From: Variovorax fucosicus | GTDB lineage: Bacteria > Pseudomonadota > Gammaproteobacteria > Burkholderiales > Burkholderiaceae_C | Length of the DNA stretch: 64,000 bases | Reading direction: 5' to 3' | Assembly (NCBI RefSeq): GCF_030316825.1 | Contig: NZ_JASZYU010000001.1 | Span: forward strand, 1,302,001-1,366,000 | Notes under the pieces: generated by a model | Told to the model about the DNA's origin: nothing | The model's input: the letters and a program-made list of their open reading frames with translations, nothing else | The model's database searches: none | Position numbers and translations under genes: made by a program | Shown here: positions 1 through 64,000 of the stretch, in pieces | Numbering within the stretch: position 1 is the stretch's first letter | Layout: each line of letters begins with the position of its first letter

Positions 1-1
1 C

Positions 2-1477
2 GGCCGCCTGCTGGCCGGCTCGGTGGTCGGCAACACGCTGTGGGAAGTCAACCGCCAGAGCGGTGCCGCGCGCGTGCTGGTCGAAGGCCCCGAGGGGCAG
101 GCCGACGACATCGCGGTCGGGCCCAAGGGCGAACTCGCCTGGACCAACTACCTGATGGGCATGCTGCGCTACCGCGAGAACGACAGCGCACCGCTGCGCG
201 TGCTCGCCAAGGATCTGCCCGGCCTCAACTCGGTCGACTTCGACCGCCGCAACGGCAAGCTCTATGCGTCGCAGGTGTTCCTGGGCGATGCACTCTGGGA
301 GATCGACCGCGCGGGCCAGCAGCCGCCGCGCCTGATCAAGAAGGACATGGGCGGCTTCAACGGTTTCGAGGTCGGGCCCGACGGCATGCTCTACGGCCCA
401 CTGTGGTTCAAGGGCCAGGTGGTGAAGATCAACCCGGCTGACGGCAACCTCACGGTGATTGCCGACGGCTTCAAGATCCCCGCCGCCGCCAACCTCGACG
501 GCAAGGGCAACCTGTGGGTGGTCGACACGCGCAGCGGCGAGCTGGTGCGGGTCGACCTGGCGACCGGTCGCAAGACCGTGGCGAAGCAGCTCACGCCCTC
601 GATCGACAACCTCGCGATCGCGCCCGACGGAACGATCTACGTGTCGAACATGGCCAACAACCAGATCGACGCCTTCGATCCCCCGACCGGCACGCTGCGC
701 ACGCTCACCAGCGGCAAGCTCGCGGTGCCGGCGGGCCTGAAGATCGACGGCAACGACCTCTGGGTGGCCGACATCTTCGGCTTCCGCCAGGTCGATGCGC
801 GCACGGGCGCCGTGCGCGACGTGTTCCGCATGCAGCGCGACCCCGATCTCGACTACCCCTTTTCTGTCGGCCTGTCGGCCACGCGCTTTGCGCTGACCTC
901 GTGGTTCACCGGCACTGTGCAGCTGGTAGACCGGAAGACGCTGAAGACGGTGGAAACGATCCATGGCCTGAAGGCGCCTTTCGACGCGATCCCGATGGCC
1001 GACGGCAGCGTGATCTATGCAGAGATCGCCACCGGCAGCATCACGCAGGCGAGCGGCCCCAAGTTCGGCGACAAGCGCGTGATCGCCACCGGCCTGGCTG
1101 GCCCGGTGCAGATGGTGCTGGGCCGCGATGGCGCGCTCTACGTGACCGAGGCGGCCGGCAAGCTGCTGCGGATTCCGCTCGATGCGAGTGCACCGCTGCG
1201 CGCCATCGCCGAAGGCCTGGCACTGCCGGAGGGCCTGGCGCAGACGCCCTGGGGCAGCTTCGTCGTGGCCGAGAGCGCGGCGAGGCGCCTGGTCGAGATC
1301 AACCCCGCCGACGGCAGCCGCCGCACGGTGGCCGAGAACCTGCCGATCGGCCTGCCCGGCGGCCCCGGCATGCCGCCGCCCTACGTGCCGACCGGCGTGG
1401 CGGTCGGCAGCGACGGCACCATCTACATGAGCGCCGACCGCAACAACGCGCTGTACCGGATCCGTCCGCAACGCTGA
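2..1477 (+). CDS. SMP-30/NHL-type beta-propeller protein, 5' end missing
   Basis: The reading frame is open to the left edge, so the gene starts outside the window; a GTG at 23 is in frame, but the codons before it read as ordinary protein. About 491 residues are visible. The sequence is a chain of repeats such as DGTIYVSNMANNQIDAFDP, DGALYVTEAAGKLLRIPL and DGTIYMSADRNNALYRI, the blade pattern of SMP-30/gluconolactonase and NHL propellers. Such proteins are often lactonases or periplasmic sugar-binding scaffolds. No catalytic metal ligands can be assigned with certainty, so the substrate is unknown. A signal peptide, if present, lies upstream of the window. The gene is followed after 50 bp by a glutathione transferase on the same strand. 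Confidence 0.75.
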   Translation, partial: GRLLAGSVVGNTLWEVNRQSGAARVLVEGPEGQADDIAVGPKGELAWTNYLMGMLRYRENDSAPLRVLAKDLPGLNSVDFDRRNGKLYASQVFLGDALWEIDRAGQQPPRLIKKDMGGFNGFEVGPDGMLYGPLWFKGQVVKINPADGNLTVIADGFKIPAAANLDGKGNLWVVDTRSGELVRVDLATGRKTVAKQLTPSIDNLAIAPDGTIYVSNMANNQIDAFDPPTGTLRTLTSGKLAVPAGLKIDGNDLWVADIFGFRQVDARTGAVRDVFRMQRDPDLDYPFSVGLSATRFALTSWFTGTVQLVDRKTLKTVETIHGLKAPFDAIPMADGSVIYAEIATGSITQASGPKFGDKRVIATGLAGPVQMVLGRDGALYVTEAAGKLLRIPLDASAPLRAIAEGLALPEGLAQTPWGSFVVAESAARRLVEINPADGSRRTVAENLPIGLPGGPGMPPPYVPTGVAVGSDGTIYMSADRNNALYRIRPQR

Positions 1478-1527
1478 CGTGCGGGGCGCCGGGGCAAGGC
1501 CATTGCAACCACCGTATAAAGAGGCCC

Positions 1528-2232
1528 ATGACCGACCTCTCCTCCTTCCCCATCACGGCCAAATGGCCCGCGCAACACCCCGATCGCCTGCAGCTCTACT
1601 CGTTGCCCACGCCCAATGGCGTGAAGGTGTCGATCCTGCTGGAGGAAACCGGCCTTCCCTACGAACCGCACCTGGTCGACTTCGGCAGCCACGACCAGAT
1701 GTCGTCGGCCTTCCTGTCGCTCAACCCGAACAACAAGATCCCGGCCATCGTTGATCCGGACGGGCCGGGCGGAAAGCCGCTGGGGCTGTTCGAGTCCGGC
1801 GCGATCCTGCTGTACCTGGCCGACAAGACCGGCAAGTTCGTTCCGAAGGATGCCGCAGGCCGCTACGAAACCATCCAGTGGCTCATGTGGCAGATGGGCG
1901 GCATCGGCCCGATGTTCGGGCAGCTCGGCTTCTTCAACAAGTTCGCCGGCAAGGACTATGAAGACAAGCGCCCGCGCGATCGCTACGTGGCCGAGTCGAA
2001 GCGCCTGCTCGGGGTGCTCGATGGCCGGCTGGTGGGCCGCCAGTGGATCATGGGAGACGAATACACCATCGCCGACATCGCCACCTTTCCATGGGTGCGC
2101 AACCTCATCGGTTTCTACGAGGCCGGTGAACTGGTCGGCTTCCAGGACTTTCCGAATGTGGCGCGCGTGCTGGCGGCGTTCGTCGCACGGCCTGCTGTGG
2201 CGAAGGGGTTGACGATTCCGGCCCGGGGCTGA
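1528..2232 (+). CDS. Glutathione S-transferase, YfcG/YghU (Nu-class) type
   Basis: A 234-residue protein with the thioredoxin-fold half first (LQLYSLPTPNGVKVSILLEE, residues 20-39) and an all-helical C-terminal half. The TPNGVKVSI stretch and the later NPNNKIPAI segment are characteristic of Nu-class transferases such as E. coli YfcG and YghU, which bind two glutathiones and have disulfide-bond reductase activity. FESGAILLYLADK is the conserved glutathione-binding SNAIL/TRAIL-like region. The ATG at 1528 is chosen because homology begins here; the open frame continues far upstream only as a shadow of the propeller gene. Role: probably thiol or peroxide detoxification in the cytoplasm. Confidence 0.85.
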   Translation: MTDLSSFPITAKWPAQHPDRLQLYSLPTPNGVKVSILLEETGLPYEPHLVDFGSHDQMSSAFLSLNPNNKIPAIVDPDGPGGKPLGLFESGAILLYLADKTGKFVPKDAAGRYETIQWLMWQMGGIGPMFGQLGFFNKFAGKDYEDKRPRDRYVAESKRLLGVLDGRLVGRQWIMGDEYTIADIATFPWVRNLIGFYEAGELVGFQDFPNVARVLAAFVARPAVAKGLTIPARG

Positions 2233-2251
2233 GATCGGTTTGGTTTCAGGG

Positions 2252-2268
2252 CGGGGGACATTCGCGGA
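2252..2268. repeat. 17-bp fragment of a dispersed intergenic repeat
   Basis: CGGGGGACATTCGCGGA at this position is identical to the distal end of the large inverted repeat at 49515-49697. It lies just after the glutathione transferase stop codon and looks like a remnant or half copy of that element. The rest of 2233-2363 shows no gene. Confidence 0.55.
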
Positions 2269-2363
2269 AGGGGCCACCCGCCGCCAGCGGCCTACCCCCG
2301 ATCGGAGCTTGCAGCCAATTGCCGCAAGCCCGAACCCATGACGCGGCCTAGAGTGGCCGGGTC

Positions 2364-3974
2364 ATGCCCGTCATCGAATCCCGGCTGCAGCCGGACAGCG
2401 AAGCCTTCCAGTCCCACAGCACGGCGATGCACGCGCTGCTCGGCCAGTTGCGCGCGCACGAGCAGCGCGCGGTCGCGGCTTCGCAAGCCTCGGCGCCGCG
2501 CTTTGCCAAGCGCAACCAGTTGCTGCCGCGCGAGCGCGTGGCGCTGCTGCTCGATCCCGGCTCGCCTTTCCTGCCGATCGCCTCGCTCGCCGGCCTCGGC
2601 CACGACCAGCCCGACCTGAGCCGCAGCGTGCCCGGCGCGGGCGTGATCGCGGGTATCGGCTTCGTCTCGGGCATCCGCTGCATGGTGAGCGCATCCGACT
2701 CCGGCATCGATGCAGGCGCGCTGCAGCCGATGGGGCTCGACAAGCAGTTGCGCGTGCAGGAGCTCGCGCTCGAAAACAAGCTGCCGTATGTGCAGCTGGT
2801 CGAGAGCGCCGGGGCCAATCTCATGGCCTACCGCGTGCAGGACTTCGTGCGCGGCGGCAACATCTTTCGCAATCTCGCGCGGCTCTCGGCTGCGGGCCTG
2901 CCGGTGATCACCGTCACGCACGGTTCGTCGACCGCGGGCGGCGCCTACCAGACGGGTTTGTCGGACTACATCGTGATGGTGCGTGACCGCACACGTGCCT
3001 TCCTGGCCGGGCCACCGCTGCTCAAGGCCGCGACCGGCGAGGTGGCGAGCGAAGAAGCGCTCGGTGGCGCCGTGATGCACACCTCGGTATCGGGCCTGGG
3101 CGACTACCTGGCCGAGGACGACCGCGACGCGATCCGCATCGCGCGCGAGATCCTGGCGAACATCGACTGGCCCGCATCGCGTTCCGCGCGCGACTTCAAG
3201 CCGCCGCGCCATGCCGCCGAAGAGCTGATGGGCGTGATGCCGGCCGACTGGAAACGCCCGGTCGACATGCGCGAGGTGATCGCGCGGCTGGTGGACGACT
3301 CGGACTTCCTGGCCTTCAGCCCCGACTACGGCCCGGCCACCGTGTGCGGCCATGCACGACTCGAAGGCTGGCCGGTCGGCATCATTACCAACAACGGCCC
3401 GATCGATGCGGCCGGCGCGACCAAGGCCACGCACTTCATCCAGGCCTGCTGCCAGAGCCGCACGCCGCTGCTCTACCTGCACAACATCACGGGCTACATG
3501 GTCGGTGTTGCGCACGAAGAGGGCGGCATCATCAAGCACGGCGCCAAGATGATCCAGGCCGTGACCAACGCGAGCGTGCCGCAGGTCACCCTGCATTGCG
3601 GCGCGTCGTTCGGTGCCGGCAACTACGGCATGTGCGGCCGCGGCTTCGCACCGCGCTTCTGCTTTTCGTGGCCCAACGCCGTCACCGCGGTGATGGGCGG
3701 CGAGCAGGCTGCGAAGACGATGGCGATCGTGGCCGAGGCCGCGATGGCGCGCCAGGGCGCCGTCGACCAGGGCAAGCTCGACGCGATCCAGCAGAAGATC
3801 GTCGAGCGCTTCGAAGGCCAGATGAGCGTGTTCTCCACCAGCGCGCTGCTGCTCGATGACGGCGTGATCGACCCGCGCGACACGCGCGCCGTGCTGGCCG
3901 AGGTGTTCGCGATCTGCCGCGAGGCCGATGCGCGCACGCCGCAGGCCATGCAATTTGGTGTCGCACGGCCGTGA
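2364..3974 (+). CDS. Acyl-CoA carboxylase, carboxyltransferase (beta) subunit, AtuC-like
   Basis: This 536-residue protein is the carboxyltransferase half of a biotin-dependent acyl-CoA carboxylase. It has the two crotonase-like carboxyltransferase domains: the N-terminal one with KLPYVQLVESAGANL and GSSTAGGAYQTGLSDYIVMV, and the C-terminal one with PLLYLHNITGYMVG and HCGASFGAGNYGMCGRGFAP. FLAGPPLLKAATGE is the typical acyl-CoA-binding segment of the methylcrotonyl/geranyl-CoA carboxylase branch. Neighbours (biotin subunit, AtuD-like dehydrogenase, PECR-like SDR) favour geranyl-CoA or another branched enoyl-CoA over methylcrotonyl-CoA, since no HMG-CoA lyase is present. The substrate is inferred. 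First gene of an operon; its stop overlaps the start of the next gene by four bases (GTGA). Confidence 0.88.
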   Translation: MPVIESRLQPDSEAFQSHSTAMHALLGQLRAHEQRAVAASQASAPRFAKRNQLLPRERVALLLDPGSPFLPIASLAGLGHDQPDLSRSVPGAGVIAGIGFVSGIRCMVSASDSGIDAGALQPMGLDKQLRVQELALENKLPYVQLVESAGANLMAYRVQDFVRGGNIFRNLARLSAAGLPVITVTHGSSTAGGAYQTGLSDYIVMVRDRTRAFLAGPPLLKAATGEVASEEALGGAVMHTSVSGLGDYLAEDDRDAIRIAREILANIDWPASRSARDFKPPRHAAEELMGVMPADWKRPVDMREVIARLVDDSDFLAFSPDYGPATVCGHARLEGWPVGIITNNGPIDAAGATKATHFIQACCQSRTPLLYLHNITGYMVGVAHEEGGIIKHGAKMIQAVTNASVPQVTLHCGASFGAGNYGMCGRGFAPRFCFSWPNAVTAVMGGEQAAKTMAIVAEAAMARQGAVDQGKLDAIQQKIVERFEGQMSVFSTSALLLDDGVIDPRDTRAVLAEVFAICREADARTPQAMQFGVARP

Positions 3975-5923
3975 AAAGCACGCCTTTCCGCAAGCTGCTC
4001 GTCGCCAACCGCGGCGAGATCGCGATGCGCGTGATCCGCAGCGCCCGCGCCATGGGCCTGCGCACGGTCGCCGTGTATTCCAGCGCCGATGCCGATGCCG
4101 AACACGTGCGCGCCGCCGACGAGGCCGTGCCGATCGGCGCGGCGCTGCCGGCACAGAGCTACCTGAACATCCCGGCGATCATCGCGGCGGCACAACGCAG
4201 CGGTGCCGATGCGGTGCATCCGGGCTACGGCTTCCTGGCCGAGAACCCGGCGTTCGCGACCGCCTGCCGCGCGGCCGGCCTGGTGTTCGTCGGCCCCTCG
4301 CCCGACGCGATGCGCGCGATGTCCCACAAGGCCGGCGCCAAGCAGTTGATGCACGCGGCCGGCGTGCCCGTGGTGCCCGGCTACGCGGGCGCCGACCAGA
4401 GCGATGCGCGGCTCGCCGCGGAGGCCGATCGCGTCGGCTACCCCTTGATGATCAAGGCCACGGCCGGCGGTGGCGGCCGCGGCATGCGACTGGTGGACGG
4501 GCCCGCGCAGTTCACCGGGTTGCTGCGCAGCGCGCGCTCCGAAGCGATGAGCGCATTCGGCGACGATGAGGTGCTGCTGGAGCGCGCCATCGTCGAGCCG
4601 CGCCACATCGAGATCCAGGTGCTGGCCGACCGGCACGGCCACGCGATCCACCTCGGCGAGCGCGACTGCTCGGTGCAGCGCCGGCACCAGAAGATCATCG
4701 AGGAAGCGCCCTCGCCCGCCGTCTCGCCCGCGCTGCGCGAACGCATGGGGCGCGACGCGGTGGCGGCGACGCTAGCGGTCGGCTACGAAGGCGCAGGCAC
4801 GCTGGAGTTTCTGCTCGATGGCGCGGGCCACTACTGGTTCATGGAAATGAACACGCGGCTGCAGGTCGAGCACCCGGTGACCGAGGCCGTGACGGGGCTC
4901 GACCTGGTCGAGCTGCAACTGCGCATTGCAGCCGGCGAACCCCTGCCGTTGACGCAGGAGCAGGTGCGCATCGAGGGCCATGCGATCGAAGTGCGGCTGT
5001 GCGCGGAAGACCCGACGCAGGATTTCATGCCGCAGAGCGGCACGCTGGTGCTGTGGCGTCCCTCGCCCGCGCTGCGCGTGGAGCATGGTTTGCGCAGCGG
5101 CGCCATGGTGCCGCCCTTCTACGACTCGATGATCGCCAAGCTGGTTGGCGCCGGCCGCACGCGCGAGGAGGCGCGGCGCCGCCTGCTCGCGGGCCTGGCC
5201 GACACGGTCGCGCTGGGGCTGCCGACCAACCAGCAGTTTCTGCAGCGCTGCCTGGCGCATCCGGTGTTCGCCAGCGGCGCAGCCACGACCGCATTCATCG
5301 GTGCGGAGGGCGAGACATTGCACGCACCGGACCCCGCGGCGCACATGCAATCGGCCCTGTTGGCCGCCTGGCTGCTGCAGCTCGGCGCGCACTCGCCGCT
5401 GGCAAGCCGCCTGCCGACATCGCAGCGCTTTGCGCTCGACGGCCAGTTGCACGGCGCGCAGGTGACGGCACTGGGCAACGCGCGCTGGCGCGTGCACTGC
5501 GATGACGCCCCGCCGGCACAGATCGAACTTGTCGCACACAACGGCAACACGGTGCACTATGTGTGCGACGGCCTGCGGGGCCGCGCCGTGTTCGTGCGCG
5601 AGGGCCAGCGCCTGCTGCTGCACGCCGATGATGGCGCCCACGAGGCGGTCGACCTGAGCCTCGCGCCCGTGGCGCGCGCCGGCGCCACCGCCAGCGACGG
5701 CAGCCTGCGCGCCGCGATGACCGGCCGCGTCGTCGCGCTGCTCGTGGCCGAAGGCGACACCGTCGCGGCCGGGCAACCCCTCGTGACGCTGGAGGCGATG
5801 AAGATGGAACATGTGCATGCAGCACCGCGGGCCGGCCGCGTCGCGGCGCTGCATGTGGCGGCCGGTGCACAGGTCGCCGCGCGCCAGTTGCTGGCTGAAA
5901 TCGGTGAAGGTGTCAAAACATGA
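3971..5923 (+). CDS. Acyl-CoA carboxylase, biotin carboxylase/biotin carrier (alpha) subunit, AtuF-like
   Basis: A 650-residue fusion of biotin carboxylase and biotin carboxyl carrier protein. The N-terminal domain begins FRKLLVANRGEIAMRVIRSA; the ATP-grasp segment has the glycine loop KATAGGGGRGMRLV (about residues 160-173) and the catalytic region MNTRLQVEHPVTE. The C-terminal biotinyl domain has EAMKMEH with the biotin-accepting Lys611. It charges biotin with bicarbonate and passes the carboxyl group to the beta subunit encoded just upstream. The start is a GTG overlapping the upstream stop, and translational coupling is likely. The 3' end overlaps the next gene by four bases (ATGA). Length fits AtuF/MccA-type subunits. 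Confidence 0.9.
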   Translation: MKSTPFRKLLVANRGEIAMRVIRSARAMGLRTVAVYSSADADAEHVRAADEAVPIGAALPAQSYLNIPAIIAAAQRSGADAVHPGYGFLAENPAFATACRAAGLVFVGPSPDAMRAMSHKAGAKQLMHAAGVPVVPGYAGADQSDARLAAEADRVGYPLMIKATAGGGGRGMRLVDGPAQFTGLLRSARSEAMSAFGDDEVLLERAIVEPRHIEIQVLADRHGHAIHLGERDCSVQRRHQKIIEEAPSPAVSPALRERMGRDAVAATLAVGYEGAGTLEFLLDGAGHYWFMEMNTRLQVEHPVTEAVTGLDLVELQLRIAAGEPLPLTQEQVRIEGHAIEVRLCAEDPTQDFMPQSGTLVLWRPSPALRVEHGLRSGAMVPPFYDSMIAKLVGAGRTREEARRRLLAGLADTVALGLPTNQQFLQRCLAHPVFASGAATTAFIGAEGETLHAPDPAAHMQSALLAAWLLQLGAHSPLASRLPTSQRFALDGQLHGAQVTALGNARWRVHCDDAPPAQIELVAHNGNTVHYVCDGLRGRAVFVREGQRLLLHADDGAHEAVDLSLAPVARAGATASDGSLRAAMTGRVVALLVAEGDTVAAGQPLVTLEAMKMEHVHAAPRAGRVAALHVAAGAQVAARQLLAEIGEGVKT

Positions 5924-6831
5924 TGCAACGCTATCGCTCGGTGTTCGCACCCGGCCTGTTCGCCGGCCAGGTGGCCGTGGTCACGGGTGGCGGCTCCGGC
6001 ATCGGCCGCTGCATCGCCCATGAACTCGCGTCGCTCGGCGCACAGGTGGTGCTGGTCGGGCGCAATCGCGAGAAGCTCGAGCGCACGGCCGGCGAGATCC
6101 GCGACGACGGCGGCCAGGCCAGCTTCGAGGTGTGCGACATCCGCGACGAGGCGGCCGTGCGTGCCGCCATTGCCTCGGTTGTCGCGACGCATGGCCGCAT
6201 CGACGCGCTGGTCAACAACGCTGGCGGCCAGTACATCACGCCCTTGGCCGCGATCTCGGCCAAGGGCTGGGAGGCGGTGATCCACACCAACCTGACCGGC
6301 GGCTTCCTGGTGGCGCGCGAGTGCTTCGTGCAGGCGATGCAGTCGGGCGGCGGCGCCATCGTCAACATCGTGGCCGACATGTGGGGCTCGATGCCAGGCA
6401 TGGGGCACAGCGGCGCCGCACGCGCCGGCATGGTGAGCTTCACCGAAACCGCAGCGCTCGAATGGGCGGCCAGCGGCGTGCGCGTGAACGCGGTGGCGCC
6501 GGGCTACATCGCATCGAGCGGCATGGACCATTACCCGCCCGAAGCGGGCGACATGCTGCGCGCCATGCGCCACACCGTGCCGGCCGGGCGCTTCGGCAAC
6601 GAGGCCGAAACCTCGGCCGCAGTAGTCTTTCTGCTGGGCCCGGGCGCCAGCTTCATCAGCGGCAGCGTGCTGCGCGTGGACGGCGCGCGGCCGCAAGCGC
6701 GCATCGGCTGGCCGATGGCCCTGCCCGACGCCGCCGCACAGCAGCGCGCCGCCGTGCGCCCCTGCGACGGCTTCCATCGCGCGGCCACGCCGCGTGTGTT
6801 CGCCGAGCGCGAAGACGAACCGAACGATTGA
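5920..6831 (+). CDS. SDR-family enoyl-CoA reductase-like protein (PECR/AtuG type), catalytic Tyr and Lys replaced
   Basis: A 303-residue Rossmann protein with the nucleotide-binding TGGGSGIG (22-29), NNAG, and the SDR end FISGSVLRVDGAR. The classical active-site YSASKAG is instead HSGAARAG (163-170), the signature I recall from peroxisomal trans-2-enoyl-CoA reductase and AtuG. In those proteins a Tyr and a Lys follow two and six residues later; here these positions are Val172 and Glu176. It therefore belongs to the enoyl-CoA reductase branch by sequence but may have altered or lost reductase activity. It sits between the carboxylase and the acyl-CoA dehydrogenases, overlapping the upstream gene by ATGA, so a role on the same CoA esters is likely. 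Confidence 0.8.
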   Translation: MMQRYRSVFAPGLFAGQVAVVTGGGSGIGRCIAHELASLGAQVVLVGRNREKLERTAGEIRDDGGQASFEVCDIRDEAAVRAAIASVVATHGRIDALVNNAGGQYITPLAAISAKGWEAVIHTNLTGGFLVARECFVQAMQSGGGAIVNIVADMWGSMPGMGHSGAARAGMVSFTETAALEWAASGVRVNAVAPGYIASSGMDHYPPEAGDMLRAMRHTVPAGRFGNEAETSAAVVFLLGPGASFISGSVLRVDGARPQARIGWPMALPDAAAQQRAAVRPCDGFHRAATPRVFAEREDEPND

Positions 6832-6842
6832 CGGAAACGGCC

Positions 6843-8003
6843 ATGCAATACACCCACGAACACCTCGAGATCCAGAAGACGATGCGCCGCTTCATCGACG
6901 AGGAGATCAACCCGCATGTCGACGAATGGGAAGCGGCCGAGGCCTTTCCCGCGCACCAGGTGTTCAAGCGCATGGGCGCGCTCGGCCTGCTCGGCCTGAA
7001 CAAGCCCGAGGCCTACGGCGGCGCCGGGCTCGACTACTCGTATGCGATGGCGCTGGCCGAAGCGGTCGGCCACGTGAACTGCGGCGGCGTGCCCATGGCC
7101 ATCGGGGTCCAGACCGACATGTGCACCCCGGCGTTGGCGCGCTTCGGCAGCGACGAACTGCGGCGCGAGTTCCTGGCGCCTGCCATCGCGGGCGAGACGG
7201 TCGGCTGCATCGGCGTGAGCGAGCCCGGCGCCGGCAGCGACGTGGCCGGCCTCAAGAGCCAAGCGCGCAAGGACGGCGACGACTACCTGATCAGCGGCCA
7301 GAAGATGTGGATCACCAACAGCCTGCAGGCCGACTGGATGTGCATGCTGGTCAACACCAGCGACGGGCCCGTGCACCGCAACAAGTCGCTGGTGATGGTG
7401 CCGATGGATTCACCCGGCATCGAGAAAGCACAGAAGATCCGCAAGATCGGCATGCATTCGAGTGACACCGGCCTCATCTACTTCGACAACGTGCGCGTGC
7501 CGCAGCGTTTTCGCATCGGCGAGGAAGGCCAGGGCTTCGTCTACCAGATGCAGCAGTTCCAGGAAGAGCGCCTCTGGTGCGCCGCGAGTTCGCTCGAGCC
7601 GATGGACGCCTGCATCGCCGACACCATCGAATGGGCGCAGCAGCGCAAGCTGTTCGGCGGCACGCTGGCCGACCAGCAATGGGTGCAGTTCAAGCTGGCC
7701 GAGCTCAAGACCGAAGTGGAAGCACTGCGCGCCCTCACCTACCGCGCCTGCGAACTGCATGTGCAGGGCACCGACGTGACCGAACTGGCCTCGATGGCCA
7801 AGCTCAAGTGCGGCCGCCTCACGCGCGTCGTGGCCGACACCTGCCTGCAGTTCTGGGGCGGCATGGGCTTTACCTGGGAGAACCGCGTGTCGCGCCTGTA
7901 CCGCGACGGCCGGCTCGGCTCGATCGGCGGCGGCGCCGACGAGGTGATGCTGGGCATCCTGGCCAAGACCATGGGCATTGCGAAGCGGCCACCGCGGCCA
8001 TGA
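6843..8003 (+). CDS. Acyl-CoA dehydrogenase, AtuD (citronellyl-CoA dehydrogenase)-like
   Basis: A 386-residue FAD enzyme that introduces the alpha-beta double bond of an acyl-CoA. It has the ACAD signatures IGVSEPGAGSDVAGLKS, the FAD-binding MWITN and the C-terminal LQFWGGMGFTWENRVSRLYR. The segment CGGVPMAIGVQTDMCTPALA closely resembles what I remember of Pseudomonas AtuD, which acts on citronellyl-CoA. The usual EGT catalytic motif near the end is SIGGGADE, so the base probably lies elsewhere, as in isovaleryl- and long-chain-type members. Start ATG lies 11 bases after the SDR stop; the stop overlaps the next gene by ATGA. Confidence 0.88.
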   Translation: MQYTHEHLEIQKTMRRFIDEEINPHVDEWEAAEAFPAHQVFKRMGALGLLGLNKPEAYGGAGLDYSYAMALAEAVGHVNCGGVPMAIGVQTDMCTPALARFGSDELRREFLAPAIAGETVGCIGVSEPGAGSDVAGLKSQARKDGDDYLISGQKMWITNSLQADWMCMLVNTSDGPVHRNKSLVMVPMDSPGIEKAQKIRKIGMHSSDTGLIYFDNVRVPQRFRIGEEGQGFVYQMQQFQEERLWCAASSLEPMDACIADTIEWAQQRKLFGGTLADQQWVQFKLAELKTEVEALRALTYRACELHVQGTDVTELASMAKLKCGRLTRVVADTCLQFWGGMGFTWENRVSRLYRDGRLGSIGGGADEVMLGILAKTMGIAKRPPRP

Positions 8004-9175
8004 ACGACGCACTGCAGGCCGACCGCACGGCGCTGGCCGACACGGTGCGGCGTTTTGCCGCAGCCGAGATCGCGCCGCATGTGACGGCGTGGGACGAGGC
8101 AGGCGAGTTTCCGCGCGCGCTGTACACGCAGGCCGCTGGTCTCGGGCTGCTCGGCCTCGGCTACCCCGAGTCGCTCGGCGGCACGCCGGCGACCCATGCG
8201 CTGAAGATGGCAATGACCGTCGCCATCGCGCGCCATGGCGCCAGCGGCGGCGTGCTGGCCAGCCTGTTCTCGCACAACATCGGCTTGCCGTTGGTGCTGC
8301 TGCATGCGAGCGAAGCCGTGTGCCACGAGGTGATTCCGCCCGTGCTGCGCGGCGAGAAGATCGCAGCGCTGGCGATCACCGAACCGGGCGGCGGCTCCGA
8401 CGTGGCGGCGCTGCGCACCACGGCACGGCGTGCCACGGATGCCGAAGGCGACCACTACGTCGTCAACGGCGAGAAGACCTTCATCACCTCCGGCGTGCGC
8501 GCCGACTGGATCAGCGTGGCGGTGCGCACCGGTGAATCGCGCGGCGCGGCCGGCATCTCGATGCTGCTGGTGCCGGGCGATGCGGCAGGCCTCTCGCGCA
8601 CACGCCTTGCCAAGATGGGTTGGCTCTGCTCCGACACCGCCACACTGCACTTCGACAACGTGCGCGTGCCAGCGCGCTACCTGCTCGGCGCCGAAGGCGC
8701 GGGTTTCCGCATGATCATGGCCAACTTCAACGGCGAGCGGCTGGCGCTGGCGGCCGGCGCGCTCGGCTTCGCGCAGGCCTGCCTCGACGAGGCGCTGGCC
8801 TGGGCGCGTGCGCGCAAGACCTTCGGAGCATCGCTGCTCGACCACCAGGCGATCCGCCACAAGCTGGCCGACATGCAGATGCGCATCGCATCGACCGAAG
8901 CGTGGGTCGACGCCGTTGCCGCGCAGGGCGATGCGCTCGAAGCGCAGGGCAGCGCGAACGCGCCCGAATGGGTGGCTGCGATCTGCCTGCTGAAGAACCA
9001 CGCCACGCAAACCATGCAGTTCTGTGCCGACGCGGCGGTGCAGATCCTCGGCGGCATGGGCTTCATGCGCGGCACCGTTAGCGAGCGCATCTACCGCGAG
9101 GTCAAGGTGATGATGATCGGCGGTGGCGCCGAGGAGATCATGAAGGAACTGGCAGCGAAGCAGCTGGGCTGGTAG
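8000..9175 (+). CDS. Acyl-CoA dehydrogenase (second copy)
   Basis: A 391-residue acyl-CoA dehydrogenase with LAITEPGGGSDVAALRT, FDNVRVPARYLLG, and a C-terminal VQILGGMGFMRG and MMIGGGAEEIMKELA. It clearly differs from the preceding gene, so the pair is not a recent duplication. It probably acts on a shorter or later intermediate of the same degradation route, or forms a heteromer with its neighbour; the sequence does not decide between these. The start overlaps the upstream stop by four bases (ATGA), indicating coupled translation. Confidence 0.88.
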   Translation: MNDALQADRTALADTVRRFAAAEIAPHVTAWDEAGEFPRALYTQAAGLGLLGLGYPESLGGTPATHALKMAMTVAIARHGASGGVLASLFSHNIGLPLVLLHASEAVCHEVIPPVLRGEKIAALAITEPGGGSDVAALRTTARRATDAEGDHYVVNGEKTFITSGVRADWISVAVRTGESRGAAGISMLLVPGDAAGLSRTRLAKMGWLCSDTATLHFDNVRVPARYLLGAEGAGFRMIMANFNGERLALAAGALGFAQACLDEALAWARARKTFGASLLDHQAIRHKLADMQMRIASTEAWVDAVAAQGDALEAQGSANAPEWVAAICLLKNHATQTMQFCADAAVQILGGMGFMRGTVSERIYREVKVMMIGGGAEEIMKELAAKQLGW

Positions 9176-9212
9176 CCTGCCGGCTGTTGACTCAGCCAAG
9201 GACAGACACCGC

Positions 9213-10271
9213 ATGAAGACGATCAAGGGCCCGGCCATCTTTCTGGCCCAGTTCACGGGTGACGCCGCACCGTTCAACTCGCTCGACGCCATCGCCGGCT
9301 GGGCGGCCGGCCTCGGCTACAAGGGCGTTCAGATCCCGAGCTGGGATGCCCGCATCTTCGACCTGAAGAAGGCCGCCGAAAGCAAGACCTACTGCGACGA
9401 GGTGCAGGGCACGCTGGCCGCGCATGGGCTCTCGATCACCGAACTCTCCACGCACCTGCAGGGCCAGTTGGTGGCGGTGCATCCGGCCTACGACGCGGGC
9501 TTCGACGGCTTTGCCGCGGCCGAAGTGCGCAACGATCCGGTCAAACGGCAGCAATGGGCGGTCGAACAATTGCACCTGGCCGCGAAGGCTTCGGCCAACC
9601 TGGGCCTGACGGCGCATGCGACCTTCTCGGGCGCACTGGCCTGGCCCTATCTTTACTCCTGGCCACCGCGCCCGCCGGGCCTGATCGAAGAGGCCTTCGA
9701 CGAGCTCGCACGCCGCTGGCGGCCGATCCTCGACGCCTTCGACGCAGCCGGCGTCGACGTCTGCTACGAGATCCACCCGGGCGAGGACCTTCACGACGGT
9801 GTCACCTACGAGATGTTCCTGGAACGCGTCGGCGGCCACAAGCGCGCCTGCCTGCTCTACGACCCGAGCCACTTCGTGCTGCAGCAGCTCGACTACCTGG
9901 CCTACATCGACCACTACCACGAGCGCATCAAGATCTTTCATGTGAAGGACGCCGAGTTCAACCCGACCGGCAAGCAGGGCGTGTACGGCGGCTTCCAGAC
10001 CTGGCTCAACCGCGCCGGGCGCTTCCGCTCGCTCGGTGATGGGCAGGTCGATTTCGGCGCGATCTTCTCGAAGATGGCCGCCTATGACTTTCCGGGCTGG
10101 GCCGTGCTGGAGTGGGAGTGCTGCATCAAGCACCCGGAAGACGGTGCGCGCGAAGGCGCCCTGTTCATTGCCGATCACATCATCCGCGTGGCCGACCGCG
10201 CTTTCGACGACTTCGCGGGTGGTGGCGCCGACACGGCCGCCAACCGCAAGATGCTGGGAATCGCACCATGA
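9213..10271 (+). CDS. Sugar phosphate isomerase/epimerase family protein (AP endonuclease 2 TIM barrel)
   Basis: A 352-residue TIM-barrel protein of the xylose isomerase-like superfamily. Metal-ligand segments are visible: VCYEIHPGED, LLYDPSHFVL, IDHYHERIKIFHVKDAEF and WAVLEWECC. These Glu/Asp/His positions bind divalent metal in sugar isomerases and epimerases of this fold. It follows the acyl-CoA operon after 37 bp on the same strand, so it may be cotranscribed, although a sugar enzyme does not fit the CoA theme. The next gene overlaps by ATGA. Substrate unknown. Confidence 0.8.
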   Translation: MKTIKGPAIFLAQFTGDAAPFNSLDAIAGWAAGLGYKGVQIPSWDARIFDLKKAAESKTYCDEVQGTLAAHGLSITELSTHLQGQLVAVHPAYDAGFDGFAAAEVRNDPVKRQQWAVEQLHLAAKASANLGLTAHATFSGALAWPYLYSWPPRPPGLIEEAFDELARRWRPILDAFDAAGVDVCYEIHPGEDLHDGVTYEMFLERVGGHKRACLLYDPSHFVLQQLDYLAYIDHYHERIKIFHVKDAEFNPTGKQGVYGGFQTWLNRAGRFRSLGDGQVDFGAIFSKMAAYDFPGWAVLEWECCIKHPEDGAREGALFIADHIIRVADRAFDDFAGGGADTAANRKMLGIAP

Positions 10272-10669
10272 TGGCCAACCTCACGCCGTTCCTGCTGCAC
10301 TGGGCCATCACCGCGGTGTCGCTCTGGATCGCGAGCCTGCTGTTTCGCGGGCTCTCGTTCTCGAGCACCTGGTCGCTCGTGATCTCGGCGCTGTTGCTGG
10401 GCCTGGCCAACGCGGTGGTGAAGCCGCTGCTGATCGTGCTGACGCTGCCGCTCACGCTGATCACGTTCGGGCTCTTCCTGCTGGTCATCAACGCGCTGAT
10501 GATCCTGCTGGTGGCGGCGCTGGTGCGCGGCTTCAAGGTGTCGGGCTTCTGGACGGCGCTGTTCGCGAGCCTGTTCATCTCGATCCTCAGCATCGTGATC
10601 GGCGGCTTCTTCGTCGGCGGTCCGCCCGAAACCGAGATCCGGATGCCAAGCAGCGGGCAGTGGCTGTAG
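10268..10669 (+). CDS. Phage-holin-superfamily IV (YvlD-like) small membrane protein
   Basis: A 133-residue, strongly hydrophobic protein with about four membrane segments: HWAITAVSLWIASLLF, WSLVISALLLGLANAVV, LLIVLTLPLTLITFGLFLLV and LFASLFISILSIVIGGFFVG. The motif VVKPLLIVLTLPLTLITFG is characteristic of the family annotated as mycobacterial 4-TMS phage holin or YvlD. Such genes are chromosomal housekeeping genes in most bacteria and do not imply a prophage. The start overlaps the upstream stop (ATGA); a second ATG follows directly. Function unknown. Confidence 0.8.
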   Translation: MMANLTPFLLHWAITAVSLWIASLLFRGLSFSSTWSLVISALLLGLANAVVKPLLIVLTLPLTLITFGLFLLVINALMILLVAALVRGFKVSGFWTALFASLFISILSIVIGGFFVGGPPETEIRMPSSGQWL

Positions 10670-10681
10670 CGCTGCGTTTCT

Positions 10682-10698
10682 GCTATTGAATTGATAGC
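10682..10698. repeat. Short GCTAT...ATAGC inverted repeat
   Basis: GCTATTGAATTGATAGC has 5-bp inverted arms around a 7-bp AT-rich centre, just after a stop codon. Similar motifs recur between genes in Comamonadaceae genomes as far as I remember. It could be a small transcript-end hairpin. The remaining spacer to 10797 shows nothing else definite. Confidence 0.4.
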
Positions 10699-10797
10699 GC
10701 CGAAGCGGCGCTACGCGTTAGTGCGTACGACCTTGGTCAGCCGACAGTCAGGCAGCGGAAACGATGCTCCCCTGACTATTTCGGGGACATCCAAGCC

Positions 10798-11286
10798 ATG
10801 CGTATCAAGAGTCAGACCGACTTCTTTTCAGGAGTCATGTTCGCCAGTGTCGGGGGCGCCTTCGCCATCGGCGCCACCACCTACAACGTCGGCGACGGCG
10901 CCCGCATGGGGCCCGGCTATTTCCCGCTGATGCTCGGCATCATCCTGGCGGCGCTCGGCGCCATCATCATGTTCCAGGCGCTGACGGTCGAAACCGCCGA
11001 CGGCGAACCGATCGGCAAATGGGCCTGGAAGCCGCTGTTCTTCGTGATCGCGGCCAACCTGGCATTCGGCGTGCTGCTCGGCGGCCTGCCGAGCATCGGT
11101 GTTCCGGCCATGGGGATGATCATCGCGATCTACGCGCTCACCATCATCTCGAGCCTGGCCGGCCAGCATTTCAAGCTGCGCGACGTGCTGGTGCTGTCGA
11201 CCATCCTGGCAATTGGCAGCTACATCGCGTTCATCTGGGCGCTCAAACTCCAGATCCAGGTCTGGCCCACTTTCATTTCGGGCTGA
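10798..11286 (+). CDS. tctB: Tripartite tricarboxylate transporter, small membrane subunit TctB
   Basis: A 162-residue protein with four predicted membrane helices and the TctB hallmark ARMGPGYFPLMLGIILAALG (residues 38-57). In TTT transporters TctB is the small membrane partner of TctA; together they import carboxylates delivered by a periplasmic TctC/Bug receptor, driven by an ion gradient. Only 13 bp separate it from tctA. No tctC lies next to the pair, which is unusual; the two Bug receptors in this window lie 14 and 30 kb away beside other genes. Confidence 0.92.
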   Translation: MRIKSQTDFFSGVMFASVGGAFAIGATTYNVGDGARMGPGYFPLMLGIILAALGAIIMFQALTVETADGEPIGKWAWKPLFFVIAANLAFGVLLGGLPSIGVPAMGMIIAIYALTIISSLAGQHFKLRDVLVLSTILAIGSYIAFIWALKLQIQVWPTFISG

Positions 11287-11299
11287 GGAGACCTGCACC

Positions 11300-12811
11300 A
11301 TGGATCTGATTCACAACCTCTCGATCGGTTTCGGTGTCGCGTTCACCTTCACCAACCTGCTGTACTGCCTGGTCGGCTGCATCCTGGGCACGCTGATCGG
11401 CGTGCTGCCGGGCATCGGCCCGGTCGCGACCATCGCGATGCTGCTGCCCGCCACCTATGCGCTGCCGCCCGTGTCGGCGCTGATCATGCTGGCCGGCATC
11501 TACTACGGCGCGCAGTACGGCGGCTCCACCACCGCCATCCTGGTCAACCTGCCCGGGGAGTCGTCCTCGGTGGTGACCTGCATCGACGGCTACCAGATGG
11601 CGCGCCAGGGGCGCGCGGGGCCCGCCCTCGCGGCGGCCGGCCTGGGCTCGTTCTTTGCCGGCTGCGTCGGCACCCTGATCCTGGCTGCGTTCGCGCCGCC
11701 GCTGACCGAGCTGGCCTTCAAGTTCGGTCCGGCCGAGTATTTCTCGCTGATGATCCTGGGCCTGATCGGCGCCGTGGTGCTGGCTTCGGGCTCGCTGCTC
11801 AAGGCAGTCGCCATGATCGTGCTGGGCCTGCTGCTCGGCATCGTCGGCACTGACGTGAATTCGGGCGTGGCACGCTTCAGCTTCGACGTCCCGGAACTCA
11901 CCGACGGCATCGGCTTCGTCGTGATTGCGATGGGCGTGTTCGGCTATGGCGAAATCATCGGCAATCTCTCGCAGCCCGACGACGAGCGCGAGGTGTTCAC
12001 CGCCAACGTCACGGGCCTGTGGCCGACCAAGGACGACTTCAAGCGCATGGCGCCGGCCGTGCTGCGCGGCACCACGCTGGGCTCGGCGCTCGGCATCCTG
12101 CCCGGCGGCGGTGCATTGCTGGCGGCTTTCGCGGCCTATGCCCTGGAAAAGAAGATCAAGATGCAGCCAGGCGAAGTGCCGTTCGGCAAGGGCAACATCC
12201 GCGGCGTCGCGTCGCCGGAATCGGCCAACAATGCCGGGGCGCAGACCTCGTTCATTCCGCTGCTGACGCTCGGTATTCCGCCCAACGCCGTGATGGCGCT
12301 GATGGTGGGTGCCATGACCATCCACAACATCCAGCCCGGCCCGCAGGTGATGACCAGCAACCCGGAGCTGTTCTGGGGCCTGATCGCTTCGATGTGGATC
12401 GGCAACGCAATGCTGATCATCCTGAATCTGCCGCTGATCGGCATGTGGATCAAGCTGCTGACGGTGCCCTACAAGTTCCTGTTTCCGGCGATCGTGCTGT
12501 TCTGCGCGATTGGCGTGTACTCCACCAACAACAACACCTTCGACATCTGGATGGTCGCGGCCTTCGGCTTCATCGGCTACCTTTTCCTCAAGCTCAAGAC
12601 CGAGCCGGCGCCGCTGCTGCTGGGCTTCATCCTCGGGCCGATGATGGAAGAGAACCTGCGCCGCGCGCTGCTGCTGTCGCGCGGCACCTGGAGCGTGTTC
12701 GTCACGCGGCCGCTCTCGGCCGGCCTGCTGGTGGCCGCCGTGCTGCTGCTGGGCATCGTGCTGCTGCCGTCGATCAAGGCGAAGCGCGAAGAGGCGTTTG
12801 TGGAGGACTAG
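11300..12811 (+). CDS. tctA: Tripartite tricarboxylate transporter, large membrane subunit TctA
   Basis: A 503-residue polytopic protein of about 12 membrane segments. It carries the TctA signatures GTLIGVLPGIGPVATIAMLL and YYGAQYGGSTTAILVNLPGE near the N-terminus and FIPLLTLGIPPNAVMALMVG in the second half, the duplicated substrate-pathway motifs of the family. The ATG at 11300 follows GAGGAG by nine bases. It forms the transport channel with TctB just upstream. The gene is followed by a dispersed repeat and an intrinsic terminator, marking the operon end. Confidence 0.94.
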   Translation: MDLIHNLSIGFGVAFTFTNLLYCLVGCILGTLIGVLPGIGPVATIAMLLPATYALPPVSALIMLAGIYYGAQYGGSTTAILVNLPGESSSVVTCIDGYQMARQGRAGPALAAAGLGSFFAGCVGTLILAAFAPPLTELAFKFGPAEYFSLMILGLIGAVVLASGSLLKAVAMIVLGLLLGIVGTDVNSGVARFSFDVPELTDGIGFVVIAMGVFGYGEIIGNLSQPDDEREVFTANVTGLWPTKDDFKRMAPAVLRGTTLGSALGILPGGGALLAAFAAYALEKKIKMQPGEVPFGKGNIRGVASPESANNAGAQTSFIPLLTLGIPPNAVMALMVGAMTIHNIQPGPQVMTSNPELFWGLIASMWIGNAMLIILNLPLIGMWIKLLTVPYKFLFPAIVLFCAIGVYSTNNNTFDIWMVAAFGFIGYLFLKLKTEPAPLLLGFILGPMMEENLRRALLLSRGTWSVFVTRPLSAGLLVAAVLLLGIVLLPSIKAKREEAFVED

Positions 12812-12908
12812 CTCGCCCCCAGGCTGCGCGCACTTCGTGTCGCTTCGCCTACCCCCTGCCGGGGGCGACACCTGCGGCCCGGCGAAGCCGGTTCCGCGGT
12901 GTCTCACG
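12811..12908. repeat. Dispersed intergenic repeat, copy A
   Basis: About 98 bp directly after the tctA stop codon that align end to end with 37881-37979. The 28-bp core from 12875 to 12902 is identical in the two copies. Within it, CCCCC TGCC GGGGG (12852-12865) forms a hairpin whose stem is kept in copy B with a different loop. Both copies follow the last gene of a rightward operon in the same orientation, so a role at transcript ends is plausible. Confidence 0.75.
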
Positions 12909-12917
12909 AACAGAAAG

Positions 12918-12937
12918 GCCGCCCTTGGGCGGCTTTT
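12918..12937 (+). terminator. Intrinsic terminator after tctBA
   Basis: GCCGCCC-TT-GGGCGGC followed immediately by TTTT and CTCTT: a perfect 7-bp GC stem with a U-tract, 107 bp after the tctA stop. It separates the transporter from the next operon, which starts 50 bp further on. Confidence 0.8.
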
Positions 12938-12987
12938 CTCTTGTGGGGTGGGGCGTGTAGACTGCTAGGTTTTTCGCTCTGGGCGGT

Positions 12988-13677
12988 ATGGTGCAAGTGT
13001 CACGGCGTACTGGGGTTACCGGTTCGACGCTCGTTCGCTTGCTCGCTCGACTGGCCGACACCGAGGCCCCCGAATCCAAACAAGCGTTCGCTGATCGACT
13101 GAGCCAATGGCTTGGCTGGACGGACGCGATTTCGCTGTCCGCGGCGTTGAGCGGCAGTTCGGCGGCGGCGCGATCGGGCGCGGCGGCTGACGCCAGCGCC
13201 GAACGAGCCCAGTGCGCGCGCGTGCGCAGCGCGGCGGCGAGCGCCATCGCCGAAGACATGCGCGGCGCCGCCATGGACACGGACACAACCACCGGCTTCT
13301 CGCCCTGGCGCCAGCGCTACCTTGCGCGGCAACAGGCGATGGCGACGAGCATCGGCGCGCTGCGCGGCCGTCTGCGGGAGACGCTGGCGGCCCGATCGCC
13401 GGCGATGGCCCGGCTGGCCGCGGTGGATGCCGTCATGGAGCAGGTGCTGGGCGCGCACGAGCACCGCCTGCTGGCCACCGTGCCCGCCCTGCTCGAAAAG
13501 CATTTCAAGCGCCTGCGCCCGGCCGACCCGGCGCCGGACGCGCCAGACAACCCTGAAGTCCAGCCCAGAGCGTGGCTGGACGTGTTCGGCCAGGACATGC
13601 AAAGCGTGTTGCTCGCCGAGCTGGACATCCGATTGCAACCGGTCGAAGGGCTGCTCGAAGCCCTTGCTGCCCGCTAA
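12988..13677 (+). CDS. DUF3348 family protein, first gene of a putative membrane-motor operon
   Basis: A 229-residue protein without signal peptide or membrane helix. It opens with TGSTLVRLLARLADTE and a helix-rich QAFADRLSQWLGWTDAISLS, features I associate with DUF3348, whose function is unknown. The rest is mostly helical and Ala/Arg-rich, ending QDMQSVLLAELDIRLQPVEG. It lies 10 bp before the DUF802 gene on the same strand and is very probably cotranscribed with it. A cytoplasmic partner that binds the long tail of the motor protein is one possibility; that is inference. The ATG at 12988 has no strong ribosome-binding site. Confidence 0.8.
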   Translation: MVQVSRRTGVTGSTLVRLLARLADTEAPESKQAFADRLSQWLGWTDAISLSAALSGSSAAARSGAAADASAERAQCARVRSAAASAIAEDMRGAAMDTDTTTGFSPWRQRYLARQQAMATSIGALRGRLRETLAARSPAMARLAAVDAVMEQVLGAHEHRLLATVPALLEKHFKRLRPADPAPDAPDNPEVQPRAWLDVFGQDMQSVLLAELDIRLQPVEGLLEALAAR

Positions 13678-13687
13678 CCAGACTGCC

Positions 13688-15778
13688 ATGACCCGATCTC
13701 TTCACTACACCGCCTTCTTCATCGGCCTTGCCGCCATCGGCTGGGTCGGCGCCGGCTACATCGGCTCCAACCCTCTGGCGCTGATGATCACGCTGCTGGT
13801 CGGCGCGTTCTACCTGATGGGCGCGCTGGAGCTGCACCGCTTTCACGATGCCACCGCCACCCTGGCGCGCGCCGTGACAGACATGCCCGAGCCGCCGGCG
13901 AACCTGGGCCAATGGCTCGACCAGCTGCATCCCTCCTTGCGCAACGCGGTGCGCCTGCGCATCGAGGGTGAGCGCGTCGGCCTGCCCGGCCCGGCCCTGA
14001 CGCCCTACCTGACCGGCCTGCTGGTGCTGCTGGGCATGCTCGGCACCTTCGTTGGCATGGTGGTCACGCTGAACGGCACCGGCACGGCGCTGGAGAGCGC
14101 ATCGGATCTGCTGGCCATCCGCTCGTCCCTGGCCGCCCCGGTCAAGGGCCTGGGGCTGGCGTTCGGCACCTCGCTCGCGGGCGTGGCTGCGTCCGCGATG
14201 CTCGGCCTGATCTCCGCCCTGTGCCGGCGCGACCGCCTGCAGACCGCGCAGCTGCTCGACACGCGGATCGCGACCACCTTGCGCGTCTTCTCCCTCGCGC
14301 ATCAGCGCGAGGAGTCCTTCAAGCTGCTGCAGCGACAGGGCGAGGCGATGCCCGTGCTGGTCGATCGGCTGCAGGCCATGATGGCGGCGATGGAACGGCA
14401 GAGCCAGGCGCTGAACGAGCGCCTGATCGCCAACCAGGACAGCTTCCACGGCAAGGCCGAGGCCGCGTATGCCGGCCTGGCTTCTTCCGTCGGCCGATCG
14501 CTGAAGGACAGCCTGACGGAAAGCGCCCGCGCGGCCGGCGCGACGATCCAGCCGGTTGTCGAGGCCACGATGGCCGGCATCGCGCGCGAGACGGCTTCGT
14601 TGCACAAGACCGTCGAGAACAGCGTGCAGCAGCAACTCGACGGACTGTCGACCCGCTTCGAGGCCACCACCACCACCGTGGCGGACATCTGGCAGACCGC
14701 GCTCGCCGGGCACCAGCGTGCGAGCGAGGCGCAGTCCAGCCACTTGCGCAGCTCGCTCGACCAGTTCACCGAGACTTTCGAGCAACGCTCGGCATCGCTG
14801 GTGGACGGCGTCTCTGCCCGCCTGGAAACCACGGTCGAGCGCGTGTCGGATTCCTGGCGCAGTGCGCTCGCGCAGCATGAGCGCGTGAGCGAGAGCCTGT
14901 CGGGTGACACGCAGCGCGCCCTGACGGCGGCAGCGGCGACCTTCGAGCAGCACTCGGCCTCCCTGCTGGGCACCGTGAGCCAGGCGCATGCCGACCTGCA
15001 GACCGGAATCGCGTCGCGAGACGAGCAGCGGCTCGCGGCCTGGACCCAGGCGCTCGAGGCGATGGCCGTGTCGCTCCAGCAGGAATGGCAGCAGGCGGGC
15101 GTGCGCAGCGAGAGCCAGCAGCAGGAAATCTGCAAGACGCTGGCACAGACCGCCAGCGACATCACCGCCCAGACCGAAGCGCACGCGCGCAGCACCATCG
15201 CCGAAATCGCCCAGCTCATGCAGACCGCTTCGGAAGCACCACGTGCCGCGGCCGAAGTGATTGCGGAACTGCGGCAGAAACTTTCCGACAGCATGGTGCA
15301 CGACAACGCCATGCTGGAGGAGCGCAGCCGCATCCTCGGCACGCTGGAGACACTGCTCAATGCGGTGAACCATGCATCGACCGAGCAGCGCACGGCGATC
15401 GACGCGCTGGTCGGCGCATCGGCGGACCTGCTGGACCGGGTCGGCGCGCGCTTCACCGACAGGGTCGATGCCGAAGCCGGCAAGATGGCCGAGGTCACCG
15501 CACAGCTCACCGGCAGTGCCGTCGAGGTGGCGAGCATGGGCGAGGCCTTCGGCCTGGCCGTGCAGCTGTTCAGTCAATCGAACGACAAGCTGGGCGCCCA
15601 GTTGCAGCGCATCGAAGGCGCACTCGGCAAGTCGATGGTGCGCAGTGACGAACAACTCGCCTACTACGTGGCGCAGGCCAGGGAAGTCGTCGACCTGAGC
15701 ATGCTGTCGCAAAGGCAGATCGTCGAGGACCTGCAGCGGCTCGCCAGCCAGCAGGCACTCGCGGGCAGCGAAGCGTGA
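13688..15778 (+). CDS. DUF802 protein: MotA/TolQ/ZorA-like channel with long cytoplasmic tail
   Basis: A 696-residue protein. Two N-terminal helices (about 8-24 and 29-48) are followed by a short soluble part, then helix 107-128 with GLLVLLGMLGTFVGM and helix 155-178 with LAFGTSLAGVAASAMLGLIS. The G-LLGT-GM pattern followed by a small-residue AF-TSLAG helix is the hallmark of the MotA/TolQ/ExbB proton-channel superfamily. After about residue 180 there are over 500 residues of Ala/Glu/Gln-rich, apparently coiled-coil sequence, reminiscent of the long ZorA tail. Known: DUF802 is uncharacterised. Inferred: it forms the pentameric stator part of an ion-driven complex with the OmpA-like protein encoded next. 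The stop overlaps the next start. Confidence 0.82.
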   Translation: MTRSLHYTAFFIGLAAIGWVGAGYIGSNPLALMITLLVGAFYLMGALELHRFHDATATLARAVTDMPEPPANLGQWLDQLHPSLRNAVRLRIEGERVGLPGPALTPYLTGLLVLLGMLGTFVGMVVTLNGTGTALESASDLLAIRSSLAAPVKGLGLAFGTSLAGVAASAMLGLISALCRRDRLQTAQLLDTRIATTLRVFSLAHQREESFKLLQRQGEAMPVLVDRLQAMMAAMERQSQALNERLIANQDSFHGKAEAAYAGLASSVGRSLKDSLTESARAAGATIQPVVEATMAGIARETASLHKTVENSVQQQLDGLSTRFEATTTTVADIWQTALAGHQRASEAQSSHLRSSLDQFTETFEQRSASLVDGVSARLETTVERVSDSWRSALAQHERVSESLSGDTQRALTAAAATFEQHSASLLGTVSQAHADLQTGIASRDEQRLAAWTQALEAMAVSLQQEWQQAGVRSESQQQEICKTLAQTASDITAQTEAHARSTIAEIAQLMQTASEAPRAAAEVIAELRQKLSDSMVHDNAMLEERSRILGTLETLLNAVNHASTEQRTAIDALVGASADLLDRVGARFTDRVDAEAGKMAEVTAQLTGSAVEVASMGEAFGLAVQLFSQSNDKLGAQLQRIEGALGKSMVRSDEQLAYYVAQAREVVDLSMLSQRQIVEDLQRLASQQALAGSEA

Positions 15779-16437
15779 TGACCGAGATGACGGAGCACGG
15801 CGACGGCGGCATGGAGTCGTCGGTGCCGGTCTGGGCCGTGTTCGGCGACCTGATGTCGGGGCTGCTGGGCGCCTTCGTGCTGATTCTGGTGTGCGTGCTG
15901 GGCATGCAGCTGGAACTCGCGACCCGGCTGGAAGCCGAGGTCAAGCAGCGGCAGGTGGAGGCGCAGCGCCTCCAGACGCTCGAGCAGGCCCTCGCGGGAC
16001 CGCTGGCAGCGGGCCGGGTGACGCTGAACAACGGGCGCATCGGCATCAGCGGCAGCGTGCTGTTTGCCCTCAACTCCGCTGAACTGCAGCCCGAAGGCCG
16101 GCAACTGCTGAAGAGCCTGGCCGCACCGCTGGCCGCCTACCTCCAGGCCCGTGACGAGATCCTGATGGTGAGCGGCTTCACCGACGACCGGCAGGTGCGC
16201 GGCGGCAACCGCCAGTTCGCCGACAACTGGGAGCTGTCCGCCCAGCGGGCCTTGACGGTAACCCGGGCATTGATCGAGGAAGGCCTGCCCTCGGCCTCGG
16301 TCTTTGCCGCGGCCTTCGGCGCGGAGCAGGCAGTGGCCTCGAATGCCGATGCCGACGGCCGTTCGAAGAACCGGCGCGTGGAAATGGCGCCGACGCCGAA
16401 ACGATCCGACGCAATCCTGAAGAAGCCCCGTGAGTAG
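15778..16437 (+). CDS. MotB/ZorB-like OmpA-domain protein, partner of the DUF802 channel
   Basis: A 219-residue protein with a single N-terminal membrane helix (about 19-42) reading VWAVFGDLMSGLLGAFVLIL, no cleavable signal, a short coiled-coil linker, and a C-terminal OmpA/MotB peptidoglycan-binding domain (about 90-212; VLFALNSAEL, SGFTDDR, NRRVEM). Asp24 at the start of the helix corresponds to the proton-carrying Asp of MotB, TolR and ZorB. This supports a B-subunit role in a two-component motor anchored to peptidoglycan. The ATG at 15778 overlaps the upstream TGA; a GTG one codon earlier is an alternative. The gene overlaps the next by 8 bp. Confidence 0.85.
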   Translation: MTEMTEHGDGGMESSVPVWAVFGDLMSGLLGAFVLILVCVLGMQLELATRLEAEVKQRQVEAQRLQTLEQALAGPLAAGRVTLNNGRIGISGSVLFALNSAELQPEGRQLLKSLAAPLAAYLQARDEILMVSGFTDDRQVRGGNRQFADNWELSAQRALTVTRALIEEGLPSASVFAAAFGAEQAVASNADADGRSKNRRVEMAPTPKRSDAILKKPRE

Positions 16438-17029
16438 CACCGACGCCGGGGCCCTGCTCGACGCCTGGCGCGAGCGTGGCGACCATCACCACGATCCCGT
16501 CCGCTTCCGTTTCATCGAGGCGCTCGCCACGCGGGCAGCCGCGCAGCGCGGCGATGCACGACGCATCCTCGACGACAGGCTGGCCCGCCTGCTGGCGGCG
16601 TATGGCGAGGAGCTTGGCACAACAGACTCGTGTGCGGACGCCACCGCGAAACTACCAACGCCACCCGATCGCAGCGCGCTCGCGGAGCTGGTCGACCACA
16701 TCGGCCGGCATGCATCGACCCATGACGTCGAAACGCTGAGCTATTTCAGAAGCACCTGGTCCCGGCTCAGCGCCGAGCGGCGGCTGACGCAATCGCTGGC
16801 GAAGCTGCCGGAGAATGCCGGCCCGCTCAACTCGCACCAGCTCGTGCACCGGTCGCTCACGTTGATGCGCGAGCTGTCGCCGGAGTACCTGCACCGGTTC
16901 ATGGCGTACGTCGACGCCCTGCTGTGGATCGATCAGGCGAATGCAGGCGGCGCCCCGGCGGGTGCGGACGTGCCGCGCGGCGAGAGCCACCGGAAGACGG
17001 CGCGCGCCAGATCTACCACCGCACCTTGA
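16430..17029 (+). CDS. DUF2894 family protein, last gene of the putative motor operon
   Basis: A 199-residue soluble protein beginning with a GTG inside the upstream gene. ALLDAWRERGDHHHDPVRFR and FIEALATRAAAQRGDARRIL are typical of DUF2894, which has no known function. The sequence is helical, Arg-rich, without signal or membrane segments, so it is probably cytoplasmic. Its 8-bp overlap with the OmpA-like gene suggests translational coupling and a stable stoichiometry with the complex. The 3' end overlaps the end of the converging autotransporter gene by 17 bp. Confidence 0.8.
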   Translation: MSSTDAGALLDAWRERGDHHHDPVRFRFIEALATRAAAQRGDARRILDDRLARLLAAYGEELGTTDSCADATAKLPTPPDRSALAELVDHIGRHASTHDVETLSYFRSTWSRLSAERRLTQSLAKLPENAGPLNSHQLVHRSLTLMRELSPEYLHRFMAYVDALLWIDQANAGGAPAGADVPRGESHRKTARARSTTAP

Positions 17030-19976
17030 GGCCGACGGCGCCCTGCACCGAGGACTTCACGCGGGCATCGCCGCCGGTGCTGAACAGGCGCCCCACTTCA
17101 CCGTAGACGCTGGCGGCGGGCGTCACGGCGAGCGTGAAGCCGCCGGCCAGTTCGGCCGAGGTGTAGCCGCTGGCGCTGGCGATGCGCGTGCTGGCCGCCG
17201 GGCCGATGAACTCGGCAACGTCGGCGCCGCGGCCCGTGCGGTACAGGTTCGCGCGCGCGTAGGGCTGCAGCCGGCCGGCACCGGTCGCGATGTCGCCCTT
17301 GATGCGCACGCCCAGGCGGCCGATCCAGCCGCCGTCGGCGTCCTGCCGCACGGTCGCGCCGGTGATCTGCACGTCGTCGAAGCGCGTGCGCTGGTGAATC
17401 AGCTGCGCCTGCGGCTCGATGCGCCAGCCCTCGGCCAGCGCAAAGGACTGGCCGACCTCGATCGACGCCGTCAGGCTGCGGGCCTTGCCCGAGGCGCCCG
17501 GATTGCTGTCGGGCCGCACGCCGTAGCGATGGCTGCCGGCCTGAACCACGGCATCGGCATAGAGGCCGCTCGCGTCCATCCAGGTCGCATAGCCGCCAAG
17601 GTAGCGCGATTGCAGTTCGTTGTGGCCGACCTTGGCGGTGATGCCGCGCGCGTTGCCGCTCACGTCGGCACTGCCGTCCAGGGTGCCGACGTAGACGCCC
17701 GCGCGCCAGTTGCCGCTGGCCAGCAGGTCGGTACCGGCCTGCAGGCCGCTGACGTGGCCGCGACTTTGCGCGCGGGCGACGCCGGCCTGGCGGATGTCGA
17801 GGCCGCTGTAGACGGCGCGGGCCCAGGCGCGGCGCAGCGCGCTGGTGTCGGCGGCATCGCCGGGTGCAGTCGCGGCCTCGTCGCCGATGCGGCGGTTCAG
17901 GTTGCCCAGCATGCCGAGGTCGGCCTGGCGCAGTTGCGCCGGCAGCGCCGCGAAGAGCGGGACTTCGGCACGGTAGGTCGGCACGCTCAGCTGCGGCAGG
18001 GTCGGCGTGGCGGGCGTGTCCGCGGTCGGAGTGGGCGTGGCGGGGGTGGTCGGGATGGTCGGGATGGTCGGCGCGACGGTCGTTGCCGAACGCAAGTACC
18101 AGTTCTCGCCGGCGCCCTGGGCATCGGCCGCATACAGGCGGTACTCGTAGGCGCCCGCATCGACATGGCCGCCGCTCAGCGCGAAACCGTCCTTGGTGGT
18201 CTGCGCAGTGGTGGTGGCGCCGCTGCCCGCGCTCACCACCTCGATGCCGTTGCCGGTCGTCAGGGCCCCCAGGCCGCCGACGTTGTTGATCTGCAGGAGG
18301 GTGTTGCCGCTGACCGCACCGCCATTGATGACGATCCGGTCGGTCTGCGAGCCGGAATTTCCCAGCGAAGTATTGAGCCGCACCGTACCGCCCTGGCCGA
18401 CCCAGTTGCCGTTGACGGTCAAGGTCTTGGGAACAAATGCCGCAGCGGGTGCCTGGAAGTCGATGCGGCCGGCAAGGGTCAGGCCGCTCAGGGAGGAATC
18501 GCCGGTCATCGTCCAGCGGCTGGTGCCATCGATGTTCAGGGTCACCGGATCGATGGCGCCCGTCAGGCTCGAGGCGTTCAGCAGACTCAGGCTGACGGCG
18601 CTGCCGGCATCCGTCACGATGTCGCCGGTCAGTGTGCTGCGATTGGCGGTCAGCGCAAACGTGCTGCCGTTCGTGACATTCAACAGCTTGCTGCCCGAGG
18701 CGGCCGAGGCCGTGCTGTTGTTCAGCACGAGCGCAGAGTTGCCGGTTGCCCCATTGACCTGAATCAGATCGCCCGAGGTGTTGCTGATGGCGAAGCCGTC
18801 AAAGCGAGCGTTCTGGTCTGCGCCCGCCAGAAAACCCAGTGCGACGCCGGCTGCGTTGACCGTGCCGCCGCCCGTCGCCGCGAGGGTGGAGTTGCTCCCG
18901 GCCAGCAGCGCGCCATAGCTCGTGGCGTCGGTGGTGTTGATCCGAAGCGCGCCGGTCGCCGTGATGGCGCCGCCCAGGTCGGCCAACACGCCGGCAGCGT
19001 AGGACTCCGGATTGCCGCTCGGGAAGTCTGCCTGCGTGGCGCCGCTCACGTTGATGAGCGTGCTGCCCGCCAGGTTCACCTGGGAACCGGCGTCCCGCGA
19101 AGAGATGCCCTGGCCGTTGACGCCGGTGACGTTGATCGACGTGGCCGAAGACGCGTTCGCATCCACGATACCGCCGGTGACCGCGCGGATCCCGGATCCG
19201 TTGATGCTGCTGATGTTGATCGTGGCCGGCCCGCTGTAGACGATGCGGCCCGCGCTGGTGACTTTCAGCGCGGACGACTGCACACCGCTGGTGGTGAGAT
19301 TCAACGAGCCATTCAATGTGATCGTGGCCGAAGTGGCCGCCGCAATGGCATCCGACCGGTTGTCACCGGCGGTGTTGATGGTTACAGCGCCATTGGCAAC
19401 CACGGCCGAACTGGTGAGGGCGCGGATCCCTGGAGCAAATGCGGTGCCGCTGCCCATGGTGATGTCGACGGGTCCGTTCAGCGTGATGAGGGTGCCGCTG
19501 TCTTCCGTGAGCACGCCATGGTTGCCCGACCCGTTGGACAAGGTGATCGACAGCGGGCCGTTGACGGTGATGGCACCACCAGCGCCCGCACGAAGCCCCC
19601 CGTTTCCGGTGGTCGCGCCAGTCCTGCTGATGGTAGCGCCAGCTTGCAGGTTGACTTGCGAGCCCGCACCGGCGGCGGACGCACCGAACACGCTGTTTTG
19701 GGCCAGAGGCATCGTCAGGGCGGCAGCCGCGTTGACCACGCCTCCGGTCAACGAAGAGACGGCGCCCCTGCCCGACGCCACGCCGATGCCGGTGTAGCCG
19801 CCTGAGGCAGCGCAGGTCGACCCCGCATTGGCCTGGAGTCGGATGCCTGCAACTCCGGGACAGGCTGCCAAGGCGGCATTCGGCAAAAGGCCGGCCGACA
19901 TGGTCAGGATTGCGATGGAAACGATCTGGCGGGCGTGCGGGTTCGCTGCGGGCTGTGCGGGGAAACGGTAATTCAT
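17013..19976 (-). CDS. Type Va autotransporter, beta-helical passenger
   Basis: A 987-residue secreted protein. The signal peptide IVSIAILTMSAGLLPNAALA ends in an ALA cleavage site near residue 37. The passenger (to about 640) is rich in short Gly/Asn/Ser/Thr/Val repeats of the right-handed beta-helix kind. A Pro/Thr linker (TVAPTIPTIPTTPATP) leads into a C-terminal autotransporter beta-barrel of about 270 residues ending GAVGLKVRW, with the aromatic last residue needed for barrel assembly. No protease motif or RGD is evident; adhesion or biofilm roles are possible. The start used is the ATG at 19976; an in-frame TTG at 20042 would add 22 residues. The 3' end overlaps the DUF2894 gene by 17 bp. 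Confidence 0.85.
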   Translation of the reverse strand: MNYRFPAQPAANPHARQIVSIAILTMSAGLLPNAALAACPGVAGIRLQANAGSTCAASGGYTGIGVASGRGAVSSLTGGVVNAAAALTMPLAQNSVFGASAAGAGSQVNLQAGATISRTGATTGNGGLRAGAGGAITVNGPLSITLSNGSGNHGVLTEDSGTLITLNGPVDITMGSGTAFAPGIRALTSSAVVANGAVTINTAGDNRSDAIAAATSATITLNGSLNLTTSGVQSSALKVTSAGRIVYSGPATINISSINGSGIRAVTGGIVDANASSATSINVTGVNGQGISSRDAGSQVNLAGSTLINVSGATQADFPSGNPESYAAGVLADLGGAITATGALRINTTDATSYGALLAGSNSTLAATGGGTVNAAGVALGFLAGADQNARFDGFAISNTSGDLIQVNGATGNSALVLNNSTASAASGSKLLNVTNGSTFALTANRSTLTGDIVTDAGSAVSLSLLNASSLTGAIDPVTLNIDGTSRWTMTGDSSLSGLTLAGRIDFQAPAAAFVPKTLTVNGNWVGQGGTVRLNTSLGNSGSQTDRIVINGGAVSGNTLLQINNVGGLGALTTGNGIEVVSAGSGATTTAQTTKDGFALSGGHVDAGAYEYRLYAADAQGAGENWYLRSATTVAPTIPTIPTTPATPTPTADTPATPTLPQLSVPTYRAEVPLFAALPAQLRQADLGMLGNLNRRIGDEAATAPGDAADTSALRRAWARAVYSGLDIRQAGVARAQSRGHVSGLQAGTDLLASGNWRAGVYVGTLDGSADVSGNARGITAKVGHNELQSRYLGGYATWMDASGLYADAVVQAGSHRYGVRPDSNPGASGKARSLTASIEVGQSFALAEGWRIEPQAQLIHQRTRFDDVQITGATVRQDADGGWIGRLGVRIKGDIATGAGRLQPYARANLYRTGRGADVAEFIGPAASTRIASASGYTSAELAGGFTLAVTPAASVYGEVGRLFSTGGDARVKSSVQGAVGLKVRW

Positions 19977-20099
19977 CGGAGACGCGATGGGCCAGGCTGG
20001 GTCTTTGCCCTGCCCTGGGCGTGCGACTCGCCCAAACTTCAATCCCTGAGGTCGCTCGCGATTCCGCTCTACTGCTTCGGATATCCGGCGCAGAAGTAT

Positions 20100-20129
20100 T
20101 GATTACTTGCTGCAAACAAGATAGGGCAA
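20100..20129 (-). promoter_or_regulatory. Possible autotransporter promoter
   Basis: Read leftward, TTGCCC and TAATCA lie 18 bp apart in an AT-rich island (about 20085-20160) within otherwise GC-rich DNA. Just upstream is the palindrome TCAAATTTGA (20136-20145), a candidate operator. The adjacent HTH gene could encode its regulator; there is no direct evidence. Confidence 0.3.
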
Positions 20130-20231
20130 TAGTTCTCAAATTTGAACGAATTCGCCTTGCCTCAGAACGACGGCCGCGCCTGCACGCCACGGCGCTTCCA
20201 CCGATGACTCGGCGCGCCGCAGGCTGGTTCG

Positions 20232-20681
20232 CTAGTCCGCCGCGCTGGCTTCGAGTCGTTTCAGCAAGTCGTCGCGGCTAAGTTCCTTGACCACGGCCAA
20301 CTGTTGAACCTGCGAGGCATTGGGCCTGGACTTGCCCTGCTCCCAGTTATAGATGGTTTGCCCGCCGATGCCCACCAGCTTGCCGTACGTCGCCGCCGAC
20401 CACCCCAGCTTGCTGCGGTGCGCGGCCAGGCGCGCCGCGCTGAAGCGCCGGCGTGGGCCCTCCTCATCGGCCTGGCTTTCCCGGGCCGCCGGGGCAGGCG
20501 CCGCTGCGCGCTTGTCAACGCGCTTGAGTTCCTTTTGCAAGGACTCGACCTGGCGACGCAATGTCGCGATGGCGCTGCGGTGCTGCGCGCTGGCTTTCTT
20601 CAGAGCCTCGACCTCTGTGCGCACTTCCTTGCGGGCAACGCGGGAGATCTCGGCTTTCAGGACGGTTGCAATGTTTGGCAT
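20232..20681 (-). CDS. Helix-turn-helix protein with N-terminal coiled coil
   Basis: A 149-residue protein. Residues about 10-55 are a Lys/Glu/Gln-rich coiled coil, followed by an Ala/Pro-rich linker and a C-terminal HTH of the XRE/Cro type (GWSAATYGKLVGIGGQTIYN, then WEQGKSRPNASQ, about residues 93-125). IYNWEQGKSRP is the classic recognition-helix end of XRE proteins. The coiled coil probably dimerises it. It lies upstream of the autotransporter on the same strand with 255 bp between the two starts, so it may control that gene or its own expression. Target unknown. Confidence 0.8.
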   Translation of the reverse strand: MPNIATVLKAEISRVARKEVRTEVEALKKASAQHRSAIATLRRQVESLQKELKRVDKRAAAPAPAARESQADEEGPRRRFSAARLAAHRSKLGWSAATYGKLVGIGGQTIYNWEQGKSRPNASQVQQLAVVKELSRDDLLKRLEASAAD

Positions 20682-20773
20682 TTCCGGATTTTGACGGATT
20701 CCGGTGGCGCACTTCTAGGGTTGACCCTCGACAGCGCCGCCATGCGATGCCGCGCTCGTCCGGCTCCGGCAGC

Positions 20774-22099
20774 TCAACCGGGCTTGCTGTGCAGACGCAG
20801 CCCGACCAGCATCAGCACTGCCGCCAGCACCAGTGCGCCGCTGAGCAGATACAGGCTCAGCGTGAAGCCGCCGGTAGCGGTCTTGATCGCACCCACCACC
20901 AACGGTGCGACCAGTCCGGCGCAGCCGCCGATGGTCGAGATCAGCGCGATGCCAGCAGCTGCCGCTTTCTTCGACAGCAGGATTCCCGGCACCGTCCACA
21001 GGATCGTGAACGCGCTCGAAATGCCAATGGCAGCCAGTGCGAGGCAGGCCACGGCGGGCACGGGGCTCTTCATGAACAGCGTCGTCAGCGAAAGTCCGAG
21101 CGCACCGACGCAGGCGGTGATGGCGAAATGCCACCGGCGCTCGCCCTGGCGATCCGAGTGGCCGCCGATGATGATCATCGCGGCGATGCCCGCCAGCGCC
21201 GGCACCATCGAATAGAAGCCGACCTGGAGCACCGTCAGCCCCATGCCCTTGAGCATGGTCGGCTGCCAGAACGCCATTGCGTAGACGCCGAGGATGACCA
21301 GGAACGAGATGAAGCCGAGCAGCCAGACGCGCCCGTCGCGCAGCGCGCTGGCGATCGTCTGCCGCTCGTGTGAACCGTGCGCCGCAAGATCGTGCTCCAG
21401 CAGATGGCGCACGCGCTGCTTCTCGATATCGTTCAGCCAGGGCGCGTCGGCGGGCGTGTTCGAGAGCAGGAAGAACACGGCCACGCCCAGCACCACGCTC
21501 GGCACGCCTTCGACCAGGAACAGCCATTGCCAGCCCGCCAGGCCGTATGCCCCGTCCAGGCTGGTCATCACGATGCCTGCCAGCGGCCCCGCGAAGAGGG
21601 GCGCCGCAGCGGGGCCCATGAAGAACAGCGCGGTGGCCTTGGCGCGGCGCCCAGCTGGGAACCAGAGCGTCAGGTAGAACAGGATGCCCGGCGCAAAACC
21701 GGCCTCGAACACGCCGAGCAGGAAACGCAGCACGTAGAAGTGCGTTGGCGTCGTCGCGAACATCATCGCGGCCGAAGTCAGCCCCCACAGGCCCATGATG
21801 CGCAACAGCGTCGCGCGCACGCCGATCTTCGCGAGCATCAGGTTGCTCGGGATCTCGAACACCGCATAGCCGATGAAGAAGATGCCGGCACCGAGGCCGA
21901 AGACGGTATCGCTGAAGCTGAGCTGATCCTTCATCTGCAACTGTGCGTAGCCGATGTTGGTGCGGTCCAGGTAGTTCAGCACGTAGCAGGCAAACAGCAG
22001 CGGCAGCAATCGCCACGTGATCTTGCGAAAGAGCGCGTCGTCGCTGGTCTCGGCCAGCGATGGCGCGGTTGCGCCTGCGGCAAAGGTGGCAGTGTTCAT
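20774..22099 (-). CDS. MFS transporter, anion:cation symporter (ACS) family
   Basis: A 441-residue, 12-helix protein with the ACS-family beginning LLPLLFACYVLNYLDRTNIG, the signature FEIPSNLMLAKIG, and the loop LTLWFPAGRRAKATALF. ACS members import organic anions such as tartrate, glucarate, phthalate or 4-hydroxyphenylacetate with protons. The GAGGAG ribosome site lies 8 bp before the ATG. It is the last gene of a four-gene leftward operon with an MBL-fold hydrolase, an SDR and a SnoaL-like protein, so it likely imports their substrate. Confidence 0.9.
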   Translation of the reverse strand: MNTATFAAGATAPSLAETSDDALFRKITWRLLPLLFACYVLNYLDRTNIGYAQLQMKDQLSFSDTVFGLGAGIFFIGYAVFEIPSNLMLAKIGVRATLLRIMGLWGLTSAAMMFATTPTHFYVLRFLLGVFEAGFAPGILFYLTLWFPAGRRAKATALFFMGPAAAPLFAGPLAGIVMTSLDGAYGLAGWQWLFLVEGVPSVVLGVAVFFLLSNTPADAPWLNDIEKQRVRHLLEHDLAAHGSHERQTIASALRDGRVWLLGFISFLVILGVYAMAFWQPTMLKGMGLTVLQVGFYSMVPALAGIAAMIIIGGHSDRQGERRWHFAITACVGALGLSLTTLFMKSPVPAVACLALAAIGISSAFTILWTVPGILLSKKAAAAGIALISTIGGCAGLVAPLVVGAIKTATGGFTLSLYLLSGALVLAAVLMLVGLRLHSKPG

Positions 22100-22123
22100 T
22101 GTTTTGTTCTCCTCGGATGTGGG

Positions 22124-23197
22124 TCAGCCGCGCGCGAGTGTGCCAAATTCAGTGCAGCCCCAAAGGTGGCTGGTCGGTGCGCCCGGAAACAGCCAGTGCG
22201 GCGAGCACTCGCTGGAGGGCACGACGTTGGTGAATTCGTGGCGCGTCGAATCGCCGGCGATGGTTTTCTCCAGCACCATGGACAGGTACTGCGCGTTGCT
22301 GCTTTCCTGCGTGTTGCCGTTCAGGATCACCTCGGCGCCGGTCGCCTTGGCATAGCGGCGGATGCCGTTGTGGCGCGAGCGGTCGGGCGCCCAGCTGTCT
22401 GCGGAAACGCCGTTCTCGCTGCTGACGCGCAGGCCGTCTTCGGCACGGTAAACCAGCGAGTGGTTGCCTTCGGTATGCCCTGGCGTGTGCACCAGCGCGA
22501 TGCCACGGCCGAGCTGGACGCTGCCGTCGAACGCGACGATGCGTTCCGGCGGCACGCCGTCCAGCCCTTGCGGGCAGTACCAGTCGGCCTGGATCGGCAG
22601 CAGGCTTTGCACGCTCGCCAGCTCCTGCCGGTGCGCCAGCAGCCGCGCATTCGGGAACACGCCGGGGGAGCTCTTGTCGCCCAGCCAGCGTCGCACGTTC
22701 TGCGTGTGCAGGTGGTCGTACGTGATGTAGTCGATGGACTCGGGCGCGACACCCACGCTTTGCAGCGCCTGCGGCACGGTCGCATACATCGGCGCGATCG
22801 TGCTGTGCAGAAACTTCGGCGTCTGCTCGCCGAGGCGCTTGAAGTACGGCGTCTCGCTGCCGGTCTCGAAGTCGGCCGGCGAGAACAGCAGGTGGCGCAG
22901 GCGGCCGTCGAAGTCGTCGAACTGGATCAGCACCAGGCGCGTCAGCAGGTGCACCATGTGCGGTTTCAGCAGTTGCTGGGCATACACCCCGGTGAACGAG
23001 TACCAGGCCGGGTACGGGATGCGCAGCAGGTCGAAGCTGCGCGCGTAGCGCACGGCGGGCTCTTCGAGAAAGCGCTCGCGGAACTGCCGGCCGCGCTTGC
23101 GCAGTTCGCGCAGGCGATCCTGCGGCCCGGCGGCATCGCGCGCACCATCGAAGTCGGTGATCGGCACGAGGCCGTGGATTGGGGCATCACGCATCAT
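22124..23197 (-). CDS. MBL-fold hydrolase with altered metal motif
   Basis: A 357-residue protein of the metallo-beta-lactamase fold. It has the later metal-binding LVHTPGHTEGNHSLV and a C-terminal RHEFTNVVPSSECSPHW. The canonical HxHxDH is HLHTQN here (His162, His164, then Gln166 and Asn167 in place of Asp and His). An Asp directly precedes His162 (DHLH), so metal binding may use a different set of ligands or one metal only. It probably hydrolyses an ester or lactone taken up by the neighbouring MFS carrier; substrate unknown. It lies 15 bp from the SDR gene in the same operon. Confidence 0.75.
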   Translation of the reverse strand: MMRDAPIHGLVPITDFDGARDAAGPQDRLRELRKRGRQFRERFLEEPAVRYARSFDLLRIPYPAWYSFTGVYAQQLLKPHMVHLLTRLVLIQFDDFDGRLRHLLFSPADFETGSETPYFKRLGEQTPKFLHSTIAPMYATVPQALQSVGVAPESIDYITYDHLHTQNVRRWLGDKSSPGVFPNARLLAHRQELASVQSLLPIQADWYCPQGLDGVPPERIVAFDGSVQLGRGIALVHTPGHTEGNHSLVYRAEDGLRVSSENGVSADSWAPDRSRHNGIRRYAKATGAEVILNGNTQESSNAQYLSMVLEKTIAGDSTRHEFTNVVPSSECSPHWLFPGAPTSHLWGCTEFGTLARG

Positions 23198-23212
23198 GGC
23201 GAATCCTTGAGG

Positions 23213-23995
23213 TCAGTAGACGGAACGGCCGCCGGTGATGTCGAACACCGCGCCCGTGCTGAACGAGCAGTCGGCAGAGGCGAGCCATGCGGCCATCGCA
23301 GCAACCTCATCGACTTCGACAAAACGGCCCATCGGCACACGCGCCAGCAGGATCTTGTCCAACTGCTCGCGGTGCTCCGGCGGGATGCCGGCGAACACCG
23401 CGGTGTCGGCCGCCGACGGCGTGATGCAGTTGACGAGCACGCCGGCCGTGGCGAGCTCCTTCGCGAGCGACTTGGTCAAGGCGATCAACCCCGCTTTGGA
23501 GGCGGAGTACGCCGCGTTCATCGCATTGCCCTCCTTGCCCGCGACCGATGCGATGTTGATGACGCGCCGCGCGGGCGTCGCAATGCCCAGCATCTGCGGC
23601 ACCAGCGCGCGGCAGCACAGGTAGGCGCCGGTGAGGTTGATGTCCAGCACATTGCGCCAGTCCGCGGGGGTCGTCTCCCAGGTGTTCACCGTGGGGCCGA
23701 GCACACCGGCGTTGTTGACGAGCACGGTGACGGCGCCCAGCGCCGCGAGCGAGCGCTGCGCGGCCTGCATCACCTGCGCTTCGTCGCGCACGTCGACCAC
23801 CAGCGCCTGCACGCGCCCCGGCGCGGCGAGCGCGTTCACGGCCTCGTCGAGCTTGCTGGCCGATACGTCCCAGAGCGAGACGGAGGCGCCGCTGCGAAGG
23901 TAGCGCCGCGCGATCGCCAGCCCGATGCCTTGCGCGCCGCCCGTGATGACGGCATGGTGGCCGTGCAGGTCGCCGGGAGCGGCCGCAAGGCTCAT
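23213..23995 (-). CDS. Short-chain dehydrogenase/reductase
   Basis: A 260-residue classical SDR with TGGAQGIG for NAD(P) binding, NNAG, catalytic Ser in NIASVAG and an intact YSASKAG active site, ending in the FabG-like GAVFDITGGRSVY. An Asp in the second strand (SLWDVS) suggests NAD preference. The ATG at 23995 overlaps the stop of the SnoaL-like gene by four bases, so the two are coupled. It probably oxidises an alcohol intermediate in the same unknown pathway as the MBL-fold hydrolase. Confidence 0.88.
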   Translation of the reverse strand: MSLAAAPGDLHGHHAVITGGAQGIGLAIARRYLRSGASVSLWDVSASKLDEAVNALAAPGRVQALVVDVRDEAQVMQAAQRSLAALGAVTVLVNNAGVLGPTVNTWETTPADWRNVLDINLTGAYLCCRALVPQMLGIATPARRVINIASVAGKEGNAMNAAYSASKAGLIALTKSLAKELATAGVLVNCITPSAADTAVFAGIPPEHREQLDKILLARVPMGRFVEVDEVAAMAAWLASADCSFSTGAVFDITGGRSVY

Positions 23996-24483
23996 GCCGT
24001 GGCCGCCGCGGGTTGACCGGTCAGCAGCCCGCTGACGATCGCCGGCAGGGCCGCGGGAGGCACGCCGACGAGCAACTGCTTGAGGATCGTCAGCGTGTCG
24101 AAATAGACGCGCTCGCAAACCAGCCGGTCGCCATCGAAGATGAACAGCGCAATCATCCGGCAGCGAAACGTGTTGCCGGTGGCCGGCAGGTTGCGCAACG
24201 GGCCGCGATGCGTGCCGAGCAGCCAGAACTCGACGATGACCGAATCCGCGGCGTGCCGCAGCTTGATGATTTCGTGGCGCTGGTCGGGAAAAGCGGTGCG
24301 CGTATCGGCGTAGTACTTGCGAACGGCATGCAGGCCATCGTGCACCTCGCCGCTGGCGATCAGTTCGTAGTGCGGGTGCGGAAACGTGTCGAGCACGGCG
24401 TCGAAGTCCTGCCGGGTTTCGTCGGCGAAGTGGTCCAGCACGAGGCGTTCGCGGCGGGTCTGGAGAGAGAGGTCGGTTGTCAT
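23992..24483 (-). CDS. SnoaL/NTF2-like protein
   Basis: A 163-residue cone-shaped alpha+beta (NTF2-like) protein: HYELIASGEVHDGLHAVRKY, then DSVIVEFWLLGTHRGPLRN and a FIFDGDRLVCERVYFDTLTI strand pair typical of SnoaL polyketide cyclases and related hydratases. Members act as isomerases, hydratases or cyclases on small hydrophobic molecules. It is the first gene of the leftward operon and is divergent from a Crp/Fnr regulator, 97 bp away. Confidence 0.78.
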   Translation of the reverse strand: MTTDLSLQTRRERLVLDHFADETRQDFDAVLDTFPHPHYELIASGEVHDGLHAVRKYYADTRTAFPDQRHEIIKLRHAADSVIVEFWLLGTHRGPLRNLPATGNTFRCRMIALFIFDGDRLVCERVYFDTLTILKQLLVGVPPAALPAIVSGLLTGQPAAATA

Positions 24484-24551
24484 GGCGGGGCGGTTTGTTG
24501 AGAGGAAGTGGCTGCACTATCCACGGTGCCCCGCGCGTAGACTGTCCGTTG

Positions 24552-24565
24552 TTGGCAATTGCCGA
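24552..24565. promoter_or_regulatory. Candidate Crp/Fnr operator
   Basis: TTGGCAATTGCCGA contains the perfect palindrome GGCAATTGCC and has the layout of Crp/Fnr-family sites (a half site, four AT bases, an inverted half site). It lies 15 bp before the regulator start and between two divergent genes, well placed for control of both. Confidence 0.45.
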
Positions 24566-24580
24566 TCGAGACAAACCCGC

Positions 24581-25252
24581 ATGACCGACGCGTCGGAATC
24601 CGATGACCGCCAGATGCTGCCCGACGACGTGCAGCAGCAGTTGCTCGAGGTTGCGCACCGCCGGTCGCTGGCACGCGGCGACTCGGTGTTTCTCAAGGGC
24701 TCCGCACCCGACGCGCTGTTCGGCGTGCTGAGCGGCTCACTTCGCGTCAGCGTCGTCGCGCCAGGCGGGCGCGAGGCGGTGATCGCGATCCTGAAGCCGG
24801 GTCACTGGTTCGGCGAGGTCTCGCTGCTGGTCGGCCGTGAGCGGGTGTACGACACATGCGCGCTCGCCGCGACCGAGATGGCCGTCGTGCAGGCGGAAGA
24901 TTTTCATCGCCTGGTGGCCGAACGCTTCGACGTGCACATGGCCTTCACGCGCCTGGTGTGCATGCGGCTGCGCCAGGCGCTCGCGTGGATCGACGATGCG
25001 ATCCTGATGCCACTGCCCGTGCGGCTCGCGCATCGGCTGCTGACGCTCGATCCGCGGCCCGCCGGCGCGGCGGGTGCAGTCTCGCTCGACGTGTCGCAGG
25101 AGGATCTGGCCTTCATGCTCGGCGTGTCGCGCCAGAGCGTCAACCGGCTGCTCAAGATGTGGGACGAGGACGGCACGCTGCGGGTTGGCTACCGGCACAT
25201 CGAGCTACTGGATCGGGGGCGATTGGCCGCCCATACTGAATACGTTGCCTGA
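24581..25252 (+). CDS. Crp/Fnr-family transcriptional regulator
   Basis: A 223-residue regulator with an N-terminal cyclic-nucleotide-type jelly roll (about 25-125; GHWFGEVSLLVGRERVYDT) and a C-terminal winged helix whose HTH reads QEDLAFMLGVSRQSVNRLLK (about 172-191). There are no N-terminal cysteines of the FNR iron-sulfur type. GHWFGEVSLL resembles a cyclic-nucleotide pocket but lacks the full RTA motif of Crp, so the effector is unknown. Placed divergently from the SnoaL/SDR/MBL/MFS operon, its likely target. Confidence 0.88.
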   Translation: MTDASESDDRQMLPDDVQQQLLEVAHRRSLARGDSVFLKGSAPDALFGVLSGSLRVSVVAPGGREAVIAILKPGHWFGEVSLLVGRERVYDTCALAATEMAVVQAEDFHRLVAERFDVHMAFTRLVCMRLRQALAWIDDAILMPLPVRLAHRLLTLDPRPAGAAGAVSLDVSQEDLAFMLGVSRQSVNRLLKMWDEDGTLRVGYRHIELLDRGRLAAHTEYVA

Positions 25253-25279
25253 CGCCTGGAGCGTCCAAAAATTTCTGCT

Positions 25280-26719
25280 TCACGCTGATTGCGGCTGCCC
25301 GGCTTGACGGCAGCTATTCGCGATCAGGGCCGCGCCGGCCAGACAAAGGACTGCAAGCAAGGCCAGCGCAGAACTGGCCCCTTGGGTAAAGGTGGCTACA
25401 TCGAGATTCGAAAGTCCCGGGCTGCCATTGCCCAGAATCATGCGTTGCGAGCCGGAAGGAAGCTGTGCCATCGCCACGCTCAACGTCAGCGCGGTTCCCA
25501 CCATGATGCCCGTGTTCTGCAGCGTCGATCGGACGCCGTTGGCGATACCGCGACGCCGGGGGAGCACGCTCTGCAGGATCGACGCGTTGTTCGGCGTCAC
25601 GAAACTCCCGATGCCCAGGCCGAGCACCCAGAGGCAGACGGACAGTTGCACGGCGCCGATCGCTGGCTGCAGCAGCGCCGCCAGCGTTGCCAGTGCGCAT
25701 CCTGCGAGAAGCATGCCGCCCACGCAGATGGATTCGGCGCTGAAGCGTCGAAGCAGGATGCCCGCTACCGGCGCGGCCATCAGCATGCCGAATGCGACCG
25801 GCGCGATGCGCAGGCCCGCCTCCGATGGTTCGAGGCCCGCGCAAGCCTGGAGATACAAGGCCACGAGCAACAGAGGTGCAGCTTGCGTCATCGACAGAAG
25901 CAGGATGCCCGCGTAGGCGATCCGGCGCCCCGGGTCACTGAACAGCGACGGGTCGACCAATGGACTGGCCACACGCATCTGGACTCCGGAGAAAAGGACG
26001 ATGGCGCAAAGCCCCGCGAGCATGAATGCCCACACTGGCGTGCTCGTCCATCCGCTGGTTCCTGCCATCGAGAGTGCATAGGTCACGCATCCGATGCCAA
26101 TGAGGGAAAGCGCCGCGCCTGCAAGGTCGAAGCGCTCGGACTGCGCCGCCGCGCTATTCGGCAGGACCTTCCAGGACCACGCCAGCACGCAAAGCCCGAT
26201 GGGCACGTTGAGCATGAAAAGAGCGCGCCATCCCCACCACGACACGACGAAGCCGCCAGCCAGCGGGCCCACGACCTGGGCCAGGGCCGCAACCATGGCG
26301 AGCACGCCGAGTGCCAGCCCCATCTTGCGGCGGCCGAACGCGTCACTCACCAATGCGCTGGCGTTGGCCATGACGCCGGCCGCGCCCACGGCCTGGCATA
26401 TGCGGCTGGCCAACATCAGATCGGCGGTGGGTGCGAAGGCGCATGCCGCACAGGCGACCACAAAAAGCCCGAGTCCTGAGAGGAAGAGTCGGCGCCGTCC
26501 CCAGAGGTCGGCCAGGCGTCCGAAGCTGAGGATGCAAACGGTAGTGACCAGCATGTAGGACAGCAGAATCCAGCTCGCCTGCGTCGGTGAGGCGTGCAGG
26601 CTTCGCGCCACGGCAGGCAGCGCGACATTGAGCGCGCTGAGATTGAGGAAACACAGCAGCGCGCCCGAACTGGCGGCAACGAGCACCGCCCAGCCGACCC
26701 TGTCTGCGTCGTCGGTCAT
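25280..26719 (-). CDS. MFS transporter, DHA2 drug:H+ antiporter family
   Basis: A 479-residue protein of 12-14 helices. It opens with GALLCFLNLSALNVALPAVA, the NVALP element of DHA2/EmrB-type exporters, followed by SWILLSYMLV, the loop FGRLADLWGRRRLFLSG and the antiporter motif ALAQVVGPLAGGFV. These carriers usually extrude drugs or metabolites in exchange for protons. It follows the Bug receptor gene after four bases and closes a leftward amidase/Bug/MFS operon, so export of an amidase product is possible. Confidence 0.88.
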   Translation of the reverse strand: MTDDADRVGWAVLVAASSGALLCFLNLSALNVALPAVARSLHASPTQASWILLSYMLVTTVCILSFGRLADLWGRRRLFLSGLGLFVVACAACAFAPTADLMLASRICQAVGAAGVMANASALVSDAFGRRKMGLALGVLAMVAALAQVVGPLAGGFVVSWWGWRALFMLNVPIGLCVLAWSWKVLPNSAAAQSERFDLAGAALSLIGIGCVTYALSMAGTSGWTSTPVWAFMLAGLCAIVLFSGVQMRVASPLVDPSLFSDPGRRIAYAGILLLSMTQAAPLLLVALYLQACAGLEPSEAGLRIAPVAFGMLMAAPVAGILLRRFSAESICVGGMLLAGCALATLAALLQPAIGAVQLSVCLWVLGLGIGSFVTPNNASILQSVLPRRRGIANGVRSTLQNTGIMVGTALTLSVAMAQLPSGSQRMILGNGSPGLSNLDVATFTQGASSALALLAVLCLAGAALIANSCRQAGQPQSA

Positions 26720-26723
26720 CGAT

Positions 26724-27695
26724 TTAGTCTTCGCTCTTGAACCCCGATGCCTGGACGATGGGGCGCCAGTACACCCGATCCTCGGCCATGATGCGCTTCA
26801 GTTCCGCGCCGGGGAGCCCGGTCGGCTCGAGGCCCATGCGATCGACCTGCCCGCGCACTTGCGAATTGCGCATTGCGGCAAGAAGGGCTGTCTCCAGCTT
26901 CGCAACCACGTCCTTCGGCGTTCCCGCCGGCACGAAGGCGGCATAGGCGGCATTGGCGCGGTCGAAGGCGTCATAGCCTGACTCCTTGATCGTCGGAACG
27001 TCGGGCAGCCAGCTCAAGCGCTTGGTGCCTGCGACGCCCAATATCCGCAACTTGCCCGCGCGGTGGAGTTCGAGCTGGCTGGCCAGTGCGTCGGTGCCCA
27101 TCGGCACATGGTTTCCGATGATGTCTGTCGCAAGCGGCGCACCCCCTTTGTAAGTGACCGGCGTGAGCGGTACACCGACGGCCTTGGACAACTGCAGCAC
27201 GCTGAAGTGCAGCCCGCCGCCGAGGTTGGTCAGTCCCACGCTTGCGTTGGCAGGATTCTTCTTGATCCAGGCCACGTACTCGGGAATCGTCTTGAACGGC
27301 TGATCTGCGCCGGCGGAAATGACGCAGGGCACATTCGCCAGGTGCGCGACAGGTATGAAATCCTTGTCGACGTCATAGTTCAGCCGCGCATAGGTCATCG
27401 GGAAAAGGACGAAAGGCGGTGTGGCGCCGATCAGGATCGTGCGGCCATCGGGCCGTGCGGTCTTGACCGCCTCGATGGAAATCCGGGTCGAGGCGCCGGG
27501 CCGGCTCTCCACCAGCACGGGCTCCTTGAGCGTGGTGCGCAAATCCTCAGCCAGCGAGCGCGCCAGATTGTCGAGAGCGCCACCCGGCGGAACGCCGATG
27601 ATCAGCCGGATGGGCGCGTTGCTGTCGGCATGCGCGGCGGCGCCGATCAAAGCGATCGACGCACTGAGAAAGAGTGTCTTGAGGAACGAGGCCAT
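26724..27695 (-). CDS. Bug/TctC family periplasmic solute receptor
   Basis: A 323-residue secreted protein with signal peptide LFLSASIALIGAAAHA. The mature part begins with IRLIIGVPPGGALDNLARSL, the conserved Bug opening that encloses the carboxylate through two water-bridged loops, followed by TILIGATPP and PVTYKGGAPLATDIIGNHV. Bug proteins bind carboxylates or neutral amides such as nicotinamide. There is no TctAB gene next to it; instead it lies between an amidase and an MFS exporter. An amide or its acid product is a natural guess for the ligand. Confidence 0.9.
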   Translation of the reverse strand: MASFLKTLFLSASIALIGAAAHADSNAPIRLIIGVPPGGALDNLARSLAEDLRTTLKEPVLVESRPGASTRISIEAVKTARPDGRTILIGATPPFVLFPMTYARLNYDVDKDFIPVAHLANVPCVISAGADQPFKTIPEYVAWIKKNPANASVGLTNLGGGLHFSVLQLSKAVGVPLTPVTYKGGAPLATDIIGNHVPMGTDALASQLELHRAGKLRILGVAGTKRLSWLPDVPTIKESGYDAFDRANAAYAAFVPAGTPKDVVAKLETALLAAMRNSQVRGQVDRMGLEPTGLPGAELKRIMAEDRVYWRPIVQASGFKSED

Positions 27696-27740
27696 GATGG
27701 GAGTACCTGCAAAGTTGAGTGAAGAACGGAGAAGGTGGAC

Positions 27741-29192
27741 CTAGAAGGCCAGGGTGGGCAGCACGTTCACCGGACGGTGCGCGTCTTCGAAAGACGCTGC
27801 GGCCTGCAGCAGTTGCATGTCCTCGCGGAATCGACCGACGAGCTGCATGCCGATAGGCATGCCGTCGTGGCCTGCGCCGCACGGCAAGCTGATGGCGGGG
27901 TGCCCTGTGAGGTTGAAGGGCATCGTCCACGGAAACCAGTTCGGTCGTACCTCGGCAAACGCTTCGCCATCGATCTCGATGCTGCCGAACAGATCCTGGT
28001 CAATCGGCAAGGCCGTACGCGAGAGGGTCGGCGTGAAGATGAAGTCGTGCGTCTCCATCTGGGCCTGAACCTTGCGAAAGAGCACGGTCCTGGCAAACAT
28101 GGCCTGCTGGAAGTCGACCCCATCGACGTGCTCGACGAGCGCGAGCTGTTGCAGCAGTGACGGACTCAGCTGATCCGCATGCGCGGCGGCCAGCGGGGCG
28201 AAGCGGCCGCGCCAACTGGTGTGGTTGATCACCCGCCACAACGGCTCGACGTCATACCCCTCGCTCGACATCTCCTCCAGGTCTGCGCCCATCGAACGCA
28301 ATGTTTCAAGGGCTGCGTCGAAGGCGGCGGCGACGTCGGCGGCAATCGGACGCCCGGCGAGCGTCGCGCAGTAGAGGATCCGCTTTCCGCGAAGGTCGCC
28401 TGCAGGGCGCAGGTCGTCGAAGTAGCGCCGGGCCGGCACACCCAACGACCAGGGGTCGGACCCGTGGGCGCCCGTCATGGCCTGCAGCATGAGCGCGGTG
28501 TCGCCCACCTCGCGCGTGGTGGGTGTCACGTAGGTGTAGTTCCCGAATGCGTCCTGTACCTGGCTGTGGGGAACCACACCCAGGCTCTGCTTCAGACCGA
28601 CCACGCCGTTGCAGGCGGCGGGAATGCGGGTCGAGCCCCCGCCGTCGGTCGCAATGGCCAGCGGCGCGATGCCTGCCGCCATGGACGAAGCCGCGCCTCC
28701 GCTCGAGCCGCCGCTCGTGCGCGCTGCACTCCAGGCGTTGCGGGTGCTTCCGAAAAGAGGGGCGTCGGTCATGCACTTGGCGCCGAACTCGGACGTGGTC
28801 GTCTTGCCGATCAGGATGCCGCCGGCCTGGCGCATGCGCGCCACGGCCACTGCATCCTGCGCGGGAACGTGGTCGCGATGCAGCACGGACCCGTAGGTCG
28901 TCCTGACGTTCCCGGTGTCGACGATGTCCTTCACGGTAAAGGGCAAGCCGTGCAGCAGGCCCAATGCCTCGCCCCTCATCACGGCGGCTTCTGCCTGCTT
29001 GGCCTGCGCCATCGCCTGCTCGTGGCAGAGGGTGATGAAGCAATTCAGGTGCGGCTGGACCGCGTCGGCCCGGCCCAATACTTCTTCGACGATCTCGACC
29101 GGCGAGAGCTTGCGCTGCGCGACGAGCGTGCGCATCGTCACAGCCGACATTTCGCAGATCTCGGACTTCGGCAGACGGGGAAACTTTTTCAT
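27741..29192 (-). CDS. Amidase-signature family hydrolase
   Basis: A 483-residue amidase with the Ser-cisSer-Lys triad: Lys in GLPFTVKDIVDT, and the glycine/serine loop SGGSSGGAASSMAAGIAPLA followed by GGGSTRIPAACNGVVGLK containing the nucleophile. The C-terminal ISLPCGAGHDGMPIGMQLVG is also typical. Family members include GatA, indoleacetamide hydrolase and aryl-acylamidases; the absence of gatB/gatC and the operon context argue for a catabolic amide hydrolase. First gene of the operon, divergent from a LysR regulator. Confidence 0.9.
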   Translation of the reverse strand: MKKFPRLPKSEICEMSAVTMRTLVAQRKLSPVEIVEEVLGRADAVQPHLNCFITLCHEQAMAQAKQAEAAVMRGEALGLLHGLPFTVKDIVDTGNVRTTYGSVLHRDHVPAQDAVAVARMRQAGGILIGKTTTSEFGAKCMTDAPLFGSTRNAWSAARTSGGSSGGAASSMAAGIAPLAIATDGGGSTRIPAACNGVVGLKQSLGVVPHSQVQDAFGNYTYVTPTTREVGDTALMLQAMTGAHGSDPWSLGVPARRYFDDLRPAGDLRGKRILYCATLAGRPIAADVAAAFDAALETLRSMGADLEEMSSEGYDVEPLWRVINHTSWRGRFAPLAAAHADQLSPSLLQQLALVEHVDGVDFQQAMFARTVLFRKVQAQMETHDFIFTPTLSRTALPIDQDLFGSIEIDGEAFAEVRPNWFPWTMPFNLTGHPAISLPCGAGHDGMPIGMQLVGRFREDMQLLQAAASFEDAHRPVNVLPTLAF

Positions 29193-29235
29193 GGCGCAAA
29201 TGATTGATGTGCCGCACCATCGCGTCCAATACTGT

Positions 29236-29246
29236 TTTTCTGAAAA
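29236..29246. promoter_or_regulatory. Candidate operator between amidase and LysR genes
   Basis: TTTTCTGAAAA is an exact inverted repeat around a central T in the 70-bp divergent spacer, 16 bp before the LysR start. LysR proteins often bind such short dyads to control themselves and the divergent operon. Confidence 0.35.
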
Positions 29247-29262
29247 GGCATATGACCAGCGT

Positions 29263-30162
29263 ATGGCAGCACCGGACTTCAGAACGCTCCGCTACTTCGT
29301 GGCCGTTGCAGAGGAACGCAGCGTCGGAAAGGCGGCACGCCGGCTCAACATGGCCCAGCCGCCGTTGTCGGTTCACATCAAGAATCTGGAGGCGGCGGTG
29401 GGCACGCCCCTGTTTCGCAGGGCCGCGCGCGGCATGGAGATCACCGACGCCGGCAATGCGCTCTTCCAGCGTGCGAAGGAAGCACTGCTCCTTGCCAACG
29501 AAGGATTCGACGCCGCCCGGGCCATCGGGTCAGGCAGCAGGGGCCGGCTCACGGTCGGAACCATGGTCGTGCTGTCCTATCTGGTGCTCCCCCGCCTGGA
29601 AAACGTGCTTCGGGCGAAGTTGCCAGACGTGGAAATCCAGTATGTGGAACTGAATGCCGTCAACAACGTCTCGGCCATCACCGACTCGCAGGTGTCCGTG
29701 GCGATCTGCATTCCGCCCGTCGTCCAGGCAGGCATTGCCGTCGAACGCATCGGCACCCAGCCCTTGATGCTGGCCGTGCATGCGGATTCGCCCCTGGCCC
29801 GGATGACCAGCATTCCGCTGGAGCGGCTTTCAGGCACGCCCCTCATCGGGCTCCCTATGCCCGAAGGGGACGTCGACAAATCCGTCGTGGCTTCAATGCT
29901 CCGGCGGCACGATGTCAGCATGCCGATCGCGCAACGGGTCGAGACGATGGTGTCGGCGCTGGCGCTCGTGCTGGCAGGCAAGGGCGTGGCCATCCTGCCC
30001 GCCTGCGCCCGGATCGGCCGACCGCCGGGCGTGGTGTTCAGGCCCTTCCGTAACGTCGATGCAAAGATGGACATCGCTGCCTGCTGGCGCAGCGATTGGG
30101 AGAGCCCACTGATCGAGCCGTTCCTGGCTTGTGCGCGCGCGTCCCTGCGACAAGCGGCTTAG
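29263..30162 (+). CDS. LysR-family transcriptional regulator
   Basis: A 299-residue regulator with the N-terminal winged HTH (LRYFVAVAEERSVGKAARRL, then NMAQPPLSVHIKNLE, residues 7-41) and a two-lobed effector-binding domain (GRLTVGTMVVLSYLVLPRLE onward). Divergent from the amidase/Bug/MFS operon, which it most probably controls in response to the amide or acid. The ATG at 29263 is chosen because the HTH begins seven residues later. It ends 39 bp from the converging P450 gene. Confidence 0.9.
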   Translation: MAAPDFRTLRYFVAVAEERSVGKAARRLNMAQPPLSVHIKNLEAAVGTPLFRRAARGMEITDAGNALFQRAKEALLLANEGFDAARAIGSGSRGRLTVGTMVVLSYLVLPRLENVLRAKLPDVEIQYVELNAVNNVSAITDSQVSVAICIPPVVQAGIAVERIGTQPLMLAVHADSPLARMTSIPLERLSGTPLIGLPMPEGDVDKSVVASMLRRHDVSMPIAQRVETMVSALALVLAGKGVAILPACARIGRPPGVVFRPFRNVDAKMDIAACWRSDWESPLIEPFLACARASLRQAA

Positions 30163-30201
30163 CCGAAGACTCGACTCGCCGCGTCTGTGCACAGGTGCCT
30201 T

Positions 30202-31638
30202 CTAGGCCCGCGCGCGCAGCCGCAGCCGAAGGCCTACGGGCGACATCGTGAACGCCAGCCGCTCCTGCACGCTCGTGCCATCAGCGGTCGAGACATCGGC
30301 GATCTCGAATGCGCCGAGCAGCATGGCGGCCACCATCTTCATCTCCGACAGCGCCAGGTAGCGGCCGGGACAGGTGCGCGGCCCGGCGCCGAACGGCATG
30401 GCGACACGCTTGGCCGAGCTCGCGGCCCGGCCCGGGCCGTCGCCGGCGAGCCAGCGTTCCGGCCGGAACGCCTGGGGATCGGCGAAATGCGCGGCATTCA
30501 CGGCGCCGGGGCGCATCAGGCACATCACCGGCGTGCCGGCAGGCACGGCCACGCCGTCCACCACGGTGTCGCGCACCGCCTCCTGAATGAGGAGCGGGGC
30601 GACCGGCTTCAGCCGCATCGTCTCGTGCGCGCAGGCTTCCACGAAATCGAGTTGGCTCAACTGCTCATGGGTGGGATGGGATTGGGTGCCGAGCACGCGG
30701 CGAACTTCCTCGGTGGCCAGTTGCGCGGCTTCGGGATGGCAATGCAGCAGCCAGATCATCCACGCCAGCGTGTTGGCCGTCGTGTCCTCGCCGGCCAGCA
30801 GCATGGTCAGCATGTTGCCGGACACGTCCTCGTCGGTCAGCTCAGAGCCGGGCCGGTCGCGCTCGGCGACCATGGCTTCGATGAGGTTGCGGGGGTGCTC
30901 GCGCAATTCAGGGTCGTCGGCGAGCCGTTGCCTCGCGGCGGCGATGAAGCCGTTCACGGCGCCGTGAACGGCCACCAGATCCTCTTCCACCGCCCGGTCG
31001 CGCCGCGTCAGCCAGCGCGGCAGCGGCGACAGCACGCGCTTGGCCAGCGCGGGCAGCAGCTTGTCCAGGTGCTGCTGGATCACTTCCTCGTCCGACTCCA
31101 GCGTGTTGATGTCGGTGCCGAAGGCCAGGCCTGCGGTCACGTCGACGGTGTAGCGCATCAGATCCGCCTGCAGGTCGATCGGCTGTCCGGCCTCCGCGGC
31201 ACGGCGCCAGCGGCCCTCGAAGCGCTGCGTGACCTTCACCAGCGTGGGATGGAAGGCCTTGATGTGGGTCGGGTCCAGGCCGCGCAGCACCATGGGCCGG
31301 TGCCGCCGCCATTCGTCGCCGTTGACGGTGAACAGGCCATTGAAGCCCAGCGAGCGAGCCGCTGCGTTGAGCTTTGCGCCGCGCTGGAATCCGTCGGGCC
31401 GGTCGCGCAGCACTGCTGCGACCGTTCCCGGGTTGGAGATGACGACGAACTCGCGGGAGGCGATGCGAAACCGGTAGATCTCGCCGTACTCGCGCGCCCA
31501 TTGCTCGACCTTCTGGTGCAGCCGTTCGCGCTCGATCTGGAGGGCATTGCCCAGCAGAGGCAGGCCGCGCGGCCCCGGCAGTTCGCGAATGCGACGCACG
31601 GGTGCATCCGCACGCGGTCCATCGGTGGTGATCGCCAT
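30202..31638 (-). CDS. Cytochrome P450
   Basis: A 478-residue haem monooxygenase. It has the proline-rich start LPGPRGLPLLGN, the I-helix oxygen-activation motif LLAGEDTTANTLAW, the K-helix ETMRLKP, and the haem loop PFGAGPRTCPGRYLA with Cys423 as iron ligand. No membrane anchor, so it is a soluble class I-type enzyme, and no ferredoxin or reductase gene is adjacent. LAGEDTTANT and the long C-terminal half resemble fatty-acid or terpenoid hydroxylases; the substrate is not determinable. AAGGGG lies seven bases before the ATG at 31638. A GNAT gene starts upstream on the same strand. Confidence 0.92.
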   Translation of the reverse strand: MAITTDGPRADAPVRRIRELPGPRGLPLLGNALQIERERLHQKVEQWAREYGEIYRFRIASREFVVISNPGTVAAVLRDRPDGFQRGAKLNAAARSLGFNGLFTVNGDEWRRHRPMVLRGLDPTHIKAFHPTLVKVTQRFEGRWRRAAEAGQPIDLQADLMRYTVDVTAGLAFGTDINTLESDEEVIQQHLDKLLPALAKRVLSPLPRWLTRRDRAVEEDLVAVHGAVNGFIAAARQRLADDPELREHPRNLIEAMVAERDRPGSELTDEDVSGNMLTMLLAGEDTTANTLAWMIWLLHCHPEAAQLATEEVRRVLGTQSHPTHEQLSQLDFVEACAHETMRLKPVAPLLIQEAVRDTVVDGVAVPAGTPVMCLMRPGAVNAAHFADPQAFRPERWLAGDGPGRAASSAKRVAMPFGAGPRTCPGRYLALSEMKMVAAMLLGAFEIADVSTADGTSVQERLAFTMSPVGLRLRLRARA

Positions 31639-31701
31639 GTCAGCCCCTTTGTGCGCCGGCGCGCCAAAAGCGCGGCATCTTATCTCGCCATGGGAGGCCA
31701 T

Positions 31702-32361
31702 TCAGAAGCCGAACTGGAAGAGCTGGTTGTCCAGCCAGCGCCGCACCACCTCCACGGGCCGCGGCGCGGGCGCCTGCGACATCCGCGAGGCCACGCCACG
31801 CTTCAGCTCGATGCGCAGCTCCGCCCAATCAGCGCCCTGGGCAAACGCGACGAAGCCCATGCGCTGCATGAAGCGGATCGTCCGGCGGTTGGAAGAAGGC
31901 ACCTCGCCGACAAGCCGGCGCAGGCCGGCATCGCGCGCCGCCCCGAGCAGGTGGTCGAGCAACTGGTCGGCCAGCCCCTGGCCCTGCCAGATGTCGGCCA
32001 CGACCAGCGTCAGCGCCGCGCAGTCGCCGTCCGCGTTGACGTCGTAGCGCGCCTCCCCGATCACCTCCTCGTCATGGTCCAGCCTCAGCGTGGCGACGAA
32101 AGCGACACGGCGAATACCGTCCACGTTGACCAGGTCCACCAGCGTGGCCGGCGAGCAGGCATCGAAGCCGCGGCCGAAGCGCTCGCCGCGCGACGCCGCC
32201 GACAGCCCGGCAACGAAGCCGCCGAAGCGCTTCGCGTCGTCGGAACGCACGGCGCGGATCTGGGCCTGCGCGCCGTTGTGCAGCCGCACGTGCCGAGGCA
32301 GTCCCACGGCACGCCGCGTCGCGGCGATGGCGGCGGCAGGGGTGGTGTTCGCATGACGCAT
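31702..32361 (-). CDS. GNAT-family acetyltransferase
   Basis: A 219-residue protein with a single GNAT fold: an N-terminal substrate part (RLHNGAQAQIRAVRSDDAKR) and the acetyl-CoA loop VVADIWQGQGLADQLLDHLL (motif A, pattern V-x-x-x-x-Q-G-x-G-x), then VPSSNRRTIRFMQRMGF. This resembles the acetyltransferase half of bacterial protein acetyltransferases (Pat-type), here standing alone. It precedes the P450 gene by 63 bp on the same strand. Substrate unknown. Confidence 0.85.
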   Translation of the reverse strand: MRHANTTPAAAIAATRRAVGLPRHVRLHNGAQAQIRAVRSDDAKRFGGFVAGLSAASRGERFGRGFDACSPATLVDLVNVDGIRRVAFVATLRLDHDEEVIGEARYDVNADGDCAALTLVVADIWQGQGLADQLLDHLLGAARDAGLRRLVGEVPSSNRRTIRFMQRMGFVAFAQGADWAELRIELKRGVASRMSQAPAPRPVEVVRRWLDNQLFQFGF

Positions 32362-32583
32362 GGGGCTATTCCGTTGGCTTGTGAAAGAGGCGCCAAGCTT
32401 CCCGCGCCGCGCCTTTTCAGTCCTTAAGTAGTACTGAAGCATGCTGAAGCCCGCTTCAGGGCGGCCGCCAGCCTGCGAATTCAGAACGCTTAAGGGCCGC
32501 ATTGATGACGCCGCGGTCGCCTTCGGCGACAGTTCACGCACGGATCCAGCCGGGTTCGACTGAGACTGATCCACCCACGAGCC

Positions 32584-34107
32584 ATGGCCCTGAATGCACC
32601 GCGTTATGTCTGCCTGTCCGACCTTCACCTCGGTGCCGCCTACAGCACCCTGACCTATGCCGACGCGCAGGGACGGCCCGACCCCGGCCGCCCGAGCGAC
32701 ACCCAGATCGCCTTCGGCAGCGCCCTGCGCCAGCTGCTGTCCGCCATGGAGGGCCCGCCCCCTACGCTGATCCTGCTGGGCGACGTGCTCGACATGGGCC
32801 TGTCGCCGATGGGCGACGTGGCGGCGGCGTTCCGGTGCTTCGTGGAGACGGTGATGCAGGACGGCGGCCGTCCGGTGTTCGCCCCGCGCGTGCTGTACGT
32901 GCCCGGCAACCACGACCACCATCTCTGGCGCATCGCGCAGGACCAGCAGTACCAGGACGCGCTGCAGCAGGGCCGCATCGAGGACGACCTGATCAAGCAC
33001 ACCGCGCTGTTCGAGCCTGCGGACGACGAGCCCGAGGCCGCCCGGATCGGCTCGGCGATGCTGACGCGGCTCGCGGCCAGCTGCCCGGGCCTGGCCGACG
33101 CGCGGGTGGACATCGCCTATCCGAACCTTGGCCTGCTCGATGCGTCGCGCCGCCGCTGCGTTGTGCTGCACCACGGGCACTACATCGACCCGATGTACCG
33201 GGTGATGACGATGCTGAATGCGCAAGCCCCGGGCCGCAGCGCCGGACGCAACCCCCGCGCCGTGACGGTCTCGGACCTGGAGGGCCAGAACGGTGCCTGG
33301 GTCGACTTCATGTGGTCCGACCTCGGCAGCTCGGGCTTGACCGGGGCCGGCGCCGGCAAGCTCTACGAGGTGATGCGCGATGCCGCCGCATCGCACGACT
33401 TCTCGCAACGGCTGGCAGCCCTGCTGGTGACCAAGCTCGACCAGAACTTCGGCATGAGCGGGAGCATGGATGTGTTCCAGGGCATCACGGTCAGCCAGCT
33501 CGTGCTCGGCACGCTCGACGCCACGCTGGGCCGGGGCGCCGAGTCGCAGCGCGACGGCTACTCCGAAGTGATGAGTGCCGATGACGTGGCGGATCTGCGC
33601 TGGTACCTGTCGGGGCCGGTGAAGCTGCAGCTCGAGCAGGCCGGGCTCAAGCCGTCGGAGCTGGATTTCAGCTTTGTCTTCGGCCACAGCCACAAGCCTT
33701 TCGAGGACGAACTGCCGGTGGCGGGCTTCGACCGGCCGGTCGGCATTTTCAACACCGGCGGCTGGGTCATGGACCAGCCCACCATGACCTCCACGCAGGG
33801 CGCCTCGGCCATGTTCATCGACGATGCGCTGAACATCGCGTCGCTGCGGCTCTTCAACGACCCGGTGAACGGCCGCGTGCCCCCGGTGCACGCGCGGGGC
33901 GGCGGCGGCTTCCGCGACCGCGACAACCCGATGCTGGCGGCGCTGGCCGCCGGCATCGAACGCACAGCACCGGCCTGGGAGGCCTTCTCGCGCAACGCGC
34001 AGCAGGCCACCGAGAGTCGCGCCACGCTGCTGCTCGACGAATTCTTCACCGCCTCGGTCGCGGTGATGGCGGCCGGAGCCAGGACGATGGCAAAGGCGAA
34101 GGCATGA
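32584..34107 (+). CDS. Calcineurin-like metallophosphoesterase
   Basis: A 507-residue phosphoesterase containing all five metal motifs: SDLHLG (12-17), GDVLDMG, PGNHDHHLW, HHGHYID and GHSHKPF. It is much longer than simple members of the family, with a large insertion between the fourth and fifth motifs. No signal peptide, so it is cytoplasmic. The stop overlaps the start of the GMC fusion gene (ATGA), so the two products are made together; dephosphorylation of a phosphorylated lipid or sterol-like substrate would be consistent but is not shown. Divergent from the GNAT gene with a 222-bp spacer in which I see no further gene. Confidence 0.88.
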   Translation: MALNAPRYVCLSDLHLGAAYSTLTYADAQGRPDPGRPSDTQIAFGSALRQLLSAMEGPPPTLILLGDVLDMGLSPMGDVAAAFRCFVETVMQDGGRPVFAPRVLYVPGNHDHHLWRIAQDQQYQDALQQGRIEDDLIKHTALFEPADDEPEAARIGSAMLTRLAASCPGLADARVDIAYPNLGLLDASRRRCVVLHHGHYIDPMYRVMTMLNAQAPGRSAGRNPRAVTVSDLEGQNGAWVDFMWSDLGSSGLTGAGAGKLYEVMRDAAASHDFSQRLAALLVTKLDQNFGMSGSMDVFQGITVSQLVLGTLDATLGRGAESQRDGYSEVMSADDVADLRWYLSGPVKLQLEQAGLKPSELDFSFVFGHSHKPFEDELPVAGFDRPVGIFNTGGWVMDQPTMTSTQGASAMFIDDALNIASLRLFNDPVNGRVPPVHARGGGGFRDRDNPMLAALAAGIERTAPAWEAFSRNAQQATESRATLLLDEFFTASVAVMAAGARTMAKAKA

Positions 34108-37100
34108 CGATGAAGCCCATTTCCCGCCCGCTCGGCGAGATCGCCCCGCACTACGCGGTGGTCGTGGTCGGTTCCGGCTATGGCGCCGGCGTGGCGGCTT
34201 CGCGCCTCGCGCGGGCCGGCCAGACGGTCTGCGTGCTGGAGCGCGGCCGCGAGATCCTGCCCGGCCAGTTCCCGAACGACCTCTCCACCGCACAGGCCGA
34301 CATGCAGATCGACGGTGCGCGCGGCAAGCTCGGCGCGCCCGACGGCCTGTACAACCTGCACCTGAACGACGACATGCTGGCGATGGTGGGCTGCGGCCTG
34401 GGCGGCACCTCGCTGATCAATGCCAACGTCGCGCTGGAGATCGATCCGCGCCTGTTCGATGCCACGCCCTGGCCGGCCGAGTTCCGCCGCGACCCGAAGC
34501 TGCTCGACCCGTTCATTGCACGGGCCCGGCAGATGCTCGACCCCTCGCCCTATCCCGAGGATTCGGAAGACTTCCCGCCGCTGAACAAGCTGCTGGCGCT
34601 GCAGAAATCGGCAGCGACGATGAAGAAGCCTTTCAAGCGCCCACCGATCGCCGTGAACTTCGTCGACCAGGTGAATCCGTTCGGGGTGACGCAGCCGCGC
34701 TGCAACCTGTGCGGCGATTGCACCAGCGGCTGCAACGTGGGTGCGAAGAACACCACGCGCATGAACTACCTGCCCGACGCGCACAGCCACGGCGCGCAGA
34801 TCTTCACGGGCGCGCGGGTTAGCCACGTCGAGCGCGACGGCGCGCGCTGGCGTGTGTTCTTCGACGAGGTCGCCTTGCGGGGTTCGGAGGGCCCGGCCGC
34901 GCAGGAGGCCACCGGCCGGCGCAGCGTCACCGCCGATGTGGTGATGCTGGGCGCAGGCGCCCTGGGCTCGACCGAGATCCTGCTGCGCTCCAAGGCGAAA
35001 GGCCTGCCCTTGTCGGACCGGCTCGGCCAGCGCTTCTCCGGCAACGGCGACGTGCTCGCCCTGGGCTACAACAGCTACTGGCAGTCCGACGCCGATGCAC
35101 AGGGCCAGGCGGTTCAGCGCAACATCAACGGTGTCGGCATGGGGCGCAACGAGGTTGCGCCGGCCGATCTGCCAGGGCCATGCATCACCGGCGTGATCGA
35201 CATGCGCCAGACGGCCGAGGTGGGCGACGGGCTCGTGATCGAAGAAGGCGTGATCCCCGGCGCGCTGGCCACGATGCTGACGCCCGCGCTGTTCTTCGCC
35301 GACGCGATGCTGGGCGGCGAGTTCGCGTACGGCGCCGCGCAGGCCAAGCCCCGTCTGCTCGATGCCCAGGTTCTGGGCGAGGCGGTGCAGAACGACCCCG
35401 GCAGCCTGACCGGGCTGGCCTACAGCGGCGCGGTGGGCCGCACGCAGACCTACCTGGTGATGAGCGTGGACGAGGCGGCCGGCCGCCTGCACCTCGAGGA
35501 CGACCGGCTGCGCATCGACTGGCCGAACGCCGGCGCCAGTTCCACGATCGCCAGGGACGAGGCGTGGCTGCGGGCCGCCAACGACGCGGTTCAGGGCCAG
35601 TTCATCCCGAATCCGCTGTCGAGCGAATCACTCGGCCGCAAGCTGATCACCGTGCATCCGCTCGGCGGCTGCGGCATGGGCGACAGCGCGCGCGATGGCG
35701 TGGTCAATCACCAGAGCCAAGTGTTCTCGGGCAGCGAAGGCGAGGCGGTGCACGAGGGCCTGTACGTCTGCGACGGCGCGGTGCTGCCGGGCGCGGCAGG
35801 CGTGAATCCGCTGCTGACCATCACTGCGCTGGCCGAGCGCGCCTGCCAGAACCTGTGCGACGCGCGGGGCTGGGCGACCGAATTCGGCCTGAAGCCGCGC
35901 CAGCTCTTGCCGGCGCGCAACGCATCCTCGCCTCCTGCTGAACCTCCCGCCGAGCCCGCCGCCGCGCCTCCTTCGAGCCTGCTGGAGCGGCTGGAGCGCG
36001 AGATCTCGTCGATCGCGCACGACGCCGAAGCGCTCCTCCACAGCGTGACCGGCCAGATCGAAGCCGGCGCCATCGATCTGGCGAAGCACGCGATCAAGCT
36101 GATCATCGAGAAGGATCCGGCGCTGCTCAGCCCGAGCTTCCAGTTCACCGAGACCATGCAAGGCTGGATCAGCACCGATGCGGTGGTCGCGCGCCCCGAC
36201 GCGGCACGCCGCATTGCCGACGACTACGAAGTCGCCTGCGCCTGGGGCCGCATGCGCAACCAGACGATGTGCTTCGAGCTGACCATCCACACGCACGACC
36301 TGTACGCGATGGTCTCGGATCCGACCCACGCCGCGACCATCTCCGGCACCGTCACCTGCCCGGCGCTGTGGCACGAGCCGATGCCGGTAGCGAGCGGCGT
36401 GTTTCACCTCCTGCCGGCCGACGCGCAGCGCGTGGAAACCTGGACCATGACCTACGAGATGATGCTGCAGCGCGGCGACTCGCGGCTGCGCTTCAAGGGC
36501 CACAAGGTGCTGCACCAGTGGGCCGGATCCTCACCCTGGACCGACACCACCACGCTGTTCGTGCGGGTGCACGACGTGGAAAGCGCCGAGAGCCCGATGG
36601 TCGCGCAGGGCATCCTGACGCTCGACCTCGAAGACCTCCTGTGGCAGTCGTCGTCCATCCGGCTGGAGCCGCCCGCAAACCTGCTGGGCGAGCTGGAGCG
36701 GAAGGTGCCGGCCGCACGCGACGCCATCAACGCCGTCTACCTGGCCAAGTTCGGCGGCTTCTTCGGCACGACGCTGTTCCGCGCCTACGGCGGCCTGCTG
36801 GCGGATCTGAACAATTTCCCGGCCCTCGACCTGCCCCAGCTGCAGCGACGCGCGTTGCACGCGCCGACGCCGGTGCCACACAGCCTGGACGTCGGCGATG
36901 GCTTCCGCGTCAAGCTCACCCGCTATGCCGGCGGCGCGCGCGGGCCGGTGGTGCTGGCGCCGGGCTTCTCGGTGCGGGCGTCGTCCTTCGCCACCGACAC
37001 GGTGGAGCAGAACCTGGTGGAGGCGCTCTGCGCGCGCGGCTGGGACGTGTGGCTGTTCGACTACCGGGCCAGCCCCGATTCCGGCAGCCCGATCGCCCCC

Positions 37101-37880
37101 TTCACCATCGACGACATCGCCCGCATCGACTGGCCGGCCGCGGTGCGCTTCATCCTGGAGGCCACGGGCGCACGGGATCTGCAGGCGATCGCGCACTGCG
37201 TCGGTTCGATGAGCCTGATGATGGCCCTGCTCGACGGCATGACTGGCGTGCGGTCGATCGTCTCCTCGCAGCTGACGCTGCATCCAGTGACGAACTGGCT
37301 CAACTACGCCAAGGCCGACCTGGGCCTGGCCCGCCTGCTGGGAGGCTATGCACCACTGGGGGACCGCTTCGACAACGTGCCCGGCACCACCGACCTGGAT
37401 CGCGAAATCGACACGCTCGCCTGGAAGGTGCCGATCCCCGCCGGCGAGGAATGCAAGAACCCGCTGTGCCGCCGCGTGTTCTCCATCTTCGGGCCCTCGT
37501 ACACGCATGCGCAGCTGAACAACGCCACCCACACGGCGCTGGCGGAAATGTTCGGCTGCGTGTCGCTGCGCCCCTTCGAGCAGCTGAGCCTGATGATGCA
37601 GCAGGCCAAGGCGGTGGACAGCGAGGGGCGCAACGTCTACGTCGTGCCGGAGAAAGCGCCGCGGCTGGCGCTGCCGATCAGCTTCGTGGCCGGCGCCGGC
37701 AACCAGCTCTTCTTCCCGGAAACCTGCATCCGCACGCAGAGCTGGCTGTCGGCCTTCAACGACCCGGCGCTGTACACGCGCCACATCTTCGACGGCTACG
37801 CCCACATGGATCTGTTTATCGGGCGGGATGCGGCGCGGGACGTCTTCCCCTACCTGATCGCGCAGCTCGAAAAAGGATGA
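34104..37880 (+). CDS. GMC oxidoreductase fused to an alpha/beta hydrolase with Cys nucleophile
   Basis: A 1258-residue multidomain protein. Residues 1-610: a GMC flavoprotein of the cholesterol-oxidase branch, with FAD loop VVVGSGYGAGVAASRLA, a CxxCxxCxxxC cluster (Cys200, 203, 206, 210) and the active-site HPLGGCGMG with His518. Residues about 690-930: a beta-rich domain I cannot name. Residues about 940-1258: an alpha/beta hydrolase in which the usual GxSxG is AHCVG with Cys1032, the acid position is Asn1200 in GAGNQLF, and the histidine is His1234 in GYAHMD. Oxidation of a sterol- or alcohol-like substrate coupled to acyl or lactone hydrolysis is a reasonable guess. Second gene of an operon with the phosphoesterase. 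Confidence 0.88.
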   Translation: MTMKPISRPLGEIAPHYAVVVVGSGYGAGVAASRLARAGQTVCVLERGREILPGQFPNDLSTAQADMQIDGARGKLGAPDGLYNLHLNDDMLAMVGCGLGGTSLINANVALEIDPRLFDATPWPAEFRRDPKLLDPFIARARQMLDPSPYPEDSEDFPPLNKLLALQKSAATMKKPFKRPPIAVNFVDQVNPFGVTQPRCNLCGDCTSGCNVGAKNTTRMNYLPDAHSHGAQIFTGARVSHVERDGARWRVFFDEVALRGSEGPAAQEATGRRSVTADVVMLGAGALGSTEILLRSKAKGLPLSDRLGQRFSGNGDVLALGYNSYWQSDADAQGQAVQRNINGVGMGRNEVAPADLPGPCITGVIDMRQTAEVGDGLVIEEGVIPGALATMLTPALFFADAMLGGEFAYGAAQAKPRLLDAQVLGEAVQNDPGSLTGLAYSGAVGRTQTYLVMSVDEAAGRLHLEDDRLRIDWPNAGASSTIARDEAWLRAANDAVQGQFIPNPLSSESLGRKLITVHPLGGCGMGDSARDGVVNHQSQVFSGSEGEAVHEGLYVCDGAVLPGAAGVNPLLTITALAERACQNLCDARGWATEFGLKPRQLLPARNASSPPAEPPAEPAAAPPSSLLERLEREISSIAHDAEALLHSVTGQIEAGAIDLAKHAIKLIIEKDPALLSPSFQFTETMQGWISTDAVVARPDAARRIADDYEVACAWGRMRNQTMCFELTIHTHDLYAMVSDPTHAATISGTVTCPALWHEPMPVASGVFHLLPADAQRVETWTMTYEMMLQRGDSRLRFKGHKVLHQWAGSSPWTDTTTLFVRVHDVESAESPMVAQGILTLDLEDLLWQSSSIRLEPPANLLGELERKVPAARDAINAVYLAKFGGFFGTTLFRAYGGLLADLNNFPALDLPQLQRRALHAPTPVPHSLDVGDGFRVKLTRYAGGARGPVVLAPGFSVRASSFATDTVEQNLVEALCARGWDVWLFDYRASPDSGSPIAPFTIDDIARIDWPAAVRFILEATGARDLQAIAHCVGSMSLMMALLDGMTGVRSIVSSQLTLHPVTNWLNYAKADLGLARLLGGYAPLGDRFDNVPGTTDLDREIDTLAWKVPIPAGEECKNPLCRRVFSIFGPSYTHAQLNNATHTALAEMFGCVSLRPFEQLSLMMQQAKAVDSEGRNVYVVPEKAPRLALPISFVAGAGNQLFFPETCIRTQSWLSAFNDPALYTRHIFDGYAHMDLFIGRDAARDVFPYLIAQLEKG

Positions 37881-37979
37881 AGCTCTCCCCCAGGCTCCCC
37901 CACTTCGTGTGGTCCGCCAACCCCCTCTCCGGGGGCAACACCAGCGGCCCGGCGAAGCCGGTTCCGCGGTGTTTCACGA
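37881..37979. repeat. Dispersed intergenic repeat, copy B
   Basis: About 99 bp starting right after the GMC fusion stop codon and matching 12811-12908 along its length; the 28 bp at 37945-37972 are identical to copy A. The hairpin CCCCC-TCTCC-GGGGG (37921-37935) keeps the stem but changes the loop. A further weak hairpin GCGGC-N7-GCCGC lies at 37989-38005, between converging genes. Confidence 0.75.
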
Positions 37980-38027
37980 CTGGGGCACGCGGCTTTCTGC
38001 GCCGCAAGTTGCGTGAAGCTCAGTCGA

Positions 38028-40619
38028 TCAACCGGGTCCGGTCACCAGCGCGACGGTGGCGTCCTCGTCGAGGCCGGTTCCTTCGAGGCGCCAGGCCTCG
38101 ATGAGGGTCGCCGGATGCGCAGCGCCGATGAGCGCCAGGGCGGCCGCCATCGTGCGGATGTCGCTGGGCGCGCGCCGCTCGCCGCGCCGCTGGCGCGCGG
38201 CGTCGTCGCAGCCGATCAACAGCGCGGCCTCGCGCAGCCGGCCCTGGCGCGCCGCCAGCAGCGCCAGCATGCCCGCGAAGTGGCGCAGCCCGACCGAACG
38301 GCGGCAATGCGGCAGGCTTCGAAGCACCTGGACCTGGGCCTCCTCGAGCGCACCCTGGCCGGTCAGCGCGTGCGCATACCAGTTCAGCGCGAAGGCCATC
38401 ATCTGCGCATCGGTCAGCGGCGAGCGCTGCAAATGGTCGATGAGCCTGCGGAACTGGGCGACCGCCTCGTCGACGTGCCCCAGTTCGTGATGCATGGCAG
38501 CCAGGTTGTTGAGCACATGGAACAGCGTGCGCGCGTTGCCCTCCGACCGCACCAGCGGCAGCGCCTGGGTGAAGGCAGCCAGCGCCTGGACGGGCTGGTC
38601 CTGGTAGCGCTGCACCAGGCCCGTGCAGAACAGCCAGGTGCCCTTGAAGGCGCGCAGGCCGGGTTGCTCGACCAGCGCGCGGCATTGCAGCAGCCTTCGC
38701 TCGGCGCTGTCGAAATCGCCGCTCACGGCTGCCACGTAGGCGTTCGAGCACAGGGTGAGGGCCAGCAGGCCGTGCGGCGGCTGCCGCTCGAAGATGTCGC
38801 AGGCCCGGTCGAGCAGCTGCATCCGCCGCTGGGCGCTGATGCCGCCGTGCAGACCGACCAGCGCCAGGCCGAGGCTGAATTCGGCCACCACCTGCGCCGG
38901 CGTGGCCTCGTCGATCAGAGGCTCGGCCATCAGCATCCAGCGGACGCACTCGGGGTAGCGGCCGGCCTGGTACATCAGCACGGCGGCGATGTTCACCAGG
39001 TCGAGCGCCAGCGCGGCATCGCCGTCGGGGCCGCAGGCCCATTCGATCGCGCTGCGCAGGTTGTCGATCTCGGGGCTGCAGGCCAGCACCCACTGGTCCG
39101 TCGTCTCGTGGCCCAGGCGGTCGGTGCGGGCGCGACGGTCGAGCGTCGAATGCATGCAGCGCGCATGCCATTGCCGCAGGGTGTCCCATTCGGAGGCCGC
39201 CTCCAACTGCTCGCGGGCATAGGCGCGGGCCGTCCCCAGCAGACGGTAGCGCGGCACCGGCCCGGCATCGACCACCACGATCGACTTGTCGACCAGGTTG
39301 CCAAGATGGTCCAGCACGGCCCAGACATCGATGTGCTCGTCGAACGCCACCTGCTGCGCCAACTCGAGGCCGAAGCCGCCGACGAACACGCCAAGCCGGC
39401 GGAACACCTTCTGCTCGTCCGGACTCAGCAGCGCATGGCTCCAGTCGAGCGTTGTGCGCAGGGTGCGATGGCGCGAGGGCGCATCGCGCACGCCGTTCTT
39501 CAGCACATGCAGGCGCTGGGCCAGGTGCTGCCGCACGCCCTGCACGCCCAGGAGCGGCACGCGCGCGGCGGCGAGTTCCAGCGCCAGTGGCAGGCCGTCG
39601 AGCTCGCGGCAGATGTCCACCACCGCGTCGAGGTTGCCTTCGTCGAGCCGGAAGCCCGGCTGCATGGCGTCGACGCGGGCCACGAACAGCGCCACGGCGC
39701 CATGCGTCGCCGCATCGGCCAGGACGGCATGGTCCGGCACTGCCAGGGCGCCGAGCCGGACCGGCCGCTCGGTGGCCAGCTTCAAGGGCTCCTGGCTCGT
39801 GACCAGGACATGCAGGTTGGGCACGGCTTCGAGCAGGTGGCCCACGAGCGCGGTCACGGGCTCGATCAGGTGCTCACAGTTGTCGAGCACGAGCAGTTCG
39901 TGGCCGCGCAGGCGTTCGGCCAGCTCGATGCTCGCGTCGGCCCGCTCGGGCAGGTTGATGCTCAGGGACAGCGCCACCGCGCCGGGCAGCGCGGCCGGAT
40001 CCGAGATGGAGGCCAGCTCCACCATCCAGGCGCCGTCCCGGAAGTCATGCGCCACCTGGCGGGCCACGGTGCGGGCGAGGCTGGTCTTGCCGATGCCGCC
40101 CGGCCCCAGCACGCTGAGCAGCCGATGCTTTTGTACCAGCTCGCGCAGCATCGCCAGCTCGGTATCTCGGCCCAGCAAGGGCGGCAGCAGGGCGGGCAGG
40201 TTGCCGGTGTCCGAACGCAGGGCCCTGGCGGCGGATGCCATGGGGGCATCTCTGGGGCTCCGTGCGGGTGCGGCGGCCGCAGCGGCCGTCGCGGCCGTGG
40301 CCGAGGCAGGCAGCGCGTCCAGCGCGGCAGCGAAGCGATAGCCACGGCCCGGAATCGTGACGATGGCCTGGGGCCCCAGCAGCTTGCGCAGTGCGCTCAC
40401 ATGGACCTGCAGGTTGTTTTCCTCCACCACCAGGTTCGGCCACACCATCTCGAGCAGCTCGTTCTTGGTCAGCATCCGCTCACGGTGGGCAATCAAGGCC
40501 GAAAGCACATCGAAGGCGCGGGCCCCCAAGCTGGCAGGCTGGCCCTCTACCAGCAGCTGCCGGGTGGAAGGACGCAATTCGATGTTGTCGAAGCGGTAGA
40601 TCGAATCATTCGGAAGCAC
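38028..40619 (-). CDS. Winged-helix / ATPase / TPR transcriptional regulator
   Basis: An 863-residue regulator. Residues 8-97 form an OmpR/CadC-type winged helix (LGARAFDVLSALIAHRERML; IPGRGYRF). A variable Ala-rich linker leads to an NTPase with Walker A GPGGIGKTS (about 182-190) and Walker B LLVLDNCEH, as in signal-transducing STAND ATPases. The C-terminal half is helical repeats, probably TPR, that sense a ligand or partner. The start is uncertain: GTG at 40619 is preferred because GAGG lies 6 bases before it; a TTG at 40631 would add four residues. No membrane segment is visible, so it is cytosolic. The target may be its own promoter and the DUF3606 gene opposite. Confidence 0.85.
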   Translation of the reverse strand: MLPNDSIYRFDNIELRPSTRQLLVEGQPASLGARAFDVLSALIAHRERMLTKNELLEMVWPNLVVEENNLQVHVSALRKLLGPQAIVTIPGRGYRFAAALDALPASATAATAAAAAAPARSPRDAPMASAARALRSDTGNLPALLPPLLGRDTELAMLRELVQKHRLLSVLGPGGIGKTSLARTVARQVAHDFRDGAWMVELASISDPAALPGAVALSLSINLPERADASIELAERLRGHELLVLDNCEHLIEPVTALVGHLLEAVPNLHVLVTSQEPLKLATERPVRLGALAVPDHAVLADAATHGAVALFVARVDAMQPGFRLDEGNLDAVVDICRELDGLPLALELAAARVPLLGVQGVRQHLAQRLHVLKNGVRDAPSRHRTLRTTLDWSHALLSPDEQKVFRRLGVFVGGFGLELAQQVAFDEHIDVWAVLDHLGNLVDKSIVVVDAGPVPRYRLLGTARAYAREQLEAASEWDTLRQWHARCMHSTLDRRARTDRLGHETTDQWVLACSPEIDNLRSAIEWACGPDGDAALALDLVNIAAVLMYQAGRYPECVRWMLMAEPLIDEATPAQVVAEFSLGLALVGLHGGISAQRRMQLLDRACDIFERQPPHGLLALTLCSNAYVAAVSGDFDSAERRLLQCRALVEQPGLRAFKGTWLFCTGLVQRYQDQPVQALAAFTQALPLVRSEGNARTLFHVLNNLAAMHHELGHVDEAVAQFRRLIDHLQRSPLTDAQMMAFALNWYAHALTGQGALEEAQVQVLRSLPHCRRSVGLRHFAGMLALLAARQGRLREAALLIGCDDAARQRRGERRAPSDIRTMAAALALIGAAHPATLIEAWRLEGTGLDEDATVALVTGPG

Positions 40620-40679
40620 GAGCGACCTCAAGCGGTATTAATGCAGACAAAGGCAGGGTTGTAACCGCGTCAGTCGAAA

Positions 40680-40699
40680 GTAACAATACCGGTAACAAT
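40680..40699. promoter_or_regulatory. Direct repeat and TACCGGTA dyad in a divergent spacer
   Basis: GTAACAAT occurs twice (40680-40687 and 40692-40699), 12 bp apart, overlapping the palindrome TACCGGTA. OmpR/CadC-type winged helices bind direct repeats, so this could be the operator of the regulator encoded to the left. Confidence 0.35.
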
Positions 40700-40811
40700 T
40701 TTGTCGCTCCGCCAAGACGGGCACTCGTCCTGCACGAAGTTGCCCGCCGGCCGTCATGGTGAAGGCGCCGATGCGTGAGAAGGTGGCACTTTTCCAAGGA
40801 GAACACCCACC

Positions 40812-40991
40812 ATGTCCGACGACTTCGCCAACACCGGCGCGCAAGACCGCAGCCGCATCGACATCAACGAGCCTCACGAAATCCGGTATTGGACGCAGCA
40901 CCTCGATGTCAGCGAAGCCGACCTTCGCAAGGCCGTGGCCGAGGTCGGCGTTTCTGCCCAGACCATCGCCGAGCATCTTGGAAAGCGCTGA
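40812..40991 (+). CDS. DUF3606 small protein
   Basis: A 59-residue protein reading DINEPHEIRYWTQHLDVSEA followed by DLRKAVAEVGVSAQTIAEHL, the pattern of DUF3606 (a short helical protein of unknown function common in proteobacteria). A strong AAGGAG site lies 10 bases before the ATG, which supports a real gene despite its size. It is divergent from the winged-helix/ATPase regulator and converges with the LysR gene 17 bp away. Probably cytoplasmic. Confidence 0.75.
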   Translation: MSDDFANTGAQDRSRIDINEPHEIRYWTQHLDVSEADLRKAVAEVGVSAQTIAEHLGKR

Positions 40992-41008
40992 TGGCAATGC
41001 GCACCTGA

Positions 41009-41947
41009 TCAGGCGCCAACGGTGAGCGCCGTGATACGCAGACAGTCCATCAGCTGCTCCGTCGCGGGGGTGCGAAGACGTCCGCGCAAGGTAATCATTC
41101 CCACCGGCGGCAGCTCGATCGGCACCTTGAGCTTCAGGATCTTGACGAGCCCCTCCGACTCGAAGTGACGCGCCACGCCGCGCGCAAGGAACCCGACCGC
41201 GGGCCGCTCGCGCACAAATGTCAGCGTGGCAAGGAACGACGCCGTCTCCACGATGTCGACGGGGGGCGCGAGGCCATGCTTGTAGAACATCTGCTCGAGC
41301 TTGACGCGCGACGAGGCCCACGGTGGCGGAACGACCCAGGGAGCGTCGGCCAGCTTTTTCCAGTCGACTCGTGTGTCGCGCGCAAGTGCGTGGTCGGGGC
41401 GCACCACGATGCACATCGGCTCGGCATACAGCGCCTCGGTGTCCAGATCGGGCGACGCATAGCCAGGTTCGAGCCGGCCGACGAAGAGATCGAGCTCGCC
41501 GACGCGCAGCCTGGGCAGCAGCCGGGTCAGGTCGCCCTCCTCCACCAGCACCGTGGTGCGTGCCGAACGGTGCTTGAGCAGCGTGACGGCACGCACGAGC
41601 AGCGAGGGCATCGCCACCACCATCGCTCCCACGCTGGTGCGGCCGGCTGCGCCGCCGGCCACCGCGGCGATCTCGTCGCGCGTACGGCCGTAGTCTGCCA
41701 GCACCGAGCGGGCGAAGCGAACGACGGCGTTGCCGTAGGCAGTGGGTTCCGTGCCGCGCGTGGATCGCACGAACAGGTCGAGACCGAACATGCGCTCGAT
41801 CTCGGCCAGCGTCTTGGACACCGCCGGCTGGCTCACCGAAAGGAACTCGGCGGCGCGCCCGAGGTGGCGGAATTCATCCAGCGCCACCAGCAGCTGCAGG
41901 TGCCGCAGCTTCAGGTTGGAGCGCAGCACGCGGTCGATATCGGCCAT
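41009..41947 (-). CDS. LysR-family regulator of a sugar-acid locus
   Basis: A 312-residue LysR protein: HTH in HLQLLVALDEFRHLGRAAEF and LSVSQPAVSKTLAEIERMFG, then the effector domain. LRHLQLLVALDE and the GAMVVAMPSLL opening are of the GbpR/CbbR-like branch that controls sugar and sugar-acid genes. The ATG at 41947 is preferred over an upstream TTG because GGAG lies 8 bases before it. It is divergent from a Bug receptor and a UxaA/GarD dehydratase. The 110-bp spacer has a TTA-N13-TAA dyad typical of LysR sites. Confidence 0.9.
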   Translation of the reverse strand: MADIDRVLRSNLKLRHLQLLVALDEFRHLGRAAEFLSVSQPAVSKTLAEIERMFGLDLFVRSTRGTEPTAYGNAVVRFARSVLADYGRTRDEIAAVAGGAAGRTSVGAMVVAMPSLLVRAVTLLKHRSARTTVLVEEGDLTRLLPRLRVGELDLFVGRLEPGYASPDLDTEALYAEPMCIVVRPDHALARDTRVDWKKLADAPWVVPPPWASSRVKLEQMFYKHGLAPPVDIVETASFLATLTFVRERPAVGFLARGVARHFESEGLVKILKLKVPIELPPVGMITLRGRLRTPATEQLMDCLRITALTVGA

Positions 41948-42057
41948 GTCGGCTCCATAACCCAAAGGGAATAAAGAGAGTCGCTTATTTCATTGGATTG
42001 TAATGTTCTACCCACGAACAATCGGAGTTCCACGACCGAACATCAGGAGACAAACCG

Positions 42058-43041
42058 ATGCGATCCAATCGCCGCCAGCTCGTGCTCGGCAGCCTCGCCG
42101 CTGCCATCCTTCCCTTGTCCACCGCACGCGCATTCGCTGCCGGCTACCCGGATCGCCCCGTGACTTTCATCTGTCCGTGGCCGGCAGGCGGCACCGCGGA
42201 TGTGACGATGCGCGCGCTGTGCACGGCCGCTTCCAGGGAACTCGGCCAATCGGTGGTGGTGGACAACAAGGCCGGTGCCTCCGGCATGATCGGCCTGAAG
42301 GCGCTGGCCTCGGCCAAGCCAGACGGCTACACCATCGGGCAGATCCCGATCTCGGTGACGCGCTTCTCGCAGCTGGGCATGGTGCAGATCGATCCGACGA
42401 AGGATCTGGCGTACATCGCGCGCGTCTCGGGCCAGACCTTCGGCATCGCCGTGCGGGCCGAGGCGCCCTGGAAGACGCTCAAGGACCTGGTGGCCGACGC
42501 CAAGGCCAACCCCGACAAGATCACCTACGGTACGGCCGGCCTCGGTGGGGCCACGCACGTCGGCATGGAGGAGTTCGCCCTCGCGGCGGGCGCCAAGTTC
42601 AATGCGATTCCCTACAAGGGCGGATCGGAAGCGCTGCAGGGCTTGATGGGCGGCCACGTCGACGTGCTGGCCGATTCGAGTTCATGGGCGCCGCACGTGA
42701 AGGCCGGCAAGTTGCGCCTGCTGGCCACCTGGGGCGAGCAACGCACCACCGAGTTCCAGGACGTGCCGACGCTCAAGGAGTCCGGCTACAACGTGGTGGT
42801 GGATGCGCCCAATGGCATCGGTGCTCCGAAGGGGCTGCCGGCCGACGTGCTGGCCCGGCTGCGCGCCGCCTTCAAGGTCGCGGCAGCGAGCCCCGAGTTC
42901 ACGGCGGCCTGCGCCAGGATCGATGCCCCCTTGCTGTACCTGGATGCGCCGGAGTACGAGAAATACGTCGCCGCGAGCTACGAGAAGGAGAAGGCGCTGA
43001 TCCAGCGGCTCAAGCTCAAGGAACTGATCAGCAAGAGCTGA
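42058..43041 (+). CDS. Bug/TctC family periplasmic solute receptor
   Basis: A 327-residue secreted receptor. The leader MRSNRRQLVLGSLAAAILPL has a twin-arginine pair before the hydrophobic stretch, so Tat export is possible. The mature part starts PDRPVTFICPWPAGGTADVT, the Bug signature, with IPYKGGSEALQGLMGGHVDV later. It is 25 bp before a hexarate/altronate-type dehydratase, so the ligand is probably a sugar acid. No TctAB gene is linked; the tctBA pair 30 kb away could serve as its partner. AGGAG lies before the ATG. Confidence 0.9.
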   Translation: MRSNRRQLVLGSLAAAILPLSTARAFAAGYPDRPVTFICPWPAGGTADVTMRALCTAASRELGQSVVVDNKAGASGMIGLKALASAKPDGYTIGQIPISVTRFSQLGMVQIDPTKDLAYIARVSGQTFGIAVRAEAPWKTLKDLVADAKANPDKITYGTAGLGGATHVGMEEFALAAGAKFNAIPYKGGSEALQGLMGGHVDVLADSSSWAPHVKAGKLRLLATWGEQRTTEFQDVPTLKESGYNVVVDAPNGIGAPKGLPADVLARLRAAFKVAAASPEFTAACARIDAPLLYLDAPEYEKYVAASYEKEKALIQRLKLKELISKS

Positions 43042-43066
43042 ACCCTAGGCCGAACTGGAGACCCGC

Positions 43067-44626
43067 ATGACTGCCGCCCTCGCCCCTGCGACCCCGAACA
43101 TCGCTCCCGCTTCTGCCCTGATCCGGCTGCATGCCAACGACAACGTGCTGATCGCGCGCTCGCCGATCGGCCTCGGGCAGGAGCTGCCCGAGTTCGGGCT
43201 GCGCATGCGCGCACAGGTGCCGGCCGGCCACAAGATCTCGGCATGCCGCATCGCGGCCGGCGAGCCGGTGAAGAAGTACGACACGGTGATCGGCGCGGCA
43301 ATGCGCGACATCGAAGCGGGTGAACACGTGCACACGCACAACCTCGCGCTGATCGACTTCGACCGCGACCCCGGCTTCTGCGAGGACGTGCGGCCGGTCG
43401 ACTACGTGCCGGAGGCCGAGCGCGCGACCTTCATGGGCATCGTGCGGCCCGACGGGCGCGTCGCGACGCGCAACTTCATCGGCCTCATTTCGTCGGTGAA
43501 CTGCTCGGCCACCGCCATTCACCACATCGCGGCGCACTTCACGCCCGAGCGGCTCGCGGCCTTTCCGAACATCGACGGCGTGGTGGCGTTTGCGCAGACC
43601 AGCGGCTGCGGCATGTCGTCCCCCAGCGAGCACTTCGACGTGCTGCGCAGGACGATCGCCGGCTACGCGCGCCATCCCAACCTGGCCGGCGTGCTGATCG
43701 TCGGACTGGGCTGCGAGCGCAACCAGGTGGCCGACCTCGTCGCCTCGCAAGGGCTCACGCTGGGCAGCCACGTCAAGACCTTCGTGATGCAGGACACGGG
43801 CGGCACCCGCGCCACGATCGCAGCGGGCGTCGCGGCCATCGAAGCCATGCTGCCGGCGGCCAACGACATCGAGCGCCAGCCGGTCAGTGCCGCGCATCTG
43901 AAGATCGGACTGGAGTGCGGCGGCTCGGACGGCTTTTCCGGCATCAGCGCCAACCCGGCCCTCGGCGCGGCGATGGACATCCTGGTGCGCCACGGCGGGA
44001 CCGCGATCCTGTCGGAGACACCCGAGATCCACGGCGTCGAATTCATGCTCACCCGCCGCGCGGTCAGCCCGGAGGTCGGCCAGAAGCTGCTCGACCGGCT
44101 GGCCTGGTGGGAAGAGTACACGCGCGGCCACAACGGCCAGTTCAACGGTGTCGTGGGCCCCGGCAACCAGGCGGGCGGCCTGGCCAACATCTTCGAGAAA
44201 TCGCTCGGCTCGGCCATGAAGGGCGGCACCACGCCGCTGCAGGCGGTGTACGAGTACGCGGAGCCCATCGACAAGGCCGGCTTCGTGTTCATGGACTCCC
44301 CCGGCTACGACCCGGTCGCCTCGACCGGCCAGATCGCCAGCGGCGCCAACCTGATCTGCTTCACCACCGGCCGCGGCTCGATGTTCGGCAGCAAGCCGGC
44401 GCCGACGATCAAGCTCGCGAGCAACACGCCGATGTTCACGCGGCTGGAAGAGGACATGGACATCAACTGCGGCGCGGTGCTCGACGGCGAGGTCGACGTG
44501 CAGCAGATGGGCCAGCGCATCTTCGAGCAGATCCTGCGCGCTGCCTCCGGCGCCAGGACCAAGAGCGAACTGTTGGGCCTGGGCAACCACGAGTTCGTGC
44601 CCTGGCACATGGGCATCGTCAGCTAG
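43067..44626 (+). CDS. UxaA/GarD-family sugar-acid dehydratase
   Basis: A 519-residue protein with an N-terminal SAF domain (about 18-105; IRLHANDNVLIARSPIGLGQ) and a C-terminal UxaA/GarD catalytic part containing GVVAFAQTSGCGMSS, LIVGLGCERNQ, KIGLECGGSDGFSGISANPA and an EFVPWHMGIVS end. Altronate and galactarate dehydratases remove water from C6 sugar acids to give 2-keto-3-deoxy acids, using a metal ion. The length fits full single-chain enzymes. The preceding Bug receptor and divergent LysR gene make a compact sugar-acid uptake and dehydration unit. Which acid is used cannot be told. Confidence 0.88.
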   Translation: MTAALAPATPNIAPASALIRLHANDNVLIARSPIGLGQELPEFGLRMRAQVPAGHKISACRIAAGEPVKKYDTVIGAAMRDIEAGEHVHTHNLALIDFDRDPGFCEDVRPVDYVPEAERATFMGIVRPDGRVATRNFIGLISSVNCSATAIHHIAAHFTPERLAAFPNIDGVVAFAQTSGCGMSSPSEHFDVLRRTIAGYARHPNLAGVLIVGLGCERNQVADLVASQGLTLGSHVKTFVMQDTGGTRATIAAGVAAIEAMLPAANDIERQPVSAAHLKIGLECGGSDGFSGISANPALGAAMDILVRHGGTAILSETPEIHGVEFMLTRRAVSPEVGQKLLDRLAWWEEYTRGHNGQFNGVVGPGNQAGGLANIFEKSLGSAMKGGTTPLQAVYEYAEPIDKAGFVFMDSPGYDPVASTGQIASGANLICFTTGRGSMFGSKPAPTIKLASNTPMFTRLEEDMDINCGAVLDGEVDVQQMGQRIFEQILRAASGARTKSELLGLGNHEFVPWHMGIVS

Positions 44627-44665
44627 CACGCGGCCGACGATGCGCCCATCCCGGCGAAGAGAGCG

Positions 44666-45829
44666 TCAGGGCGTGACGTAGTCCGAGATCACCTTCCACT
44701 TGCCGTCCACGATCTGCGACAGGCGCGACTGGTCGTTGCCCAGGCGCTTGGTGGCGGTATAGGTGCTCTTGGCCGCGCCGAACATGTCGGGCTCGAAGGT
44801 CATCGAGTCCATCACCTTGATGAAGCTTTCGGTCGTGAGGTTGGGGCCCGCCTTCTGCGCCACCTTGATGAACGAGTCGATGATCGAGTAGCCGTAGACG
44901 CTGAACACGGTCGGGTCTTCGTTGAACTTGGTCTTGTACTTGTTGGCCCAGAAGCGCAGCGGCTGCGACTGCTCATCGGTGTAGGGGTTCTGCACCGTCA
45001 TCGTGGCGTACATGCCGTCCATCGGCTTGCCGCCGAGCTTGTGGATCAGGTCGGTATAGGCGGCGCTGGTGCCCAGAAAGGTCGGGTTGAAGCCGGTCTT
45101 GCGCGCCTCGCCGATGGTGCCGATGGTCTCGCGGATGATCGTGCCGAGCACCACCAGGTCGCAGCCGCTGGCCTTCATCTTCGCGACCTGCGAGCTGAAA
45201 TCGGTCGCGCCGCGCTTGAACGAGGTCTTTTCGGCGATCTCCATGCCGGCCACCTTGACGCCGGCCTCGGCACCCCGCTGCACCTCGAGGCCGAAGTCGT
45301 CGTCCTGGTAGATGGTGCAGACCTTCTTGGCGCCCTTGTCCTTGATCATCTTCGGCAGCGCGTGCCGGACCTGGTCGTAGTAGGTGGCGGCGAACGAGTA
45401 CTTGAGCTTGTGGAAGGGCTCGTACATCTCGCGCGCCGCGGTGATCGGGAAGAAGTTGATCACGTTCTTTTCGAACTGCACCGGCATTGCCGCCATGTTC
45501 TGCGCGGTGCCGATGTGGCCGGCCATGATGAAGATCTTTTCCTGGTTGACCAGCTTCTGCGCGGCCAGCACCGCCTTCTTGGGGTCGTAACCCGAATCCT
45601 CGACGAAGAGCGTGAGCTTGCGGCCGTTGACGCCGCCCTGCTCGTTGATTTCGTCCACCCGCAACTGCATGCCGTTGCGGGCCTGCTTGCCGTAGCCCGC
45701 GAGCGGGCCCGACAGATCCTGGATCGAGCCGACGCGGATCTCGTCCTTGCTCACACCTTGCTGTGCCGACGCGATACCCGCACCGAGCGCGAGTGAAGCG
45801 GCCATGGTCAACGCTGTCAATGTCTTCAT
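44666..45829 (-). CDS. Liv-type ABC transporter substrate-binding protein
   Basis: A 387-residue periplasmic protein with signal peptide TLTALTMAASLALGAGIASA and a LivJ/LivK-like two-lobe fold: IRVGSIQDLSGPLAGYGKQA, then VFVYG-type hinge segments. The ATG at 45829 follows AAGGAG by six bases. The last gene of the livHMGF/ligase operon, 23 bp after the ligase. Unlike amino-acid receptors, members next to acyl-CoA ligases often bind aromatic or fatty acids; that is inference from context. Confidence 0.9.
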   Translation of the reverse strand: MKTLTALTMAASLALGAGIASAQQGVSKDEIRVGSIQDLSGPLAGYGKQARNGMQLRVDEINEQGGVNGRKLTLFVEDSGYDPKKAVLAAQKLVNQEKIFIMAGHIGTAQNMAAMPVQFEKNVINFFPITAAREMYEPFHKLKYSFAATYYDQVRHALPKMIKDKGAKKVCTIYQDDDFGLEVQRGAEAGVKVAGMEIAEKTSFKRGATDFSSQVAKMKASGCDLVVLGTIIRETIGTIGEARKTGFNPTFLGTSAAYTDLIHKLGGKPMDGMYATMTVQNPYTDEQSQPLRFWANKYKTKFNEDPTVFSVYGYSIIDSFIKVAQKAGPNLTTESFIKVMDSMTFEPDMFGAAKSTYTATKRLGNDQSRLSQIVDGKWKVISDYVTP

Positions 45830-45852
45830 CACCATCTCCTTCGTTGTAAAAA

Positions 45853-47709
45853 TCATCTGTACATGGCCTCGATGCGCTCCGCATACTTGGTCTGCACCAG
45901 CTTGCGTTTGAGCTTCATCGTGGGCGTGAGTTCTTCGTCTTCGGCGCTGAGCTGGGTTTCGAGCAGAAAAAACTTCTTGATCTGCTCGACCCGCGCGAAC
46001 TTGGTGTTGACCCGATCCAGCTCGCCCTGGATCAGGTCCAGAACCTCCTGCGCGCGCGTCAGGCTCTGGTAGTTGCTGAAGGGAACGTCGTGATCCTGCG
46101 CATACTTCTCGACGTTCTCCTGGTCGATCATGATGATCACCGTCAGGTAGGGCCTGGCGTCGCCGATCACCACCGCGTCGGTGACGTAGGGGCTGAACTT
46201 CAGCTCGTTCTCGAGCTCGCTCGGCGTCACGTTCTTGCCGCCGGCCGTGATGATGATGTCCTTCATGCGGTCGGTGATGCGGAAGTAGCCGTCCGCATCC
46301 ATCACGCCCACGTCGCCGGTGTGCAGCCAGCCTTCGGCGTCGATGGTCTCGGCGGTTTTCTCGGGCAGGTTCAGGTAGCCCATGAACACGTTGGGGCCGC
46401 GCACCAGGATCTCGCCGGTGGCCGCATCGATGCGCACCTCGTTGTAGGCCGTGGCCGGCCCGATCGAGCCCGGCTTGATGCGCTGGATCGGCACCGCGGT
46501 CGAGGCGCCGCACGACTCGGTCATGCCCCACACCTCGAGCATCGGCACGCCGAGCGCGAGGTACCACTTGACCAATTCCGGCGAAATCGGCGCCGCGCCG
46601 GTGACCAGAAAGCGCGCACGGTGGATGCCGATGAGCTTGCGCGCGTTGTCCAGGGCGAGCAGGCGCGCCAGGCGGAACTTGAGCTTGAGCCCGCCACCCA
46701 CCGCCTCGCCCGCCATCACCTTCGCGGCGATGGCCTCGCCCACGCCGATGCTCCACTTGTAGGCGGCCTGCTGCAGCGGGCTGGCCTCCTTGAGCGCGAT
46801 CATCACGCCGGAATAGAACTTCTCCCACACGCGCGGCACGGCAGTGAACACGGTGGGCGCAATCTCGCGCACGTTCTCAGGCACCGTTTCCGGGTTCTCG
46901 ACGAAGTTGAGGATCGCGCCGGTGTACATCGCGAAGTACTCGCCGCCCATGCGTTCTGCAATGTGGCACAGCGGCAGGAAGCACATGCGCTCGTCGCGCT
47001 CGTCCTGTGCGACCAGCGTGTTGTAGCCGCGCGTGGTGTAGACCAGTCCCGCGTGGCTGTGCATGGCGCCCTTGGGCTTGCCGGTGGTGCCCGAGGTGTA
47101 GACCAGGATGGCGAGGTCTTCGGGCCGGCAGGAGGCCACGCCGCGCTCGACCGCGTCGGGGTGCGCCTGCAGGTATTCACGGCCCAGCGTGCGCAGCGCG
47201 TCGAGGCTCATCACGCCGGGGTCGTGGAGGTCGCGCAGGCCTTCCATGTCGGCCACGATGACCTTGCGCAGCAGCGGCAGGCCGGCACGCACTTCGAGCG
47301 CCTTGTCGAGCTGCTCGTCGTCTTCGACGAACAGCACGGTGGTGCGCGAGTCTTCGCAGAGGTACTGCACCTGCGACGCGGCATCGGTCGGGTAGATGCC
47401 GTTCGACACGCCGCCGCAGCTCAGCACCGCCAGATCGCACAGTACCCATTCGATGACGGTGTTGGACAGGATCGACGCAGACTGCCCCGGGCCGAAGCCG
47501 AGCGCCATGAGGCCGCCGGCGATTTCGCGCACGGCCTCGGCGGTCTGCTTCCAGCTCCAGGCGCGCCAGATGCCGAGCTTTTTCTGGCGCATCCAGGTGG
47601 CATCGCCGCGCATGGCCACTGCATTCCAGAACATCGCGGGCAGCGTGTCACCCGGCACCACGACGTCCTTGCCGGGCTGGATGGTGGAGAGATCCCAGAG
47701 TCCTTGCAT
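45853..47709 (-). CDS. AMP-forming acyl-CoA synthetase (long-chain type)
   Basis: A 618-residue adenylate-forming ligase. It has the P-loop LVYTSGTTGKPKGAMHSHAG, the A5 motif WGMTESCG, the hinge GWLHTGDVGVMDADGYFRIT and DRMKDIIITAGGKNVTPSEL, and the C-terminal Lys region KLKRKLVQTKYAERIEAMYR. It activates a carboxylic acid to its CoA ester via the acyl adenylate. The long insert and FAEKFYSGV-like parts favour long-chain or bulky substrates. Located between livF and the receptor gene, so uptake by the ABC transporter and CoA activation are genetically coupled. Confidence 0.92.
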   Translation of the reverse strand: MQGLWDLSTIQPGKDVVVPGDTLPAMFWNAVAMRGDATWMRQKKLGIWRAWSWKQTAEAVREIAGGLMALGFGPGQSASILSNTVIEWVLCDLAVLSCGGVSNGIYPTDAASQVQYLCEDSRTTVLFVEDDEQLDKALEVRAGLPLLRKVIVADMEGLRDLHDPGVMSLDALRTLGREYLQAHPDAVERGVASCRPEDLAILVYTSGTTGKPKGAMHSHAGLVYTTRGYNTLVAQDERDERMCFLPLCHIAERMGGEYFAMYTGAILNFVENPETVPENVREIAPTVFTAVPRVWEKFYSGVMIALKEASPLQQAAYKWSIGVGEAIAAKVMAGEAVGGGLKLKFRLARLLALDNARKLIGIHRARFLVTGAAPISPELVKWYLALGVPMLEVWGMTESCGASTAVPIQRIKPGSIGPATAYNEVRIDAATGEILVRGPNVFMGYLNLPEKTAETIDAEGWLHTGDVGVMDADGYFRITDRMKDIIITAGGKNVTPSELENELKFSPYVTDAVVIGDARPYLTVIIMIDQENVEKYAQDHDVPFSNYQSLTRAQEVLDLIQGELDRVNTKFARVEQIKKFFLLETQLSAEDEELTPTMKLKRKLVQTKYAERIEAMYR

Positions 47710-47714
47710 GCGGC

Positions 47715-48488
47715 TTATCTCCAGGTCTTCTTTTTCTTCCAGCGCCGCTCGCCGCGCACGCCGTCGTCCTTGAGGCCGAGGTAGAACTCCTTGATGTCGT
47801 CTTTCTCGCGCAGCCGTTCGCAGGTATCTTCCATGACGATGCGGCCGTTCTCCAGCACGTAGCCGTAGTCGGCGGCGTTGAGGGCCATGTTGGCGTTCTG
47901 CTCGACCAGCAGGATGGTGGTGCCGCGCTCGCGGTTGATGCGCACCACGATCTCGAAGATTTCCTTGGTGAGCTTGGGGCTGAGGCCGAGGCTGGGCTCG
48001 TCGAGCAGGATCAGCGCCGGTGCGGCCATGATGGCGCGCGAGATGGCCAGCATCTGCTGCTGGCCGCCCGAGAGCAGCCCGGCGTCCTGCGTGGCGCGCT
48101 CGTGCAGGATCGGGAAGTAGCGGAACACCGTTTCCATGTCGCGCGCGACGCCGTCACGATCGCTGCGGGTGTAGGCGCCCATCAGGAGGTTGTCTTTCAC
48201 CGACAGCAGCGGAAAGACTTCGCGTCCTTCGGGCACATGGCTCAGGCCTTGCTGCACGATGAAGGCAGGATCCCTGGCCGTGATGTTGTGCCCCTTGAAC
48301 TCGATGCTGCCCTTGCGCGGATCGATGATGCCGGAGATGGTCTTGAGGATGGTGGTCTTGCCGGCGCCGTTGGAGCCCAGCACCGTGGCAATCTCGCCGG
48401 CGCGCACCTTCAGGCTCACGCCCCGGATGGCCTTGATGGGGCCGTAGGCGCTTTCGACGTTCAGCAGTTGGAGGACGACTTCGGTCAT
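47715..48488 (-). CDS. livF: LivF-type ABC transporter ATP-binding protein
   Basis: A 257-residue ATPase with Walker A GSNGAGKTT, signature LSGGQQQMLAISRA, Walker B LILLDEPSLGL and the LivF-specific LSHVPEGREVFPLLSVKDNL. It powers the branched-chain-amino-acid-type importer with LivG. The C-terminus is extended by a Lys/Arg/Trp tail. It ends 5 bp before the ligase gene. Confidence 0.93.
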   Translation of the reverse strand: MTEVVLQLLNVESAYGPIKAIRGVSLKVRAGEIATVLGSNGAGKTTILKTISGIIDPRKGSIEFKGHNITARDPAFIVQQGLSHVPEGREVFPLLSVKDNLLMGAYTRSDRDGVARDMETVFRYFPILHERATQDAGLLSGGQQQMLAISRAIMAAPALILLDEPSLGLSPKLTKEIFEIVVRINRERGTTILLVEQNANMALNAADYGYVLENGRIVMEDTCERLREKDDIKEFYLGLKDDGVRGERRWKKKKTWR

Positions 48489-48627
48489 TGGGCCCCCCTG
48501 GTGCTCGGGGTGCGTCGGCGGGCGGTATGCGCTGGGGCAGCCGCGAAGCGGCCGGCGCAGCAGGGTCGGACAGCCCGTACCGCACACCGGGCGCCCCGGC
48601 CATGGGAAACGAAGATTGAAGCGCCAA

Positions 48628-49449
48628 TCACGCCGCCACCCTCCTCAAGCTGCTCACGTCGTCCACAGTCCCGAGATACGCCTCGATAACCTTGCCGTCC
48701 GACTGCACTTCGCGCGGCGTACCGGTCGCCAACACCTCGCCCATGTTCATCGCCAGCACCCGGTCGGACACCTTGGACACCAGCGACATGTCGTGCTCCA
48801 CCATCAGCACCGACACGCCGAGCTCATGCTGGATGTCCTGGATCCAGAAGGCCATGTCGGCCGTCTCTTCGACGTTCAGGCCCGACGACGGTTCGTCCAG
48901 CAGCAGCAGCTTGGGTTCGGTGCACAACGCGCGTGCCAGTTCCACCACCTTGCGCACACCGTAGGGCAAGCCTGCCACCATCGAGTCGCGGTGGTGCTGC
49001 AAGTCCAGCAGGTCGATCACCTGCTCGGCCTTCTCGCGCGCGGCGATCTCGGCGCGGCGCGTGGCGGGGGTGAAGAACACCTCGCTCCAGAAGCCGGTTT
49101 GGCGGTGCGTGTGGCGGCCGATCAGCAGGTTGTGCAAAACCGTCGCGTGCTCGAACAGCTCGATGTTCTGGAAGGTGCGCGCAATGCCCAAAGCGGCGAT
49201 CTCATGCGGTGCCTGGTGCGTCAATGCGATCGGCCCGGCGGCATCGCCATGCCAGGTGATCTCGCCGGTGGTTGGCGTGTAGATGCGGCTGATGAGGTTG
49301 AACACCGTGGTCTTGCCAGCGCCGTTCGGCCCGATCAGCGTGAACACCTCGCCGCGCCGCACGTCGAAGCTCACCTTGTTGACCGCGAGCACGCCACCGA
49401 AGCGCACGCTCAGGTCTTTGGCTTCGAGTAGGACATCGGTGCTGGTCAT
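48628..49449 (-). CDS. livG: LivG-type ABC transporter ATP-binding protein
   Basis: A 273-residue ATPase with Walker A GPNGAGKTT, the LivG marker ALGIARTFQNIELFEHATVL, a signature reading LPYGVRKVVELARAL in place of LSGGQ (as is usual in LivG), and Walker B LLLLDEPSSGLN. It pairs with LivF on the LivHM membrane core. The 138-bp gap to livF holds a GCCGC-GAA-GCGGC hairpin (48540-48552) and no gene. Confidence 0.93.
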   Translation of the reverse strand: MTSTDVLLEAKDLSVRFGGVLAVNKVSFDVRRGEVFTLIGPNGAGKTTVFNLISRIYTPTTGEITWHGDAAGPIALTHQAPHEIAALGIARTFQNIELFEHATVLHNLLIGRHTHRQTGFWSEVFFTPATRRAEIAAREKAEQVIDLLDLQHHRDSMVAGLPYGVRKVVELARALCTEPKLLLLDEPSSGLNVEETADMAFWIQDIQHELGVSVLMVEHDMSLVSKVSDRVLAMNMGEVLATGTPREVQSDGKVIEAYLGTVDDVSSLRRVAA

Positions 49450-49514
49450 GGCAGGTGCGCCCACTTGGTGGCGCTGACGTTCGGGGTGCGTGCCGAGGAC
49501 ACCGGGTACCTCCC

Positions 49515-49697
49515 TCCGCGAATGTCCCCCGGCTTCGCCTCCTCCTTTATTTCGCTGCGGGAGGCACCCGATGCCCTCGGCACGGGACACGCTGCGGCAG
49601 TTCCGCCTATCAACCACCGCTCTGATGGATCACGCCGATGGCGTGCTCTGCGCAGCGAAATAAAGGAGGAGGCCGCAGGCCGGGGGACATTCGCGGA
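49515..49697. repeat. Large inverted-repeat element between livM and livG
   Basis: Two arms, 49515-49559 and 49651-49697, pair over 40 bp (18 bp plus 22 bp around a short unmatched CTTCG / CCTGCGG), enclosing 91 bp. That centre contains a further perfect hairpin CACGCC-GAT-GGCGTG (49631-49645). It occupies most of the 334-bp space between livM and livG, where I see no convincing gene. The outer 17 bp recur at 2252-2268, showing it is a dispersed repeat. Confidence 0.8.
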
Positions 49698-49783
49698 GCA
49701 GAGTACGCCGTCGGCGCGATCCCGCCCACAGCGCCCAAAGCGACCCAAGTAGCCCAGCACGCGTGAAATCGAAAATCGGGTTC

Positions 49784-50860
49784 TCATCGCAGCCGATCCG
49801 ACTTGGTGAACGACTTCTGCCGCTTGAACAACCCCTTGCGGTAGAACGGAAACAACTGCAGCCAGGTGCGCACCTTCAACCAGCGGCCGTACAGGCCCAG
49901 CGGCTCGAACAGCACGAACGCGATCAGCACCGCGCCGTAGACAAAGCCCTGCAACCCCGGCGCCTGGCCGATGAACGCAGGCAAGTAATCCTTGCCGAGC
50001 GAGATCAACTGCGGCATCGCGATCAGGAAGATCGCACCCAGAAACGCGCCGTGCACCGACCCGAGCCCGCCGATCACCACCATCAGCAGCAGATCGATCG
50101 ACTGCAGGATGTTGAACTGATCCGGCGAGATGAAGCTCAGCTTGTGCGCATAGAGCGCGCCGCCCACGCCCGCCAGCGCAGCCGAGATCGCGAACGACAG
50201 CGTCTTGTAGCGCGCCAGATGAATGCCCATGCTCTGCGCCGAAATCTCCGAGTCGCGGATCGCGACGAAGGCGCGGCCCGTGGCCGAGCGCAGCAGGTTG
50301 AGGATGCCGAGCGTGGCCAGCAGCGCGATCCCCAGGCACAGAAAGTAGAAGCCCTCGCCCGACCCGAGCTGCCAGCCGAACAGCGACGGTGCCTTCACGT
50401 GCAGGCCCGAGTTGCCGCCCGTGACGCTCTCCCAGCGCGCGAACACCTCCTCGACGATGAAGCCGAACGACAGCGTCGCGATGCCGAGATAGATGCCCTT
50501 GACGCGCAGCGCCGGCAGCGCCACCACCACGCCGACGCCCGCCGACAGCGCCGCCGCCGCGAGCAGCGCGATCGGGAACGGCACGCCCATGTTGGTGAGC
50601 ACGCCCTGCGTGTAGGCACCGGTGCCGAGGAACGCGGCATGCCCGATCGAGAACTGCCCGGTGAAGCCCGCCAGCAGCATCAGCCCGAGGCCGACGATGC
50701 CGTAGATCAGCACGAAGGTGAGTTGCGCGAGCCAGTACTCGGGCACCAGCCAGGGCGCCGCTACCAGCGCCACGCACAGCAGCCCGTACCAGAGCCGGTG
50801 CCCGCCGTGCCTGGCAAGCGCAATGTCTTGCGCGTAGCTGGTCTTGAAGATGAAGCGCAT
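49784..50860 (-). CDS. livM: LivM-type ABC transporter permease
   Basis: A 358-residue permease with about nine membrane helices and the LivM hallmarks GFTGQFSIGHAAFLGTGAYT, ALPALRVKGIYLGIATLSFG and FVAIRDSEISAQSMGIHLAR (the coupling helix that contacts the ATPase). The ATG follows GGGAGG by five bases. It forms the transport channel with LivH. The gap to livG is unusually long and carries the inverted-repeat element. Confidence 0.94.
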   Translation of the reverse strand: MRFIFKTSYAQDIALARHGGHRLWYGLLCVALVAAPWLVPEYWLAQLTFVLIYGIVGLGLMLLAGFTGQFSIGHAAFLGTGAYTQGVLTNMGVPFPIALLAAAALSAGVGVVVALPALRVKGIYLGIATLSFGFIVEEVFARWESVTGGNSGLHVKAPSLFGWQLGSGEGFYFLCLGIALLATLGILNLLRSATGRAFVAIRDSEISAQSMGIHLARYKTLSFAISAALAGVGGALYAHKLSFISPDQFNILQSIDLLLMVVIGGLGSVHGAFLGAIFLIAMPQLISLGKDYLPAFIGQAPGLQGFVYGAVLIAFVLFEPLGLYGRWLKVRTWLQLFPFYRKGLFKRQKSFTKSDRLR

Positions 50861-50913
50861 TCAGGCCTCCCACCCGATGGGCAGAGAAGACACGAAGTGC
50901 CGAACGTGGGGGC

Positions 50914-51789
50914 TCATACTTTCTTGCGCAGCTTCTCGCCGAACAGCCCGTTGGGTTTGATCATCAGCATCAGCAGCACCACGATGTAGGGCGCCGTGTC
51001 CTTGAAACCGTCGGGCAGGTAGAAACCGGCGAACGACTCGACCACGCCGATCACCAGGCCGCCCACGATCGCGCCCGGCAGGCTGCCGAAGCCGCCCACC
51101 ACCGCGGCCGGAAAGGCCTTGAGCCCGATGAAGCCCATGTTGGCGTGCACGAAGGTGATGGGCGCGAGCAGCATGCCGGCGATGGCCGCGACCGCCGCCG
51201 CCAGCCCCCACACCAGCCCGTTGAGCCGCTTGACCGGAATGCCCATGTAGTAGGCCGCGAGCTGGTTCTGCGACGAGGCCTGCATCGCGATGCCGAGCTT
51301 GCTGTAGCGGAACATCGCGAACAGCAGACCGCACAGCACGGCGGTGGCCGCGATGATCACCATCTGTTCGACATTGAGCACCAGCGCCCCGAGGTTCCAG
51401 ACCTGGTCCTTGTAGGGCACCGGCAGCGTGTTGGTGTCGGTGCCGATGCCCGGGATCATCGTGATCAACCCGCGCGCCACATAGGCGATGCCGATGGTGA
51501 GCATGACGATCGAGAACTGCGGCTGCCCGAGGATCGGCCGGATCACCACCAGCTCGAGCAGCACGCCCAGCGCCGCCATCGCCAGCACCGCGAGCACGGC
51601 GGCCAGCCAGAACGGCATGCCGAACATGGCCATGCCGGCAAAGGCGGCGAAGGCGCCGAGCATCATCAGGTCGCCCTGCGCGAAGCTCACGGTTTCGGTG
51701 GCCTTGTAGATCAGCACGAAGCCGAGCGCGATCAGGCCGTAGATGCAGCCTTGCGCAATGCCCGAGATCAGCAGCTGGAGGACTTGCAA
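50914..51789 (-). CDS. livH: LivH-type ABC transporter permease
   Basis: A 291-residue permease of about eight helices with the LivH opening QLLISGIAQGCIYGLIALGF, GDLMMLGAFAAFAG and the coupling segment GIAMQASSQNQLAAYYMGIP. The start is an unusual TTG at 51789, supported by a GGAGG seven bases before it and by homology beginning there. First gene of the leftward liv operon; the AraC-type regulator gene ends 16 bp upstream, on the same strand. Confidence 0.93.
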   Translation of the reverse strand: MQVLQLLISGIAQGCIYGLIALGFVLIYKATETVSFAQGDLMMLGAFAAFAGMAMFGMPFWLAAVLAVLAMAALGVLLELVVIRPILGQPQFSIVMLTIGIAYVARGLITMIPGIGTDTNTLPVPYKDQVWNLGALVLNVEQMVIIAATAVLCGLLFAMFRYSKLGIAMQASSQNQLAAYYMGIPVKRLNGLVWGLAAAVAAIAGMLLAPITFVHANMGFIGLKAFPAAVVGGFGSLPGAIVGGLVIGVVESFAGFYLPDGFKDTAPYIVVLLMLMIKPNGLFGEKLRKKV

Positions 51790-51805
51790 GGACGGCCTCC
51801 GGAGT

Positions 51806-52624
51806 TCACAGCACCACGCGCCCGGCGTCGTGCAGCGCCAGCCGGCGCGAACCGGCCAGGATGTCGCTCGGCTTCAGGCCGTACACCTGCCGGATCGAAT
51901 GACTGAAGTGCGTGGAATCGGGGTAGCCGGTGTCGAGCGCGATGTCGGTCAGCGTCGAAGGCTCGCGCACATGGCGCAGCAGGCTGCGCGCGCGCTTCCA
52001 CGCGCGGAATGCGCGGAACGGCACGCCGGTCTCCTGCTTGAACAAATGGAGGAAGCGCGAGAACGACAGGTGCACCGCCGCAGCGCAGGCTTCGGCCGAG
52101 GCCGGGCCGGCCGGGTCGGCGTTGATGCGGTCGATGACTTCGCGGATGCGTGCGTCGAAGGGGCGCGGCGCCAGTGCGGCGCCGAAAAACAGCGTGTCGA
52201 AGTCGAAGCTGTTGAAGCATTCGCGGCCCGACGCTGCCAGCAAGCGCGCATGGCCGTCGCGCACGCGCTGCACGAAGGCTGGCGCATCGACCGGGCCGCA
52301 GTGCTGCAGAACCGCGGGCAGGCGCGCCGCGTCGACCGACTCGGCTTCGATCAGCAAATTGAGGATCAGCGGGCTCGCGCTCTGCACGCGGTGCGGCACC
52401 TGCGGCGGCACCACCAGCAGGTCGCCGCTCTGCCAGGCGCCGCCACCGATGCAGATGCAGATGCGGTTCGGCGGCGCGCCGGCCGGCGCCACATAGACGC
52501 CGTGGCCGCCCAGCGTGCGCTCGCCAGCGGCACCCAGCAGGCCCGCGTAGAACACGCGCTGCGTGGTGATCCACATGAGGCGCTCGCCACGCGGCGTGCG
52601 CAACGTCCTCGTCGTCTCCTGCAT
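51806..52624 (-). CDS. AraC-family transcriptional regulator
   Basis: A 272-residue regulator with an N-terminal cupin-like sensor (about 20-100; GDLLVVPPQVPHRVQ) and a C-terminal double HTH (about 165-265; VHLSFSRFLHLFKQETGVPF and DIALDTGYPDSTHFSHSIRQ). The second HTH matches the AraC consensus IA..GF.D.SHF closely. It lies just ahead of livH on the same strand, so it could be cotranscribed with and control the liv/ligase operon. The start ATG at 52624 sits within a 20-bp tandem repeat that doubles the AGGAG site. Confidence 0.88.
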   Translation of the reverse strand: MQETTRTLRTPRGERLMWITTQRVFYAGLLGAAGERTLGGHGVYVAPAGAPPNRICICIGGGAWQSGDLLVVPPQVPHRVQSASPLILNLLIEAESVDAARLPAVLQHCGPVDAPAFVQRVRDGHARLLAASGRECFNSFDFDTLFFGAALAPRPFDARIREVIDRINADPAGPASAEACAAAVHLSFSRFLHLFKQETGVPFRAFRAWKRARSLLRHVREPSTLTDIALDTGYPDSTHFSHSIRQVYGLKPSDILAGSRRLALHDAGRVVL

Positions 52625-52644
52625 GTTCTTGTTGTCTCCTGCAC
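52605..52644. repeat. 20-bp tandem duplication over the AraC gene start
   Basis: Two 20-bp units (52605-52624 and 52625-52644) match at 16 positions; all differences are C/T. Each carries an AGGAG ribosome site on the minus strand. The upstream one serves the ATG at 52624; the second precedes an in-frame TTG at 52603. Confidence 0.6.
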
Positions 52645-52734
52645 GTGGCGCCGGGTGGCGGAGCCAGCCGGGTCTTCGGGGCATCGTAGCGGTGCAGGTC
52701 GACAAGAGGCGGGTCATTTGCGCGGGGACTTTCC

Positions 52735-54537
52735 CTAGTCCGCGTTCGCGATATCCGCAGGCACCCGAATCGGCAACTCCAGCAGCATCTGGCCCATGCC
52801 TTTGCCGAGCGGATCCATGCGCGGCGAGCGCGGCCCGCCGCCGGCCAGCGCGCCGTGCAGCAAAAGGTTCAGGCCGTGGATGCCGGGCAGATGAAAGCGC
52901 TCGACCTCGCCCAGCACGAGATGCGCGAACCAGGTCTTCACCGCCTCCGGCGTCACGGCGGCCCAGATCCAGGGCAGCCACTCGGGCCGGCGCGCGACCA
53001 GGCCGATGTTGGAGAGGTCGCCCTTGTCGCCGCTGCGGGCCCAGGCGAGTGAGATCAGGGGAACCTCGTGCGTGGCGATGCGCAGATCGACTTCCGGCGG
53101 CGCTTTCGTGGGCGCGGCAGCGATCGACGCAAAGGCCGCGGGCCAGGGCGCCGGCCGGGCCTCGCCCTCGGTCACCACGGACACCGGAACCTCCGATTTC
53201 GCGAGCAGGAAGGCCGACGGCTTGATCAGTGGCGACACCGACGGCCGCCCCGCGCCAGGCCCCGTGGTGCCCGGCGCCCACGAGGTGCCGGCCGGCGCGA
53301 CCTCGCGCGCGAACAGTTCCAGCGCCGGCCTGGAGGCATGGTCGACCACCAGCCGCAGCATCACCTCGCGCGCGGCGCCGGTGCGGGCGCGCGGGCCGTA
53401 CAACGACTCGACGCCGAGCAGCTCGACGTGCGTGGCGCTGTAGTCGGCCCAGCCGCGCGCCGCGAACAGCTCGCGCGTGCGCTCGAGGATCGCCTCGCCG
53501 GTGCGCTGCGCCTTGGCGGCTGCGTCGAGCCCGACGATGACCAGGCTGCCGACGCAGCGCCAGCCGTCCTGCGCGGTGGCGGAGACCTTGTAGCTGTCGG
53601 TCGGCGGGCGGCCCCGGGCGCCGTTCACCTGCACGCGGTCTTCGTCCTGCTGCGTGATCACCACGTCGCGGAAGTCGCAGGCCACGTCGGGCAGCAGGTA
53701 GGCGGCCGGGTCGCCGATCTCATAGAGCATCTGCTCGGCCACGGCCGCGCGCAGCATGCGCCCACCGGTGCCGGCCGGCTTGGTGACGCTGAAGCTGCCG
53801 TCGGCCGCGCATTCGACGATCGGGTAGCCGATGTGCGCCCAGTCGGGAATCGCCTGCCAATCGGTGTGCAGCCCGCCGGTTGCCTGGCAGCCGCATTCGA
53901 TGATGTGGCCGGCCAGGCTGCCGCCGGCCAGCCGATCCCAGTCGTCGTCGGCCCAGCCGAATTCGTGCATCAGCGGGCCGAGCGTGACGGCGCTGTCGAC
54001 GCAGCGGCCGGTGACGACCACGTCCGCGCCGGCCGCGAGCGCCTGCCGCACGCCCTGCGCGCCGAGGTAGGCGCTGGCGCTGAGCAGCTTCGCGGGCAGC
54101 GGCTCGCCGGTGAACATGTCCGTCGTGCCCGCCGCGCACAGCGCCGGCAGTTGCGCGCTCACGTCGTCGCCCAACACCACGGCGATGCGTGCCGGGACGC
54201 CAAGCTCGGCAGCGAGCGCACGCAGCGCCGCGGCGCAGGCTTCGGGATGGATGCCGCCCGCGTTGCTCACCACCTTGATGCCACGCACGATGCAATCTGC
54301 CAGCACGTCGCGCATCGCCACGTCGACGAAATCGGTGGCATAGCCCATCTCGGGCTTGCGCAGGCGCGCCGCGGCCAGCACGGCCATGGTGGTTTCGGCC
54401 AGATAGTCGAACACCAGGTAGTCGATCTGCCCGGAATCGACGAGCTGGCGCGCGCCGACGCTGCTATCGCCCCAGAAGCCCGAGGCGCCGCCGATGCGGA
54501 CGACGGAGCGTGGCGTGGACGGGACGGCGGCGGGCAT
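52735..54537 (-). CDS. AtuA-family (DUF1446) acyclic terpene utilisation protein
   Basis: A 600-residue protein. The N-terminal AtuA domain (about 12-450) shows RIGGASGFWGDSSVGARQLV, LVFDYLAETTMAVLAAAR, VVSNAGGIHPEACAAALRAL and DVVVTGRCVDSAVTLGPLMH, all typical of the family. The C-terminal about 110 residues (LISLAWARSGDKGDLSNIGL onward) form the small ferredoxin-like domain often fused to AtuA. AtuA belongs to the citronellol/geraniol (atu) gene set in Pseudomonas; its exact reaction is unclear. Its presence supports an isoprenoid-acid route with the AtuC/F/D-like genes 43 kb away. It starts 87 bp after purT. Confidence 0.88.
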   Translation of the reverse strand: MPAAVPSTPRSVVRIGGASGFWGDSSVGARQLVDSGQIDYLVFDYLAETTMAVLAAARLRKPEMGYATDFVDVAMRDVLADCIVRGIKVVSNAGGIHPEACAAALRALAAELGVPARIAVVLGDDVSAQLPALCAAGTTDMFTGEPLPAKLLSASAYLGAQGVRQALAAGADVVVTGRCVDSAVTLGPLMHEFGWADDDWDRLAGGSLAGHIIECGCQATGGLHTDWQAIPDWAHIGYPIVECAADGSFSVTKPAGTGGRMLRAAVAEQMLYEIGDPAAYLLPDVACDFRDVVITQQDEDRVQVNGARGRPPTDSYKVSATAQDGWRCVGSLVIVGLDAAAKAQRTGEAILERTRELFAARGWADYSATHVELLGVESLYGPRARTGAAREVMLRLVVDHASRPALELFAREVAPAGTSWAPGTTGPGAGRPSVSPLIKPSAFLLAKSEVPVSVVTEGEARPAPWPAAFASIAAAPTKAPPEVDLRIATHEVPLISLAWARSGDKGDLSNIGLVARRPEWLPWIWAAVTPEAVKTWFAHLVLGEVERFHLPGIHGLNLLLHGALAGGGPRSPRMDPLGKGMGQMLLELPIRVPADIANAD

Positions 54538-54597
54538 GGCGCGGAGCCTATGCGGCCCGGCGCGGCGCGGCTTGCGGAAACTGGCTGGGGATTTGCA

Positions 54598-54618
54598 CCC
54601 TCCCCCGGCAGGGGAGGG
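54598..54618. terminator. Perfect GC hairpin after purT
   Basis: CCCTCCCC-CGGCA-GGGGAGGG, an 8-bp perfect stem 7 bp beyond the purT stop. No U-run follows, so it may act as a 3' stabiliser or a Rho-dependent end rather than a strong intrinsic terminator. Confidence 0.4.
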
Positions 54619-54624
54619 AGCAAT

Positions 54625-55842
54625 TCAGTTGGCGGTGCGCGGCTTGACGCAGGCCGCGGCCTCGCGCGCCCGGCTGCGCGCGGTGTCGACATCCGGGGCA
54701 TGCACCAGCGCCACGCCCATGCGGCGCTTGACGAAGCTTTCGGGCTTGCCGAACAGCCGCACGTCGGCGCCCGGCACGCGCATCGCCTCCGCCACGCCGT
54801 CGAACACGATGCCGGTGGCATCGACGCCGCCGTAGATCACCGCACTGGCGCCTGCGCTCTTGAGGGTGGTGTCGACCGGCAGGCCGAGGATCGCCCGCGC
54901 GTGCAGCTCGAACTCGTTCTGCCACTGCGTCGCCATCGTCACCATGCCGGTGTCGTGCGGGCGCGGGCTGACCTCGCTGAACCAGACCGCATCGCCCTTG
55001 ACGAACAGCTCGACGCCGAACAGGCCCTGGCCGCCGAGGTCGGCCGTCACGGCCTGCGCGATCTGCTGCGCCTTCTGCAGCGCGGCCGGCGCCATCGGGT
55101 GCGGCTGCCAGCTCTCGACGTAGTCACCACTCACCTGCAGGTGGCCGATCGGCTCGCAGAAGGCCGTCTGTACGGTGCCGTCGGCAGCGACGGCGCGCAC
55201 CGTCAGCAGCGTGATCTCGTAGTCGAAGTCGATGAAGCCCTCGACGATCACCCGGCCATGGCTCACGCGGCCGCCGGCCATGGCGTAGTCCCACGCCTTC
55301 TGCACGTCGGCCGGGCCGTCGATCTTGCTCTGGCCTTTGCCGGAGCTGCTCATCACGGGCTTGATCACGCAGGGGTAGCCGATGCCTTGTCCGTTCTCGC
55401 CGTCGATCGCGGCCTGCAGCTCGGCCAGCGAGTCGCAGAACTTGTAGGGGCTGGTCGGCAAGCCCAGCGTTTCGGCGGCCAGGCGGCGAATGCCTTCGCG
55501 GTCCATCGTCAGGCGCGCCGCGCGCGCGGTCGGGATCACGCGCACCAAGCCGGCGTCTTCGAGCTGCTGCAGCATCGGCGTGGCAATGGCCTCGATCTCG
55601 GGCACCACGAGCATCGGCTTCTCGGCCTCGATCAGGGCCTTGAGCGCAGCCGGATCGCTCATGGTGATGGTGCGCGCGTGATGTGCCACCTGCTGGCCTG
55701 GCGCGTTCTCGTAGCGGTCGACCGCGATGGTCTCGACGCCGAGGCGCTGCAGGGCGATCAGCACCTCCTTGCCGAGTTCACCGGAGCCGAGCAGCATCAC
55801 GCGGGTTGCAGAGGGGGAAAGAGGGGTTCCAAGCGTCGTCAT
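54625..55842 (-). CDS. purT: Formate-dependent phosphoribosylglycinamide formyltransferase 2
   Basis: A 405-residue ATP-grasp enzyme that makes formyl-GAR from GAR, formate and ATP in purine synthesis. It shows [20 protein letters not shown] at the N-terminus, [19 protein letters not shown] in the ATP-grasp region, and [20 protein letters not shown] and [20 protein letters not shown] near the C-terminus, all diagnostic for PurT. The length equals the E. coli enzyme within about 13 residues. It is a housekeeping gene and divergent from the dehydrogenase gene to its right (60-bp spacer). Confidence 0.96.
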
Positions 55843-55902
55843 GGCGACGACTTTAATTCACGGCTTGACCCACAATGTCGGATTTTCCAGGAGCTTCCCC
55901 AA

Positions 55903-56751
55903 ATGGCTATTCAGACCGTCGGCATCATCGGCGCCGGCACCATGGGCAACGGCATCGCGCAGGCGTGTGCGGTGGCGGGCGTCAACGTCATCATGGTCGA
56001 CATCGCGCAGACCGCGGTCGACAAGGGCGTGGCCACGGTGTCCGGCAGCCTCGACCGGCTGATCAAGAAGGAAAAGCTGACCGAAGCGCAGAAGACCGCG
56101 GCGCTGGCGCTCATCAAGGGCTCGACCGATTACGCCGAACTCAAGGGTGCGCAGCTGGTGATCGAAGCCGCCACCGAGAACCACGCGCTCAAGCTCAAGA
56201 TCCTGAAGCAGGTCGACGAGCTGCTGGCGCCCGAGGTGATCATCGCGTCGAACACCTCGTCGATCTCGATCACGCAGCTGGCCGCCGCCACCTCGCGCGC
56301 CGACCGTTTCATCGGCATGCATTTTTTCAACCCGGTGCCGATGATGGCGCTGGTGGAGATCATCCGCGGCTACCTCACGAGCGACGCCACCCACGATGCG
56401 GTGAAGGAACTGGCCGTCAAGCTCGGCAAGTCGCCGATCACGGTGAAGAACGCGCCCGGCTTCGTGGTCAACCGCATCCTGGTGCCGATGATCAACGAAG
56501 CGTTCTTCGTGCTGGCCGAAGGGCTCGCCACGGCCGAGGACATCGACGACGGCATGAAGCTCGGCTGCAACCAGCCGATCGGCCCGCTGGCGCTGGCCGA
56601 CATGATCGGCCTCGATGTGTGCCTGGCCGTGATGGAGGTCTACCTGGAGCAGTTCGGCGATTCCAAGTACCGGCCATGCCCGCTGTTGAAGGAAATGGTC
56701 GCTGCGGGCCAACTCGGCCGCAAGACCAAGCGCGGCGTGTACGCTTACTGA
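55903..56751 (+). CDS. 3-hydroxybutyryl-CoA dehydrogenase
   Basis: A 282-residue NAD enzyme of beta-oxidation: GIIGAGTMGNGIAQACAVAG binds NAD; ASNTSSISITQLAAATSRAD and GMHFFNPVPMMALVEIIRG carry the catalytic Ser/His-Glu/Asn set; SPITVKNAPGFVVNRILVPM and a C-terminal GLGRKTKRGVYAY-type end (QLGRKTKRGVYAY) complete the family pattern. It oxidises 3-hydroxybutyryl-CoA or similar short 3-hydroxyacyl-CoA. It overlaps nothing and is followed two bases later by an enoyl-CoA hydratase gene: a compact beta-oxidation pair. Confidence 0.94.
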   Translation: MAIQTVGIIGAGTMGNGIAQACAVAGVNVIMVDIAQTAVDKGVATVSGSLDRLIKKEKLTEAQKTAALALIKGSTDYAELKGAQLVIEAATENHALKLKILKQVDELLAPEVIIASNTSSISITQLAAATSRADRFIGMHFFNPVPMMALVEIIRGYLTSDATHDAVKELAVKLGKSPITVKNAPGFVVNRILVPMINEAFFVLAEGLATAEDIDDGMKLGCNQPIGPLALADMIGLDVCLAVMEVYLEQFGDSKYRPCPLLKEMVAAGQLGRKTKRGVYAY

Positions 56752-56753
56752 CC

Positions 56754-57569
56754 ATGACTGCCATCGCCACTGACCCGCCCGCCGAAGGCTGCATCGACAC
56801 CCAGGTGCTCGACCATGTGCTGCTTATTGGCATCAATCGCCCGGCCAAGCGCAACGGCTGGACGCCGCCGATGTTCAGGCAGCTCGCCGAGGCCTACACG
56901 CGGCTCGACGATGACCCTGCGCTGCGCGTCGGCGTGCTGCACGCGTTCGGCGACCATTTCACCGCGGGCCTCGACCTGCCGGCCGTGGCCGAGTACATGC
57001 GGCGCGGCGAGAAGGCAACGCCCGAAGGGCTGGTGGAGCCGCACGACTTCGGCCTGCCCGGCTACCGCCGGCGCACCAAGCCGATGGTGGTGGCGGTCAA
57101 GGGCATCTGCTTCACGGTCGGCATCGAGCTGATGCTCGGCGCCGACATCGTGGTGGCGGCCGACAACTGCCGCTTTTCGCAGATGGAAGTGCAGCGCGGG
57201 ATCATGGCCACCGGCGGCGCCACGCTGCGCATGGCCGAGCGCGCGGGCGTCGGCAACGCGATGCTGCACCTGCTGACGGCCGACGAGTTCGACAGTGCCG
57301 AGGCCTTGCGCTGCAACTTCGTTCAGAAGGTGGTGCCGGCCGGCCAGGAGCTGGATGCGGCGCTCAAGATCGCACAGCGCATCGCGGCCCAGGCGCCGCT
57401 GGCCGTGGTCGCCACGCGGCTGAACGTGATCAAGGCGGTCGAACAGGGCCCGCTCGCGGCCGTGGCCGAGTTCATCGAGACGCAGAAGCGCTTGTCGAAC
57501 AGCGAGGATGCGGCCGAAGGCGTGCGCTCGTTCGTGGAGCGACGGCCTTCGCGCTTCAGCGGGCGCTGA
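56754..57569 (+). CDS. Enoyl-CoA hydratase/isomerase (crotonase) family protein
   Basis: A 271-residue crotonase. Oxyanion-hole segments are FGDHFTAGLDL and ICFTVGIELMLGADIVVAAD; both catalytic glutamates appear present (in GIELML and in SQMEVQRGIMATGG). It hydrates enoyl-CoA to 3-hydroxyacyl-CoA, the step before the dehydrogenase encoded just upstream. FTAGLDLPAVAEYMRRG is typical of the less specific crotonase/EchA group, so the preferred chain is unknown. Starts two bases after the upstream stop. Confidence 0.9.
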   Translation: MTAIATDPPAEGCIDTQVLDHVLLIGINRPAKRNGWTPPMFRQLAEAYTRLDDDPALRVGVLHAFGDHFTAGLDLPAVAEYMRRGEKATPEGLVEPHDFGLPGYRRRTKPMVVAVKGICFTVGIELMLGADIVVAADNCRFSQMEVQRGIMATGGATLRMAERAGVGNAMLHLLTADEFDSAEALRCNFVQKVVPAGQELDAALKIAQRIAAQAPLAVVATRLNVIKAVEQGPLAAVAEFIETQKRLSNSEDAAEGVRSFVERRPSRFSGR

Positions 57570-57596
57570 CGCTGCGGCGGGAGCGGGCCGGGCGGC

Positions 57597-58490
57597 TCAG
57601 CCGCGGCCGGCGCCGTCGAACTGCCGCATCATCGCGACGGTGTCGTCGCCGCCCAGCCCCGCGGCAACGAAGCTTCGATGGAGTTCGGTGACCATGCCTG
57701 CCAGCGGCAACTGCAGCCGCTCGGCCTGCACGAAGGCCTGCACCGCATCGAGATCCTTCAGCATGTTGTCGATGCGGCCGGTGGGCGTCATGTCGCGTGC
57801 GGCCATCTTGGGGCCGAACTCGCGCAGGATCTGGCTGTCGGCGCGCCCGCCCGCCAGCGCGGCGGGCAGACGGGCCGCGTCCACGCCGCCGGCCTCCGCG
57901 AGGCGCACCGCCTCGGCCATGGCCTGGAAGCTGATCGCGCAAAGTAACTGGTTGACCAGCTTGGTGGTCTGGCCGGCGCCGCTTTCGCCCATGTGCGTGT
58001 AGTTGGCGCAGAGGCTGTCCATCACGGCGCGCGCACGCGCCACGTCGTCCGCGCTGCCGCCCGCCATGACGGTGAGCTGCCCCAGCAGCGCCTTCGGTGC
58101 GCCCCCGGAGAGCGGCGCGTCCACGAATCCCATGCCGGTGCGCTCGCGCAGCGACCGGGCCAGCCGGCGCGTGGCAGGCGGGTCGATCGACGACATGTCG
58201 ATCAGCAGCCGCCGTGCATCGGCCGGGGCAGCCGCGATGCCCGCCTCGCCGAAGATCGCGCGCTCCACCACGGCTGCGGCATTGAGGCTGGTGATGACGA
58301 AGTCGCTTGCCGCGGCCGCTGCGGCGGCAGTGCCCGCGGCCTGCGCGCCCTGCACCTCCAGCGCCGCGACCTTGGCCGGATCGAGGTCGAACACACTCAC
58401 GCTGTGGCCGCAGTCGAGCAGCCGGCGCGCGATGGCGGAGCCCATGATGCCCACGCCGACGACGGCCACGCGCTGACTCGGAAATGCCAT
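57597..58490 (-). CDS. 3-hydroxyisobutyrate dehydrogenase-like beta-hydroxyacid dehydrogenase
   Basis: A 297-residue dehydrogenase: Rossmann start RVAVVGVGIMGSAIARRLLD, substrate motif FVDAPLSGGAPKALLGQLTV, and the catalytic Lys in GAGQTTKLVNQLLCAISFQA. These are the signatures of the 3-hydroxyisobutyrate/tartronate-semialdehyde/glyoxylate reductase family. A LacI-type palindrome lies 70 bp before the start, matching one upstream of the sugar ABC operon, so both are probably under the neighbouring LacI regulator. The natural substrate is likely a sugar-derived beta-hydroxyacid. Confidence 0.88.
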   Translation of the reverse strand: MAFPSQRVAVVGVGIMGSAIARRLLDCGHSVSVFDLDPAKVAALEVQGAQAAGTAAAAAAASDFVITSLNAAAVVERAIFGEAGIAAAPADARRLLIDMSSIDPPATRRLARSLRERTGMGFVDAPLSGGAPKALLGQLTVMAGGSADDVARARAVMDSLCANYTHMGESGAGQTTKLVNQLLCAISFQAMAEAVRLAEAGGVDAARLPAALAGGRADSQILREFGPKMAARDMTPTGRIDNMLKDLDAVQAFVQAERLQLPLAGMVTELHRSFVAAGLGGDDTVAMMRQFDGAGRG

Positions 58491-58559
58491 GGCGAAACTC
58501 TCTTTGTGGTCGGCCGCGATGAGGGACGGGGGCGCCTCGATGTGTGACAGGGCTCTAAA

Positions 58560-58571
58560 GTTACCGGTATC
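58560..58571. promoter_or_regulatory. LacI-type operator (dehydrogenase side)
   Basis: GTTACCGGTATC, centred on the CG typical of LacI/GalR/GntR operators; it shares TACCGGTATC with the site at 59802. It lies in the promoter region of the dehydrogenase gene. Confidence 0.6.
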
Positions 58572-58599
58572 TCTTTGACCCGTCAAGCAGAGAATCCAT

Positions 58600-59655
58600 C
58601 TAGGAACTCTCGCGCTGCTCGATGTGGAACGGAATCAGCACCGTCTCGGCCGGCGGCCGATGCCCGTCGCGCAGGCCGTCGATCGCGCTCAACAGCAACT
58701 CGCCGGCTGCGCGGCCGATGCCCGTGCAGTTCACCGCCACGGTGGTGATGCGTGGATGCGCGGCCCGCGCAACCTCGAAGTCGCCGAAGCCGGCGATCGC
58801 GATGCGCCCTGGCACATCCCATCCGCGCCGCTGGCATTCCATGAGCGCGCCGAAGGCCGACAGATCCGATACGCAGACCACCGCGTCCACGTCGGGCCAT
58901 TGCCGGATCAGCTGAACCACGGCTTCGCCGCCCTGGGCCATGGAGATCGGCGGCTGCCCGAAGCTGATGACCCGGCCGTCGGGCAAGCCCAGTTCGCGGA
59001 TCGCCTGCGCGTAGCCGCGCCGCCGGTCGGCGCCCCGCGTATCGCGGTTGGAAGTGCCGCCGATGAAGGCGATGCGCCGGTAGCCCTTGGCGTGCAGGTG
59101 CCGCACCATGACCGCGGCCGCCTCGGCATTCGAGAAGCCGACCACATGCTCGATCGGCTTGGCAGGCAGATCCCAGGTCTCCACCACCGGAATACCGGCG
59201 GCGCGCAGCATGCTGCGCGCCGCCGTGGTGTGGCTGCCGCCGGTAAGGATCACGCCCTCGGGACGGCGCGTGAGCATCGCCCGGATCAACCGCTCCTCGG
59301 TTTCCACGCGGTAGTCGGTGTAGCCCAGCAGCAGTTGCAGCCCGCGCGCCTCGACGACCTCGGTGAGGCCTTGGGTGGTTTCGGAGAAGTTCGAGTTGTT
59401 CAGCGACGGCAGCAGTGCCGCGACGAAGCCGGAGCGCTTGCTGGAGAAGGTGCGCGCGGTCTGGTCGATCACGTAGCCCATGTCCTCGCAGGCCTGCAGG
59501 ATGCGCTGGCGCAACGCCTCGGAGGTCACGCGTTCGCTTTCAACGCTGCGGTTGAGCGCCCGCGATACGGTCATCTTGGAAACGCCCACGCGCGCGGCGA
59601 CGTCGGCCATCGTCACGGGTCGCAGGGGGGAAGCAGGAGCTTTTTTCGAAGCCAA
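58600..59655 (-). CDS. LacI-family repressor (GntR-like)
   Basis: A 351-residue repressor with an N-terminal HTH (MADVAARVGVSKMTVSRALN, about 16-35), hinge helix and a periplasmic-binding-like sensor domain (FVAALLPSLNNSNFSETTQG; IAIAGFGDFEVARAAHPRIT). The most similar family member I know is E. coli GntR, which binds ATACCGGTAA-type sites; such sites occur at 58560 and 59802. The start is TTG at 59655; the ATG of MADVAARV is a shorter alternative that would cut the N-terminus of the HTH. Divergent from a sugar ABC transporter. Confidence 0.9.
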   Translation of the reverse strand: MASKKAPASPLRPVTMADVAARVGVSKMTVSRALNRSVESERVTSEALRQRILQACEDMGYVIDQTARTFSSKRSGFVAALLPSLNNSNFSETTQGLTEVVEARGLQLLLGYTDYRVETEERLIRAMLTRRPEGVILTGGSHTTAARSMLRAAGIPVVETWDLPAKPIEHVVGFSNAEAAAVMVRHLHAKGYRRIAFIGGTSNRDTRGADRRRGYAQAIRELGLPDGRVISFGQPPISMAQGGEAVVQLIRQWPDVDAVVCVSDLSAFGALMECQRRGWDVPGRIAIAGFGDFEVARAAHPRITTVAVNCTGIGRAAGELLLSAIDGLRDGHRPPAETVLIPFHIEQRESS

Positions 59656-59696
59656 GTCTGAACTCTATTGCAGGCAGGACGCGAAACGCCGGATAC

Positions 59697-59712
59697 GTGA
59701 TATCGATACCAC
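59697..59712. promoter_or_regulatory. LacI-type operator variant near the repressor start
   Basis: GTGATATCGATACCAC is a near-perfect 16-bp dyad with a CG centre and GATACC half site, 42 bp before the repressor gene. It could serve autorepression or DNA looping with the site at 59802. Confidence 0.45.
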
Positions 59713-59801
59713 ATCCACCACTCACCCTGAAGTCCGGTCGACGCCGGAATCCGGCAAGTTTAGTCCGCGAAGCGGGCGATGGCCCGTCCGGGAAAGACCT
59801 A

Positions 59802-59813
59802 GATACCGGTATC
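59802..59813. promoter_or_regulatory. LacI-type operator (transporter side)
   Basis: GATACCGGTATC, a perfect 12-bp palindrome, 87 bp before the ABC transporter ATPase start and divergent from the repressor gene. Its form matches GntR-branch LacI operators. Confidence 0.65.
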
Positions 59814-59899
59814 TTCATTGGTGCCACACTGCGGGCCACTCGATCGCCCCCGATGACCCTCGAAGTTCTCGACCCACGCTCCGGCGCCGCGGCCCGGCC

Positions 59900-61414
59900 A
59901 TGAACGCGCCGTTGCTGCAGTTCCAGTCGGTCAGCAAGCGCTTCGGCGGCACACAGGCCGTGGACAACGTAACGCTCGACGTGCATGCCGGCGAGATCCT
60001 CGCGCTGCTCGGCGAGAACGGCGCCGGCAAGTCGACCCTGATCAAGCTGCTCGCGGGCATCTATCCGGCGGATCAGGGCGAGATCCTGTTCGACGGCCGC
60101 CCGCAGTCCGACTGGCGGCGCGGCGATCGGCGCGAGCAGCCGGTCGCCTTCATCCACCAGGATCTCGGTCTGGTCGAATGGATGACGGTGGCCGAGAACG
60201 TCGGCCTCGGTACCGGCTACCCACGCCGCTTCGGCCTCATCGACTGGTCCGCCGCCAGCGCCATCGCGCGCCGCGTGATGGCGCGAGTGGGCTGCGACAT
60301 CGACCCCGGTCGGCGCGTTTTTTCGCTCACGCGCGCCGAGAAGTCGCTGCTGGCCATCGGCCGCGCGCTCGAAGTGAAAGCGCGGCTGCTGGTGCTCGAC
60401 GAGCCCTCGGCCAGCCTGCCGATGAGCGACGTGGACCGCATGTTCGGCGTGCTGCGCGAACTGCGCCGCGACGGCATGGCGATGCTGTACGTGTCGCACC
60501 GGCTCGACGAGGTGATGGCCATTTCCGACCGCGCGGCCGTCATGCGCGACGGCAAGCTGGTGGCGGTCAAGACCACGGCGCAAAGCAGTGAACACGAACT
60601 GGTCGGGCTGATCGTCGGCAAGGCCCTGTCGGCGTCGGTGGACAAGGCGCCGGCGCCCGCGCGCAGCGAGCCCGTGCTGCAGCTGGACGGCGCCGCCAGC
60701 GGCAATGCCGGCCCCTTGAACCTCGCCGTGCATCGCGGCGAGGTGCTGGGGCTGGTCGGCCTGCGCGGCGCGGGCCACGAAGCCATCAGCCGCGCCATCT
60801 TTGGCCGTGAGCCGCTGTCGGCCGGCCGCATGCGGCTGCTCGGCAATGCCTGCGACTTCACCAGCCCGGCCGATGCCATCCGCGCCGGCGTGGCCTATGT
60901 CGCCGGCGAACGCCTCGAAGAAAACCTGGCCGCGTCGATGACCGTGCTCGAAAACCTGTTTCCCAATGCCGCGCTGCATGGCGACCGCGGCCTGGCGTTC
61001 GACCGCCCGCGCCGCGAGAACGACCATGCGCTCGCGCTGATCCGGCGCTTCGACATCAACCCCCCCGCGCCCTCGGCCGAGGTGCAGCAGCTCTCGGGCG
61101 GCAACCAGCAGAAGGTGGTGCTGGCGCGCTGGTTCCACCTCGACAAGCCGCTGGTGGTGCTCGAGGAGCCGACCGCGGGCGTGGATGTCGGCGCCAAGCG
61201 GCAAATCTACGGGGTGCTGCGCGAGCGTGCGGAGGCCGGCACCGCGCTGATCGTCGTGTCCACCGATTTCGAGGAGATCGCCACCGTCTGCACCCGCGTG
61301 CTGGTCTTTCGCGACGGGCTGATCACGGCCGAACTCACGGGCGACGCGATCGCGGTGGAAAGACTTCTGGCATTGGCAGCAGGCGCGGCAACGCGCGAGG
61401 AGGTTCGCGCATGA
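59900..61414 (+). CDS. Sugar ABC transporter ATPase (RbsA/XylG type, two ATPase domains)
   Basis: A 504-residue double ATPase of the carbohydrate CUT2 class. Domain 1 has Walker A LGENGAGKSTL and Walker B LLVLDEPSASL, but the LSGGQ signature is changed to SLTRAEKSLLA. Domain 2 keeps the signature LSGGNQQKVVLARW, while its Walker A is GLRGAGHEAI, as usual in the family, and its Walker B is VVLEEPTAGVD. One working site per composite pair is expected. A 16-codon reading frame (59853-59903, MTLEVLDPRSGAAARP) ends in an ATGA overlap with this start; it may be chance. Permease start overlaps the stop. Confidence 0.92.
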   Translation: MNAPLLQFQSVSKRFGGTQAVDNVTLDVHAGEILALLGENGAGKSTLIKLLAGIYPADQGEILFDGRPQSDWRRGDRREQPVAFIHQDLGLVEWMTVAENVGLGTGYPRRFGLIDWSAASAIARRVMARVGCDIDPGRRVFSLTRAEKSLLAIGRALEVKARLLVLDEPSASLPMSDVDRMFGVLRELRRDGMAMLYVSHRLDEVMAISDRAAVMRDGKLVAVKTTAQSSEHELVGLIVGKALSASVDKAPAPARSEPVLQLDGAASGNAGPLNLAVHRGEVLGLVGLRGAGHEAISRAIFGREPLSAGRMRLLGNACDFTSPADAIRAGVAYVAGERLEENLAASMTVLENLFPNAALHGDRGLAFDRPRRENDHALALIRRFDINPPAPSAEVQQLSGGNQQKVVLARWFHLDKPLVVLEEPTAGVDVGAKRQIYGVLRERAEAGTALIVVSTDFEEIATVCTRVLVFRDGLITAELTGDAIAVERLLALAAGAATREEVRA

Positions 61415-62499
61415 GCAGTTCGATCAAGTCCACGGCGCTGGAGCCCGACAAGTCGCTCGACGGCGAGGCCGTGTCCCTGCTGCAGCGCATCGGCCGCGCG
61501 ATGCCGGTCTATGGCCTCGTGGTGTTGACGGTGGCACTGGCGCTGCTGTTCTCGGTGCTGCTGCCCGACACCTTTCCCACGCTGTTCAACCTGCGCGCGA
61601 TCCTGGCCGACAAATCGGTGATCGCGCTGCTCGCGCTGGCTGCCACCATCCCGATGATCACCGGCAAGATCGACCTCACGGTGGGCTATGGCATCGTGCT
61701 GTGGCACATCCTCGCGATCAGCCTGCAGACGCAGCTGGGTCTGCCCTGGCCGGCGGCCGTGCTGGTGGTGCTGGCATGCGCGGCACTGTTCGGCGTGCTC
61801 AACGGCCTGCTGGTCGAGCTGGCGCAGATCGACTCCTTCATCGCCACGCTGGGCACCGGCACGGTGATCTACGCGGTGGCCATGTGGCACAGCGGCGGGC
61901 GGCAGGTGGTGGGCGAATTGCCCGACGGCTTTGTCGGCATTGCGGCCGGCAGCCTGCTGGGCCTGCCCATCGGCGCCTTCTATGTGCTCGCGGTGAGCGT
62001 CACGCTGTGGGTGGTCACCGAGTTCACGCCGCTGGGCCGCGCGCTCTACGTGATCGGCGCGAATCCGAAGGCGGCGCAGCTCAATGGCATTTCGGTACGC
62101 CGGCATGTGATGGGTGCGTTTGTCGCCTCGGGGCTGCTGTCGGGCTTTGCGGGCGTGCTGCTGGCCTCGCGGCTGCAGATCGGGCAGGCCAGCGTGGGGC
62201 TCGAATTCCTGCTGCCGGCGCTGGTCGGCGCCTTTCTCGGCTCCACCACCATCCGCCCCGGCCGCGTGAATGTCTGGGGCACGCTGGTGGGCGTTGCGAT
62301 TCTCGCCATCGGCATTTCGGGCATCCAGCAGTTCGGCGGCGCCTTCTATGTGGAGCCGCTGTTCAACGGGCTGACGCTGCTGGTGTCCATCGGCATCGCC
62401 GGCTGGGCGCAGCAGCGGCGCAACCGTTCGATCAAGCGGCGCATTGCCGAGCGGCAGCTCGACCATGCGGCACCGGTTCCCTCAACCCCGTCGAAATGA
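61411..62499 (+). CDS. Sugar ABC transporter permease (RbsC type)
   Basis: A 362-residue permease with about ten helices. Family motifs are LAATIPMITGKIDLTVGYGI (RbsC-like GxxDLSVG), FIATLGTGTVIYAVAMWHSG and RALYVIGANPKAAQLNGISV (the coupling loop EAAR..GI). It transports a monosaccharide or polyol with the adjacent ATPase and receptor. The ATG overlaps the ATPase stop by four bases. Confidence 0.92.
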   Translation: MSSSIKSTALEPDKSLDGEAVSLLQRIGRAMPVYGLVVLTVALALLFSVLLPDTFPTLFNLRAILADKSVIALLALAATIPMITGKIDLTVGYGIVLWHILAISLQTQLGLPWPAAVLVVLACAALFGVLNGLLVELAQIDSFIATLGTGTVIYAVAMWHSGGRQVVGELPDGFVGIAAGSLLGLPIGAFYVLAVSVTLWVVTEFTPLGRALYVIGANPKAAQLNGISVRRHVMGAFVASGLLSGFAGVLLASRLQIGQASVGLEFLLPALVGAFLGSTTIRPGRVNVWGTLVGVAILAIGISGIQQFGGAFYVEPLFNGLTLLVSIGIAGWAQQRRNRSIKRRIAERQLDHAAPVPSTPSK

Positions 62500-62530
62500 A
62501 GACGGCCCCCTGCAACCACTGGAGACAAGC

Positions 62531-63646
62531 ATGAAGAAGAGTGTTCTCGCGCGCACGGCGGCCGCCGTGCTGGCCCTGTGCGCCGCAGCCACGCTGACGA
62601 CCAAGGCGATGGCCGACGATTTTCTCGATGCCGCGAAAAAGAAAGTCGACGTCGCCACCATGACCAAGGAGAAGTGGGACGGTCCCACCACCGGCCCCAA
62701 GGCCAGCGCCGGCAAGACCATCGTCTTCGTCGCGGGCGACATGAAGAACGGCGGCATCGTCGGCGTCAGCAAGGGCGTGGAGGAAGCGGGCCGCGCCATC
62801 GGCTGGACCGTGCGCGTGATCGACGGACAGGGCACGGTCAGCGGGCGCACCGCCGCGCTCAACCAGGCGCTGGCCGTCAAGCCCGCGGGCATCGTGGTCG
62901 GCGGCTTCGACACGACCGAGCAGAAGGCAGCCTTTTCGGGCGCGGCCAAGTCGGGCATTCCGCTGGTCGGCTGGCACTCGGGCGAACAGCCCGGCCCGAA
63001 CGACAAGGCCGGCCTCTACGCCAACGTGACCACCGTGACCGACGACGTGGCCGATGTCGCCGCCTCGTGGGTGGTGGCCGATTCGGGCGGCAAGGCGGGC
63101 GTGGTGATCTTCACCGATTCGCAATACGCCATTGCGCTCTACAAGGCACGCGCGATGGAGGCGGTGATCAAGAAGTGCGGCGGCTGCACCGTGCTGAGCT
63201 TCGAGGACAGCCCGATCTCCGAAAGCTCCACCCGCATGCCGCAGCTCACCACCTCGCTGCTGCAGCGCTTCGGCGACAAGTGGACCCATTCGCTGGCCAT
63301 CAACGACCTGTACTTCGACTTCATGGGCCCCTCGCTCACGGCGGCGGGCAAGAAGGGCGACGGCTCACCCAAGGCCGTGTCGGCCGGCGACGGCTCGGAA
63401 GCGGCTTACCAGCGCATCCGCACGCAGCGCTTCCAGGCCGGCACCGTGCCGGAGCCCCTGAACATGCAGGGCTGGCAGATCGTCGACGAGCTCAATCGCG
63501 CCTTCAGCAAGGAGAAGTGGTCGGGCTATGTGCCCAAGGTGCACCTCGTGACCGTGGGCAACGTGGGCAAGGACGGCGGGCCGAAGAACGTGTTCGACCC
63601 CGACAACGGTTACCGCACGCAGTACAAGACGCTGTGGGGCAAGTGA
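62531..63646 (+). CDS. Sugar ABC transporter periplasmic-binding protein
   Basis: A 371-residue receptor with signal peptide TAAAVLALCAAATLTTKAMA. The mature sequence has the type I periplasmic-binding fold: TIVFVAGDMKNGGIVGVSKG, AVKPAGIVVGGFDTTEQKAA and GIPLVGWHSGEQPGP. The WHSG loop and Cys-Gly-Gly-Cys pair (KKCGGCTVL) distinguish it from ribose-binding protein; the sugar bound is unknown. It starts 31 bp after the permease gene. A GC hairpin (63667-63691) follows 20 bp after its stop. Confidence 0.9.
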   Translation: MKKSVLARTAAAVLALCAAATLTTKAMADDFLDAAKKKVDVATMTKEKWDGPTTGPKASAGKTIVFVAGDMKNGGIVGVSKGVEEAGRAIGWTVRVIDGQGTVSGRTAALNQALAVKPAGIVVGGFDTTEQKAAFSGAAKSGIPLVGWHSGEQPGPNDKAGLYANVTTVTDDVADVAASWVVADSGGKAGVVIFTDSQYAIALYKARAMEAVIKKCGGCTVLSFEDSPISESSTRMPQLTTSLLQRFGDKWTHSLAINDLYFDFMGPSLTAAGKKGDGSPKAVSAGDGSEAAYQRIRTQRFQAGTVPEPLNMQGWQIVDELNRAFSKEKWSGYVPKVHLVTVGNVGKDGGPKNVFDPDNGYRTQYKTLWGK

Positions 63647-63666
63647 GGCGCTCGTGAGGCATCGTC

Positions 63667-63691
63667 GCCCGGCCGGCAGGACCGGCTGGGC
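63667..63691. terminator. GC-rich hairpin after the sugar ABC operon
   Basis: GCCCGGCCGG-CAGGA-CCGGCTGGGC pairs at nine of ten positions, then a second small hairpin GGGCTG-CCGA-CAGCC. There is no T-run, so it is a weak or Rho-dependent transcript end. Confidence 0.4.
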
Positions 63692-63760
63692 GCGGGCTGC
63701 CGACAGCCTGCGGGCGGGGGGGCGGTGGAGATCGGAGAACGAGGGTTTCTTTCTACTTCT

Positions 63761-63786
63761 CAATTAAGTTGCACACAATTTAATTG
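63761..63786. promoter_or_regulatory. Tandem OhrR-type boxes
   Basis: CAATTAAGTTG (63761-63771) and CAATTTAATTG (63776-63786) sit in an AT-rich patch just before the MarR-family gene. The second is the same palindrome as the core of known OhrR operators (CAATTAAATTG read on either strand); the first differs at one base. Two adjacent boxes suggest cooperative autorepression. Confidence 0.6.
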
Positions 63787-63803
63787 CCAGCTACAATTCA
63801 GCC

Positions 63804-64000
63804 ATGCGCACCGCACCCACCTCCGACGACCTGCTGAAGCTCGACAACCAGTTGTGCTTCGCGGTGTATTCGGCGTCGCTCGCGATGACGCGTCTGTACA
63901 AGCCGCTGCTCGAAAAGCTCAACCTCACCTATCCGCAATACCTCGTCATGCTCGCGCTCTGGGAGCGCGACGGGTTGATGGTGTCGGAGCTTGGCACGCA
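63804..64000 (+). CDS. OhrR/MarR-family peroxide-sensing regulator, 3' end missing
   Basis: The first 65 codons are visible; the gene runs off the right edge. The N-terminus ([20 protein letters not shown], then [20 protein letters not shown]) matches OhrR, including the reactive Cys in DNQLCFAVY near residue 18 that organic hydroperoxides oxidise. OhrR represses ohr, which detoxifies organic peroxides; an ohr gene would be expected nearby outside the window. The tandem boxes upstream fit autorepression. Confidence 0.85.

Follow-up and report, generated by a model that had tools for sequence, protein, structure and literature searches.

A four-gene cassette of Variovorax fucosicus as a probable Zorya type III system: motor, ZorA tail, upstream block and distribution

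Four closely packed genes on the forward strand of the window (the whole stretch of 64,000 nucleotides that was analysed, from a 5.8 Mb genome in 16 contigs) raise the question of which membrane motor they encode and what it serves. The first-pass annotation had proposed an ion-driven motor with a long tail and two DUF partners, a further member of the motor family standing outside Zorya and possibly a defence, envelope or motility system not yet described. The genes were:

12988-13677, + strand: DUF3348 gene (229 aa)
13688-15778, + strand: gene for ZorA3, the "DUF802 protein" (696 aa; motor core at about residues 1-187, cytoplasmic tail at residues 188-696)
15775-16437, + strand: gene for ZorB3, OmpA/MotB-like (220 aa from GTG; 219 aa with the ATG at 15778)
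16430-17029, + strand: DUF2894 gene (199 aa)

The open reading frames and the sequence confirmed this layout, the annotated spacings of -8 to +10 bp (+10, -4 or, with the ATG start, -1, and -8 bp), the helix motifs and a tail of more than 500 residues.

Identity of the cassette and of its motor

All four proteins matched the Zorya type III profiles of PADLOC (E 1.3e-75 to 0): PDLC00650 for ZorA (E 0, 1242 bits), PDLC00651 for ZorB (E 3.5e-114), PDLC00658 for DUF3348 (E 1.7e-90) and PDLC00652 for DUF2894 (E 1.3e-75). Type III profiles outscored those of types I and II, with 1242 bits for ZorA3 vs. 38.6 bits for ZorA1 (E 1.3e-10), and 377.7 bits for ZorB3 vs. 68.3 bits for ZorB1. The Pfam families were DUF3348 (PF11828, E 1.7e-83), DUF2894 (PF11445, E 3.8e-57), OmpA (PF00691, E 7.4e-19) and DUF802 (E 1.8e-33), values at which the gene set is not due to chance. 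DUF3348, ZorA, ZorB and DUF2894 were encoded together and their order was kept in relatives: in 40/40 Variovorax loci (taken from the 88 genomes positive for DUF3348, long contigs being preferred) and in 70 of the 80 named loci, the sequence of the remaining 10 ending no more than 2.7 kb past DUF3348. Judged by these matches, the cassette at 12988-17029 very probably (about 0.9) encodes the full set of an already described anti-phage system, Zorya type III.

Zorya type III was named by Payne et al. 2021 (PMC8565338). The sections of that paper drawn on here report 6,401 gene pairs (printed as "zorBC") flanked by DUF3348 and DUF2894 genes, a type III system of Stenotrophomonas nitritireducens that lowered the plaquing of one or more test phages on E. 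coli, and a proposed role for ZorF and ZorG as regulators of ZorAB. The four families and the cassette are identical to those of the window and nothing essential differs. The corresponding sections of PMC11890865 repeat the definition and list the genera richest in type III. Since DUF3348 and DUF2894 are named subunits there (ZorF and ZorG in PMC8565338 and PMC11890865), the view that the system was not yet described had to be dropped, and with it a place outside Zorya; a ZorAB-type ion-driven motor, its long tail, the two DUF partners and a possible role in defence stood. The subunit letters conflict between sources, DUF3348 being ZorG3 and DUF2894 ZorF3 in PADLOC-DB 2.0.0.

Types I and II, whose structures have been solved (8VVN, 8VVI; PMC11890865), likewise combine a ZorA/ZorB motor, an ion-carrier Asp, a peptidoglycan-binding domain and a long cytoplasmic tail, and were reported in the sections cited to require the tail, peptidoglycan binding and ion flow. 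The window cassette differed from them in having two helical proteins instead of ZorC, ZorD or ZorE: profiles for these three matched none of the four proteins in PADLOC, the nine scanned neighbours having been covered by Pfam only.

The first-pass annotation was to fall if no profile connected the protein to the MotA/TolQ/ZorA superfamily; the link to ZorA was found to hold. Among Pfam matches with an E-value of 1 or less, MotA_ExbB was absent for ZorA, and no NCBIfam ZorA model reached its cut-off (the best scored 30.2 bits against a required 100), so the link rests on the PADLOC ZorA profiles and on 8VVN. In the alignment to 8VVN, residues 108-191 matched the ZorA of Zorya I (E 1.2e-4), and the GTF and TS of the two helix motifs (T120 within GMLGTFVG; T161-S162 within AFGTSLAG) fell in shared columns. 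Pfam DUF802 itself turned out to be a 53-residue repeat of the tail, distinct from the motor domain and matched by 2 stretches. 8QYD is a further structure of Zorya I.

The N-terminal helix of ZorB aligned with the ZorB of 8VVN (E 0.0034), its Asp falling on the Asp of DLMSGLL. Counted from the ATG at 15778, this Asp of the FGDLMSG motif is residue 24, as first annotated; counted from the upstream GTG, it is residue 25. The corresponding D24 of Zorya I ZorB is called critical in PMC11890865. The Asp motif was present in 70/70 named-locus and 41/41 Variovorax sequences. For ZorA, the motif G..GTF.G was found in 71/79 named loci (five of the eight misses were the variant GTLLG, which keeps the Thr, and the sequence listed for the other three ended short of the site) and the TS/TT pair in 76/79, both being present in 41/41 Variovorax sequences. 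By analogy, these Thr/Ser residues may form a ring. ZorB comprised a single transmembrane helix bearing the ion-carrier Asp and an OmpA-type domain, putatively a peptidoglycan binder, with the motif N.LSxxRA in 69/70 named-locus and 40/41 Variovorax sequences. Among the 25 of 36 NCBIfam matches listed, PRK09040 ("hypothetical protein") was the only model that ZorB3 passed (377 vs. 194 bits), so that NCBI naming would give ZorB3 no Zorya label.

MotAB/PomAB, TolQR and ExbBD work like this motor as ion-driven membrane machines, and a flagellar, Tol- or Exb-type motor serving motility or nutrient uptake would agree with the pore architecture and with the likeness of the ZorB OmpA domain to MotB (3khn, E 8.9e-14). 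The window motor nevertheless differed in its profiles, in its 509-residue tail and in its partners. ZorA3 and ZorB3 were the best PADLOC profiles, Mot-type NCBIfam models gave ZorB at most 90.8 bits in the 25 of 36 matches listed, far short of the 283-bit cut-off, and were absent for ZorA, and the nine neighbouring proteins carried no flagellar, Tol or Ton domain in Pfam. A small B subunit lacking an OmpA domain would mark a TolQR/ExbBD pair, and ZorB3 carried that domain, which TolR and ExbD are not known to have. A motor for motility or uptake is thus highly improbable.

The ZorA tail and the two helical partner proteins

Two further features were located in the ZorA gene:

14645-14974, + strand: two 55-residue ZorA tail repeats (residues 320-374 and 375-429), visible in the sequence
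15608-15727, + strand: far end of the ZorA tail (residues 641-680), conserved across 111 sequences at a mean top-residue frequency of 0.84 and 0.88

The length of the tail (509 residues) and its 11-residue periodicity point to a long helical tail of the Zorya kind. Autocorrelation peaked at lags of 11, 22 and 55 (z 4.1, 5.0 and 4.6 respectively; 0/500 shuffles each) and the hydrophobic period of residues 188-696 was 3.66, a peak equalled in 1/1000 shuffles. Across 110 tails this period peaked at 3.64-3.68 in 53, at 3.56-3.60 in 49 and at 3.70-3.72 in 8. Tail length in 110 relatives ranged from 367 to 836 residues, some of the shortest being possibly cut by contig ends. The prominent indel sizes (11, 14, 18, 22, 29, 33, 36, 40, 43, 47, 51, 55, 62, 69, 80, 87 and 95) matched whole turns of 3.65 residues, and 0/5000 random sets did as well. 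Nearest-neighbour pairs (84 pairs, 119 indels of size 6 or more) gave a best period of 3.63 with a phase near zero and a resultant of 0.57 (0/5000 jittered sets), the pairs sharing ancestry so that true events are fewer than those counted. Length differences between tails thus appear to be mostly whole helical turns, a strong tendency with exceptions, and the helical register of the ZorA rod seems to be maintained by selection.

Conservation was highest in the motor (top-residue frequency 0.75-0.92 for residues 81-200, 111 sequences) and at the far tip, which was on a par with the motor core. The middle of the tail (residues 341-420) reached only 0.38-0.48 and was partly missing. We infer that the tip at residues 641-680 is the output end and a putative docking site; docking may extend beyond it, because 20-residue blocks in residues 261-300, 521-580 and 601-640 were also fairly conserved (0.72-0.77; 0.58 for residues 581-600).

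The AlphaFold2 models of both partner proteins consisted of helices throughout and contained no strands, the model being confident for DUF3348 (pLDDT 85.9, pTM 0.82) and less so for DUF2894 (pLDDT 79.9, pTM 0.51). Fold searches with the two proteins returned no informative match, coverage of DUF2894 being mainly of residues 1-81. Common ancestry of DUF3348 and DUF2894, suggested by an R..L..SP...R...DA-like stretch seen by eye, was rejected by profile-profile comparison (probability 0.6%, E 0.091, 20 columns).

One or the other protein could be an unrecognised DNA-acting enzyme or binder, with which type III would damage DNA near the motor as types I and II do. The C-terminal motif of DUF2894 was indeed under strong conservation, and a new enzyme class is conceivable. 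Against this stood the all-helical, strand-free models and the scans with Pfam, NCBIfam and PADLOC, in which neither protein matched a nuclease or helicase above cut-off. DnaG_DnaB_bind was the sole match naming a DNA-replication protein (DUF2894, E 0.027, below cut-off). The lack of a nuclease or helicase match in the cassette slightly favours, at roughly even odds, a motor or ion-leak output regulated by DUF3348 and DUF2894; a hidden DNA-acting enzyme is considered doubtful.

With a regulated motor, the sequence of events could be as follows. As in Zorya I and II, ZorA5B2 would sit in the inner membrane; an injecting phage would disturb the wall, upon which ZorB would grip the peptidoglycan and ion flow would turn ZorA together with its five-helix rod. 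DUF3348 and/or DUF2894 would dock at the tip (residues 641-680) with no enzymatic role: as helical adaptors or gates, they would either relay the signal or keep the motor off until infection. The phage might then be arrested because ions leak persistently and the cell shuts down, or because a further partner is recruited.

The upstream block, distribution and location

A further conserved element preceded the first gene:

12955-12975, + strand: conserved promoter-like block GTGTAGACTGCTAGGTTTTTC, directly 5' of the DUF3348 gene

The block, GTGTAGACTGC..GGTTTTTC, usually lay about 30 bases 5' of the first start codon. Its 7-mers occurred in up to 37/41 Variovorax upstream regions (14 at most in 30 shuffles) and the pattern TAGACT..TTTTT in 36/41 Variovorax loci, with near variants in the remaining 5. 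Allowing up to 3 mismatches, 12955-12975 was the only site in the 5.8 Mb genome. Related blocks were recognised by eye in Paraburkholderia/Caballeronia (GTGTAAACT...TTTTT) and in Rhodocyclales loci (TGTAGTAGCCT..); the Variovorax pattern itself was present in 1/80 of the named loci. The block is a candidate for the cassette's own promoter, a label given by inference because a consensus scan of 12700-17200 revealed no sigma-70-type site. Downstream, no motif was enriched among the 41 loci (best 7-mer 15/41, the same as in shuffles).

Among genomes at least 90% complete, DUF3348 was present in 88/90 of the genus Variovorax, vs. 87/90 for rpoB, 90/90 for RecA and 18/90 for the CBASS cyclase domain SMODS. 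A single match was found in 85 of the 88 positive genomes. Two others (G309, G336) had two part-matches on separate contigs and one (G346) had two within a single 291-aa open frame; as these were part-matches only, none of the three has an apparent second copy. Two genomes lacked a match (G337, 99% complete, and G340, 98% complete) and the match in G326 contained one stop, indicating that Zorya III can be lost or decay. Elsewhere, DUF3348 was found in 6/6 genomes of another genus of the family, in 93/299 genomes and 45/126 genera of the family and in 8/276 genomes of the class, and DUF2894 in 19/300 genomes of the order. Corynebacterium glutamicum, one of 14 control genomes, gave a DUF2894 match above cut-off, outside the expected lineages. 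DUF3348 occurred in 0/50,697 phage records and in 27/72,556 plasmid records, all on replicons of at least 366 kb, 7 of them predicted mobilizable. Carriage by mobile elements was accordingly rejected, the gene being absent from phages and found on plasmids only as large replicons.

The cassette was located at varying chromosomal sites. Not one of the 40 Variovorax loci had over 30% of its upstream or downstream flank in common with the window; the nearest flank similarities were an MFS gene (39-40% identity, 5/40) and an HTH gene (60%, 1/40). The flanks of 41 genomes fell into 17 clusters upstream and 20 downstream. In 20 matched genomes, with the single gene recA as location control, more than 30% was shared by 21/190 pairs upstream of Zorya vs. 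190/190 for recA, and by 13/190 vs. 100/190 downstream. The tree of 1018 cassette columns agreed with that of rpoB in many shallow clades and not as a whole; the distance matrices correlated at 0.48 (0/2000 permutations). Simple vertical inheritance was rejected, the Zor and rpoB data sets each rejecting the tree of the other, and the claim is limited to "not simply congruent" because several deep branches were weak and rpoB is a single gene. In our reading the cassette was mostly inherited over short times and moved or replaced over long ones; it may instead be an old cassette carried along by rearrangements of the genome.

Defence systems are not usually both near-core and relocating (SMODS serving as comparison), and the pattern bears on whether type III goes beyond defence. 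Its near-universal presence would also allow for a further function or for another one altogether. Zorya III could be mainly a housekeeping or envelope machine, and phage protection from a plasmid a by-product of a motor that leaks ions. The frequency close to that of rpoB, the 6/6 genomes of the other genus and the records, with no match in phages and only large replicons among plasmids, favour such a role. The two nearly complete genomes without a match, the copy with a stop, the varying sites, the mutual rejection of the cassette and rpoB trees and the published defence data (PMC8565338, sections on type III) argue against it, and we regard a mainly housekeeping role as unlikely. A more tentative synthesis, which we hold to be possible on rather low odds, is that Zorya III is a lineage-obligate motor whose defence is unlike that of types I and II. 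It would use no nuclease and have a register-locked helical drive shaft; the two helical proteins would clutch the conserved tip of this shaft and so let ions flow or hold them back. Almost every Variovorax species would keep the motor, the whole cassette and its private promoter being repeatedly moved or replaced.

The lead of an undescribed motor is thereby closed, and type III gains concrete hypotheses where little mechanism was found in print: a docking tip at ZorA residues 641-680, a rod that seems to gain or lose mainly whole turns, a promoter block of its own and a genus in which nearly all sampled species have the system. Searches of one open library, in the parts of the literature they returned, met no type III mechanism or tail-register analysis, nor a rod that keeps its register, the conservation of its tip, the upstream block unique in this genome or the near-core relocating distribution.

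As for the surroundings, the upstream neighbour of the cassette was a tripartite tricarboxylate transporter gene (TctA end at 12811). Downstream, a gene for a 1009-aa autotransporter with AC_1 and pertactin-like domains (17013-20042, - strand) lay tail-to-tail with the DUF2894 gene, with a 17 bp overlap. A small membrane protein encoded at 10268-10669 of the window matched the Pfam family Phage_holin_4_2 (E 6.6e-31) and is probably no holin, because the scanned neighbours had no phage-like character. The closest DUF3348 among the matches listed was that of Variovorax sp. RT4R15 (97% identity).
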